Of a stretch of 64,000 nt of DNA, positions 1-64,000 are shown piece after piece. Every line of letters begins with the position of its first letter. Position 1 is the stretch's first letter. A program made the translations under genes and the position numbers. Source of the DNA: Antedon mediterranea (lineage: Eukaryota > Echinodermata > Crinoidea > Comatulida > Antedonidae); NCBI RefSeq assembly GCF_964355755.1, contig NC_092670.1, positions 16,057,201 through 16,121,200 on the forward strand, in the 5' to 3' direction. The notes under the pieces are model-generated. The model was not told the DNA's origin. It worked only from the letters and a program-made list of their open reading frames with translations, and made no database searches.

Positions 1-1339
1 TATAAACTAATAAAGGTACAGAATACGGCAGTATAATAAGAGTTTCTGGACATTTTGCACGTATAAATTATACAAGTACCATTGAGAATTGCATAGTAAG
101 CAACAACATCATGGTTACTTTAAAAAAACAACTTTATATTGGTAAACAGAAGAGCAAAAAAATTCTAATTATTTTCATTATTGGCATGAATATTATTGTT
201 ATTATCTTATTTAAATAGGTTTATTATTGCAAAGATTGATTTGATTGGTTGATTTTAATGAATTTAGAAATCACTAAAAAGTTGCTGAAATGTCACTCTC
301 TCCACATTGCACTTCTGTATTATCAAACAATAAAACATACAATATTGCTATTGTTTTAAATCCCACCTTTTTGGGAAATAAATCAAGAAGTTAAAAATAT
401 GTTCTATATTTATTGTAACTGCAACTGCTTATGTATAACCATAAATGAAAGGTTGGGTGAAACATCTGACCAATAAATTTAACTCCATCATGTTGGTGCA
501 GTACCTGCTGCTTCCTTGTTGGACTCAAATCTGACTCTAGCCATCAGAGTAAGCTTGGGTTGAATGCCAGGCTAGTGATCTAAAGGTTGTGGGCAGTGGC
601 GTAACGGCTATAAGCGCTCACTGCCTTAACCCAGAGGCCTCAGACCTTATGGAGGCCTCAGACCTTATGGGGACCCCTGAGCAGTGCCCAGAGACAAAAA
701 TAGGCATTAAAATATGTTGAAAAAGGCTAAATAGGCCTGAAGCCTCCAGTGTTGGATGGCCACTTAAGGTTCCTAAACCTTTGGCCTCTGCGTTATGCCA
801 CTGGTTGTGGGGATCAAGACCTATCTGAGCATATTCAGTAAAATTACATCAAAGTTGGGCAAATAACTCCCGGATGCAAGTTAAATCAATTGTATATGTA
901 TACTGTACATCATCATTGTTAGTTACTTCATGAATGATTCATTTAACAGTATCTTTTGTGTTGAATCTATGTGTTTGTGATATTGTACAAAATCTACAAT
1001 ATTGTCAACTTATACATTTGCATGACATTTTAGGCACACTTGACACAAACTTGAGCACTGACTTAAGAGTAAACTTCAAAATTGTTACACATTTTCATAC
1101 TATACATAGTATATCAAGTAATATAAGTGTTATAGCTACTATAATATAAGAATACACCATACAACATTGAGGAATAGCTGTTATTCAATCAAACTTGCAC
1201 ATACTCTACCTGAAAGCCCTAATGGTAAGGCATATCAATCAGGCAGAAGAGTGTCTTTACTATTTCATAATCATTTATTTCCTCTTTTTAAAAATATATC
1301 ATAAGAATACAAGATTAAAATAAAAATCTAGGCTTAGCT
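1..1339. other. Region beyond the 3' end of SNX8, no gene seen
   Basis: No convincing coding exon is visible on either strand. The open frame at 934-1149 has no recognisable domain and looks like chance in AT-rich DNA. The region contains one CAGTGGCGTAAC-type element (594-803). On the minus strand it holds the probable 3' untranslated part of the SNX8 exon ending at 1340, with an AATAAA signal at 1279-1274. Confidence 0.6.
594..803. repeat. MITE with CAGTGGCGTAAC termini, copy 1
   Basis: It begins CAGTGGCGTAACGGCTATAA and ends GCGTTATGCCACTG, so the ends are imperfect inverted repeats. The interior matches the copy at 59272-59460 (shared text such as GAGCAGTGCCCAGAG and CAGGCATTAAAATATGTT). 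A short internal stretch, GGCCTCAGACCTTATGG, is duplicated. CAGxGG termini are typical of non-autonomous hAT elements, so hAT origin is inferred. Confidence 0.7.
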
Positions 1340-1459
1340 TCATGAGTTTAGAGACGTCGGCGATGAAAGAGGTGACGTTGAGGGCGACCTACAATCATTT
1401 TCATTATTCTTAGAAAGGGATAACGCTTTGGGTACAATGTCTTGCCAAACTTGCAGAAT
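1340..1459 (-). other. SNX8: SNX8 alternative last exon, distal (13b)
   Basis: It is preceded by the acceptor TTTCCCAG and reads in the phase 0 left by exon 12. It encodes 39 residues starting ILQVWQDIVPKAL and ends with a Ser/Pro-rich tail (SPSTSPLSSPTS) and TGA. An AATAAA signal lies about 60 nt downstream (1279-1274), which fits a true terminal exon. It shares the VWQDI core with the proximal candidate at 3943-4026. Confidence 0.8.
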
Positions 1460-4400
1460 CTGGGAAACAAAATTATGGAAGATGCGAACATGATAAAAAA
1501 GTGATAAAAGCACAAATGTATGTTACACAAATAAATAATGATGCTGTTTATTCTACAGAAAGCAGACTATGATTTATGTGAACACAATATGGTAGAACTA
1601 CTTTGCAGTAGGTGTATTATAAATTGAATGATTATAAAATAAATATGGCTGCTGATGAAATTACTGTGCTTACTATCTGAGCTATTTGATGACTTATGTT
1701 CTAACATATGAATACTTTGGGTCATAAACACCCTATGAATATGCACTATGAATATGGCCATGTTTTTGTTATTGCGCATTACTTTATTGTAAATACAATT
1801 TGAACCGCTATTAAGGGACACTTAACGTGTTCCCTTGATGAGGGGCAAAATATCCCTTTAACGGGAGTGTTCCAAAGAAGAGGTTCTACTGTGATAGGTA
1901 ATCAAACTCATTGTAGTAAATAGGTCAAAATGTAAATGTTTTAAAAGTTTTACAATGTTCAGTGCAGTGCATTATTGAATGGTGCTGTAAAAAACATGCA
2001 CAATTTGGCACCAAATATGGATGACTCTGATGATTATAAAGAATTCAAAATAATAGAAAAATCAAACACTTGCAAACAAAAATTATAAAGCGAAAACTAG
2101 ACTTAATTCAATTTATTGTTGATTTTTACATTTAGTTACAGTTACATATTTTATATTTACATTAATTACAAATGATATTTAATTTATACATGAAAGGCTG
2201 TAATCAACTAAAATTATATTATTCTAATAATTAATATTACTAATGAAATTAACAATTAGAGGTTAAAAATCAAGGCATATAAAAAGGAATATCTGTACAT
2301 GCTCTACAGGTTTGTGTGTGTTATTATTGGGGATAAGTAGAGTGCTACAACTTGAACTGGCTAGCAAACTTTCATAATGTATTATTACTATTATTAGATC
2401 ATTATTACTAATATAACACAAAACAATGCTAATGACACACTGTCTCTTTCTCCATCTGTCACAATATTTGCTTTAATGTAATACTGTATTATATTTATTT
2501 TGCTTTTTATTATTCTATAATGTAGTATTAGGTTATTTAGTTTAGGCCTACTATTGCAAGTGATACATTACAAGAACATTATTTAATGTTGGATCCAGAG
2601 AAAGGGGAGGATTCCTCCACAATAAATCTAACATACATTCTTACCATTAAAGTAATCAAATTAACATACAATTTAATCGATTTTGAATGAATGTTCTTAA
2701 ATGTATTGTTATTAGTAAATGTTATTTATACCTATGGGGCCCTGTAATATGTACGAATCAATCACTCCTATTTATTAAGAGTTTTAAAATGCACAAAAAA
2801 AAAAGAACATTGTTCTTAAAATGTTTATCATAGTATGTATATTCTTATATGCTTTGACCTCTGACACAACACAGTTTACACATAGCAAATTAAAAAACTA
2901 TATTATTTGGTATATATACGTGCAGTAATTAGCACAAACATACAGAACAAGCAGTTTCATTAGACATACAGTAGCAAACATATGTATTTGGACAAGGGAT
3001 ATCCTTTTCATATAAACACCAAGGCAGTCATCAAAATCCCAACAAATTTATCCCATTATCATTCTATTAATACCGTATTTATTCAAATACCCCCCCCCCC
3101 CCCCACCTCCCCGGACGTTTATTTGTTCAGGAGGTTTTTAGGGAGGACTTTATTCGAGGGGAGACGTTTATTTTTTAAGGTGTAATATAGATCATGTATA
3201 ATCAAATAAATACCCCTATATGAAAAAAAAACCAATAATAATAATTAACATCAAGTGATAAAATACAGTAAAAATTGTATCAAAATGCTTGGTAAATTGT
3301 AGATCATGTCAATCAATCAATGAATTCTACTACAAATAAAAATAATTTATATACAGTATTGTGTATATATGCATGTGGCTGGGTGTTGATTCAAGGAAAT
3401 AAACGGTGGCGTTTATTCCAAATGATGTTCTAGGAAGGCGGCATCTTTTAATTGAGGGGGAGTTTATTCAAATAAATACGGTACTTAAAAACTGACCAAA
3501 CCAACAGGTTCTCTACTTTACTAAATAAAACCAAAATGAAGTAGAATTTTTCATCCAAGGTGAGACCATTAATATTAAGTAGAACATACTGTGTAACATA
3601 GGCACCCATTGAGTTTTAGAACTCCATTATTTTACAACATTACAATAAAATATGAAATAAAATATGCTATTTTTTTTTTACAAAATAAGTTTCTAAAATT
3701 CAAATAATATTTTAATTATTTTGGAATGTGAAATAGAGAACTAGGTCATAGTTCAAATTCTATTGCAGTTACTGCAACACATAGTTTACTACAGTAATAA
3801 TATTATTAATTTATATCAATTTTTTTAAATTTAATTACTTCAGTTATAAGGGTGCAGAAAACAATCAAGTAGCACCTGCAGTAGAATTAGAATTACTGCA
3901 GTAACTATGACGCAGTTATATAATCCATTTGGTAGCCTTTTTCTAGGATGGAACAGTAAAACTGGAATTGGACTCTCCTGCGCCGGAGTTTGTCTTACTT
4001 AGGATATCCTGCCAAACTGATAAAAGCTAGAGAGAGAAAGGTAGAAAGAAATGAATAGGAAGGAAACTAACAAAGGTCACTATTTCCATTTGAGGTCAAT
4101 CTGTTATACAGGTCACTCTATTATTAAAATAGGGAGCTTTGTGACAACCTACAGCATGACCTATGCCGGGCCATTGCAAATCACAAGCTCCCCAGTTGCT
4201 AATCCAGTGACTGATCTATAAGCAACACTTAACCCTAATTATGTAAAACATGAGGAAAACTATGCTAATTAGACTTGCTGAAATAAGTTTAGATAGACTG
4301 CCCAGCTAATTCTGCATTGTATCTTTAAAATACACAAAACTCAGCGCTAAAGCAGCATATATTTTTTACACATTACAGAAAGTTCAGACTATATTATTAT

Positions 4401-7400
4401 ATTAAAAAAGCAGGCAGAAGTATTTTGTTTGTTTATTAATGTATAAAAAGTAATAGTTTAGTAGATTATGTGAATGTTAATATTAGTGCAAATTAAGAAA
4501 AGCATTATTGTTCTAATACAAAAAATGAATGAATTTCCGTTATATGCCATCTGGTAAAGAAATCTGGCACAAAGAAATGCCAAACATTTTATAAGATCAG
4601 GCCAAAACACTTATTTGAACAAGATTGAATCTAAAGTGTGGTTCCCACTATAACGCAACAACGTATCAGCACTTTGCGTAATCACAAATGGGACGACGAC
4701 GTAATATTGCTGCAAACATCGCAGCTTTGACAGGGACAAACACAATTATTGGAAGGACATTTTCTAATGTTGCATAGGTTGCGTCGCTAGTGGGAACCAA
4801 GCTTAAGGTTCTGTATCTAAGTTACTTACCTCTGAGTAGCCTTGTCGCTCAGTCTCAGCGTACGCCTGCATTGTGTCCGAGATCATTGGGATATTAGCAT
4901 GAATAAGCTGTGTTTCCATTTGTAAGCAATGCAGTGAGAATAGATTACGGTTTTCCATTGTCATAATTTGACTTGCTTGCTGTACATAGAAAAGGAAATG
5001 TCTGTCGTCACATCATCACTACCAACATAACTTTATATTGTTATTGCAATCTGATACTATATATAACAAATTGTACTTGAACATTAAAATCCAGTCTACA
5101 AATATGCATGTTTGAGGACACATCAACATATGTTTGATAATTTAACTTAATTGTGTAGTGTGGTAATATCACCTTGTTGCATCACAAGATATGGTAGATA
5201 AGATTTTTATTTATTATATTTTATTAAACTTTGTTTAATGAGGTTGACTCAAAACAACCGAGACTGACATGCGTGAGGCCCTCAACACTTAAAAAACGGG
5301 AACAATACAAATACGAAAAGAGAAAAAGATAAAAAAAAACAGAAGAGACCAATATAAATTAACATTACCTCAGTTATTCTTGACTCCAATTGTTCTACAA
5401 CTCCAACTTGTTGTTGATCTCCGCCTTTCAATGTTGCAGACATCTTCTTCTTTTTGATATTAGCCATTTTTTGTAAGGCCATTTGATGGTCTCTAAGAAC
5501 ACCCTTTTCATGCCTTTCACAAAGGTCCTTTAAACAATTAATTTGGTTTTTATTTAATATATCCTTAATAGTGAACTGCTTTTTAACAATGTATTAAAAA
5601 GTGAGTAAGTAAAAAGAGGATAAAGACAGCTATTTCTAGTACTTATTTTACATACAATTATATAGGTATAATATTATTTCTGTATTATTCTGCATGACCA
5701 TAACCCTATGTATAAAAGTTAAAAATAGTGAATTGTAAAAATCAGAAAATAATGAAACGAGGTAGAACATGGAATCAAGGTGGTTAACCATAAAAGATTT
5801 TTTAAAAAAAGGGTAACAATGTGTGATATGAGATTAAAATAAGAAATAATAAAATTATTTATGGAATGATGTTATAATTTAGTTTGTACAGTATTTTGCC
5901 ATTATACCATAAAATAGTACCTTATATGTTTGCAACATGTCCAAAAACAAAGCTAATCTCTCTCCAACACTATTGTCACATCTTGATGCCTAAAAATAAA
6001 ATCATCATTTATAATTAAATTTGTTTGGATAGAGATTATTATCAAGTTATTCATTTAAATCTAATAATGTTTGTATTGTAATTTAATGTTTAATATGATG
6101 ATATAAGTTTTACTACATGGTTATAACCAGCATGGTAGCAATAAGGTACACTCATTACTGATAGTCAAACATTATGGACTTAATCCTAAGGTCATGCTAC
6201 TTAGAAAAAGGATAAAAATACATGCAACTCTATCTTCTACACCCTGAAAACTTTCCACAAATGTTTTCATGGTTCAATATGTAAAAAATTATATCATATT
6301 AAAATCCATTCTGAAACCATATTTTTGGGAATTTTTTTAGTTTTTGACTAAAATTTGTTTTGGAACCCAATGTGATAATTAAGAGAAACGCTAATAAAAT
6401 AGCAAGCTTTTCCAATGCTTCAAATTAAACTCTGTCTACACTTTCAAACCAGTTTGACAAACAAAATGTGATATGCCCAAATATGGTAGTGATATGCCCA
6501 AATATGGTAGTGATATGACATCATCATGTCCATATATGGGCACATCACATTTTGTGTCCCATAATGTTTGACAGTGTAGACAGAGCTTTAGAGGAATGAG
6601 TACCTAAGGGGGTATGGATAAAAATTAAACTGGCCTAAATAATATTTCTTCTGGCATAATGGACAAAAGTAAATATAGTAGTAAGCTTTACCTGTTGACC
6701 ATGTTTATCAGAAAGGGCAGCAAACTCAACTGCTATGGTTTTCAATCCCCCTTTAATGGTAGGCCAGGCATCGTTTGTACCCATAGCCCAAGCAGATGCT
6801 GGCTGAGAGTCACCGCTTAATTGATTTAATTCTTTAGCAAAGTGTAACATATCGATAGAATTTTCTGAAATGAAAATTCAAATTAACAGTTTACTTTCTG
6901 TTAAAATAGAACTTCACTAGAATAATATTTTCCATATTACAAATTGTATATGGTCATTAAAGAATTTCTTTTTATGCACTAATAATTCCTTCCATTCACA
7001 AATTATTTATTTCAAGCACTAATAATTTGATCACATATTATAAATTGTTATTCATACACTAAAACATTCAAAGCTCCTCTTAGTACACTCAAATACTTCA
7101 TTTCCCGCTAGTGGCGTAACAGCCATAAGCGCTCACTGGCTAAAACCCAGCTTAACGGGGCCAAGAACATTAGCAGCCACATGGAACTAGCCAGCGTTGG
7201 AAGGCCCTTAAGCCTGGTTTCCATAAAATCGCTACACCGTTTCCATTGAAATCGCTACACCCGCAAATGTCGCCGACGCGCATCGGGGAGGTCTCCCCGA
7301 TTCATCGCAGACAAATCGGCAAAGTTCAACCATGTTCAACTTTGCCGATTTTGTCGGCGATGAGTCGTATACGCGTGTACCAAAGAATATTTAGCGCTCG

Positions 7401-10400
7401 CGTACTAGATCGCCGATAAATTATAGCGTTTCCATAGAATCTGTCGGCGACAGCAGTCGGCGACACGGTGTAGCGATTTTATGGAAACCAGGCTTTAGGA
7501 GTGCTTAACTAAACCATGGGCCTTTTCCCCCTGCAATACGCCACTGTTTCCCACACTTAATTTTAGGCACAAAGTCCAATGTTATAATATTGTATGGTAC
7601 ATTAATTGTTTACTATGTACTTACCAGCAGATCTCTTAGTAACATTATCAACTATATTCTTTAGTTTGTATATACTTTCAAACAGATTTCTAATCTGGTC
7701 TCTACTGTTTGCAAATTGTACTTGTGTATCAATTGGTACCAAGTCCTATAAACATCAACAAGTTAAGTTGATTTAGTGGTTGAAATACTTGTTTACTGAT
7801 CCTAAAGCTCTGTCTAGACTATCAAACTGTGACAAAAAAAATGTGACGTGCCCATATGTACACGATGATGTCATATCACTACCATATTTCGGCGCATAAC
7901 ATTTTTTTTTTGTCATATGAAGTTTGACAGTGTAGGCAGAGCATAAGGTACTGAGTCCAAATCTTATCTTACAATACCGTATAATGAAAGAGTACAGCTC
8001 CAGGGGCTGTGTATGGAATTTGGGGGAGATTTGAAGGTGGAAGTATATTCAGATTATTAAGAATGAATTTTTATATTATACCTTAGCTGTGGCTGATAGA
8101 GGACTTGTCATAAACTCATCTGGAATTCCACGGAACTGGTCCTTTATTCTATGCTGCATATCCTACAAAATTTAATTTAATATTACCAATCTAAGAAAGA
8201 AGAATTCAATTTTGATACCCAAAAATACATAGTTTAGTTAATGTCATCCCACGACGACTTAATTCGTAGTGGTTGCCATAAAAAAAAATAAAAATACATA
8301 GTACAACATTTATAACATAGTTAATAATTAAAACAATAATACTGTTCAAAATAATTTCTCACCAAACTAATTTAGGTTTATTATCATTATATGAGACAGT
8401 TATCAAATCAAATAAAATCATAGTAAGAGAGTGGTCTGGGCAAGAATTTAAAGTCTACTAAATTTGTAATTGATTGTCAGAATTTTTGGCCCGGACCACT
8501 CTATCATGTGTGACTATGTAACATAGTCACATATGATAGAGTGGTCTGAGGAAAAAGTTACGAATATAATAAATTTTTTATTGAATGTCAGAACTCTTGG
8601 CCCAGACTACTCTATCATATATGACTATGTAACATAGTCACATATGATAGAGTGGTCTGAGCCAAAAGTGACAAACATACTATATTTTTAATTGACTGTC
8701 AGAACTCTTGGCCCAGACTACTCTATGACATGCAACTGTTACATAGTTACATACGATAGAGTGGTCTGGGCCAAGAGTTCCGACAGTCAATTAAAAATAT
8801 AAACTTACAGAGCCTTGAAATGTCATAAAAAACTTAGTAATAGCACTTTCATGAAACACAGGATGCCTACAAATCATTGTTAGAAACCTACGTAGCGCCC
8901 TCCGACGTGACTCTATAAACTCTCTTGTTACTGTTGAAAAGAATAGAGTAAATTAAAAAAATTAATCAAGTTTTACAATGTTATAGTTAACTAATTATTA
9001 TAGTTAATTATCTACTAACCTCGCATCATCTTTTTAGGGGGTGGTGTCGGAACCATTCGATATGGGAATCTCTGAAGTAGGACTTCGTGTAAGGCGATGA
9101 AGTCATTATAACGTCGCATTACTGTTGTTTTGTAAAACTGAAAAACAGAAGAAAAATTGAACTCCTGTATTGTATTCAACTTTTGTAATGGATGCCTAGT
9201 TCCTAGACAGTTGTAACAACCTCCACCAATGATGTGACTGAGAAACCCATACTTTCAACAGTAGGTATTTGATTGATTGAATGATTGAAATATATATTTA
9301 TACTGGGTAACCTCTTCATAATAATAATAATAAATGAAAACTTATATAGCGCCGGTATCCTCCACCCATGTGGCGCTCATGGCGCTTTGTGCATTAACAA
9401 CGTGCGAGAACATCAGCGAATAGCGACGTCTTTAGGTTGGTCTTGAAACTGTTTAGACTAGTTGAGCATTTAACTGTTGCTGGTAAGCTGTTCCATACAC
9501 TTGCGGCCGCAACGTAAAAAGATCTCTGACCCCACTGATTTTTCGCTCTACGCTCTTGAAGAAGGTTTTGTGACAATGATCGTAGGCCTCTGCGGGATGA
9601 TTCGTAACGATCCACAAGGTCAGATAAATAAGCAGGAGCACTGTCATTTAGGATCTTGAATACAAACAACGCAAGTTTGTACTTAATACGTTGTTGAACA
9701 GGCAACCAATGCAAATCCATCAGGACAGGAGTTATGTGAGCGTTTGATTTTGTATAAGTTACAATTCTAGCTGCCATATTTTGCAAGCGCTGTAAACGTT
9801 GTATTTGAGATTTTGGTATGCCAAACAACAAGGCATTACCAATGTCAATTTTAGAAGTGACAAATGAGTGTACAATCAATTCAGCTGTTTTCTTGTTAAG
9901 ATTACCGCGAATACGACCAAGGTTCCTAATCGATATGCATGCTGCTTTGGATACAGTCAAAGAATGGTCTCCCAGAGGGCCCAGTCATGATCAGTGGCTG
10001 TGATGTACTAATACACCGGGGTAACCCCCTACTCGTCTCAAAAGATGTACTAGGTTCTTTAAAGTGCACACGAGCTAGATGTGTACACTGGACCTACGGT
10101 TTATAGTCCTTATCCGAGAAGACTCGTTCTACCACCAGAACCATGGAGTGAGTGAGCCTCAAACCCCTGCCGATGTTATGGATTACGGTTCCACTGTCTT
10201 AACCGCTCGGCCACTCACTCACTCACTCATTTGAACCAAGAAACTTGGATTAGTAACCAAGCACTTCAAACCTACAGACTGATTGTGTACTTACATTACT
10301 TTGAACTTCGTATTCTACATGTTTCAATAACAATCCCTTCTTCTCTGGTACTACACCTACAGACACTACATCCATGTCTTGTAGTTGTCTAAAGCTATAC

Positions 10401-12311
10401 CCAAGAATACTAGGATTCTTCTCTTTTCTAACTTGCACTGTTAAAGTTTTCAGTTCACTTAAATCACCTAAAGATGGTCGAGGCAACTCTAAAAAGATAA
10501 TAATAATCAACACGACTTCATAAAACATTTTACTTACTTTTAACATAAATATTAACTTATTTTTTTGCATACAATATTAAGAGGAAACATGAATTGAATG
10601 TGGGGAAATTATTAAAATCTTTTATTTAATAATAATGTTTAGGATCATTTATAGAAATAGACCTTTTTGTATAGAGAGATTATACTGTATAACTACTGTA
10701 CACTCTTCCTGTAAAACAAATTTAACAGGATGTGTAACAGGCACAATTGTTCAAGGTCAATTAGAAAATAAGGTGAAATAATATTGAATGGTCAAAGTTC
10801 ATTTGAAATAGATGACTAAAATATATACAGCATTGTAAATCAATGGTATTGTAATGGACCTCTAGAATCTGAATATTACAATGCTAAAAATAGGACATTA
10901 ATAATAATAATAATAGTTCATTCTTATATAGCGCATATAAGCAAGCTGTCAATGCGCTGTATATAAGTTAAAACAGACGAGAAGTTCAACATTTCATTTC
11001 TCAATCCCCCTATTGCAAAACCCTGGATCTACCACTGCAGCAAACTTACCTTGATCTGCAAAATTTTCTAATAGCTTTTCATTAACTGGTTTTCCTTGTT
11101 GAGCTAATGCAGTAAGTGCCAAGGCCTTATAAAAGCCATTCCTACTTAGGAATCCTTGCTTAGTATCAACGGCTACCCATATCTGTGATATCAAAAATGA
11201 ATATGTTAAATTACAGTTAAGTTTATCTGAGCTATGGATTGACCACTACACTTAAATGATGTTCGTTAAAACACTTTGGCTACTAAATTAGATTTTCTAT
11301 TGTTACTGAATCCTTGTCTCTTATGGTGATAATTTTGTGATATTTTACCGATTAATAAATAATTTAAATTATTACATTGTTTATAAAAATGCCGTGTATA
11401 TTCCAGCAGAATCAATGCTATTGATTGGTCAATTGAAAATCGAGATTATGCATGCACATTTTTATAATCTCATGTACACCAGTTAAGGTGGTTGGCTGGC
11501 TTAGTGGTGTGGTACTAGTTAGTGGTTTTGTACTAGGCCTAGGTTCAATTCTTGATCAATTTTTTTCAATCTCTTTTTTTAATTCACTATTTTCTTTTAA
11601 TCACCATCGTCTTTACCCACCATTGCCTAGAGGGATGTTTTTTTTTAGTTTAGCATATGTTAGGATAGGCAGTTGTCCTAACCACAGCGTTATAAATATG
11701 TATGCATAACATTAACAACATGTTTTATTGAATATTAAATTACTACTGTCTAAAATAGTGCAGTCATGCATATCATCAGTTCACAAATGGTGCGGTACCG
11801 CGACAACAGACTGTTGTGGTGTCCCATGTGGTGGGTGGGTGAGACTTTATTTTACAAGTTTACAATGCAATGTCAACAGACTTGCTTGTTTGTTGCCTAT
11901 GCTTCAGTACGGCCCAGGGCAGTGTTTCAACACACCACACACATAGTAGGCTACAAGACAGATACAAATTTGCTTTAGAAATTAATACTGCACACACAAA
12001 TTCATCGAGTACGAAAACCTTACTTGACTTAGCGTAGTTTTCGGAAGGTTAGATTTCATCAGAATTCTGACGAACACATCGCGGTCCACCTTCGTCTCCT
12101 GATTCGGGCAAACGATGTCGTATACCTCCCGGTAAAATGGGGGAACGGAACCTGTGAAACAACATAGACAGTTCAGACATACATCTGCTTATTGAGAATG
12201 AATTACAAATTACAGAAATCATAATATAAATTACTATCATATGTTACACACTTATAAAATTGAAAGGAAATGGGCGGAACTGTACTCACCACTAGTTAAC
12301 TCATCCGCCAT
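1340..12311 (-). CDS. SNX8: Sorting nexin 8-like protein (EH-like, PX and BAR domains)
   Basis: SNX8 is an endosomal PX-BAR sorting nexin that binds phosphoinositides and shapes membranes during retrograde sorting. Exons in order: 12311-12290, 12151-12024, 11182-11050, 10488-10295, 9137-9020, 8930-8809, 8162-8082, 7745-7625, 6864-6692, 5989-5921, 5527-5369, 4979-4830, then either 4026-3943 or 1459-1340. All junctions are GT..AG and phases match, giving 517 or 529 residues (human about 465). Exons 2-3 carry the N-terminal EH-like region (VPPFYREVYDIV). Exons 4-6 carry the PX domain, with the phosphoinositide-contact motif RRYNDF in exon 5 and ESRRRALRRF in exon 6. Exons 7-12 form the helical BAR region. 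The start ATG at 12311 lies in a Kozak-like AATAATGGCGGA context. The terminal exon is duplicated (see findings). Orthology rests on remembered family motifs. Confidence 0.93.
3071..3484. repeat. TIR element with TACCGTATTTATTCAAATA ends
   Basis: The left end reads TACCGTATTTATTCAAATA and the right end is its inverse (TTCAAATAAATACGGTA), about 410 bp apart. The interior has repeated GTTTATT/GGGAGG motifs and a poly-C run of about 16 at 3091. It lies between the two alternative SNX8 last exons. It is a non-autonomous DNA transposon by structure; no transposase is present. Confidence 0.75.
3943..4026 (-). other. SNX8: SNX8 alternative last exon, proximal (13a)
   Basis: It follows a strong pyrimidine-rich acceptor (TTTCTCTCTCTAG) and reads in phase 0 after exon 12. 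It encodes 27 residues beginning LLSVWQDILSKTN and ending FTVPS before TAG. The VWQDI core lines up with the distal exon, but the tails differ completely. An ATTAAA polyadenylation variant lies about 108 nt downstream (3835-3830). It could be a functional alternative terminus or a decaying duplicate; the open frame and good acceptor favour function. Confidence 0.7.
4632..4805. repeat. MITE with GGTTCCCACTA ends, copy 1
   Basis: The ends are TAAAGTGTGGTTCCCACTA and TAGTGGGAACCAAGCTTAA, nearly perfect inverted repeats. The interior has ACGCAACAACG and GTTGCGTCG, also inverted. It sits in the last SNX8 intron. Relatives are at 18723-18907 and 22606-22798, with a truncated one near 63100-63256. 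Confidence 0.75.
6426..6590. repeat. CTCTGTCTACAC palindromic MITE, copy 1
   Basis: Inverted ends resembling AAGCTCTGTCTACACTATCA flank an interior with repeated GCCCAAATATGGTAGTGATAT and CATATATGGGCACATCACA. It lies in SNX8 intron 9. Confidence 0.85.
7108..7546. repeat. CAGTGGCGTAAC-type MITE, copy 3, split by a nested element
   Basis: The left part begins CTAGTGGCGTAACAGCCATA and the right part ends ATACGCCACTG, matching the ends of the copies at 594-803 and 59272-59460. It is interrupted at 7209-7497 by an unrelated palindromic element. The whole lies in SNX8 intron 8. Confidence 0.7.
7209..7497. repeat. Palindromic MITE with AAGCCTGGTTTCCATAAAAT ends, nested
   Basis: It starts AAGCCTGGTTTCCATAAAAT and ends with the exact inverse (ATTTTATGGAAACCAGGCTT). 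The interior is itself largely self-complementary and CG-rich (CGATTCATCGCAGAC, GTCGGCGATGAGTCG), unlike its AT-rich surroundings. It is inserted inside another MITE, so it is the younger of the two. Confidence 0.85.
7804..7945. repeat. CTCTGTCTACAC palindromic MITE, copy 2
   Basis: The left end is TAAAGCTCTGTCTAGAC and the right end GTGTAGGCAGAGCATA, with internal CATATGTACACGATGATG. It lies in SNX8 intron 7. Confidence 0.8.
8428..8798. repeat. Tandem array of about 110-bp palindromic units
   Basis: The landmark ACATAGTCACATATGATAGA recurs at 8521, 8632 and (diverged) 8741, a period of about 110 bp and about 3.4 units. Each unit contains both GATAGAGTGGTCTG and its inverse CAGACTACTCTATC plus the self-complementary centre GACTATGTAACATAGTC, so each unit can fold into a hairpin. 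The array ends about 10 bp from the donor of SNX8 exon 6 (8809). Confidence 0.9.
9298..10232 (-). repeat. tRNA-derived SINE, copy 1, split by a LINE
   Basis: On the minus strand the 5' end carries an A-box-like GTGGCCGAGCGG and a B-box-like GGTTTGAGGC, as in a Leu/Ser-type tRNA. The body matches the copy at 15911-16177. The two halves are 10232-9956 and 9318-9298. The text CCTCTTCA..GTCAAAG, continuous in copy 2, is separated here by LINE sequence. Confidence 0.8.
9319..9955 (-). mobile_element. 5'-truncated non-LTR retrotransposon (CR1/L2-like), reverse-transcriptase C-terminal part
   Basis: The open frame 9960-9394 encodes the conserved C-terminal region of a LINE reverse transcriptase. 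Typical motifs are visible: LQRLQNMAARIVT, ITPVLMDLHWLPVQQRIKYK, AASVWNSLP and SFKTNLKTSLF. The catalytic YADD region and the endonuclease are missing, so it is a truncated, dead copy. The 3' end carries the usual short (ATT)n tail, seen on the plus strand as AATAATAATAAT at 9319. It sits inside a SINE and within SNX8 intron 4. It is a mobile-element remnant, not a host gene. Confidence 0.88.
10898..10985 (-). mobile_element. Short 3' end of a LINE
   Basis: It has an (AAT)n run followed by TATATAGCGCATATAAGCAAG, which resembles the 3' end of the LINE at 9319 (TATATAGCGCC). Only about 90 bp remain, a severely 5'-truncated insertion in SNX8 intron 3. Confidence 0.5.
11480..11560 (+). repeat. 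tRNA-like SINE head, possible
   Basis: GGTTGGCTGGCTTAGTGGT resembles a tRNA A box, and GGTTCAATTCT, about 45 bp further, resembles a B box. Stems are poor, so it is more likely a tRNA-derived SINE promoter than a tRNA gene. Confidence 0.35.
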
Positions 12312-12365
12312 TATTTTTCGCGTGACATTGGAAGAAAGTACGCATGCGCGTAATTCATACACAAA
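12312..12365 (-). promoter_or_regulatory. SNX8 proximal promoter with NRF-1-like site
   Basis: Just upstream of the SNX8 start codon lies TACGCATGCGCGTAA (about 12341-12355), close to the NRF-1 palindrome GCGCATGCGC. The start codon itself sits in ATGGCGGA, a YY1-like context. No TATA box is evident. The function is inferred from motif resemblance only. Confidence 0.45.
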
Positions 12366-12611
12366 CCTCATTTGACCCAATTCTGGTCAGTCGACTGGAA
12401 AAAACCAGGAGTTTGATAACAAAAAATGTTTATTACATTCTATTCAATAATGGTTATTGCAGGGAAGAATGATACATCCCTTCTTTATTTTCTTTGTTAA
12501 AATCATACATATCACGTCATCAATTTAATTCCAACAAATGGCATAATAGTACAGACTTACAGTAGTAAAACAAGAAATATTTCTTACAAAAAACGCTGCT
12601 CGCTTACAGTT

Positions 12612-12830
12612 TTAAAGATATATTGTCCCTCTGAAAAATATTTTTTATTTCAAATTTGTGTTTGAATGTGTCATTTTATTGTCACATAATAGTTATTTTA
12701 CCTGAAAAAATGTAATTTAATGCAAAAAATACTTAAATTGTCTGTCAGACAATGGTTTTTGAGTTATAATTAAACGTTTCTTTTCTTTTTTTATATGTGA
12801 ACAAATATTATTTTTTTGTTACAGAGTCTG
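12612..12830. repeat. Partial copy of TTAAAGATGTATTGT repeat
   Basis: It starts TTTAAAGATATATTGTCCCT and shares GTCACATAATAGTTATT, CTGAAAAAA.TGTAATTTAA and a GTCAGACAATG-type motif with the complete element at 59752-60103. The right terminus is not found, so it is truncated. Confidence 0.6.
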
Positions 12831-13760
12831 TCACTCTGACAATGAATTATATAATATCATGGGACTCATAAATACCACAAATGCTTTGGGATTTGTCATT
12901 CAACCGTTAGACTCTTTCCCAGACGTTTTTTGGTGGTACCTATAAATTACAGTCGAGTGTACATTTTAGCAAAACTGTCCCCCTTAGATATATAACTGCT
13001 GCTTTACTTCCGGTTTCTTAATGAGTCATCCTCCTGGGACGTAGCGGGCTAAAGCAGCAGCGTGACAATAATAACCAAAAACAAACAATTTTATATACAA
13101 TCAAAGTTTATTTCCCAATACACACTTGACAAGGAAAAATACTAAATTCAAATAAACAACAACAAAATTATGTTTTTTTCTTTCAAAATACACACATATT
13201 TTACAGTACCACAGACCTTTATAAAAGGCTGATATAACAACATTTTTCTTAGCCGGACTTTCGCTGCATTCACAGATTTCTATAACAAGCATATTTCTAT
13301 ATAATTTTTCATAGGCATGCGCATTGGCCACTTTTTCATTTTATACACTTAATAATGCAAACAAATTCATAAAACCCAAATGTTTGAATCTCTCAAATAA
13401 TTTCTAAACGTATAGTTATTACGACAAAAACATAAAACTGAAAAGTTAATTTTTATTGCTACATGATAAGATGCAATAACAATGAGTAAATTTGTAATAA
13501 TGGATGGAAAATTTAAACACCACAAAATCAAAAAAGAGATGACAAAAATAACAAATTCTGCTACATAAAATGATTACAACTTCTGTCTATTTTCTAAATA
13601 ATAAATCATTTAAACGGGTCAATATTTTATTCATCCATTTGCTAAAAAAAACTCTGCTTTATGATAAAGATTATAAAAACTAAAACATGAAACTAGTAAA
13701 AAAGAAGTTATTAGCGGCAGAACTGGCCTCATCTTTTATGCCGAGACGTGCTACCTGCTT

Positions 13761-13824
13761 AAAACATAACACCAACCAAAAAATGGCCGCATAAAACATA
13801 ACACCAACCAAAAAATGGCCGCAT
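13761..13824. repeat. Perfect 32-bp tandem duplication
   Basis: Two identical adjacent 32-bp units begin AAAACATAACACCAACC and contain AAATGGCCGCAT. There is no difference between the units, which suggests a recent duplication. Confidence 0.95.
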
Positions 13825-14688
13825 AAGCATATAATTTTTTCAAACTCAAAATAATTCTAAACAACAAACAAATATTTAATATACAAACGATTAAATACTG
13901 CATATTAGTCAAACAGCCGTTTTGAGAATACAAAATACCAGTTGTTGTTCTGGCTCATAATAATGATCTTAGTCGTTAATCAGAAAATATATTACACATA
14001 TTAATACTTATCCTTATACATTGAAAAAGAAGCTGTGAGGTGTGGTAGCAATTACTGCAGTAGTGCAGTGCATACTTCAAAATATTCATATTCAATTTAA
14101 AGACATTTTTTTTCTTTACATATCCAAATTTATGCAATTAATGCAAATATTTTATAAATTCATATCTATTTTTTAACAGAAATATAATATACTTTAAATG
14201 AAATATACTCCCACAATACAAATTAGCACACAAATTAGAATTGGTTAAATTATATAAAATCTTCATTTATTTACTAAAATTGATGTAAAATATATTAAAT
14301 AAAACAACTATCCTTATGTTTGCTTTGATACTTCTAATTGTGCTGGTTCCAAACCTAAATAAAATTGATAAAGAAATAGACAAAAAATTTAATTAAAATT
14401 GCATAGATCAAGCAGGTGGTATAGTTGTTTAGATATAACATTTCATTTACTGCAGTAGCTGCAGAAATGTTTGTTTGAGTGTGCACCCACAGTTATTGCA
14501 GTTTTTGAACAATTATAAACAATATATAATATAATTTACTACAGAAAACAAAAATCTAATAATTGAGAAACAAAAGGTGGTGAGCTTTTAAAAAAACGAC
14601 TCAAAAATAATAAAGTACTAAAAACAATTCTAAAAAAATCTTTCTACTATTTAACAAATTGCTATTGTAATTAATTCCTCATAAATAT

Positions 14689-14820
14689 TAAAGCCCTGTC
14701 TACACTATCAAACTTTATGTGACAAATATGGTAGTGATTTGCCCACATGTTAGTGATATGACATCATCATGTCCATATATGGGCACATCACATTTAGTTT
14801 GATAGTGTAGACAAAGCTTA
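14689..14820. repeat. CTCTGTCTACAC palindromic MITE, copy 3
   Basis: The ends are TTAAAGCCCTGTCTACAC and GTGTAGACAAAGCTTA, with internal ATATATGGGCACATCACA. It is intergenic between SNX8 and BAIAP2. Confidence 0.85.
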
Positions 14821-15910
14821 GGATTATTCTTTGTTCAAATGTGTTAGTACTCACTCAAATATTATATAATTATGATTTATACAATTTGACATTTAGGCAA
14901 TTATTAGAATACACAATTATCCTGATAACCTTTAACCTTTAGTCATTAATTGGGTAAACATTATAAAATTAATCTTTTGTTCAAATTTATTAGTGTTAAT
15001 TATCAAAGTTTCATATAACATGATCGGCAACTAATTGTTGACTTTAAACTTTTTACATGATATTATTTGGTCAACATTAATTTAGATTTGGTTCATGATA
15101 TTTGGTCATGTAGAAAATATTAATGATAATCATGCTTAATTAATCAATTTAATGTCATATAAATTTTAAAAACATCGTTTATGCTGTGTAACAATATTGT
15201 GCCAGTATAATAATGATATTGGAAGGTAACATATATTTGATGGCAACACAGTGTTTGCAACGTAAGCCTATATGCAAAACAGATTTAACATTGCTATAGG
15301 AATAAAAAAACACAAACTTTCTTGGGATGGGATTATATAATGCTACTGTTTCAAAACAATTTCTTCAGTATTGTATTGTGACTTTCTTGATTACGGGCAT
15401 AATTATTTCTTTTCAAAATAACAGAATCTAGCAATAATATATTTACAATTTGTGAAATATAGCACCACTATAGTAGAATAGACTCCCAATCAAATCCTTG
15501 TAACATTAAAAAAAAAACACATTGTTATGGTAACAAATTGCACTCCTTATAGCAACCAATACTAGCACAGTTTCTATGGAAACCAAAAGTAATATTAAAC
15601 TACATATTTTCTATTGCTATGGTAACCTCTTAAATACAGATCCAGTCAATGAAATCTATAAAAGTTGTACAAAAAGAAAAAAAATGTTTTGTTGAACTAA
15701 AAAGGCACTTCAATGACATCGCAAGCACCACTGTTTGTTACGTTTAGCAGCTCTGATTTGTGCAGTCATTTATCAATTGCTCATTAACATTCTGAAAGAC
15801 AAAATATTTAAATTAGTTTATACAGTAATGCATTTCAATTGTCTAGTCTCCATTTCAATACGGTCTTATATTATACAGTTTATATCAAAGCATATTATAT
15901 GGAAATATTC

Positions 15911-16177
15911 TATTTATACTGGGCAACCTCTTCAGTCAAAGACTGGTCTCCCAGACCCAGTTAAGTGGCTATGATGAACTAGTACACCGGGGTGACCCCC
16001 TTACTCGTCACAAAATATGTACTAGGTGAGCTAGATGTGTACACTGGATCAGTTTATAGTCCTTATCTGAAAAGACTCGTTCTACCACCACCATGGAGCA
16101 AGTGAGGCTCGAATCGATGTTATGGCTACGTAATCACATTTCAACTGCCTTCCGCCGCTCGGCCACTCACTAACTCA
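15911..16177 (-). repeat. tRNA-derived SINE, copy 2 (uninterrupted)
   Basis: On the minus strand the head reads GTGGCCGAGCGG with a B-box-like GATTCGAGCC about 50 bp on. The body (GTACACATCTAGCTCACC, GGTCACCCCGGTGTACTAG) matches the split copy at 9298-10232, and the tail reads TGGGAGACCAGTC..TGAAGAGGTTGCCCAGTATA. It lies just downstream of the BAIAP2 stop at 16268. Confidence 0.8.
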
Positions 16178-16267
16178 TGGGCATTCCTAACTCTGAAGAC
16201 ACTAACATTATACAGAGTATAAAAAGGTAAAATTAGATACACCTACTTGGATGGAAGCCAATTGTGG

Positions 16268-16367
16268 TTAGCGTGGACTATTTGGTAATGCGTAGTCAGA
16301 CGGAATTTGTGGTGCGGACCGATCATCAGTTTGTGTTCTACGAAGTTTCACACCAGTAAATGGATTG
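16268..16367 (-). other. BAIAP2: BAIAP2 alternative last exon, distal (15b)
   Basis: The acceptor and first bases are AG|CAATCCATTT, in phase 2 to match exon 14. It encodes SNPFTGVKLRRTQTDDRSAP and a short tail ending NSPR before TAA. NPF followed by LRRT and DRSAP matches the WH2-like C-terminal motif of IRSp53. No clear AATAAA was found close downstream; a SINE lies about 90 bp away. Confidence 0.85.
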
Positions 16368-19300
16368 CTATAAATAAAAGTTGAAGGTTAACCACATTTA
16401 AATATTACGTTTTAACTGGCAATGTGCAAGATATTACAACTACTGCTTCAATAAGTGCATGTAATACATAATAGTGAATAGAACAAGATAAATATAAACT
16501 GCGGAAAAAGTCTTTCTTTTCTTATTCTAAAGCTCTGTCTACACTATCAAACTAGTTTGACAAAAAAGTGTGATGTGCCCAAAATATGGTGGTGATATGC
16601 CCAAATATGGTAGTAATAAACATCATCATGTCCATATATGGGCACATCACATGTTTTGTCACATACAGTAAAGTTTGATAGTGTAGACAAGGCTTTAGAC
16701 GTAATATATAATAATAGTATATAAAAATGGTCTAGTTGAATGCCATGTGTGTGATGAATGCATGGACCTACAAATTAGGTTCATTAATTTATAGGTCCAT
16801 GATGAATGTACCAAGGATCTAGTTATAAGCACTTGATTGTACAGTGATTCGGTTGTTAGAAGAATGTTTTTTAGATACGATTTTTTAATGCAAATTTTTA
16901 AAGGCAGATCTACACATTATTTAATGCTGTTTACAATTACATAGAGTCAGTATGCATTTATTTAATTACATTCATCAGTGTATAGACAAGTAGTACATTT
17001 TACAGGCCCTTTGAGAATATTGGCTAAGAAAATTAAGCATACACAGATTCAAGCGACCTACATTACTATGCTGCACATAAATGTACAAACAAACACAAGC
17101 AACTAATACAAAAACAATAGTTTTAATGCATGCTGGGAAGGAAGTTAGATCATGTGAAGTATATGCAAAGGATGCTGGGAAATAAACATTTTTTGTTCAA
17201 AGAATGTACTGTACTGCATATTTTTAGACTAGATAAAATGCATGATAGGAAATCAGAAGAAATAATTGAAAGAATAGTTAAATTATAAATATATATGATG
17301 ACAGTTTATTACAATGCTTTGAGATCAGACAATAAAAGAGCGGCAAAAAATGCATTACATGCTACAAAAGGTCGGAAGAGGCAAGGTGTGCACATGTGCA
17401 AGACTGACGATCAACTACTACCTCCGTGGCGACATGTTTACAACGATTCTCGGTGTGTCATAAATGTCTTTAACTATAGCTGGGGCGGACCGGTCATTTG
17501 TGACGGTCTTTCGCAACACGATATGACCAAATGGATTGCTAAAGAAGGAAGAAGCAGCGACACAGGGGAGTGTTTAATTATCAGTAGAATCAATAGAGGG
17601 AGGTTTCTATGGAGATCTATAGAATATAGATCATTTATTTTGAATAACTTATATGAGGAGACAAATCACATACTTTGTAGGCTAAAAAAAATTCTAAAAT
17701 ATTACGAAATAATAAGAAACTTGAATAAATATGATTAAACAGATATGAAAATGTATTGTTTTTTCTTTTAAAATTTATGTTTTACTGTACTTATATAATA
17801 CACAAACATTCTTGATATAAATAAGTAGTAAATGATGATAAGCATTTAACCCTCACAATCTGTGCAGTGTATGAGCAGAACAAATCACTGGATAACTATT
17901 ATTTCAGGATTTCTCAATTATGTAAACACATGTTTGCTTGAATAAAGCTCTGTCTACACTATCAAACTGGTATGTGCCCATATATGGTATTGATATGCTT
18001 AAATATGGTAGTGGTATGACATCATCATGTCCATAGGCACATCACATTTCTTTTCCACATAAAGTTTGATAGTGTAGACAGAGCTTTAGCCACTACTGGG
18101 AAATTTCCCAATTCCCATAATTCAATATTTAGCAATTAATTAAAATTTAAAATTAGTATATAATACCTTGGCGGGTGTTCTTCAAAGACGTCATCTGGTG
18201 GTGAGAATGGTCCTTGTTTCGGATGTGGTGGTGAGTCTCTATGTCCACTTTGACCACTGTCTAAACTATCTCTATCTGATCCCACTGTTACATGCTAAGA
18301 ATATTACAAAAAGCTTTTTTAATAATACAGCGGAATGCCTATTATGGGGACACCTTTGGGCACAAAAAGTTTTTTTTTATTTATTTAAAAACATATTTAT
18401 ACAGGATAAAAACGCATCAGGTATAGATATTGCACCTGTTTTTTTATATGGTCCTGTTTTTTTTAGAATAGATTACAAAATATTCATAAAAAGACATTAA
18501 AAAATGTACAATAAAACAAGACAAACAATATACAATGTAATCCTTAAATAGGGTTTGAATGTAGTGTTAAATACATTGCCTCTTGTTCGTTCCATGAGAT
18601 AGTGTCCCCATAAGTGAAGTGGTGTCCACTGAAAAGTGATGTCTCAAAGGAGGAGTTTTACTTTATAAGTAATTTGTTCGTTTAATTGGTGATTTTATTA
18701 ATCCTTAAATGGCAGAAGCCTCTTAAGCTTGGTTCCCACTAGAACGTAACGCAAGGACGTAAACGCAACGCAAGCGTTTTAACCAATGACAAGCGAAGTT
18801 ATAGACAGTTAGCAATCACAAGCGAATAAGCCATCGCTTGTGATTGGTCAATTCACTTGCGTTGCGTTACGTCCTTGCGTTGCGTCGCTAGTGGGAACCA
18901 CGCTTAAGTTTGATATATACTGCAACTGTCTCAGTGGTTACAAAATAATATATTTTCATAATTAATTTTATACCTGCTGCTTTAATGCTTGAACTTGCTG
19001 TTGCTGTTGGTATGAAGTGCCTGTAGTAAGCAGCCCATTGCCGACAACATTCCCTTGCTGATAGCTGGCGATAGAATTTACAGGCATTGAGGGCGCTCTT
19101 GGTACTTTAGACGTGTCAAAATCACCATAGTCAGGTGATGGTATCTTGACTTGGAGAGAGTCAATACCACCAGTGCTCATAGTGGACATACGAGAGTGCC
19201 TGTTAAAGATATAATCATATGAGATTATATGGAATAAGAGAATTACATGCGAGAGAATAAAATGGAATGGCCATACAGTATGAATGAATACTAAAGACAA

Positions 19301-22300
19301 TTAGTGATTCTTACTCATGGACGCCATTTTGAACTTGCACCATGTGTGTAAACGTGATTGGAAACCAGCCACTCTTCTTGCTTCTTGTGTTATAACCAAA
19401 ATGCCAGCTTTCCTTTCTTGGTCCCACTAAACTGATGATATCTCCCTAAAGTTAGAAAGAAGCATTATTTCTGTGAAATGCATTTCAGGGTGAAAATAAA
19501 TGAAATACGAGATAATCCATATTTTAATCTTTTACCAACTTTAAAGGCCAATTTACACAGACGAGCGGTAAGCGGGAAAATGTTAAGTGGAAAATGAAAA
19601 TATATAATCTATTTTATTTCTTAGTGACCATTTACACAAATGGTTGAGCCGAAAGGTGCTCAGGATAGATAGAGATTCGATTGGACAAACTATGTGGTTT
19701 TCCGCTACCGTAACGCTCGTCTTTAATGTACGTAGTGTGCATGGCAACCCTGGTTTATTTATAAAACGTACACAACTACATCCATGGGATAGGTAAATCA
19801 GCTTTTAAAAGGAGCGTACTACAGTAATACTAACCTCAACAAAGCTAAGCTGGTTCGCAGAAGCTGCAGTGTGCCCATAGATTGCCTGAACCAATGTTGG
19901 CTTAGGCTCCTCTGAAACAGACTGCTGTACTGAAGCAGGCTCAGACATTTGTCGATTCATTTGATTCCTTGGCATTGTCTGAGAAGAGCCTACTAAAACA
20001 AAGATGTACACATAAATAGATATTACAAGGATATATACCTTCTGACAATATCTGCAAAAAATTAGTATGTAAAGCTATCAAACTTTATGTGACAACAAAA
20101 TGTGATTTTCCCATATATGGACATGATGATGTCATATCCCTCTACCATATGTGAGCATATCACTACCATATTTGGGCACATCACCAATTTTTGTCAAACT
20201 AATCTAATGTCAGACTTAATTTAATTAAATCAATTCACTGGAATTATTTGACAACAAGTTTTAAAAATGTATAATTACCAAGAGTAGGTGGTGGTACCGG
20301 GCTAAGAGAATGGCGCATACTGTTAGAATGCATTAGTGTTTTTTTGGGTAGTGTTGCGTAGACAAAGGTGGATGTTGCTGGTGTAGAGGGCGGGCTTCCA
20401 CCAGTACTACTGCTGATACTCTCAGTGTCTCTACCACTTGCACTAGACAGCCTTTCTCGATCCTTTAAAAAAAAATTTTGATTTAATACTAATCAATTCA
20501 ACATTCCAAGAAGATGTACAATTAATAATATATTTTTAATTGAATGTTGTTTTAAATGGAATTTCCCTTAAAATATTGTCAGGCATAGAAAACTAACATA
20601 CTATTTAATATCATCACTTAAACCAAAGGGCTAATATCAGCTTTTAACCTCCTATATCTTTACACACCATCTGAAAAGAACGATGGTTGGGGCAAAGACC
20701 CCCTCTATTTAAACCCTCATAGCCACACCCTTGTCCACTACAAGTGTCACGTAGCTAAAGTAGCCACACTTCTGTTAAATCATTTCAAGTTACTTTAATG
20801 ACTTCCCTTCTTACTTTCAATGTTTCCTTGCGCTTCTCAATTAAATTGTAAACGTGTGTTTTAAAGGAAGCATTATCGTTCTGTTTTGACGTTAGAGAAG
20901 TCCTACAGATATCCAACTACCCAATTACAATTTTTTTTCTCAACAATTTTTGAATAACAACTTGGTAAATTGATATCCGATTCAGAATTTGTCAATTTAA
21001 ATTAGCCTAGATTTTTTTTTGTTATATTGTTGAACCAAAAAAGTTTACATTTTCATATACAGTACTACTGTACCTACTCTATATATCATGAAAACTAAAC
21101 TCTACTGCAGAACACGCGGACATAACAAAAGCTACATAATAATTAATGAATTAAATTGCACAAATAATAAAATAAAGCTTTAATTGCAAAACTCAATAAA
21201 ATTATTTAGGAACAGAAGGTACAACAAAATAACATATGGCATGGCTGTGAATGTAACTTAAAAGTAACAATAATTTTATTGCGGATTGCTATTCAATAAA
21301 AGGCTCTGCCTCTAAAGTATCATGTCATACTCAATGCTATTCTTCTATGGAACAGTAACCTGGCTATTCCTACTTCTTGTTTTTAAGTGAGTGTACATAG
21401 TCCAATGGTTTATAAAAAAGGCGCCAAAAGTGGACTTTTAGACATATTTATGTTACACAAAATATTTACTACCAATTGTTAAACAAAAATAATTGATAAT
21501 ACTGTACATTATTATTTCTCATATTAGGTTGGTAGGCATACATTAGGTAAAATTGGTTGTTATAACCTTTAGACTGCTGGGCAGAAAAACAATAGAACAC
21601 ACACACACACACACCTCTATGGAGTGAATGACCCCAATAACTACACTAATTACTGACAATTGTACAATTAGTGATAAACTTTGTCTGTATTGTATATGTG
21701 TGATAAGCAATACACACCCACATACATTCAGTAATAGAATAATTGATAATGAAGGTTAAACCAATTTAGCATGTGATTTGTCTTGTTTTTGCCTAGCAAT
21801 GAATGCAAAATTCATATTAAACAATCATTGTCAACTGTAAACTTTATATTTCTTACAAATGATGACCTTTAAACCTTGACCTACCTTGTTCTGGACATTG
21901 TGTAGATTCTGACGGTGTTCCATTAACAAAGTACGAGTAAACTGACCACCACCTTCCACATGCTCACCCAACACAGGACGTGGTTGCTAACCAACAAACA
22001 TATGCAGGGACGAAGCAATCAACACACAAGACAGAAAAAGTAGAAAAGACTATGTTAGCACTAAATAACATTTTTATAAGACTATGTTAGGAATAAATAA
22101 CATTTATAAGACTATGTTAGGAATAAATAACATTTATAAGACTATGTTAGGAATAAATAACATTTATAAGACTATGTTAGGACTAAATAACATTTTTAAG
22201 ACTATGTTAGGACTAAATAACATTTACAATTATAAAACTACTGTATATGTCAAAACTAACATCTGTATTCTAGTGCACTTGATGTTGTACAGACGCATTC

Positions 22301-25300
22301 TATGTAAAAGTAGCCAGTGGACATGATATGACTTGTGAAGTCATATGAACCTTTTCCAATCAAAAATCAAGATGAAAGTCGCGCTTATTACCAAAAGTCA
22401 TGAGCATCACCTGCGCCCTGGAATGCAGACTAAATAGATTGCCTATACTGTCACCTCCCTTGGGCTCGAATGTTTTCTGGAAAGTCTGGCATACAGATTG
22501 CATTTTACATAGTACACAGGCCTTGTCTTTTGAACATTCCATGGGTGCTACACATCCAGGTATATGCTGTGATTGTATCTTTGTGTTGAAAATTTAAATG
22601 GGCTATAAAGCGTGGTTCACTCTAGAACCCAACACAGCGACGTATCAATACAAAGTGCGTTATCATAAGTTGGAATTGATGACGCAACCATGCAGGTTTG
22701 ATTTCACGCAGGCGGGGGAAAACACAATTATTGGAAGGGCATTTTCTTACATTGCATAGGTTATTTTACATTGCGTATCTAGTGGGAACCAAGCTTAAAT
22801 GGCAGACCTCAATGGCTTTTAAGGGTGTGTTAGGCAATCACACTCGCACACCTCAAAAGACAAGACCTGTGTACAATAGGAAAGAGTTTGGAAAGAAACA
22901 TTCTAGCATGGGCTTTTAGTATAAAGGATTTTTTCAAGAAAGTTGACTGTAATGCATAAATACACAGATAAGCTAATTAAGACAGAGTTAAGTCATTTTT
23001 TTTTGTAGTCTACATGCCCAATTAGTGCCTACTGTGCATAACAAATACTACAGCATAAAATAGCTTCACCGGATATCCATCCTAAAAAGCATACATACAA
23101 CCTAACAGTTTTGTATACACGCAAAGCTGAGTCACTGCACTAAGGTTAGTATACAAGAATGAGGGGAAAAAAGTTTACATGCAGTAGTTATACCCTTTTC
23201 ACATGACACCTAGTAAAACTTTGGAGTTTTACACACCAGGCATCAATACCCGCGTTTTATATGATGTGCATCCAAGGATTCACTCTTCCTTGGTGCATCC
23301 CAGTGTGTGTAAACATAAATTATGAGTTGTTCTAGGAGATGTGAAAGAATCAAAAGATAACTCCTTGACACCAATAACAGGGCACCATATTGTAAGAAAA
23401 CCTGAGCTAGAATATTGGCCATCATGGACTAGGCTATGGGTCAGGAGATTTAATGCTATATTTTGTATATCATTACTTACAGAGGCAAAGAAGTCATCAC
23501 ATTCTTCGGGAAGGTTCTCTGGCTTAGCAACGCTATCAAGCCAAGAAGGAAGACGATGATTAAAAAGATTTTGAGCCTAAAGAATACAAAAAAAAAACCA
23601 GACAGTAATGTTAGGACAATCTGGTGGTGTGGTACTTCATTTCACATAAGTCATACACAATTTCACTAAATGAAAGTCTGTCTATTAGTGTGAATGGTGA
23701 ATACGACTACTCTCATCTCATAAAGGAATTATAGTAAATAATTACAGTAATTGTTTTAGAGAAACAGTACGAGTTTGGTGAATACAATTAAAAAAATTAA
23801 CACTGCATGAGTTTTGAACAAATATCAATCATTCTCAATTTACTTCATTACCTTGCTATGATAAACTAAATGATTCTTAACCAATGAGCAACATCTATCT
23901 CCCACAAAGCAGTAATGACGACGTTCTTCATTCCAAGCCTACAAGGAAAATAAATTTACACCAATTAAATCATTACAAAATTCAATAAGGTAAAAAAAGT
24001 AACCAACAAAAAAATAGATATCAAAATTTAATTATTATTTTCTGAAATGAAATAAAGTGAAAGCAAAAGTTGGCAGTCACAGTTTGAATAAGATGATAAT
24101 ATTATGATTTTATCCATTTCACTGACACACCAGGGGATATCACAGCATACAGTTCATACATATATATTTATGATTTTACACGCACATATGCTAATATCAT
24201 AAACACAGATGTTAGTAACATAATAAATCATTTGCATATTTTTTAAACCGGGTTGCCTTGTAAGGTCGTTTGACACAACCTTCTTCGTAATGTATTTCCA
24301 ACATTCAAAGCCCTTAATAATTACTGTATTAAATCTATATACACTGTAGCAACATTCATAACTAGATTAATAATTAATTAATCATCATTTATTATTGACG
24401 ATTAAATGCAGTAATAAAGGATTTGTGAAATCTTAACAAACACAGCATGTAATGAATATGGTATCAAAGTGTTTTTAATTTTACAGTTCAAGCTCAAAAC
24501 AAAAACCAAATGTTATGTACTGGGTTGGTACTTATTGGGTTTTACGTTCTACCTCAAAATATTACGGATACATGAACGATAAATAAATCTTTTCCACCAC
24601 CTCATATAAGTTATTGAAACAGGGTTTTAGAAAAACGATATGAGTGAGCATTCTAAAAACATACAACATATTAAAACATTTTAAAAATTTAACAGTAGTG
24701 ACTGAATAATGACGTTGCATTACATTTAATAGCTAAAAGGAGCACTGAAACAGGATATAGCCTAGGGCTTCAAAGCGCTTACTTCCAAGGGGAAATATAG
24801 AGTTTCCTGAATAAGGGAAAAACATCACTGAGTCAGGCCAAGAGATGCAGCTAAGTTAACACTGCAGATTCTTAAATAAAACTATAATAGTATGATAAAC
24901 TAACAAAACTACAAGCTACACTTGATGTGTACAGGTCTAGGTGTATCTTTCACTATGCATACAGTTATAACGTATTTATATCAGAGATTACGAATGTGAA
25001 ACATGAATTTGTTTCTTCCTAATGTTGTATATGAATATGATGAGGATAAATTATACTATGACCTAATAATACAGTAAATGTATCACTTTCATAGGTGAAG
25101 CCAAGGTGGCAGTGATAGGATGTCATCGTGTCCATATGTCTATATATATTTTCTCTAAAACTGCTCGGGCTATTTATTTATTTTCTTTGCTCATTGCTAT
25201 ATGAACTTGTGGAAACCACCCTTTCTATTTTATTCAATTTTCAGGCACAAAAACCATATAGAACAAAACAGTGGTGCAGTACCCTGAGGATTGCCATGAG

Positions 25301-28300
25301 TGCCAAGCACTATCAAAATTGTTGCACTTTAACATAGCAGTGAAACAATAAAAATACAAAGATATAAAAAATTGCGTAGCATCAAATTGAAATATCATTA
25401 TATCTATCTCAGTCTTTCTGATTTTGATTCATTTTCATTATGATAAAGAAATGAAAGGAGCTGCTTCAGTGGTATTCAAATCTACTATTGCTATTAAATT
25501 ATGCAGAGTTTATTGAACTGTCCTAATTCAACTTTAACATTGATTGGTAATTGATTATATAAAAAATAACATCATAATCTAAACAGCAATAAAATTGAGT
25601 AGATTCAATCCCGATTTGCTATCGCTACAGTAATCAATAATTCAGGGTTTATTGAACAACAGTTCAACTTTAGCATTGATGACATAAAATAACATGATAA
25701 ACAACAATAAAATTGAGTAAAGATTCAAAACAGGTTTATTCCAAGAAAACAGAGACAATATGAAGCTTATAAATAAATTAAATTAAAGATATAAGACTAG
25801 TAGTCATAACTGTTCTTAACAACTTGTACTAAAATGACCGGTCATTGTACTTATAATGCATTGTCTAAATTGTTAAGTTTGTCAGATGCAATAAGGCGAT
25901 GAGCTGCATCTCCAGGAGTTGACGAGTTTTAATGACCTGGATGGTTAGGCTACTATCCAAAATGTGCTACATTACTATGTGTTATAATGTGGTTAGTTGT
26001 CACCATGGTGAGCTATGTACTTGCAGCTTAGATACAAAAATGACACTAATACAATTATGACTTGAAGTGACAATAATAATGCAACACGTTGCAGTTACAT
26101 CTGGAATATGACAGTTGCATTGTTATCTGTGCAAATAGATTAAGAATAAAGTCAATATACACAAAAGTGTTTTGAATGAATCTGTAAATGTCAAATAGAT
26201 ACGATATAGTTCACACAATCTAGAACCTATATCTCATCATATAATCACAAACTCTCACAATCTTATATAAACTGATACTAACAAAATCACAGGTTTTCAT
26301 GTGAAACAATTCCATCTGGTTTTGTGCATTAATTGATAATAATTCATAATAGCTATTTATACGTCATAATGGATTTATAGCAAAATATGTCAATGTTATA
26401 GACTTTGTACTGCTCAGTTCTATATAGTACATACATAGTGGTGTAATACTGTAGTAGTTACCTCCCATTGGGTCATACATCAAGCAGCACAAATTCTACA
26501 GACTTAAAAAAGGAAAAATAAACAACAATGTGATTCAATTACTGGCAAAGATAAATAACAGGGACCAAATGCAGATGTGCACACTGAATCTCCAGATTAA
26601 GTTAGTTTGTGCACCAGAACTATGGCCAAGAAGTGCATTGAACCTATGCTGATATTTGGTTTGCAACTCCTCCTCCACTCAACTTGATTAAACTCAAAAG
26701 TTCCATATAACAAGTTAAATAAAGCAATGTGTGGTTGAAGAATAACCACAGATAATGCTATATATTTAATGGTTTGGTATTGAAAGAATAATATATATAT
26801 TATCTCCATTGAGATCCAGCCACTGATACCCACACCATTGTCATTTTTTCAGTAATTTGCCTTTGGATTTATATATACAGTATACTGTATATATACAGTA
26901 TACTGTATATATACAGTATACTGTATATATACAGTATATAAAAGGAAAGGGTTTAATAAACGGTTCTTGTTTCCTTATTTTTTGTTTTCAATACTTCTGG
27001 GAGAAAGTTTTCAAAGGGAAATAAACAGTACAAATTACAATCAAAAGGTTATCAGTACATGATTATATGCAACCCCTGTGCTAACCACTAAATACCCTTT
27101 CAGACAGAGCTCATTACTGTACTTTTATACCACATCCTGGAGCATTTGATAGACCCAACTTTCAAATTTAAGCAGAATTATTATTTTAGGTAGGCATTAT
27201 TGTTTATAATTATTATTTCTTTAAACAATATAGCTTGTTTCACCATCATTTGGCGTTATCCTACAAGCCTGTGTTGACGTAATTGTTAATACTAAAGGTG
27301 TAATTTATGTGTGGGCTTGTGTATTAGTGAGATCTAAATACCATTTCATTTTTATGAATACAGCATAAGCAGATTACTGCAGGCAGCTAATAAAAACGGC
27401 AGTAAATAAATATTTACCTCTTTTAATGACTTGATTCTGAATTCAAATAACATCTTTTGTTGTGTCTGCAGTTCTTGTGAGCTTTTCTGTTCTTTGTCTT
27501 GATATTTTCCTCCACTATTTTTCATACTTTTCTTTTGGTACTTCTTGGCTTCGCTTCGACATCTTTCAACAACCTGCAAAATATAAATTAACATCGAAAA
27601 TTAATACATAAATTATATATAATACATTTTGTGGAGAATGGTGTTTAATGAAAATGTCTCCTTTTCGATTTATCTAGCTTTTCGAGGCGAAAGGCTATTG
27701 TTGTTTTATCCAGGTAAGCTAGGCCCGAAAATCTGTCAGTTTCAAACCTTCTGAAAAAAATAAAATGGCTGCGTAGTACATCTGGCTATGTTTTGACATA
27801 TAAGAAGGTGCCGATGTTACACAACAACCCTAGTAACTATAGGGAATAGCCTTGGGAGGCAACAAATGTTGTTATTACTGTCACGAGATCACAAATACAC
27901 TTCGATGCTCAATGTACTTCCTTGTACCTTCTAACCTGTTTAGTCCTTCAAATAAGAAATACAAATTGTTGTTCTTGTTATTCCTTTCTTTGTGATCCTG
28001 CATGTGACAAGAAACTTGTTTTCTTTTTTTACGGGATCATAAATAATGTTCTTAATTATATTATATATATTTGTTATTTTGCCATTATTGAAATGAAATA
28101 AACAATTGAGTACTTTATTATTTAAATGGTAAAAGTTAATTTAAGTCAATCTTCAAAATACTCCATTTAACTAAATAGACAAGGAATAACAATACTCTAA
28201 TCAACTATGTCAACTAAAAGTTATCAGGTGGTGGACCCAGGATTTTGAAAGTGGGGATAGAGTAATGCCAAAGCCTATTTAAAATGAAATAAAGTTAAAT

Positions 28301-31300
28301 TATTGTTTTTAAAATTGTCTACATTGTCTTATCTCTGTGCCACCACCAGATGAAAATTAGAATTGTACTAATAAATTCTATTCCTGTATATGCCTAGAGA
28401 TCTAAACAAAGAATCATAAATTATCATTTAACACATAAAAAAACAGAAAATAAAAACTACTTAAATAACTATGTTGCTACTATAATTGATGATTTAATGA
28501 AAATTTAAAACAAAAATTGCATTAACTTCCAGGAAATTAAAGTACTGTTTGTAATAACTAGTTTTGATACATTGCACATCACACAGCAGCTATGTATCAG
28601 AGACATCTGATGCGCAAGTAGGCTTTAGGGTCATTCACTCACAGCATGATATTCATGCAGGTATCTGTGTCTAGTGTAAATTAACCTAACAAAAATATAT
28701 AGTATTCATACTGAGAACATGGAATATGAAAACAACTATGTATAAGCGCCAACTAACTATATTATGATAGCACTAAACACAGCTCTTCTATGATCTCCTG
28801 TTAAACAATAGTAGGCCCTGTTAGAGCTGGGGCGCGCACCTGTTAATTCTTGTTTAACCTGTAATAGCCATCTGGCTATGGCATTGTTTTGCACAAAAAA
28901 ATTGTATTTATGTAATTTTTTTTGTGGTCGCCTAATGCCACTTTCAGTAATTCTCTGCTATATTCCTCAGTCTCTACATCACAATCAGGTTGCAGTGAGG
29001 TAAATTAATTTGATATTAACTGGTAAACAGAATAGTTTAATATAACTTTACTTTACAGCAGTACTTCTGTCAGATAACATTCACTTGATTTGAATCTTGT
29101 AACTATCTAGGTGCTAATTGAACATTTTTGCATTTCAGTGCATGGAAAAAAGTAATTCAATATCTATGTACTATTAATGTACTACAGAACTGTTTTGTTA
29201 TAGATGAACATGTTTGCACTGAAGTGAATGAAAAAAAGTAATCTAATAAAAAAAAATTGATTTTGAAAAATCACAGCCTTGCCGTAATTGTTTCAACAGC
29301 TGTACAGCAAAATTAGCTTTAGAATGTTTTGCAGTTTAGTAATGTTTTACTGTCATATAGTACCGAGATTTATGAGTATGTGTTTGTCATGGGAAGGGAT
29401 TATCACCTTGCATGTATACAAAACCTGTAATTGTTATTGAGATGCAAGAAGGAAAATAATAAGATCTTAAAAGCACCTAGCAGACTACTATAAATATACA
29501 AGATGTCTGACTAATGGACAGATTGCTAAAATATAAATAGATCAGCTTTTATATAGACAATTTAATTGCCATTTTCCTACAGGTTTAAGACATGAAAACC
29601 ACCCAGCTACAGTAAAAAACAACAGCAGCTAGGGAGTCAATATCAAAAAGGCACATTCGCTAGTAGAGTACTATACTTCATGGTAGTCATGATTTTGCAC
29701 CTTATCCCTAATAATTAATAAGGTTTATCGCAAACAGCGTGCGCGACGCTCGATGGGAAGAGTTTGGAGCAAACGGCATGATGCGTACGTATGTGATTTG
29801 TTGTTTGTCCGTACACGTTGTAAAGTTTCCTCCCAAACCCTTCCATTGTGAAATGACGTTCCTCGCGAATTCAAGCTATTTGCGATAAACCTTACGCTTC
29901 AGGGATATATGCTCTACAAATAAAGACAATTTATAAAAGAACTTTGAGAATTTAAAAATATCGGTAGATTGTAATACACAATACTATGTCATAATATTAG
30001 AAGCAGGTGTTTGGGAAAAACTTTAAACAATTATGGAAAGTTGACAACATTGACCAGCATAACAACAAAGAATTCATACATAAAATGTAATGGAAGAATC
30101 AATCAGGAGCATACAATAAGATCTTGTTATTAAATCTACTGATGATAGATTGGATAAAAGATGTATTATAGCTTATTCAATAGCAATTGCAGTGCAATTT
30201 GTTACCATTGCATAATCTCAACATGAATTGTATTTAGACAGGTAAATCATTTGAATGTAATCTGATAATCTGAAATACTGCTGTAGCTTAATATGTTCCT
30301 TTGGTACACAGCTATTATAGGGGACACTATGGCCAACCTCTCTTCATGTGAAACCCCTATTAAGGGGACACAGTCCTGTTAAACAAACACTATGGCCATC
30401 CCCTATTCATGTGAAACCCCTATTAAGGGAACGCTTTCCTGCTAACCAAACACTATGGCCAACCTCTCTTCATGTGAAACCCCTATTAAGGGGACGCTTT
30501 CCTGTTAAACAAACACTTTGGCAAACCCCTATTCATGTGAAGAAATCCCTATTAAGGGGGCATAGTCCTGTTACACATTATGGCCACTATTAAGGAGACA
30601 CTTTGTTGGATCCTACAGGAGTTCTGTATATAAAACTATGTATTGGCTTACTGTATATTTTACATACAGCTTCTCCATCTGTTTGGTATTTTTTTTAACA
30701 AATACAAAAATATGTGAATAGTAAAAAAAGGAAAAATTATTTGAATGCATTATTATGCTTGAGTACATATCTTAATCCGCAAGAGTTCACAGACTGCAGA
30801 CACGCTAACATAAACACATAGTAATGCTTCTCAGATATTAACATCTTTAATGAAATTTACAACGTGAATATAAATGCCATATGTCTGTTAGAAGCAGGTG
30901 AGTCATACTCATAGTAACAAAATGAGAGAAAGTTGGAACAATGCAATTGAATATTATTTGAAAAATGTATACAATGGATAACAGAAAAATGGTTATTATT
31001 TTATTTTTACTTGCAATATTGGTTTTAAAAAGCTGGTAGTATTGCAACACATTTCAACAAACAACCCCATTAAAGTGCTTGCAGGCCATGTGCTATTTAT
31101 TAAACTTACCTGCAAATTAAAATATTCACATGCCATATGTTATTTAAATTAAACTTACCTCCGATTTATTTTTATTTTCTGAATTGTATGTTTTGTGAGT
31201 TGTTGCGGTTGCTTTCGTCTCTTGTTCTAGGTGGTTTTCGATCGGTGTAAGTAATTCTTTTCGAAAGGCTTGAAGCTGTCATGACAAAGTTCAAAATTCA

Positions 31301-34300
31301 TATTAAAAATGATAAAAACAGTTATTGTTTTGAGAAATACTTTCTAAATGCATGTAAAGATTTTAAATATGGTGTATGCGATTTAATATCGAGTTATAGT
31401 TTTTCTTTTGAGCATTGAGTTGGTACGAACACGCTTGCGTTGGTTAACAAAAATTACTAATTCAAATTATTTATTTCTGTTATAATTTACCATTTGAATA
31501 TAAAAAAAGTATTTTAACAAATTTTCTGTTGAGCACAAATGTTGTTGAATCGCAAAATGGTGCCGATTGATTTTTATATCACTGAACCAAAACAAATAAA
31601 TGTTTCCTTCATGAGACAATACATTTCTTAAGCTCTGTCTACACTATCAAACTTTATGTGACAAAAAAATGTGATGTGCCCATATATGGACACGATGATG
31701 TCATATCACTAGCATATTTAGGCATTATCACTACCATATTTGGATATATCACACTTCTTTGTCACATAATGTTTGATAGTGTAGACAGAGCTTAACATAT
31801 CCTTTATGAGGCAATACATTTCTAAAGCTGTCTACACTATCAAACTTTATGTGACAACAAAATGTGATGAAGTGCCCATATATGGGCATAATGACGTCAT
31901 ATCACTACCATATTTAAGCATATCACTACCATTATTTGGATACATTATACTTCTTTGTTGAACTAGTTTGATAGTGTAGACAGAGCTTTACATTATTTTG
32001 TATCCATCCACAACAACATGCATGTGCAAAAACATAAAAACCTACTGTAACTTCTCTTTGAGATTCAATTTGCTTAAATGTTTCTGATAGCTGAAGCAGA
32101 GCTTGACCTGTTGAAGAAGAATAGCATCGTGTGTAAAATTTAGACAATATGCTTACTACAGTTGTTAATGACTATTAATTAATTACACCGTATATGACTA
32201 CTCCACATCCTACAGTATGTAGCCAGCTCTAAACACAAATTAAAAACCATACCTAACACACTAGTCTGTCAAACTATAATATACATACCATTTTGATGTC
32301 TAATCGAGTTGAATTAAAAAATAATAGGATTTATAATAGGATTAATGTCAGATCATTTTGTTAAGATCATGCAAACCAACTTTAGGATAAAGCTATCCAT
32401 TTGAAATGTCAGTGTGAGTATTTACTCTGAACAGAGACATCAAGAAACTGGAGATTTGCAACAATTTGAAAAAAGCAAGATACGCGATGAAATAAACCTC
32501 AAAATACAGTAGTTACAAGTTCACCTTTTGTTTTAGTTATTTCCAACTATGTAAACGAAACGGAGACAGAATAAATCTATTCTACAAACAAAAAAAGATA
32601 CGAAAAATAATCAAAAACTCCCCAAAAAATCAAAACAGTTTACAAATTCTTCCATGCATTAACTGTATATTTTTGTTTTGTTTTGTTTTTATCTTATCTT
32701 TTGTTTTTATTATCTTTTTAAAAATATGACTTTAAAAATGAATCCTATTTACTGATAAAAGTCAAGGGTAACTATGCAACAACCTTTACCTTGACACATA
32801 CTAGTGACACTACCTGTAGATGCGCCCCTTGACCTCTACCTATACCTCTATATAAGAAACACTGGCTAAGGGCCAGAAGTTGGAATAATTGAAATTGATA
32901 AACAATACAAACATTAAATTACAAAGGATAAAGTAAATAAAACATTCAACTAGTCATGGTCAACTGACAAATATATTAAGAATTTCAATTGTATTCATTT
33001 CTGAGGAATTAGAAAATAGAGAGTATGCACACGACAAAGATATCTCTACACAAAACAATTAAAATAATAAAATATGTTATTTGGCGGCCTTCAGATCCTC
33101 ATGAATAATTCATTATATAATTTGCATAGTATATTTCCTACTGGTACTCTTCAAATAATGAGAACGGTCACATGACTTTAATTAATATTTTGCAAAACAA
33201 ACGCTTTCGTGATTATTGAAAATTATATAAACACAGAGATTGATGAAGATCGTGTCACCATGACAGTTGAGACATGACATTGTAATTGAATATAAAAAAC
33301 CTCCAGCACTAACAAAATAAATGTATCATCACTGTACAATATAATTTTAACCATCTGACCATATTGTCATTGAACTATCTTAGTGTACAATATATGAATA
33401 CATCATAGATTTTTTTTTTCAATTCACGAGTGAGAAATTTGGTAGAAGCCATTAATACCAAAGACCATCATCTGGTTAATAGATCAAAATATTTCAGATA
33501 CAGTACCCTGATTGTTGCTATCTTCCTATACTGACAACAGGAAAGAAAGTATTACAACATACGGAATAACAAAATATGGAATTAACAACATAATGTATGT
33601 TTGATAAAATTTCTACAACTCCAGTAAAAAGCACTTGTATTGTCTGCAGTGCCCACCCACTAAGGATGTGCAGGCACATGGAAACAGTAGAACACCTCCT
33701 TCTGGTAACTACCCCTATTCAGGGCACAGATATTACCTCTATTTTTAAGGGAGGAGTTTCTTATAAAACGAAAATCTATCCCTATTCAGGGCACATCCCA
33801 ATTAAGGAGATACCCTTTTGGGTCCTGAAAATGTCCCCTTAATAGGATTCTACTGTATACCGTAGTCTCTCAAAACATTTAAATTACACTATAATGCACA
33901 TGTTCATAATAAATGCACTAAAGGCTTTCATGATTTTTGGAGTAATAAAGTATGAAGAAAAACCTATTGTACAATAAGATAATAATACACAATGACTATC
34001 CTACAAAAATAGTGGTCAACCGCCTGCTACACAAAGAGTACAATTGTACATTATAATTTAATTAGTTGTTAGTAAGATTGAAGATAAAAATATATTTATT
34101 TCTATAGAATTTTTTCCATGTACTTCCTTCCATAAGCAATTGAAGCTCTATAATTTCCTTTCAAGCAAATTCCTAACCCAAGACTTAAACTTTACTTGAA
34201 TATAATTCCTACTGTATGTGATGGTGCTGGTTCCTCAAGTTTTGGGATATTGCTAAACCCTGCAAATGTAGTGTACGACCCACTGGGTATATCTATGTAA

Positions 34301-37300
34301 ACAAAATATTAACTTTCTACTGTTAACTACTTATTTTTGGGGTAAAACATCATTTTTTAGTCAAAAATGATTGCTAAACCCCGCAAAAAACATAGCAAAC
34401 CCCACCGAACCAACATAAAAGTTATTAAATCATGTAATGGATATACCCAGTGGGTCGTACACTACATGATTCAATCACTTTTATGCTGGTTCGGTGGGGT
34501 TTGCTATGTTTTTTTGGAGGTTTGCGGGGGTTTTCGTGGTTTAGCAATACCCAAGTTTTGTGGAGAATTTAAGGAGAGTGCAGCTTGAAGTTGAATGTAC
34601 AGAGCCAAATTCATGTTCAATGATTTATAACTAAAATCTACAGTATACCTAAAGGTCTCAAAGTCTTCAATTTACACAAAAATGTGAAGACAATTTAGCT
34701 TCAATTATGATAAAAAGCAGACATCTTAATGTCAAATCAGCTTCCCTTTCGTTATTGGTCATTTCCTAAAGTTGACCCATCTATTGTATCTATTAATTTT
34801 TTTTTTTAAAGAAAGATTAAGCCTGCTCATATTTTAAATTGCATAAATATAGTGCAGCAGTACAGTATTGTATTTATTTTATATTAATATCATGGTATTG
34901 ATTTTCCTTGTTTTTCAGCACACATAAAATATTAATAGCAATCAAGCTGATGTTAATATCTGGCGGCATAACCACAGTGTTCTGATGACTTAACCTCTAT
35001 TTAGGGGTGTTTACAGTATGTCCTGTTACTTCCTTGATTGTGCTCTCAAACTTGGATACCACTAAATATCACTAGCAAAGCATTCTTATCTAAATTAGTG
35101 TTTGTATTGTGTAATATTAACCCAAATCCTGGTTTGTATGACATCAAACTAATAAATAAATGCTGTATTTACTGTAACATGGATGAACAATACTACAGTA
35201 CAAGGTGGATAACATCTGCAAAATGGATAGCCATAGTTGACCTCTATGTAGTTTTCAGGATTTAATAGAGTACTGTAACAGCATGCATGGTGCTGATTGA
35301 TTCTAGTTCATGTTCTGGGATTTCATTTTTACTTATTTCACCCACTTGTGATGAATTTTTAAAATAGAAATTGTTACGTATAAAACTGTGTTTTATATAA
35401 ATATTTGAAAAAACACAAAAACTAGATTATGTCTAGTGATTAATCATAATCATTTCCATCCGTCTACTTTTAATTAAATGTTACAGTTCTTGAAAATCTA
35501 CAGAGACGAGGAAATTACGATGACATGCTTCCCTCTTACTCACATCACAGACACTCGCACGCTTTATATCTCTGACTGTGTATCATCATTCTTCTATTTA
35601 AAACCCACAACAATAAACTTACGAGTTTACCAAAATATATTAATATTCCTAGATCTGTATGAGTCTGACCAATCCAATGGTGGGCCCATGATTTTGAAAT
35701 AATGATGGGGGAGGGGCCCAGGATGGGGGAGGGGCCCAGGGTCTAAAAGTTGTGAAATGAAGTGCTTAACTAACATTATATTCTTTCCTCTTTTTTTAAA
35801 CTTCTCATCTTAGATCCATAGATACTGTAGTAGTTTGTGTGTCCTTGTCTTATTTATTACTGACAATGGTTTTATATATATATTTTTAATTCAACCAGTG
35901 GTGGCAAATTATGGATGAGGAACAGATTGGATTGGGAGGACAGAAAAGGGAAAATAACCTATTTATAAACTATGTTTATTTTGTTATTTTATGTTGTTAC
36001 TTACCAATTTGTCTAGCAGCTTTAGTCTGGCTTGCTACCTCACCAACCCGCATCAAGCAATCCATGTAGGTTTTAGCTGACGCTGAAACATCTAAAAAAA
36101 AAACAGATAATGGGTTAAATAGTCAACGACATGCTAAATATATCTGATGAGTATTAAGTGTAGGTCACAAGATACGCTGGATAGGGTTTGTAATCATCAA
36201 ATGTTTTGCAGTAATTTGCATAGCTAGCAATGACTAGGTGGTTTACTCATTTCTACAGTCCGCATTCGTAACAACACTGGTCCACTGGCCAATTAAATAG
36301 TCAAATAGCTAGTCCGAATGGCTACTTAAAATTTTAAAACAGTTTTGACAAAATGTGAACAAAGTCGATTGTCTGTATTAACTCATTTTTAGGTAATTAG
36401 AAGCGTCCCATAGGCCCATATTCTATGACCAGAAAGAGGAGTGGAGGACAAGTCAAAATGTAATTTTAGTTTTAAAAATCCTTAAACGGAGATCCCTGGT
36501 ACTGCTCATGAACTATTAAGAACATGCTTAAAGTTATCTGCAGGTACTTATTAAAACAAAGAAATAAGACACTGTCTTAAATTACAATATTTCGATCTAT
36601 CATTAACGAACCAAACATGCACTCATAACATTTTTGTATGTTAATTACTGTATTACATACAGCTATTTGAATTTCACAAAACGTGAGGGTGAGACAAGTC
36701 ACCACGATTTGAATTCTGCAATGACAACTTTAGTCACATTAGAAGACGTGAGCTCAGTACAGTATATAAATTTACAATAAAATTTAATGACATAAAACCA
36801 AAGGATCAACATGAAAAAATCAATTAATGTTAATGTTATCTTAAAACATAGTGCAGTTTCATGAATAGAATACCAAGCCAGACATAATATTCTCACATAT
36901 GAGCTCGGCAGTCGAGCAGAAATAATTTGCATAATTATCTTTAGTTGAAGCTTGAAACAAAGAAATCAATCTGTTTAGGCATAATTACAGTAGGTTGTTG
37001 AACGTTTGATTCCAATCATTTAATGAGAAGCATTTGATTTAATAACCATTATAACCATATATTTTTTATTTTATAAATATTAAGAATACAATTTAAGAAG
37101 CAATAATGAAATAAGTGTATTGATATCACTAGTCTAAAATACCAGCTATTATTCAATTTTCAATAAGGTTGGGAAGGGAAGTTATTTACAAGGTTACTGT
37201 ATATGGACATGGTTATCAATATAACAAGAAAGATAATCTACAGTATCTGGTATACTAACTCTGTAATTCAAGCTTTTTATTTATCTGAGGTTAGAATTAA

Positions 37301-39200
37301 TAGTAGATTATCAGTTCTTCTGGTCTAATGAATAGACAAGAACCGGTTTAAATGATAAACTGCAATAAATAATAGTTCAAACAGCTGTATTGGGCTTTTA
37401 CTTTGTGGTCCCTTAATGTACAATAATACACTGTTCATGGAGGAAACTTACTTTGTAGTGCTTTTTCATAGATCTTTCCAAAATGTATTAACTCCTTCAA
37501 CTCAGGGTATAGGCCTTCTATCAAACCCTAGAAAAACAAACAAATATCATTTAAAAAAGAAGTTTAACTAAGAAAGAACTTTGTTGAATCAATATCTCTA
37601 TGGTTGAATCAATTGGATGTTCCAACTTGATTAAGTTTTAAATTTTATTGAATATAATCAATATAATTTACCTTATTGAACACTATATTTTATGGCTATA
37701 GTGTTAGAATAGGCTATAGCAATTCAAGTATACTTTTTATTTCAGAACATTTAAAACCGAGGAACATCGTAAATTGGTGCATTCCTTATTTGTAAAATTG
37801 TTTAATTTTGATTTAATAACAACTTTTGATTTTAAATTTCACAGAAAAATGCAGAATTTAAATTCAAATTGTTGCATTATTTATTTGTAAAGTTCTTTTT
37901 TATAATAATAATCACAAATTTCAATTGCACAGACAAATGAAGAATTTCAAATTGCACAAACCATCCGCAAACACGCATATTAAACATGAATGAATTGGAA
38001 GAATATAGTAAATGATTTCGTGAATACTTTAACATTACATAGTCATTTCTTTTTTTATACATTAGTAATCTATGAGGACATCAAAATAATATTAATAGCT
38101 TCAAGTTTAAATGCAGTAAGCAATCTGTTGCAATTTAGTATTCCCAATAATTATCTGCAAAAAATACTGACAATTAGTTTCATAACAAAATGGATTGTCA
38201 AATGAGAATTAGCCGTTTGTTGTGTACTGGTATTTAAGTATTTCCTGGCATGTTCTCACAGGTAGTAGTACTGTAGTACCAATCGGACATTGCGCAGGAT
38301 ATCAGCGGTGCGCTAAAGGAACTCGATGGATTAGTATAAAGTACTGTTCTAGGGCAAGGTTAATATAGACAGTAAAGATAAGTCTATATTTTAAAATTCT
38401 AAATATATTATTTTAATTTAGTACACAAACATTTATCAAATCATGACCAGTACCTAGGTAAACAATATAGAAAACAATTATTTATTATTACACAACTTGT
38501 ATAAGAAATAATTTCATTTGCACTGGAGTTTTGGTAAAAATATGTAAGAATACAGCCTGCAGTCTGAAGCTTTTTGTATCGTCCTCAGTACATTAAGATG
38601 CGTGCATTCAAACAACAAATCCCGTACGTACGCGTTGTGACGTTTGCTCCCAAATCCTTCCCACCATGCATTGTGCAGTGATGTCTCTTGCAAAATAAAG
38701 CTATTTGCGATAAAACTTATTACTGGGTAAATGTTAACCAAGAGCCACGATCAAAATAAACAAGTCTTACTCTTTTAGGAATATATATATACGATAAGCC
38801 TTATGCATTGCCATTCACCTCCATTCATCAGTAAATATTATTAATGCAAGTAAAATCAGAAGAACCGTGTTTGGTTTAGTTTGACAGAAAAATGTATGAA
38901 AATTTTTGTCTGCGAGTTACATTGGATTCATGCAAATAAATTGCCTATGCCTAGTTGAGAACAGGATTCATACACAGTCAAATAGCAGACTCTTTTATCT
39001 CATCTGATGCTGAATGCAAAAACTCTGCCTGTATTTCCATCACACACACTTAACTGCACTGGGTCTCCTGTCTTAACTTGTGTCTCATCATCAGTTGGAA
39101 TATTTTGTAGTAGCCTAATAACATATTATTATTATCAACTTACCCGATATACATTTTCAGTCATTTTATGAATTTGATCGCTAGACATACTGGAAGTCAT
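16268..39200 (-). CDS. BAIAP2: IRSp53-like adaptor (I-BAR domain, SH3, WH2-like tail)
   Basis: IRSp53 family proteins bend plasma membrane into protrusions through the I-BAR (IMD) domain and recruit actin regulators through SH3. Exons: 39200-39144, 37527-37452, 36091-36005, 32107-32046, 31275-31159, 27573-27418, 23938-23852, 23576-23481, 21986-21885, 20462-20279, 19992-19835, 19445-19315, 19199-18974, 18294-18167, then 17538-17418 or 16367-16268. Phases agree throughout, giving 595 or 588 residues (human 552). Exons 1-8 encode the I-BAR domain (IHKMTENVYR at the N terminus; WNEERRHYCFVGDRC late). Exons 11-12 encode SH3 (VQAIYGHTAASANQLSFVE, SGWFPITFTHMV; about residues 374-430). Exon 13 has a short Gln run. 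Vertebrates have three paralogs (BAIAP2, BAIAP2L1, BAIAP2L2); this may be a co-ortholog of all three. The gene spans 23 kb with repeat-filled introns. Confidence 0.93.
16528..16696. repeat. CTCTGTCTACAC palindromic MITE, copy 4
   Basis: The ends are TAAAGCTCTGTCTACACTAT and ATAGTGTAGACAAGGCTTTA. It lies between the two alternative BAIAP2 last exons. Confidence 0.88.
17418..17538 (-). other. BAIAP2: BAIAP2 alternative last exon, proximal (15a)
   Basis: It has the same splice boundary text, AG|CAATCCATTT, and the same phase as the distal exon. It encodes SNPFGHIVLRKTVTNDRSAP and then a different tail ending SPRR before TAG. LRKTVTNDR is closer to the vertebrate BAIAP2 tail than the distal version is. 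An AATAAA lies about 110 nt downstream (17310-17305). The 147-residue plus-strand frame over this place (17295-17738) is only its antisense shadow. Confidence 0.85.
17943..18089. repeat. CTCTGTCTACAC palindromic MITE, copy 5
   Basis: The ends TAAAGCTCTGTCTACACTAT and ATAGTGTAGACAGAGCTTTA are exact inverted repeats. It sits between BAIAP2 exon 14 and alternative exon 15a. Confidence 0.9.
18723..18907. repeat. MITE with GGTTCCCACTA ends, copy 2
   Basis: The ends are TTAAGCTTGGTTCCCACTAG and CTAGTGGGAACCACGCTTAA. The interior ACGTAACGCAAGGACG is repeated inverted as CGTCCTTGCGTTGCGT. This is the best preserved copy in the window, in BAIAP2 intron 13. Confidence 0.85.
19542..19725. repeat. TIR element with TAAAGGCCAATTTACACAGA end
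   Basis: The left end reads TAAAGGCCAATTTACACAGA followed by CGAGCGGTAAGCGG. The right end has CCGCTACCGTAACGCTCGTC followed by TTTA, inverted to the inner left end. It lies in BAIAP2 intron 11. The TAAAGGCCAA start resembles the element at 51188-51368. Confidence 0.55.
20070..20208. repeat. CTCTGTCTACAC MITE, degenerate copy 6
   Basis: It has the internal signature CCATATATGGACATGATGAT and GGGCACATCACC, and a partial left end AAAGCTATCAAACTTTATG. The outer termini are eroded. Confidence 0.7.
21599..21613. repeat. (AC)n microsatellite
   Basis: About seven uninterrupted AC dinucleotides lie in BAIAP2 intron 9. Confidence 0.9.
22048..22229. repeat. 30-bp minisatellite
   Basis: About six copies of a 30-bp unit beginning ACTATGTTAGGAATAAATAA. 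Some units have GGACTAAA instead of GGAATAAA, and two have an extra T in the ATTTTTAAG stretch. Because 30 is divisible by 3, it produces a repetitive open frame on the plus strand that is not a gene. It lies in BAIAP2 intron 8. Confidence 0.93.
22606..22798. repeat. MITE with GGTTCCCACTA ends, diverged copy 3
   Basis: The left end TAAAGCGTGGTTCACTCTAG and right end CTAGTGGGAACCAAGCTTAA are diverged inverted repeats. Internal ACGCAACC and TTGCATAGG motifs are shared with copy 1. Confidence 0.65.
26872..26940. repeat. 18-bp self-complementary tandem repeat
   Basis: Units of 18 bp built on TATACAGTATACTGTATA recur with CAG positions at 26878, 26896, 26914 and 26932. Each unit is nearly a palindrome. 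It lies in BAIAP2 intron 6. Confidence 0.92.
29719..29895. repeat. MITE with TAAGGTTTATCGCAAA ends
   Basis: The left end TAAGGTTTATCGCAAA is inverted at the right end as TTTGCGATAAACCTTA. The interior includes GTACGTATGTGATTTGTTGT and CCCAAACCCTTCCATTGTG. It lies in BAIAP2 intron 5. A half copy is at 38585-38728. Confidence 0.85.
30306..30600. repeat. Tandem array of about 62-64 bp units (CCCCTATTAAGGGGAC)
   Basis: The phrase CATGTGAAACCCCTATTAAG begins at 30344, 30408 and 30471, with a variant at 30533, a period of 62-64 bp. Units contain the small palindrome CCCCTATTAAGGGG. Related text occurs at 1810-1895, 18340-18360, 33640-33850, 42070-42530, 46090-46210 and 53450-53500, so the array probably arose from a dispersed element. 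Confidence 0.85.
31603..31989. repeat. Tandem pair of CTCTGTCTACAC MITEs (copies 7 and 8)
   Basis: Two copies (31629-31794 and 31823-31989) are preceded by nearly identical flank, CATGAGACAATACATTTCT and TATGAGGCAATACATTTCT. The flank was therefore duplicated together with the element, meaning a tandem duplication of about 197 bp rather than two insertions. It lies in BAIAP2 intron 4. Confidence 0.85.
33640..33860. repeat. CCCCTATTCAGGGCAC element fragment
   Basis: It has repeated ACCCCTATTCAGGGCACA and TCCCTATTCAGGGCACAT, ending in CCCCTTAATAGGATTCTACTG. It resembles the family seen in the array at 30306-30600. No coding capacity is recognised. Confidence 0.5.
34240..34560. repeat. Foldback element with long near-perfect arms
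   Basis: GCAAACCCCACCGAACCAAC (within 34370-34440) is inverted as GTTGGTTCGGTGGGGTTTGC-like text at 34475-34550; the arms of about 70 bp meet around 34455. The outer text GTACGACCCACTGGGTATAT at 34270 is also inverted at 34442. It lies in BAIAP2 intron 3. It is structurally a MITE. Confidence 0.85.
38585..38728. repeat. Half copy of the TAAGGTTTATCGC MITE
   Basis: It shares CGTACGTACGCGTTGTG-like text, TTTGCTCCCAAATCCTTCC and the right end AGCTATTTGCGATAAAACTTA with 29719-29895. The left terminus is absent. Confidence 0.65.
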
Positions 39201-39543
39201 TTTGTTCGGTTATCTTAAAATTTAGATCAATTTAAAATGTCATTCTTATCAATAAAACCGCCTTTGTTCAAACAACAACTCCTCGGCTCTGAATAGGTTC
39301 TCGCTGTGTAAATTTTGTGTGAAAAATGAATGCACCAATCTTTTTCCTCTCTCTCTTCTCTGGTCGCGCCGCCGGCAACCAGAAGAGAAGGTCCTTGGGC
39401 CTATAGAGGGTGCTATACAGAAAACAAAAAAGGAAGGGAAACTGAAAATAAATAAATAAAGTTTTGATTGTCAGTCAGCTGATCCAACTAGAAATGAAAA
39501 ACGATTTATATTCATTGCTGTATTGTTTGTAAATTTTACAATA
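39201..39543. promoter_or_regulatory. Shared head-to-head promoter of BAIAP2 and TMEM104
   Basis: Only 343 bp separate the two divergent start codons. The interval contains the most GC-rich patch nearby (GGTCGCGCCGCCGGCAACC, about 39362-39380), typical of bidirectional promoters, and no clear TATA box. Shared control is inferred from spacing. Confidence 0.6.
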
Positions 39544-42500
39544 ATGTCTTCAGAGCTGACAGACACAGGAGAACTATATTCTCCACTGGTACATACAACC
39601 TGTCTAATAATCATTAGTACTTAGTAGTACTACTAGGCCAGGCCTAGCTAGGCTAAGTTATTAGTAATAGAAGTATAGTGTTGATGACTTGTGTAGCTAG
39701 CTAGGGTTCTCTAGCTAGTAGTAGGCTAGGCCAGGCCAATAGAGAGTGCCGTGTAAGCCAGAGGATGGTACTGTAGTGTAGTATGTAGGCCTACTAGGGT
39801 ACTAACTCTAATATTAGGGTCTAAAGTAGGCTATATGGCCATTTATAATGAAGTGACTATAACCTCGGCATGGTCAACCATTCATGTAAGAACTTTAATT
39901 TATTATTATTTATTTTTCTTGCAGCCGGTATTAGCGGGACGTATTAGCCTACGTCACTTAATTTTAAAAATGTTAAATTAAATGTACAGTATACATTACT
40001 ATTACCAGTATTTGTGTTTTTAATATATTTTCAGGTTGGTCTGGTGTACATATTTAACCTGATTGTTGGCACAGGTGCATTAGCTTTGCCAAAAGCTTTC
40101 TGGGAAGGTGGATGGGTCATCAGTCTTCTTGTGATTGTGATGCTAGCTTTCATGAGGTGCTTATGTGGTTTAATATACAGTATACTATATGCATATACAG
40201 TACATTGACTATTACAAAACTAGCATTTTTCACTAGGGGTGTATGTTGCATTCTCCCAATGTCTAAGGCATTAAGAAAACTAACTTTTTACCTCAATAGA
40301 ATGTTTTCGTTTTAGTTTTTTGACAGTTACTTTTATGGTGGAGGTTATGTCTGCTTCTAATGCTGTGTTGAGGTACAGAAGAAAAGAGAAACAAAAAGAA
40401 GTAATTTAGAAAATTATTACTTTCCAATCATCAAATTGAAACTCAGTTTGGTCTAATTCATTCATGAAATGAATTTTATTATCATAGATATTGTCTACTA
40501 CTTTCTTTGTTGGTACTGTACTGCTATCCCTGGCTTGAAACCTATACGAATGATTGCGCTTTTTTCTGTTATTGTTCTTCCTGTAAAATCTATTTAAAAT
40601 AAACAATCAATTTTTTCTGTAGCTTGAAGACTCTGAATCCAGTTCCAATGAAGAAGTTGAGAATTTAATGCGTGATAGTGACAACGAAGAAAAGCAAAGA
40701 TTATTAAAAGACCAGGCTACTGAGATTACACACTCGCATATCAATTCTGGCAGTGAGTAAAATAAAATTTTTACTTTAGTTTAGTTTGTGCATGGGATAT
40801 GAGCATGCTATCATTTCTTATTGTGGAACAGTACTGTAAATGGTTGTATTTTTATCAAATTATTTCGAATTTGAACAATACCATGTGGTCTAATGGTTGC
40901 AGATCAAGCAGAAGGTTGCGTGTTCGAATCTTAGTTGGGGTGACTTTTTCTCATTCAGATCATTTTCATTGATTAAATTTCAGTATATCACCAGCTGGTT
41001 TAGAATTTATTCTGTGCCTGTGATGACTTTTTCTGAATGCTATACTGCTATATATGCTATATATGCTATACTGCTATATATGCTATACTGCTATATATGC
41101 TATGCTATACTGCTATATATGCTATACTGCTATATATGCTATACTGCTATATATGCTATACTGCTATATATGCTATATGCTATATATGCTATACTGCTAT
41201 ATATGCTATACTGCTATAATGCTATACTGCTATATATGTTTTTTCCACTTTAGGAGTATATCGCCCTCATCACACTGATCTGTTTGAAATTACTGAACGA
41301 GTTGAGATGGGCAAAATGGTATCTCTCTTCTTTAATAAAGGTTTGTGCATCACCTTATTACATTGTTTATTTCTTGCCTAGCTTACATGGATAAATCAAC
41401 AATAGCCCTTCTCCTCGAAAAGCGAAATATAACTTTAAAAATAGGAGTTTTCATTGAACCTCCCTCGTCACAAATGGTATAATCCATGAACTATGCCTTC
41501 AAGTGAGAGCCACCTTACAAACCACCATCATCATTTCTTTTTAACACATGGAAGAGTAACACGTCTTTAAAGAGCTTGCACAGTGGTTTGCTACTGTATA
41601 TTCTTATTTATATACTATTTTTACTATAGTTTGTGGAGATATTTTTACCATAGTGAATTTACACGGGATCAGCCTTACTGAATATTACAATCTCTTTAGA
41701 TCACAAGAAGGCTTTAAAAATGTAAAAAGGGTTGCTTCAAGTTTCATCACCCTCTTTCTCCAAAATTCTGGGATTACACAGTTCTCTTGTCTTTTGTGAA
41801 AAACTAGTACATTTGTAACATGCCTACTCCTAATCACTAATGTAAGACTGAGTATGAGTAGTTTTATCATATTTGTAGGATATACATATTTATTTTATTT
41901 TCCAGTGGGTAGAGCATTGTTCTACATTTGTTTGGTTGTATACTTATATGGTGATCTTGCCATTTATGCTGTGGCCGTGCCAAAATCACTTATGAATGTG
42001 ACATGGTAAGATTATGATTTTATGTTTATTCTTATGTTGAACATTCCTCAATCTCTCCACACGGTGGACCCTATTTTGCTATCTATAAATAGAGGTCACC
42101 TTCGGGATCCAACAAAGTGTCCCTTTAATAACAGTGTCTGCTTAATAACAGTGTCCCTTTAATAACAGTGTCCCTTTAATAACAGTGTCCCTTTAATAAC
42201 AGTGTCTGCTTAATAACAGTGTCCGCTTAATAACAGTGTCCCTTTAATAACAGTGTCCCTTTAATAACAGTGTCCCTTTAATAACAGTGTCTGCTTAATA
42301 ACAGTGTCCGCTTAATAACAGTGTCCCTTTAATAACAGTGTCCCTTTAATAACAGTGTCCCTTTAATAACAGTGTCTGCTTAATAACAGTGTCCGCTTAA
42401 TAACAGTGTCCCTTTAATAACAGTGTCCCCCCTAGGGATTGGCTGTAGTGTATATTTCCCTTGTTTCACAAGGTGTCCCCTGATCAGGGTTATCCCAAAA

Positions 42501-43749
42501 GGGGAGGTTCCTATACACTGTAGTTTTTAATAGAACGTCAATTTTTTGAAAATCTGTACTTATAATTTGTTTCCATAGTAATATTGAAGGTGATGATGTA
42601 TCAAAGTCTTGTTGGAAAGGAAAATCTATTAATAAGATGAATGTATATAGAATATATTTGGTACGTATTCATATAAAGAGTGTAAATAAAAATGCCACAT
42701 AGATTACATAACTTTTGTGATGTACAGTACTAAAAATCTTGTAACTTTCTTTTCCAGACACTTTTTGCATTACTTCTTGGTCCGTTTGTTTTCTTTAACG
42801 TACAGAAAACAAAATATTTACAATACTTTACGACTGTTATGCGCTGGCTAGGTAAGCATTTTATTTACAACTTGTCTATAAGATTAGAAACAAAGCTTTG
42901 CCATTTAAAATCATGTCTCACAAATCCTTTTAAATTTTATTCAAGTTCACAACTTTTACAGATCATTCAACTCATTTATGTTTTTCTTTTAAACCGTGAC
43001 CTCTAGCATTTGGTACAATGATCATCGCAGCATTAGTTGCCATAGCAAATGGAAAAGGAGAAGGAAAACCAAGTAAATTCAGTAACATTACAAACGTGGC
43101 CAATTTGTTTGGAGTGTCAATCTACTCATTTATGTGTCATCATTCTCTACCGTCTCTCGTCTCGCCGATACGCAACAAGAATAAACTCACAAAGCTCTTT
43201 GCGTTCGACTATCTCTTAATTCTGGCATTCTACGTATTTCTGTGTATGTCTGCTATATTCTGCTTCGCAAACATTGAAGACTTATACACACTTAACTTCT
43301 CAGACAGCACAGTAATGCCAATCAAATTTTTCCAATACTTTTTAGGTTTATTTCCAGTTTTTACGCTTAGTGCGAGTTTTCCAATAATAGCTATAACACT
43401 TCGTAATAATTTAAAAACACTTTTCTCAGGCTACGGGCAAACGCGGCTGGGTAGATTTATATTCCCGATACTTACGGTTCTTCCTCCCGTTGCTGTAGCC
43501 TATGGAACGATTGATGTTGAGTTTCTTGTGAGTTTTACAGGATCTTACGCTGGTGCCACCATTCAATACGTTTTCCCATCACTGCTCGTGTATTATTGTC
43601 GTAAAAAGACGAAACGTTATCTAGGCGATCAAAAATATCATCAACATACGTCACCGTTTAAGAACTTTCTCTGGATTGTGTTTGTCAACATATGGTGTAT
43701 TGTTTGCATTGCATTGGTAACATATTACCATATTACCAGGAAACATTAA
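39544..43749 (+). CDS. TMEM104: TMEM104 family multi-pass membrane protein
   Basis: TMEM104 is a conserved multi-pass protein related to the amino-acid/auxin permease type of transporters; its substrate is not known to me. Exons: 39544-39588, 40035-40156, 40316-40400, 40623-40752, 41254-41340, 41906-42005, 42579-42660, 42758-42851 and 43007-43749. They sum to exactly 1488 nt, encoding 495 residues (human 496). Family motifs are in order: VGLVYIFNLIVGTGALALPK (helix 1), an acidic cytoplasmic loop in exon 4, FEITERVEMGKM, VVYLYGDLAIYA, LLLGPFVFFNVQKTKYLQ, YSFMCHHSLPSL and GLFPVFTLSASFPIIA. About ten membrane segments are visible. The large last exon encodes half the protein. An AATAAA lies at 44279. 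Intron 4 and intron 6 contain 17-bp minisatellites. Confidence 0.96.
39630..39800. repeat. CTAG/AGGCC-rich low-complexity patch
   Basis: It has dense short palindromic words (CTAGGCCAGGCC, GCTAGCTAGG, AGTAGTAGGCTAGGCC) in TMEM104 intron 1. A similar but longer patch is at 46735-47125. Confidence 0.7.
40882..40948 (+). repeat. tRNA-like fragment, probably SINE-derived
   Basis: ATGTGGTCTAATGGTTGC resembles an A box and GTGTTCGAATCTTAG a B box, with tRNA-like spacing. Acceptor and anticodon stems do not pair well, so a functional tRNA is unlikely. It lies in TMEM104 intron 4. Confidence 0.35.
41036..41238. repeat. 17-bp minisatellite (TGCTATACTGCTATATA)
   Basis: About a dozen units of a 17-bp motif, with some units shortened, end 15 bp before the acceptor of TMEM104 exon 5 (41254). 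Because 17 is not a multiple of 3 and the unit lacks stops, it makes overlapping open frames in all three plus frames. Confidence 0.93.
42112..42434. repeat. 17-bp minisatellite with 85-bp higher-order repeat
   Basis: About 19 units of AGTGTCCCTTTAATAAC occur in three variants: L (CCCTT), T (CTGCT) and C (CCGCT). After the first two units the order is L L L T C repeated three times, then L, so a five-unit (85 bp) block was amplified. It lies in TMEM104 intron 6, inside sequence related to the CCCCTATTAAGGGGAC family. Confidence 0.95.
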
Positions 43750-44542
43750 CAAGTAAATGTATTGGCCTGCAGTACAAAATACACTACTTATTATGCATAA
43801 TTGATAAAGAAATTCTGTAAAATTTTAATAAGCTTTTTTTAATTACAAACAAGCAGGGAAAAGTGGAATTACATTATTATTATTATTGTAATTTCACTCT
43901 TCCCTTCAAACGAGTAATGTGTAGTAAAGCTCTGTCTACACTATCAAACTTTATGTGACAAAAAAATGTGATGTGCCCATAATGGACATGATGATGACAT
44001 ACACCACTTTTTGTCAAACTGGTTTGATAGTGTAGACAGATGTTAAGGTATTGCTTATGAAAACATCAATGCAAATGTTTAATTTGGTAGATATAGCTGT
44101 ATTTGTACTAACTGTACAACACATAATATTTTCATTCTTTAATTCAAGAGCAAATTGCAAAGTTTTAAATTTGATAATATTTTAAGTACATGTTTGTTCA
44201 TGACAATATTAATGAACTCAGATATTATTACAGTGAGGCATTATATGAATTCCTATTTGTGTTATTTTAAAAAGTTATAATAAATTTTTGTCATACGGTT
44301 TACAAATTACTTTTGTTTAAATAATGTATGAGTTGTGGCAATGAGGATGCAGGTTCAAGATAATATTTATAAAATCAATATAATGTTGAAAGTTTGCATA
44401 AAAAAACACTAAAAGTAGCACAAATAGTCACTATAAATCATATTTAATGTACAGTATTTACAGTATGTATAAAACCATTTTAAATTTCAATAATCACATT
44501 AATATATACAATTCTCAGTGATAAGTAATTCAACAATGACTT
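43750..44542. other. Convergent 3' region between TMEM104 and IQCK
   Basis: No coding exon is seen. It contains a CTCTGTCTACAC MITE (43925-44045), an AATAAA for TMEM104 (44279-44284) and an ATTAAA on the minus strand for IQCK (44448-44443). Confidence 0.7.
43925..44045. repeat. CTCTGTCTACAC palindromic MITE, copy 9
   Basis: The ends are TAAAGCTCTGTCTACACTAT and ATAGTGTAGACAGATGTTA. It is internally shortened compared with other copies. It lies in the probable TMEM104 3' untranslated region. Confidence 0.85.
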
Positions 44543-47246
44543 TCAACTTTTATCGGACGATTCACTTCTTGGTGTTGTCGTGCTTTTCTGTAGCGGTTTC
44601 TGGGGTGGTGAACTATGAACTCTGCCATGCCGTAACAGGAACTCGCTGCCACGTCGATTCCTTTCATCATCTGGTACAGGAGTTTCGTGAACTCGCCAGA
44701 AATTCTCCACCTTTCTGCGGATATCTTCATTCTCCTCGCGAAGTTCTTTCTGCCAAATACGAAGTTCCTGAACTTCCTCTTGTCTTCGTACCTACAAAAA
44801 TAATTTAAAATTACAAATTATTAATATCAATGAAATTTTTTAATGAATCATACCATGAAACCATCATACTCTATTCTGAGCTACACTCACCAGATATCCT
44901 CTCCAGAATGACTGGATTACTATTGCAGCTTCTTCTTCTGTCCAGATCAACGACAATGGTAGAGCCGGTCTTGGACTGAAAGACAAAGAATATCAATAAT
45001 TATTATTAATAACAACGTTCAACAGTCTTTAGTGCGCATGTGTGGATAATTGAAAATTGTGATAATGATGCAGTTTAAGCTGTCTACACTATCAAACTAT
45101 TTTAACAAAAAAAGTGTAATATGCCCAAATATGGTAGTGATACACCCAAATATGACATCCATATATGGGCACATCACATTTTATTGTCACAAAGTTTGAT
45201 AGTGTAGACATAGCTTTAGCTTATTATTGTTAATATATGCTACCATAATATGTTTTCAAAATCAGTATTGTAATTTTTAAAACTGTAAAAACATTTTTAT
45301 AAACCCACCATTCTTCTAATATTTTCTGAACAAATGGAATATCATGTAGCTGATCATTCTCTCGTCCACATTTGTACGGATTGTGTCTAGAAATAAAAAC
45401 AACTGAATTGTCAACATAAACTTTAATGAATAAGAAACAAAGTTCAAACAGCACCCTCCAGGCTACAATATATGAGTTATAATAATAAGCATGTTTGGTT
45501 TTGTAAATATGGAATAGATAAAATATTAAATAAGACAAATTAGTTAAAGCACAACACTTACTTCCAAAGGTATTCTGTCAAGAAGTCACAGCCATTAAAT
45601 CTAAATCTTTTGCGCTAAAAAAAAGATGAACAAAAACTCATAATACTTTTTAGGATATATAATGCTTATTTATCTGCTGACCTAGTGTGTACCACCTGAG
45701 CCAAGGAGCCGTGGTGTAACATAGAGCCAACCTCCCCCCGCCCCCAATAGGCTCCGGGGCCCCCTGGGTTTAGCCAGTGAGCCATTGCCAAGGAGACAAT
45801 ACTATTAGTTGATACTTGCAAGATAGCATAACAGGATAGGATTTAAACATCTAAGCTACTGTATCATTAACAAAACAACAAACTACTATTAAATTACACA
45901 TGGACCGCATAATTATTTTTTATTAAAATATACTGTACCTCAAAACATCTTTCGTTTTTAGCTTCCATAAGCATTTCCAACATTGCTTGAAGCAACACAG
46001 GAAAAATGTAACTTTCTAAATATTCCCTTGGGCTACCTGAAAACAAATCAATATCAAATAATCAAAATTGTATTCAGTATTCATAAATTACAGTCAAACC
46101 CCTATTAAGGGGACACCTTTGAGACCCAACATAATGTCCCTTTAATAGTGAGTGTCCCCTGAAGAGAGAGGTAGGCCTTATGAAAGTTGCCCCTTAAGAA
46201 GGGTGTGCCATGAGGACAGAGTAGTACTGACTTTTGTCTTCTGCGAACATTTTAATAAAGTATTATGAATTCTAAATTTGTTGATGGAGAAAATATGTAC
46301 AACAAATATCTTACATGTTTCTTTTGGAGGTAGTGACGGGGGTAGTGGTGAGGGTGTTTTGGGAGGTTTCTCCAGCTGTGTGTGGCCTACAAATGCTGGA
46401 TGTGACTTAGCGGGATCAAATTCCGTCATGACTTCTGAATCAACTGGAACTGGTTCAGCCATGTGGCCGAACATGACTGGTGTGTGACATGATGGGTCAA
46501 AGTCAATTATCTCTGTAGCAACAGACTCTGTGTCATCATCATTATTGGTGTTAAACGGTGGACGCATTGCTGCAAACTCTGAAAAAATATAAACAACAAA
46601 AATGTGGTTGGATGAATGAATATTAGCAATTAGAATCTATTATTATAATTATAATCTAATTTTAACAGTTTTATGATTGTTCTGAAACCAAACCACACCT
46701 GGGCCACATAAGGATGGCTCTATTATTAGGCCTATATTAAACCAGGGAGTTCCTAGGCTAGGCCTTTCTTCGATATAGGCCCTTTAGGCAGAATACAATA
46801 CTATAGTTCTCAATCGCACCTCTCTCTGAAGCAGTGTGCTAGGTAGGAAGGAGGCTGCTTACCTAACCTGGACTAGCCTACGCCTAGCTAGAGGGCCTAG
46901 CTAGTAGTAGTCCGTAGGCCTTCCATCCTCCTAGCCTAGCTAGATACTACTACTAGGCTACTACTAGCTATGCCTAGCCTAGGCCTAGGATATGCTAGGC
47001 TAGGTCTAGGCTAGGCTAGTAGGTCCCGGCTAGTACAGGTAGGCTAGGCCCTATAAGAATTACCCCCTATAATAGAGTAGGCCTAGCCTAACCTACCTAA
47101 GGCTAGGCTAGGCCTAGAGTGCCAGGCCTAGTTTTAAGAAAGTAGCAAGCAATAACGCTATATTTTGATAACATGTATTACTTACCCTTACATATTACAT
47201 CCCATAAATTTGGTTCTTGTCTTTTTCCAATAACTGCAGACATCAT
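44543..47246 (-). CDS. IQCK: IQ domain-containing protein K
   Basis: IQCK is a small protein with a RIIa-like region and one calmodulin-binding IQ motif; its biochemical role is poorly known. Exons: 47246-47186, 46578-46315, 46036-45939, 45614-45562, 45386-45309, 44975-44891 and 44791-44543, with consistent phases, 295 residues (human 287). Conserved blocks: SPREYLESYIFPVLLQAM (exon 3), FNGCDFLTEYLW (exon 4), HDIPFVQKILEE (exon 5), LPLSLIWTEEEAAIVIQSFW (exon 6) and VQELRIWQKELREENED (exon 7). The IQ motif IQSFWRGYLVRR spans exons 6-7. Exon 2 is Pro/Asp-rich and less conserved. Two ATG codons are adjacent at the start; either could be used. It is convergent with TMEM104 and divergent from the CIDE-N gene. 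Confidence 0.93.
45075..45218. repeat. CTCTGTCTACAC palindromic MITE, copy 10
   Basis: The ends are TTAAGCTGTCTACACTATCA and GATAGTGTAGACATAGCTTT. It lies in IQCK intron 5. Confidence 0.85.
45700..45790. repeat. Fragment of the CAGTGGCGTAAC MITE family
   Basis: GAGCCGTGGTGTAACATAGAG, CCCCTGGGTTTAGCCAGTGAG resemble inverted interior pieces of 59272-59460. The termini are diverged. Confidence 0.45.
46735..47125. repeat. CTAGGCCTAG-rich low-complexity region
   Basis: Overlapping CTAG, AGGCCT and TAGGCTAGG words dominate about 390 bp in IQCK intron 1, close to the gene's 5' end. There is no fixed period. Confidence 0.8.
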
Positions 47247-48616
47247 AAATGCTAACGTAAAATTGCATAAAAAATATTAATCTGTTGCTAAGCCGTGTGT
47301 TTTTGTGTTTGCTTTGCTCGGATTAATAAAGAGGGCGCAATCACATTTTTGCTATTTTTTTCTGGCCATAATGTCACTCGATCGCCCAACCGGCGCCAGG
47401 TGTGATGAGATGTACCATCCACCAGCACGTGTATGATGATAGATGGATGGATATTGTTTCTGATTGGTCAATAGTTCATTTTTCGGCGGCGCGGGATGAC
47501 TTTAATATTGCCCACATCAACAAAATGTTTATTATTTGGATTTCACTACAAAACAGTGGCACATTAAAGTACAAAAAGTGTATCCTTTTAAAAAATCATT
47601 AAATACAAAACTTTAAAAGTATCATACGGAAAAAAATGTACAATACGGTAATGCACTAGGCCTACTCTAGTTAGAAGGTCCTACTGACTAGGCGAAAATA
47701 ATTACTTATAATACAGCAATAATATATTGTATTGCATAATTGTTGCTAAATATGCAATGATTTATATATCAAAATTATGGTAAAATAGATTTGAATTGAT
47801 GGTATATATACGTACACAGCCTGCCTACCGAGAACTTTTTCTACTCTGTTTACCGACGCGTATCGAAGTGACGTACAATACATACACTGCCTGCTCAATA
47901 AAAATGACGCCACTAAGCACCATGACGTGTCCCGTTTAGGCCAATCAAATCAAACGTATTAACGTATTATATTACAGCAGCAAAGATATACAATGCAGTA
48001 TACATCAATAGTCGTTCTTATGGTGTTAATCGACAGATGACACATAGCGTGAAAATGGCGTTCATTGTGTGCTAGGCCTAGATTGATAGCGTTATCAAAG
48101 ACAACTGTCGACGGCGTCTAGGCCTAGTGTGTGGTCGTACGGGAGCTACACTTTCACAAGCGCGGCGGCTAACTAAGCGTCTAACTATACTACAGTACTA
48201 GAAAATTGATTGGCCTTACATGTTTTAGTAGTGATTCTACCAGTAAGTTTGGCATGTTATAACTATAGACGCTAATTTACAAATGTCTTGTTTTTGTCAT
48301 AAATAAGTAGTTAGGCCTAAGCCTACTGGAGAAATAGTATGAACAGGGAGGGAGCAGTCGGGTATATAAAAATAATATTAGTAAAGCCTATTGTTGTATC
48401 ACAGGAGATCTCCCTGTTAGCTATTTGTTTTTTAATCCATGGCTATTGTCATGTTATTGAAATAACATTAAAGATTTGTTGTCCCGTGATAAAATAATTT
48501 GTTTAAAATGTTTTTGTTAAATATCTGCCATTTTAATGTATCATAATAGTTATTCTTTTTTTTTTTGGGGGGGGGGGGGTCGACAATACCAGTACATCTT
48601 TAAGCTTTGTTTTCAG
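47247..48616. promoter_or_regulatory. Divergent promoter region of IQCK and the CIDE-N gene
   Basis: The two genes diverge across about 1.4 kb. A GC-richer patch near 48140-48175 (ACAAGCGCGGCGGC) probably marks the CIDE-N transcription start. A plausible non-coding first exon ends at 48241 (CTACCA|GTAAGT), to be joined to the acceptor at 48616. A poly-T/poly-G tract lies at 48558-48580. The plus frame at 47402-47602 has no recognisable feature. Confidence 0.5.
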
Positions 48617-48647
48617 ATTGCATCGCGATATTCTAAATTGGAACAAA

Positions 48648-50731
48648 ATGTACAAAATATGGAGTAGAAATCGGATGCAGAAAAAGTCTATTGTAGCAAA
48701 TAGCATGATAGAGTTGGTAACGAAGGGTAAGTATTATTAGTTAAAACATAGTCAATAGAAAGCTATGGTTAAAGTTTGTTTATACTACGGGTGCGGCAAA
48801 ATTACGCTAATTGATGTGTGACGTAGTTTGCCGCGCCCTATACGCGTTTAGCATTAAAAGAATCAAGCAAACTTTAGTTTTTGTAACTAAACAACCTTGC
48901 ATGTCAAGCTCTGTTTACACTATCAAACTTGATGTGATGTGCCCATATATGGACATGATGATGTCTTACGACTACCATATTTGGGATCATCACTACCATT
49001 TGGGCACATCACATTTGTTTGTCAAACTAATTTGATAGTAGTTTAGACAGAAAGTTAACACTAACCTGTATTCAGGGCCGTAGTCATGTCTGAAAGGTCC
49101 CAGGGGGTGGTGCAAGGTCATGCTGTGCCTTCAAATACTTAGTGTGTGTTAGATGTGTATGTTCTCCGGGAACTGTCGATTGTTTTTCATCATTCACTCA
49201 GTATTTTGTTTTGATTGCGTTCAATTTAAGTTGGTTCGATGCGATCGTACGTACGCATTGACAACAATGCAATGCAAGATATTCTGCAACGGGTGATTTC
49301 CCTTTGTCATCGGTGACTCAGCTCTGCGAATGTTTGTGCGCTTGGAGGGTTCGCCCGAATTATTATTATCATTCATATTCGTTCAAATATTTAATATTGG
49401 ACTATATATTTGATTTGTAGGGAAAAGAAAACTCGATGTCACTGGTCCAGTGACCGTAGTCATGGAGGAGGATGGGACAGAAGTGGATGATGACGAAGTT
49501 TTACAGGAACTTAAAGGAACTCGTTTGATTATTCTGCCTGATGGGCAGCAATGGATCCCTCCTGGCGCGCATGAGGAAGGCATGGCTAATAATCTACCAG
49601 TAGTCACACGTAAACCTCCTTCTGTACACCCGATCCGATGCAGCATGCCTATGATCGAAGATGTAGGAAATGAGCTATTGATGATATCACCAATCCAATT
49701 AGGCAATGATAATATTCAAATTAAACAAAAGAAAAATAGAGGTAACCGTGCGTTTTATTCAGACTAAAATAACCATGTTGTACATTGCTTTCCTTCTTTA
49801 TTCCTTCGTTTGATCATCCGCGCGCTCGACGTGCACTGTATATTTTCTTCTTAATAGCTATACAGGTATCCAATCTAACCACACAAATATGATGTTTCTA
49901 TCTTGTTTAAGCTACGTTCACACCAAGCCCGGATCCGGTCCGGTGGCTGGAGAAAAAATCATGGAAAATGGGTATAAGTGTTAAAGAATAGAAGCGTTCA
50001 CATCAAATCCGTCCGGATTTCGTACGATTTTTCTCCGGTGGACGGATTCGGAGTGATGGATTTGGAAGCCATTTCATTTGTAAAATCGTACAGATTTTTT
50101 CTTCTGACCAATCAGCGTTGAGTACTATGACCTTTATGATGTTTTTATCGTGTTTATCCACAGATCCGAAATGTCCGATCGAGTTACCTAACTTTTCACC
50201 AACTGTAGTCTTCCATTTAAAAAACGGTACACCAGAACATGTATGGGAGAAGATGATATCGGAGGCTGGTGAATTTTACATGCATTCTTCGACACCTGAT
50301 CTTAATTTAACCTACCAATACCAGAGGGTTGGTGAATCAATGTATAGAATGTACCCATCGATTGGACAAGGTGGACAACACCCATGGGTGAGACAAAGTT
50401 TCTTTAGACGCACATTCGTTGATGCACATAGCTATTCATTATGCTTATTATTCAATCATTTTGTTATTTTCAGAGTCGATTCACCTCCAATCTGAGCCGC
50501 AGAATGCGTCACATCCGATGGAAAAGGAAGAAAAATGCTATCCTTGGCAAAACATCATCATCAAGACATAAATTTTTAATGACGTCACCAAATACAACCC
50601 CGCCGATCAACGGCGATGAACCAATCATAGAGTACGAAACTAATGTTGAAGAGGAAATAAGGAAACAGATTACAAAGTTGGAAACAGAGGAAGAGGAGGA
50701 GGATGTGTCACCAGAAGCGTGTGTGTTGTAA
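48648..50731 (+). CDS. CIDE-N domain protein with an unfamiliar C-terminal half
   Basis: Coding exons: 48648-48726 (the exon itself probably begins at 48617), 49421-49741, 50164-50387 and 50474-50731, phases consistent, 293 residues. Joining the non-coding first exon at 48241 leaves an in-frame TGA upstream, supporting ATG 48648. Residues 1-75 form a CIDE-N fold: MYKIWSRNRMQKKSIVANS, then GPVTVVMEEDGTEVDDDE and LIILPDGQQW, as in CIDE and DFF proteins (apoptotic nuclease control, lipid-droplet fusion). The rest does not match the CIDE-C, DFF40 nuclease or DFF45 C-terminal domains as I know them. It has VVFHLKNGTPEHVWEKMISE, a basic stretch RRMRHIRWKRKK and an acidic tail. The stop codon overlaps an AATAAA (50731-50736). 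It is convergent with hydrolase copy A. The function is uncertain. Confidence 0.8.
48905..49056. repeat. CTCTGTCTACAC palindromic MITE, copy 11
   Basis: The left end is AAGCTCTGTTTACACTATCA. The right end is diverged by a small insertion (TTTGATAGTAGTTTAGACAG). It lies in CIDE-N gene intron 1. Confidence 0.8.
49910..50112. repeat. Possible MITE with TAAGCTACGTTCACACCAAG end
   Basis: GTTCACACCAAGCCCGGATC and a second internal GTTCACATCAAATCCGTCCG, with CCGGTGG..GATTTTTCTCC repeated both ways, suggest a decayed palindromic element in intron 2 of the CIDE-N gene. The right terminus is not found. Confidence 0.4.
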
Positions 50732-50934
50732 ATAAAGTAACGTGTATATTACTATTCGTAAATATTGATGTTTGTTGTTGTGCAGGCGAAGGAGATTTAA
50801 AACAAGAATAATAGATACATTATACAACATTAAAACATTTATTAGCACATTAAGTAGGCCTACAGTTTTACTATAGTAGTCGATTATGTAGTTTGAATAG
50901 CCAGAACATTACTGCTAAGTTACTCCAAGTATCA

Positions 50935-53900
50935 CTAAGGATCAAGGAAGTAAATTTGCTCAAATGATGAGATATCACCGGTATAAACAGGCTGGTAATT
51001 GTAGACTAGGTACTTGGATGCCTCCTCTTCACTCGAAAACCTATGGGTGCTTTTGCGGGCTATAGAAAAATGGAAGAATCGCACTATTATTATGCTGTAA
51101 CAAATACAAATTATACGGCTTTTATTTATCGTGTGTGTTTCTGATGAGCGCCGCCTTTGACGTGTCACTGTGTTTAGCGTTGACGCGTAAAGGCCAACTC
51201 AGACAGCTGTTTAAAGTTCTCAGCTCCCGACGACCTAAAAACTACACCCGCCGCCGACGCTATTTCAAGACGAATTCGTATCGTCGGGATTCAACTCAGA
51301 CAGGACCGACGAGTCAAAACGTTTCGTCGTCGGGCCTCGTCGTACGATGCTCTCTGAGTTGGCCTTTAGGCAAGGTGACCACAGGCATCGCTTGGGAAAG
51401 ATGGACATGTTTTTCGTTACTATTACTGTATTTTATACGCAATAATGATAGCTATGAGTTAGTCAGTTGTATTGGTTAGAAAAAAAATGGACGAATAAAT
51501 TTACCTTCATTGACCAGAAAATCAGCAACATATTGTGCTACAGCTGTTGCACGAAATGAGTGTGGGATGTTGTAGTCTTTTGAAGTATTCCATTCGAATA
51601 GATTCTTTTCAGGATGCCACTGGGTACCGTAGATTGGGTAATCATATGCTGTAGACAATAAAAAAAAAATAACTCTAACCAACAACGAGAAACCAACGCG
51701 ATCGTGCTTTAATTTGAGGCCTGTGGACTTGAAAGGCAAGCATGTTAACCACCCATATATTGCTATACACTCCTCATGTACAAATCATATCTTAAGTAAT
51801 ATTTTTATTTAATACAATTATTTTAGTATCGAGCTGAATTATATTACCTTCAATTGTTGACAAAAACTCAATTCCTTGCCTATCAATTATTCACCGATAA
51901 AACTCTGTAGAACTTTTCTAAACCGACCTTTGTAAAATTCTGTAAAATAAAATTAATGACATTTACTAAGTATTTTAAGTAATAATACGGTACCATGATA
52001 ACTTTTGAGGATTAGTTGAGCGAACTTGAGATTTACAACTTAATTCACTATAATCTGTGTTCAAGACGGAATTTTGACTTAATATTAGTAAAAAAGATAA
52101 ATATTTTGGCACATAGGGCGTTTCATACGTATAAAAGATTTTTAAAAAACCTTGAAATTACTACAGACTTGGGGAAAGTCTATGCACACCTTTTGAGAAA
52201 CTGAGTGCACGTGATTATTAAACGTAGTATTATGTTCCGTTAGCGCTTCTAAGACAGAGTATGGGGTTGTGTGTACGTTAAAAAGATTTCCATTGTCCAT
52301 ATCTGTACAAAAATAAATGAAACATTATTAGTGCGTATTATTAATTTGTTTTCCATTTCGGTGGACTGTATTTATTTATATTTTGCTCAGATCATGTGAA
52401 CATTAATATACTCATACTGTACTTTACCTGGAGTAAACTTCAAAGGAATTGCAAGATTTTCAGAGTCACTTCCATGTCTCATGATATCTTTTTTTATAGG
52501 TAATTGTGTTAAAAGTTGAAAGCCCAAACATATACCTAATATCGGGAAATAGTCTCCTGTTTTATCCATACCCTGTAAATGAAAAATGGTAAAAGATGAC
52601 TAAAATGTATCGTGAGTAAAATTTGTTCAGCTTGGGGCGTAATCTTCTCCACACTTTAATCTAGATTGAATCTGAGTTATTGTGAGAAATTAGTTGTAGA
52701 CCAGTTGGAAAACTTTAGAAGTCTACACTAGCAAAATTTAAATTGCCAAAAAAAAAACATATAAAAGTGTGGTGGTGTAAACTGTTTTAAAGAGAGGAGT
52801 AGTTAGGCCAGCCTACGTCGAGTTTAGTCATTGCAAATTAGACTGTATAGTTGTCTCATGAAAAACTATTTCACAGGCATGCTTTTAATTGTTACTAGAC
52901 AAAACACTTCAATGAGAAACAATAATAAAAGAAAACAAATCACCTACCTCAATAGACAAATCAAAAAATATTTTAGCTGTTTTGCCATAAGGCGATTGAA
53001 GTAAATTGTTAACATCACCTCCGGGTAAAATCAACCTGAGAATTAAACAAAATGAAACTGTTAAAATACGGTTGGTATATGCCAATGTTAAAATACTGTT
53101 AAAACGATTAATTCAAAACAAAAATTACAATATAGAGTTATCGTCGAAAATTTGAACTACATGAATGCATTTACAACAATGGACTTTCTATAGTCTTAGT
53201 ATAACTCTCCTCAAAATGGGTTTTCCGTAGTTAAAACATATTTTCTCTTATTCATTTTACACGGATCATGGAGTAACTCCATGCACGGATACTGGATAGG
53301 CTATCGAAGGTTGTTTACTGTACTAAAGAGAACCCTCTTTTGGGACACATCTTGTTTGTTGTTTGTTTGTTTGTAATATTTATTGCTTTCCATAAAACAC
53401 AATACAATAACATAAGTTTGAAATTAACAAGATCAAACAAAAACTAAATTAAGGGCACACTTTGTTGAGTCTTAAAGTGTCCCCTTTAAGACTATTATTA
53501 ATACACAGTTACGTATATACATACCCATTTAACGAGTTAAATAGTTTGACATAATAATCCTGTTTCTCGTTATTCTTTACAAGCACGACACGGGCACCAG
53601 CACACTCGGCGAACTTTACGTATGACGCTGCCACGTACGACGAACCATATTTCGATATTATTGTATGATTGGTTATCGTTTCTGCCACTATACCTTCATA
53701 GAAAATAAAATAATTTAATTAGATCACTTTATTTCAGAATAAATATTTCATTTACTGTACAACAAAATATAATACAAACCAGAAAATCAAACAAATAGGA
53801 TTTTTTCCCACTTAGTATAGGCTAGAGATTTAAATATCGTTACAAATAGTTCGTAGTAGGCTACACCTAACCAGATCATTTTCACTATTCACAACTTTTA

Positions 53901-54388
53901 ATTTTAATAATAAATAATAGAGAATTGTTAATTAAATTAGTACAATAGTGATCTTGTCTAAGCATGCATAAATAAGTACCGGTACTTATTTTATTCATAG
54001 CCTAAGCATGGAGCTGTCTGGGCTATCTCACTAACTATTGTAAAAAAGTAGCGAAGTTCTCATCAGTAACAGGCTAAATATATTAGGCTAACTATAATTA
54101 TTTCACATTTTTGCCGAGGGGATCGTGAGTTACTATGTCAGAATCAATTGTTATCCTAAATGTAATCGAATGTTTCTTACCTATATTTAATAATTCGAAT
54201 CGGATTATTAATTCAAATGTTTTGAAGTTTCCTTCACTACTTGTATCGACTGTTAAACAATTGTATTATTATAATGCGTAGACCTGTTTTATCAGTACTA
54301 GCTTACCTATTATAGGACGGTAATTCTTGTCTTGAGCATAGCACGCAAATGTCAAGAAGCAGCAGAACACAACTATGAAGATTCTCAT
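50935..54388 (-). CDS. GGH: Gamma-glutamyl hydrolase copy A, with a one-base frameshift
   Basis: Gamma-glutamyl hydrolase (peptidase family C26) removes glutamates from folate polyglutamates in lysosomes or after secretion. Exons: 54388-54307, 53693-53525, 53035-52948, 52572-52428, 52302-52190, 51939-51848, 51648-51505 and 51059-50935. Exon 1 encodes a signal peptide (MRIFIVVFCCFLTFACYAQ). Catalytic features are present at DNA level: Cys128 in GICLGFQLL, His in FNNHVHSV, His/Glu in QWHPEKN; the C terminus is FEQIYFLDP. Exon 6 is 92 nt against 91 in copy B and hits TGA and TAG (51885-51880) after VLSVNN, so the annotated frame stops at residue 217, before the QWHPEK motif. All other exons are intact with good splice sites, so this could be a young pseudogene, a polymorphism or a base error. 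An AATAAA is at 50843-50838. Confidence 0.9.
51188..51368. repeat. Palindromic MITE with TAAAGGCCAACTCAGA ends
   Basis: TAAAGGCCAACTCAGACAG at the left is inverted as CTCTGAGTTGGCCTTTA at the right. The interior is CG-rich (CCCGACGACC, GTCGTCGGGCC) and also inverted. It lies in hydrolase copy A intron 7. Confidence 0.85.
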
Positions 54389-55912
54389 TTTAAGTATAGA
54401 CGGACGGACGTTAGCCGTTCAGATGTGTTGTAGCAGCCAAGAATAAAACTGTAATGAGACTCACTAAACGTTGTTGAAAGTTTTATACAGAATCCGCATC
54501 AGATTCTATTATGAACTAACAACAATTAGAAGAAGAGTAGTGTGAACAACCATAAAGGAGAGGAGTGTGAACGACCAATAAAAAGAAGAGTGTGAACAAC
54601 CAATAAAAGGCGTATTTAGCATTTCCCTGATTAATAACAATTATAAATACAATAGAGGGTTAGCCCTTGTGTGGGTGCAAAAGACGTGTTATTCAAATCA
54701 AAATCCAATTAGTATTGTTACACTTAATTATGTTTTGTTACAAATATTTATTTCTTTGATGGGAGCAACACACCTTTGATCCTAAACTTCATCGTTCACT
54801 CATAATCTTTTTATTTTTTTCAAAATAAAAACAATTTAGACACGAAATGAACCACCTAAAAGTAGTAGCTATTAACGGGTACTACATGTAAATGATGCAA
54901 AATAATGGTTCATGTTCTACCAGATTTTAAGTGCCTTATGTTTTAACCGGGAAAGAGTTAACTCTTCCCTGGTTTTAACATATTGGAACGCGTGACGATA
55001 AGAAAAATTGTTCAGCGTATCACTAAATGTAATATCACATCACTGTATACAAATACATAAACACTGGTGTTTCTAGAATGTAATTTGTAACAAAACAATT
55101 TTAACTTTTTAAAGAGTTTTAATGTTACTGTTTATAACACTTTTACGGTCATTTTATAATGTATCTTTTTAATCGGATTTGCTGACAACCGACATTTCTT
55201 TGTTTTTTTTTTACGAAGACAAATAACGTTTCTTGTATCTTGTATTTAACAACAATTTGTTTCTGAAAACAGAGAGTAAGTTTAAACATTTTAATAATCA
55301 TAATAAAAAACAAGACTCTAAATACATCCTTGTGTATAAAAATATACATATTCTATAAAGTATGTCTACATAATTTCATTGTAAACAACGTTTCCGTTCT
55401 GAAATTACCACAAATATTTTAAAAATATTAAAATATTTAATACAGTACTGTATATTATATTACATATATCTTGTATCTTGATAACATTTTATCAATTATT
55501 CATTAAAACCTACTGCATAAGGACAGAAATTGTTATACATAATACAAATGTATACCAAATAGGGTAAGTCATTATAATAAAATGTTAAAATGTTATAGAA
55601 ACATTATTTATAAACTTAAAACTAGTTAATGATATTCATACAGAAGTAAAAATATCTTACATATCTAATACTGCACTATTCTAATGTGATTATTTGCTTT
55701 CACATATCTACTCATTTGCACCCATATGCAAGGTATACTTATGTTAAAACTGTTTAAATTCATTTGAAGAGTGGAAAATAAACGAAACGAAACACCCTGC
55801 ATTCCACCTCTGGATCTGCCAATGATAATAGCATTTTCTTTTCTTTCTAGAAAGAGTAATGAGTAATGTACTATATAAAGGTATTAGTAGAGTACTATAG
55901 TGTTGGCAGGCA
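54389..55912. other. Intergenic region between the two hydrolase genes
   Basis: No coding exon is recognised; the minus frame at 55149-55349 is featureless. Near the copy A start, 54527-54608 holds about three imperfect units of AGAAGAGTGTGAACAACC(A)ATAAA, a possible promoter-proximal tandem repeat. The remainder is AT-rich. Confidence 0.6.
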
Positions 55913-58900
55913 TTACACATCCAGGAAGTAACCTTGCTCAAAAGATGCTGCATCAGCAATATAAACAGCCTGGTTATTGTAGACCAGGTACTTAGACGCC
56001 TCATCTTCACTGGAGAACTTGTGGGTGCTCTTGCGTGCTGTTGAGTAATAACAGACAAGACTGTAAGTGTATTCAATTCTCAACTACTAATTTAACAGCA
56101 AAATTTCATTAAATGATACCTTAATAAGTGTTTTATATAAGTTGTAATCTCATCAGCCGATTCTCAGTACTGTATCTATTTCCAAAGTATCATAGGAATA
56201 TTTGGTGATACAACATCCCACGTGTTTCACAATGTATCTAGTAGTAACCTAACCCTTAACATAACCTTACATGATACAGGCCACATGTGATATAAATGAG
56301 ATGCTGCACTTCCAAATATTCCTATGATACTTTGGAAATAGATAGTATGTGCAGTTAACAGCAATGGGAGAGAGAGGGGTCTACATCCAGACCAAAGTCT
56401 GCTTGTGATATCAGACATAAAGTAGGGGGTGGGGTTATACCGGAAGTGGGATTATACCCGGGGTGGGGTTATACCCGGGGTGGGGTTATACCCGGGGTGG
56501 GGTTATACCCGGGGTGGGGTTATACCCGGGGTGGGGTTATACCCGGGGTGGGGTTATACCCGGGGTGGGGTTATACCCGGGGTGGGGTTATACCCGAGGA
56601 TATATGGTAATTCTATGATAATTAGAATTTTGAATAATACCTTCTCTGACGAAAAAGTTAGCAGTATGTTGCGCAACGGACACTGCCGCTGTGGAGTGTG
56701 GGATTGCTGAATCAGCATGTGGGTTCCATTCAAATATATTCTTTTCAGGATGCCATTGGACACCATAGATAGGATACTCAAATGCTATAGAGTAAAGAAA
56801 ACAATTTAGTAATGGGATAATGGTATATTTGTAAGAACATTATTTTTAATGAAAATTTCATCCATGTAAAATAAGTTTATAAATAAATAAAAAATAAATA
56901 TTATTCATCAATTGAATGAAAACACCTGTAATGGGCAAAATGCATATAGGTAAAATAACTATACTTTTGCGACACCAAGAAGTGGTTCAGCCATTTTGAA
57001 CAGTAGGTCATTAGATTTGTGTCAACACTTCATGTTACCTAGGCCTGGCATGGCATAAATTTCAAAATCTTGGAACCAATATATGTTAGATATATCAATT
57101 TATTGATTTTCTAAAATCAATAGGTATGGTCTGTTGGTATATACCTATTTGTGCGGGAAAACAACTGGACGATAACCATTGAATATACCTTGAAAATGCT
57201 TTGTAAGCAATTTGCCAAGTAAAATGTATTACTATATATACTGATACAATAATGACCACTTCTTACCTTCCATTGTTGAAATAAACTCAACTCCCTTTCT
57301 ATCTTTATTCACAGATGTCACTCTGAAGAATTTATCAATGCCAAATGTAGTTAAATTCTGAAAATTAATGAATATAAATTACTTTCAATAAAACATATTA
57401 TGATTCCCATTGTTTATCTAAATATACTGTAAAGCTCTGACTACACTATCAAACTAGTTTGACAAAAAAAGTGTGATTTGTCCAAATATGGTAGTGATAT
57501 GCCTAAATATGGTAGTGGTATGACACCATCATGTCTATATATGGGCACATCACATTTTTGTTATCACATAATAGTGTAGACAGATAAAGAGCTTATGAGA
57601 AGTAAAGCACAAAAAATATAACGATGCATTATGGAATTATTTGAACTCATCTTAAATGATTGTTTTGTACTGTATTTTGAGCATTTTACCGTATACCTAT
57701 GTGAAACACTGGTGAAATATGATAACAATATGAAATAGATGGTTTATATTAAATAGTTTTTAAATATTTTAATAATTATAAAAATAATTTTAAATATAAA
57801 ATATAAGAATAACATTTTTGGTAAATACTAATACTACTTTACTATTTTAAAGCAAAATAAAAAATATTGAAAAAATAACAACAAGCCACAAGCTGTTACA
57901 GCACAACTCACTTACTGCATACATAGCTATAGATCTTTAAATAAAGTTGTTATTAATAAAATATATTATATAATTTATAATAAATAGTTAATTTTGTCAA
58001 TATAAAATATAATAATACTCTTATACTAATACTACTAAATACTATTTTAAAGCAAAATAAAAGATATTGACAACATCATTAGTGAAATTATAACAAGCCA
58101 CAAGATGTTAAAGCAAAGCTGACATATATAGATAGATCTTTTAAATACAGTTGTTAATAATAATAAGCTAAGTTGTACAGTAAACCAACTCTATGAGGTA
58201 CATCTAAAATAAGATTTTAAAGAAAGCCACAAGAAAAAGCTTTATTAAAAAGAAAGAAGTTAGAATTAATTTCATTTTGACATCACACTCTTCTATTCTA
58301 CAATACGTATAATATGCTGTACACCATAGCATCAAGCAAGTGACATGCTAGCAATGTACTTTATACATAACCTCACCTTCATGGTGACACCAAAATGATG
58401 AGCATTGTAAGTGCTATTTTCAGTTGTCATAGCTTTGAATACAAACCCAGAAGTTGTAAGAACATCAAAGATACGACTCTCAACAAAATCTGATGTAAGT
58501 TAAAACATTACATATTAAATAAAAACTATCATTTTAAACTACTAAAGCTCTGTCTACACTATTATATCAAACTAGTTTGACAAAAAAAGTGTGATATGCC
58601 CAAATATGGCAGTTATATACGCAAATATGGTAGTGATATGACATCAGCATGTCCATATATGGGCACATCACATTGTAGACAGAGCTTAAAGTACTGACTC
58701 GGTTATAAGCTCTGCTTGCGCATTTGTTTGAGTTTGCATGAGAAACTAAAGCTCTGTCTACACTATCAAACTAGTTTGACAAAAAATTGTGTCCACATGG
58801 ACACATCACATTTTTTTGTCGTCACAGAAAGTTTGATAGTGTAGACAAGGCTTAAGGTAAATCAAAGCCTGTATCTTTTAAATAAACCATTATTTAGCAT

Positions 58901-61900
58901 ACAATAACTCCAAATACGAGGGGTCAGGTCCTTATTTAGCCAGGGTGAGAGCTTATACCTGTTTCAATACATAACTAAGATTTCGCACCTTTTGTGTGAC
59001 CCCCCAACAATGGTGGTTGTAAGTAGTTTTATCTTTTGTGACTGCTTCAAGTACTTCAGGAGGAGTTGCAATCAAATCAAAGATACGGCTTCTAATAAAA
59101 TCTATGTTCAAATAGTATTACATATATTAAACAATTGTACAGTCATACTGTAATTTCTTTTAAAACAGGACAAATACATAATAATAATAATAATAATGGA
59201 AATTTGTAAAGCGCAAGCATCCGTCTAAAAAAAGACGCTCACTGCGCTACACACATATATACAGTGGGGTAAAGGCTATAGCCACTCACTGGCTAAACCA
59301 AGAGGCCCCTGAGCTTAGGTGGCTCCTGAGCAGTGCCCAGAGGAAAAAACAGGCATTAAAATATGTTTTAAAAAGGCTAAAAACAACCAAGGCGTCCAGC
59401 GTTCGAGGGCCACTTAGGGTTCCTAAACCAGGAGCCTTGGGTCTCTACGTTACGCCACTGCATATGTATAAATATACACAAGGTAGTAACGGTATTTGAT
59501 GCGGTTACAAGATGGTCAGAGGCTTCAAGAACAGGGAGGGCAATTATTTATTTCAAATATATAATAGCACCTGAGGTGAGTTCCAATGGTAATGCAAGAT
59601 TTTCTGCATCAATTCCACTAATCAGGATGTCTTTACCAGCAGCGAGTGATGCCAAAAGCTGATGACCCTCACATGTACCCCAGATCGGGAAGTAGTCGCC
59701 ATTTTTCTTCATACCCTATAAAACACAGTATGTGGAATAATATGATATTATTTAAAGATGTATTGTTCCCCTGAAAAAATTATTTTTAAACATTTTTTGT
59801 TGTTGAATATGCCAATTTAATGTCACATAATAGTTATTCGCTATGACCAAAAATTGGATCGAGAAAAAAAATTGGTTATCTGAAAAAACTGTAATTTAAA
59901 GCAAAAAATAGTCAAATTGACTGCCAGTCAATGTGTTTTTGGTTGAATTTAACCTTTTATTTGTCAATTTATAAGTGAAAACATTATTATGGTTTTTTTT
60001 TCTACGAAAGTGATTAACTAGATTAAAACTATAAAATAACATATTCAAAGTCTGATTTAATTAATCTTAATTGTTCATGTTTTTGGGAACAATGCATCTT
60101 TAACAATTGTTATTGTTTGAATTGTAGCCACCAGCCAGTTTATCTCTGAGAGTTCAAGGTAACTGGACAACCAACAATGAACAAGTTAACATGTAATCTG
60201 TGTATTTTTTAACAAATGTTGAATATCATACATTAATATTATTATGCAAGTCATAGGCTAAATAGTACGTCAGCTGATATCATCCATTCTTCGGTCAGTT
60301 AAACATTCTACTCTCTGTCTCGTGATGTCTGTTAATTCTCGATTATAGGAAAGGAGGTTTGAATCACATAGCTTAGTCCAATTTATGGATTTATAAAAGA
60401 AAGGAATTTTTACCTCAATAGACATATCAAAAAATATTTTAGCAGCTTTTCCGTATCCAGAAGCAAGCACATCTAATTGGTCTCCTCCTGGCAACAGAAG
60501 TCTGAAAAAAAAATTAATTAAAATATTTCATGAAACTGAAATTTAATTGGCTAACAATGGATATATTTATCTAGATTTGTCAGACAGTTTAACTATATTT
60601 ACCCATTTAGTGAGTTGAACAGTTTGATGTAGTAGTCATGAGATTGGTTTATCTTTACAAGAACGACTCTAGCACCCCCAGACTCCAGATATTTCACATA
60701 TGATGCAACAACAACTGATGGACCGAACTTTACCAAACTATCATGAGTCTCTTGTGACATAACACCTGAAAAAATTGAAATTGGGTTTTTTAATCTTAAA
60801 AATAAATTAAAATTATATGTAGACAAGCCCTGTCTACACTATCAAACTTTATGTGACAAAAAAATGTTATGTGCCGATATATGGGGCATGATGAATGATG
60901 ATATATCACTACCATATTTTGGCATATCACTACTAGTAGTACTATATTTGGGCACATCACACTTTTTTTTGTCACATAAAGTTTGATAAATGAAGACAGC
61001 GCTTTAGAAACCACAATTAATTTATTAAATTAAAAACAATAAAAATTAACAAAAATCATCCTCATTTGATTGACACTTACCTTCAAACAGCAGCTGCAGA
61101 TAATAGTCAGGATACATGAAATGCTCACCAAGGCCATTATTAATCGACATATATTACTGATTAATTCAGCCTAGGCCTAGCTAGGCCTATCTATACTAGA
61201 CTACTAACTAGTACTTGTTATAGATATCATGGCCTCATAAACCAGCCTGTGTGTTGCAGCAGGATATTATTTCCGCCTTCGCGTCGATGTAAAATACACG
61301 GCGCTAGTTCCGTTTCGCACCTGTCGTTTATTTCGACTCAAAATTGGTTAAGTAACTTTATCGTGAGTACCACACCTTAGAATTAGGCCTCAAAAATACT
61401 TTTACGAAGGAGATCACACAAAAAGTAAAAAATAAATCCTTTAAATTGATAAATTCACAGACGTGTTTCTCGCATATCGGTTTGTGAATTTCGCATACTC
61501 CATGTTCAATGTTGTTGTTTCTATGGAGCGCCAAAAGAGCAATCATAATTAGAGGGCTAAAAACTCAGTAAATTGCGTATATTTAATGCATTTATTGGTG
61601 AAAATTACGTTCAATTTTATCATATTTTGTCAATGTCAACGCAACAAAAATATTACTGTTGATACTGTACATGGTTTTTGAAGGAACTTTTATTTTAGGA
61701 ATGAAAATCGACAAATTCATTATCATATAAAATGTACTGCTGTAGGGGTATACCTGATCTAAATAATATTCCTCTTAGTCTATTTTCTTACTCTTAGTTA
61801 GGCCTAGGGTTGGTTGCTATTTGAAAACCGCAAATTATTAGCAGTAAAATGTTACAGCATTTTTATTGACAAAATATATTAAAATTAAACGTGTATTTCA

Positions 61901-62366
61901 ATAATAAATGCATTAAAAGAAGACGCATTCCACTGAGTTTTTAACCATCTGTTGTTGTTGCTCTTTTGGCGCTCCATAGAAACGAAAATATTGAACTTCG
62001 AGTATGCTAAATTCGCGAACGGTATGCGAGAATCATGTCTGTAAAATCATCAATTTAAGGATTTATTTGTTACTTTTTATGTGATTCTTCTTCATAAAAG
62101 TACTTATGAGGCCAAATTTTAAGGTGTGGTATTCACAATAAGTTGCTTAACAATTTCGAGTCAAAAGGAAGTCGAAATAAAAACAGGTGCGAAACGGAAC
62201 TAGCGCCAAATACACTGCATTCTAGTTTACAGATTTTGAAAACAAAAGAGTAGTATCAAGGTGTATTTTACTTACCAATGATAGGACGGTCATTTTGGCC
62301 AAAACAAGTGTTGACCAAACAAGAAAAGAGTACGATGAAATTTACCAACCCAAAAACTACAGCCAT
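55913..62366 (-). CDS. GGH: Gamma-glutamyl hydrolase copy B, with duplicated exon 5
   Basis: Exons: 62366-62276, 60765-60603, 60501-60414, 59715-59571, one of 59101-58989 or 58489-58377, 57357-57267, 56784-56641 and 56037-55913. The sum is 960 nt, encoding 319 residues (human 318). Exon 1 encodes a signal peptide ([17 protein letters not shown]) followed by NDRPIIG, the usual start of the mature enzyme. Motifs: [25 protein letters not shown], catalytic Cys129 in [10 protein letters not shown], His193 in exon 5, His242 and Glu244 in QWHPEK, and C-terminal [10 protein letters not shown]. Exon lengths 3, 4, 5, 7 and 8 equal those of copy A, confirming tandem duplication. The frame is fully open. 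Predicted location is lysosome or secreted; role is folate polyglutamate breakdown. Introns hold many MITEs. Confidence 0.94.
56172..56343. repeat. Inverted repeat with 32-bp perfect arms
   Basis: CTATTTCCAAAGTATCATAG at the left is exactly inverted at the right; the exact match runs 32 bp on each side, separated by about 105 bp. It lies in GGH copy B intron 7 and is structurally MITE-like. Confidence 0.85.
56430..56597. repeat. 17-bp minisatellite (GGGGTTATACCCGGGGT)
   Basis: Ten units spaced exactly 17 bp (TTATAC at 56435, 56452 ... 56588). The first two units are diverged and the rest are nearly identical. The unit contains the palindrome-like GGGTTATACCC. It lies 45 bp from the donor of GGH copy B exon 7 (56641). 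The glycine/proline-rich open frame across it is an artefact of the repeat. Confidence 0.95.
57430..57594. repeat. CTCTGTCTACAC palindromic MITE, copy 12
   Basis: The left end is TAAAGCTCTGACTACACTAT; the right end is partly eroded (ATAGTGTAGACAGATAAAGA). It lies in GGH copy B intron 5. Confidence 0.8.
58377..58489 (-). other. GGH: GGH copy B exon 5, version b
   Basis: It is also 113 nt, with the same phases and good splice sites (TACATCAG before, AAG|GTGAGG after). It encodes [18 protein letters not shown] and then [13 protein letters not shown], keeping the aligned His but changing its neighbours (A-H-H-F for H-H-C-W). Reading a and b together would shift the frame and meet a stop inside b, so the two should be alternatives. 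Confidence 0.9.
58543..58689. repeat. CTCTGTCTACAC palindromic MITE, copy 13
   Basis: The left end is TAAAGCTCTGTCTACACTAT. The right arm has lost the TTTGATAGT part and ends TGTAGACAGAGCTTAA. It lies between the two alternative GGH copy B exons. Confidence 0.85.
58746..58855. repeat. CTCTGTCTACAC palindromic MITE, copy 14 (short)
   Basis: Both ends are good (CTAAAGCTCTGTCTACACTA, TAGTGTAGACAAGGCTTAAG) but the interior is deleted. It also lies between the alternative exons 5a and 5b. Confidence 0.85.
58989..59101 (-). other. GGH: GGH copy B exon 5, version a
   Basis: It is 113 nt long, entering in phase 1 and leaving in phase 0. It encodes [20 protein letters not shown] and then [13 protein letters not shown]. 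The second His of NHH aligns with the active-site His171 region (NFHKWS) of the human enzyme. Its donor is AAAAG|GTGCGA. Confidence 0.9.
59180..59260. mobile_element. LINE 3' end remnant with (AAT)n tail
   Basis: An (AAT)n run is followed by GGAAATTTGTAAAGCGCAAG and a CGCTCACTGCGCTACA stretch, resembling the 3' ends at 9319 and 10898. Only the extreme 3' end is present. Confidence 0.5.
59272..59460. repeat. MITE with CAGTGG..CCACTG termini, copy 2
   Basis: It starts CAGTGGGGTAAAGGCTATAG and ends CTACGTTACGCCACTG. The interior is shared with 594-803. It abuts the LINE remnant and lies in GGH copy B intron 4. Confidence 0.75.
59752..60103. repeat. MITE with TTAAAGATGTATTGTTCCC ends
   Basis: The left TTAAAGATGTATTGTTCCC is inverted at the right as GGGAACAATGCATCTTTAA. 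It is about 350 bp long, AT-rich inside, with no open frame. A partial relative is at 12612. It lies in GGH copy B intron 3. Confidence 0.85.
60826..61006. repeat. CTCTGTCTACAC palindromic MITE, copy 15
   Basis: The left end is ACAAGCCCTGTCTACACTAT; the right end is ATAAATGAAGACAGCGCTTT, diverged. An internal ACTAGTAGTACTA insertion is seen. It lies in GGH copy B intron 1. Confidence 0.8.
61080..61151 (-). other. Possible alternative first exon of GGH copy B
   Basis: An ATG (61151) opens a frame [17 protein letters not shown] that ends in phase 1 at a perfect donor (GAAG|GTAAGT), matching exon 2. In a different frame an ATG in good context (ATAATGGCC) gives [19 protein letters not shown], a signal-peptide-like sequence, but that frame does not join exon 2 in phase. 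It may be a relic or alternative 5' exon. Confidence 0.35.
61284..62218. repeat. Large foldback element
   Basis: The arms are about 350 bp: GGCGCTAGTTCCGTTTCGCA near 61300 is inverted as GTGCGAAACGGAACTAGCGCC near 62190, and TCTATGGAGCGCCAAAAGAG near 61520 is inverted near 61970. A loop of about 220 bp separates the arms. The arms have diverged by point changes and small indels. It fills most of the 5' part of GGH copy B intron 1. No transposase was found. Confidence 0.9.
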
Positions 62367-64000
62367 CTTCGCAAAGTTGTCACGTTACATTGGTTGTGTA
62401 GTAGTGTATGTGATCACGGGTGCGTTCATGCGTGACTTAATAGGGGAATTCCCTCTTATCACTTGAATACATAATTCGGTCGCCAGTGAATAATAACCAA
62501 GATTGAGAATAGGTTAAAGCCCCAACATATTCTGCACTAATAACTCCATTTAATAAACTTGTAGATGAAAATATGGAGTATGGAGATCACATCATAAACT
62601 GACCGCTTAATAAATAATTAACACGTACCTTGATGAGATTAATAATTGAGCATGGAATGCTAATCTAGGCCTACATCTGCATTGTCATAACATAACATAG
62701 TAAATTATGTCTTTTTTTTCCAGTGAAAAGAAATTAACTTATTCTGTTAGATCTATTAGATATTCTACATAATACTACAAAACCTATTGTATGTTTCTTG
62801 GGATAATTAAATTAGGTAACCACAAAAACAATATTTATCAGTTCATATGGGCATTTTCCTGGTTTATTTCCAGAAGTTCCCTGATTGAATTCCGTTACAC
62901 CAGATGAAAAACGCATTATCGCGGCTGGTAAAAAAGCTTAATTGTATCCAATTGAAGAGATTGTAGGCCTACTAGTATTAAGATCTGGTTATTATATCAT
63001 ACTTTGTTCCAATTTTACAAATAGGTTAATACATGGAATTGTCAATACAAGGTTTGCTGCAAAAGGACACATTATTTAGGCCACCCATCAGACACCCAGA
63101 TATTCCGGCATAGGTGGAACGGCAAAGATAAGTGCAACGCAAATATTTTGACCATTCACGACGCTATCGGATCCGAAATGTCGCTTGTGATTGGTCAATT
63201 CACTTGTGTTACGTGACGCCATGTTGCGTTGTAGCCTAAATGGGAACCCACTTTAAACAACTACCTTATTAATTTGAATAAGATCATTTGAATACCCTCT
63301 ATGAATGTAAAAACGAAAATGAAACGAGAATAAAAGCCAATATCAAATTGTTGTTACTTTGCAAGTTGTGACCGACATTGACGAAGGCCTACATAGTATC
63401 AGTTGACTTACCGTGATGGTGTACTCGAGATCCACGTTTATAATGCTATACACTTTTTTTTTTTTTTTTTAACTTTTAGATTTATATAAATTGAGAATAA
63501 AAGCTACGTTATTAATTAAAATATTTAAATTATTGCATGAGGTTAACCTATCGATGGTATAGGCCTTTAACCAACGCTATACACATATTAACTATGTCTA
63601 TATACAGCGTTATTGATTGAAGGTTTGATGGCGATAAATAAAATATTGAATTATACAATTGTTGCATGTAAACCTACTACTAGGTGGGGGGGGGGGGGGG
63701 GGCGCGATGGTATAAATAGGCCAAACCAAACACTTTAAAATTACGTGCAGCTCATTGATTGAAAGTTTGATGGCGAATAAAAAACATTAAGTAAGGTGTG
63801 GTAGCCTACACATTATTTCTCAAAAAAATACTGTATATAAAGCAAAGGTTCATTGCTCCAGTTTCAACCGAAACGTCTCCAGACATCAAATTTACTTTAT
63901 TTCCTTCTTGGAAAATGCACATGGTGTACCGAAAACCTCAACATTCTATAATAAGGATTCGTGACAAAGGTTTGAGAGGACATTTTCCATCGGTAAACAA
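62367..64000. other. Region upstream of GGH copy B, no gene seen
   Basis: No coding exon could be supported. It contains a truncated GGTTCCCACTA-type MITE (about 63100-63256; ends GGGAACCCACTTTAA), a poly-T tract (63451-63471) and a poly-G tract of about 17 (63686-63702). A repeated phrase, TTGATTGAA(G/A)GTTTGATGGCGA, occurs at 63612 and 63756. Confidence 0.6.

Follow-up and report, generated by a model that had tools for sequence, protein, structure and literature searches.

A candidate pair of mutually exclusive exons in a gamma-glutamyl hydrolase gene of the crinoid Antedon mediterranea

The closest described parallel to the exon pair considered here is the 4a/4b pair of OGDH, in which neighbouring homologous internal exons, matched in length and phase, swap one segment of an enzyme (PMC7969005). 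As in our pair, the lengths of the OGDH exons are not divisible by three, and a transcript is productive only when a single one of the two is included. Such lengths are a feature of many mutually exclusive exons (MXEs): 60% of human MXE clusters include exons whose length is not divisible by three (PMC5740500). The published criteria for recognizing MXEs in genomic sequence ask for homologous exons that resemble each other in length and conserve their splice sites and reading frame, and on the Drosophila X chromosome the combination of length, frame and homology was shared by only 0.56% of exons that are not exclusively spliced (PMC3228551). Tandem gene arrays are a known origin of false MXE calls (PMC3228551). 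Below we compare with these systems two versions of exon 5 in a gene for gamma-glutamyl hydrolase (GGH), and weigh the evidence that each of them is used.

Two GGH genes and a doubled exon 5

We analysed a 64,000-nt window of the Antedon mediterranea assembly (contig NC_092670.1, positions 16,057,201 to 16,121,200 of the forward strand), and all coordinates given below are those of the window. The assembly comprises 354 Mb in 18 contigs. Its echinoderm character shows in two tektin exons, which score 199 and 211 bits against the tektins of PDB entry 8SNB, from the sperm axoneme of a sea urchin, the next best entries reaching 137 and 135 bits; a search for COX1 gave no match. The assembly contains two GGH genes, here called copy A and copy B, both inside this 64-kb window. 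With the copy B protein as the query, a search of the whole genome matched the exons of these two copies alone. A Pfam family search of the genome did not pick up GGH, probably owing to the shortness of the exons, and the protein query succeeded.

Copy B lies on the minus strand and spans 62366-55913. Exon 1 (62276-62366, 91 nt) carries the start codon and a signal-peptide-like N terminus, and ends at the donor TTG/GTAAGT. It is followed by exon 2 (60603-60765, 163 nt), exon 3 (60414-60501, 88 nt) and exon 4 (59571-59715, 145 nt), the last of which encodes the nucleophile cysteine in the motif GTCEGHQ, equivalent to human Cys110, and has a modest donor (CAG/GTGCTA). Two alternative versions of exon 5 come next, 5a (58989-59101) and 5b (58377-58489), each of 113 nt and each encoding a 38-residue peptide whose first D is shared with exon 4. 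Exon 6 (57267-57357, 91 nt), exon 7 (56641-56784, 144 nt), with the catalytic histidine in VQWHPEKN that is equivalent to human His220, and exon 8 (55913-56037, 125 nt), with the stop codon, complete the gene. When either 5a or 5b is spliced in alone, the coding sequence is 960 nt long and open to the stop, giving a protein of 319 amino acids.

The introns of copy B hold other features as well. Intron 7 contains 10 copies of a 17-nt tandem repeat (GGGGTGGGGTTATACCC) at 56426-56596. A long inverted repeat in intron 1 (61300-62250), spotted by eye, is perhaps a foldback DNA transposon; its arms measure about 250 nt and end near GGCGCTAGTTCCG/CGGAACTAGCGCC. On the minus strand at about 61138-61082, a hydrophobic stretch of 19 codons led by ATG and followed by a good donor (AAG/GTAAGT) resembles an alternative signal-peptide exon, with the wrong phase for exon 2.

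The first-pass annotation had described two homologous 113-nt exons at 59101-58989 and 58489-58377. We recovered both at exactly these positions, each with an AG upstream and a GT downstream and in the same phase, and the gene model agrees equally with the end of exon 4 (59571) and the start of exon 6 (57357) that had been proposed. Exons 5a and 5b are adjacent internal exons of equal length separated by an intron of 499 nt; neither contains a stop or an indel, and with each the frame is open from exon 4 to exon 6. Identity between them is 64% at the DNA level and 50% at the protein level. As a query against the whole 354-Mb genome, the 5b peptide matched itself, 5a (E = 3.8e-5) and exon 5 of copy A, and within the locus tblastn matched 5a and 5b at E = 1e-10, so the likeness of the two exons is not a matter of chance. 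Whole-genome and locus searches found every other exon of copy B in a single version; exon 5 alone is doubled.

Including both exons yields a coding sequence of 1073 nt with a stop inside 5b, which bears out the predicted frameshift, while skipping both yields 847 nt in a frame that stops in exon 6. Exclusive use had been taken to follow from this arithmetic. What does follow is that a full-length enzyme needs exactly one of 5a and 5b; that both exons are used does not, and we infer their use from the character of the exons themselves. The pair shows every feature in the published genomic criteria, namely similar length, splice sites, shared phase and frame, and homology, and its double inclusion is non-productive. 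On this evidence we consider it probable that 5a and 5b are mutually exclusive exons, both versions being used singly.

Copy A, also on the minus strand (50935-54388), has 8 exons. Its exon 5 (52190-52302, 113 nt), which we used as a comparator, is the only one, as the first-pass annotation had stated, and its introns hold no relic of a second. The same annotation overlooked the length of exon 6 in copy A (51848-51939), which is 92 nt rather than 91. The one extra base makes the sequence read AAT AAT TGA, with the TGA in frame, and the frame ends before the catalytic histidine. Copy A has no other lesion and has diverged from copy B under constraint (pS 0.69, pN 0.26), so that the frameshift is either a recent break, making copy A a pseudogene, or an assembly error. 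Over the exons as a whole dS between the copies is about 1.9 and dN 0.32, with exon 5 changing fastest (dN about 0.6, versus 0.15-0.33). Because of the frameshift, copy A as assembled is a poor comparator. Copy B is, as assembled, the sole intact GGH gene found, which raises the interest of its exon pair. An open frame on the plus strand with a match to CIDE-N (PF02017; 49414-49764) adjoins the 3' end of copy A, and another plus-strand open frame, at 43000-43746, matches PF01490, a family of transmembrane amino acid transporters.

The enzyme and the segment that is swapped

Copy B shows full-length homology to vertebrate GGH of peptidase family C26 (246 bits to human 1L9X and 268 bits to zebrafish 4L7Q) and retains the motifs of the catalytic Cys and His. 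Matched to zebrafish GGH along nearly its whole length, the isoform with 5a scores 268 bits and that with 5b 265 bits; against the PF07722 profile, with a cut-off of 20.5 bits, the scores are 61.2 and 68.4 bits, respectively. The scores are nearly equal in both comparisons, indicating that 5a and 5b fit GGH about equally well. Hydrolysis of folate polyglutamates is the predicted function of both isoforms.

The first-pass annotation had placed the exon pair at the active-site histidine. Exon 5 does encode a conserved histidine that aligns with human His171 (NFHKWS), a residue that we take to be near the active site but not the essential histidine, and the alignment proposed for it is sound: the histidine is present in both versions of the exon, in copy A, and in the human and zebrafish enzymes. 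However, the equivalents of the catalytic residues Cys110 and His220 lie in the constitutive exons 4 and 7. This placement rests on the alignments together with zebrafish variants altered at those two residues. In the alignment with human 1L9X, Cys110 (chain position 131) falls in GTC and His220 (chain position 241) in QWHPEK, the numbering being offset by 21, and the zebrafish structures 4L8F and 4L8W are altered at precisely the equivalent positions (GTA and QWN).

The T and N that precede the exon 5 histidine (TxNxH) are conserved in the same five sequences as the histidine, and the residues of SRxF are kept in both 5a and 5b. The neighbours of the histidine had been correctly contrasted as HHCW and AHHF, the fuller motifs being NHHCW in 5a and NAHHF in 5b. 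In 5a there is an added Cys adjoining the His. In 5b the P, E and W of the family are lost, and six residues before the His stands an N-glycosylation sequon, N-S-T, matched by N-T-T at the equivalent site of copy A; 5a lacks this sequon. Given such sequences, glycosylation, stability or substrate fit may set the two isoforms apart. That they would differ in folate-polyglutamate preference is speculation.

Age, constraint and rival explanations

Exons 5a and 5b are separated by a dS of about 0.89 and a dN of about 0.41. Judging from the sequences, the exon duplication is probably younger than the gene duplication, and it should be old enough for a useless copy to show damage. We simulated neutral decay, counting an exon as intact if it had no stop and no indel and kept its AG and GT, with the indel rate assumed to be 10% of the rate of substitution. 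At 0.19 substitutions per site, the shortest neutral branch from the codon model, an exon was intact with P 0.02-0.03; at 0.35 substitutions per site, it was intact in about 0.1% of runs. It is thus unlikely that both exons stayed intact without selection (simulated P about 0.03 to <0.001).

The codon model, which has three sequences and low power, fits worse with both exons neutral than with shared constraint (by 1.9 log units, P about 0.05). In the same low-power comparison, a model in which just the 5a branch has omega = 1 is not rejected (lnL -392.42 versus -392.38), and omega = 1 on the 5b branch is only weakly disfavoured. Enrichment for retained family-invariant residues was not significant (P 0.09 and 0.21). 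The two exons are equally far from exon 5 of copy A (49% identity for 5a and 48% for 5b), which argues against the release of either from constraint.

These results bear on the possibility that one exon alone is used and that the other is a relic of the duplication, recent or weakly used, that has yet to decay. The acceptor of 5a, the weakest of all with a pyrimidine content of 0.50, would fit such a relic, as would the neutral 5a branch that the codon model allows; if the relic were 5b, its loss of the family residues P, E and W would be explained. Against this, frames, lengths and splice sites are intact despite about 0.9 synonymous substitutions per site, a state that is unlikely under neutrality. 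The SRxF and TxNxH residues are present in both exons, and both are at the same distance from copy A. We judge the use of one exon alone to be unlikely.

Another possibility is that one exon serves the enzyme while the second acts as a switch, used mainly in frameshifted double-inclusion transcripts whose degradation by nonsense-mediated decay (NMD) would tune the level of GGH. The premature stop that double inclusion creates within 5b is upstream of three exon junctions, which speaks for a role of this kind. A poison exon, however, needs neither an open frame nor GGH residues nor an exact length, yet all of these are present in both exons, and we consider such a switch distinctly improbable. 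That the pair is a false one, in which exons from a tandem copy of the gene, or else alternative terminal exons, mimic an internal pair, is suggested by the tandem duplication of GGH at this locus (copy A) but contradicted by the copy B exons, none of which is doubled apart from exon 5, so that the main false-positive class of MXE prediction is removed, and by the pair itself, which encloses no other GGH exon and has an acceptor and a donor on both members, neither of which looks terminal; we give this explanation almost no credence.

Exon choice and comparison with known systems

Regulated exons usually carry weak acceptors. Among the 15 acceptors in both genes, those of 5a and 5b are the poorest in pyrimidines (content 0.50 and 0.56), the others ranging from 0.69 to 0.88, with 0.81 for exon 5 of copy A. 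Under random ranking the chance that these two would be the lowest is 1/105; the measure was picked while viewing the sites, and the figure is a hint and not a test. Scored with a general consensus matrix, both donors are good (9.0 bits for 5a and 12.8 bits for 5b).

Several candidate routes to exclusion were rejected. Steric exclusion of 5a and 5b is ruled out by the 499-nt intron between them, and incompatibility of U2 and U12 sites is unlikely, the introns being all GT-AG with no U12-type donor. No clear docking or selector RNA structure is evident; the intronic inverted repeats are members of a palindromic repeat family that is very common. An Rbfox-type GCATG lies 29 nt after 5b (58348), which is within chance for a motif that occurs 0.69 times per kb on the same strand of the window.

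Two palindromic MITE-like repeats occupy 58542-58856, in the intron between 5a and 5b, and the intron that separates 5b from exon 6 holds a repeat of the same family (57430-57590). The family has >4,500 first-look candidates genome-wide, and similar sequence occurs at about 60990-60820, within intron 1 of copy B, and around 49030-48910. We rejected these repeats as the origin of the exon duplication. Those flanking 5b are 88% identical, compared with 64% for the exons, and they lie 1118 nt apart, at odds with an exon spacing of 612 nt; in other words, the MITE-like repeats arrived after the exon duplication. It is possible that pairing between the repeats loops out 5b, but since each repeat folds on itself this is a guess.

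Mutually exclusive splicing, the reading that we prefer, would operate as follows. After the tandem duplication of exon 5 in copy B, one version would be spliced in at a time, with regulators choosing between the exons through the weak acceptors of 5a and 5b, and NMD would clear transcripts with both exons or neither. Two secreted or lysosomal-type gamma-glutamyl hydrolases would be made, with the catalytic Cys and His in common, differing across the 37-residue segment that holds the His171 equivalent near the active site. More tentatively, and as something possible rather than expected, copy A may be broken, and the folate-polyglutamate hydrolase of this echinoderm may come from one locus as two enzymes, made by exclusive exon choice and differing in glycosylation and in the residues around the His171 equivalent. 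If so, exon duplication would here take on a role that usually falls to gene duplication.

Should 5a and 5b both be used, splicing could adjust how active GGH is on folate polyglutamates, a kind of control that the open-access papers searched do not describe for GGH. GGH also acts on antifolate drugs, for example methotrexate polyglutamates. The exon pair is a natural swap around a second histidine of the active site, and offers a ready experiment on the role of this segment in substrate preference. The first-pass annotation knew of no exclusive splicing in this enzyme family, and the open-access papers searched agree: gamma-glutamyl hydrolase is not linked there with mutually exclusive exons or exon duplication, and among 20 of the 22 papers that mention it along with alternative splicing, no title or abstract deals with such splicing of GGH.

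MXEs are a common class of splicing in general, and in that respect 5a and 5b would be one further example. Compared with OGDH 4a/4b, the host gene here is that of gamma-glutamyl hydrolase, and exclusive use is inferred from sequence. Copy B gives no sign of the distant branch points by which the OGDH pair is made exclusive, with an upstream AG just 36 nt before the 5b acceptor. Compared with the human and zebrafish enzymes, copy B has the nucleophile motif GTCEGHQ in place of GTCLGFE, and differs in having two versions of the 37-residue segment around its His171 equivalent, a segment that exceeds its counterpart in those vertebrates by two residues.
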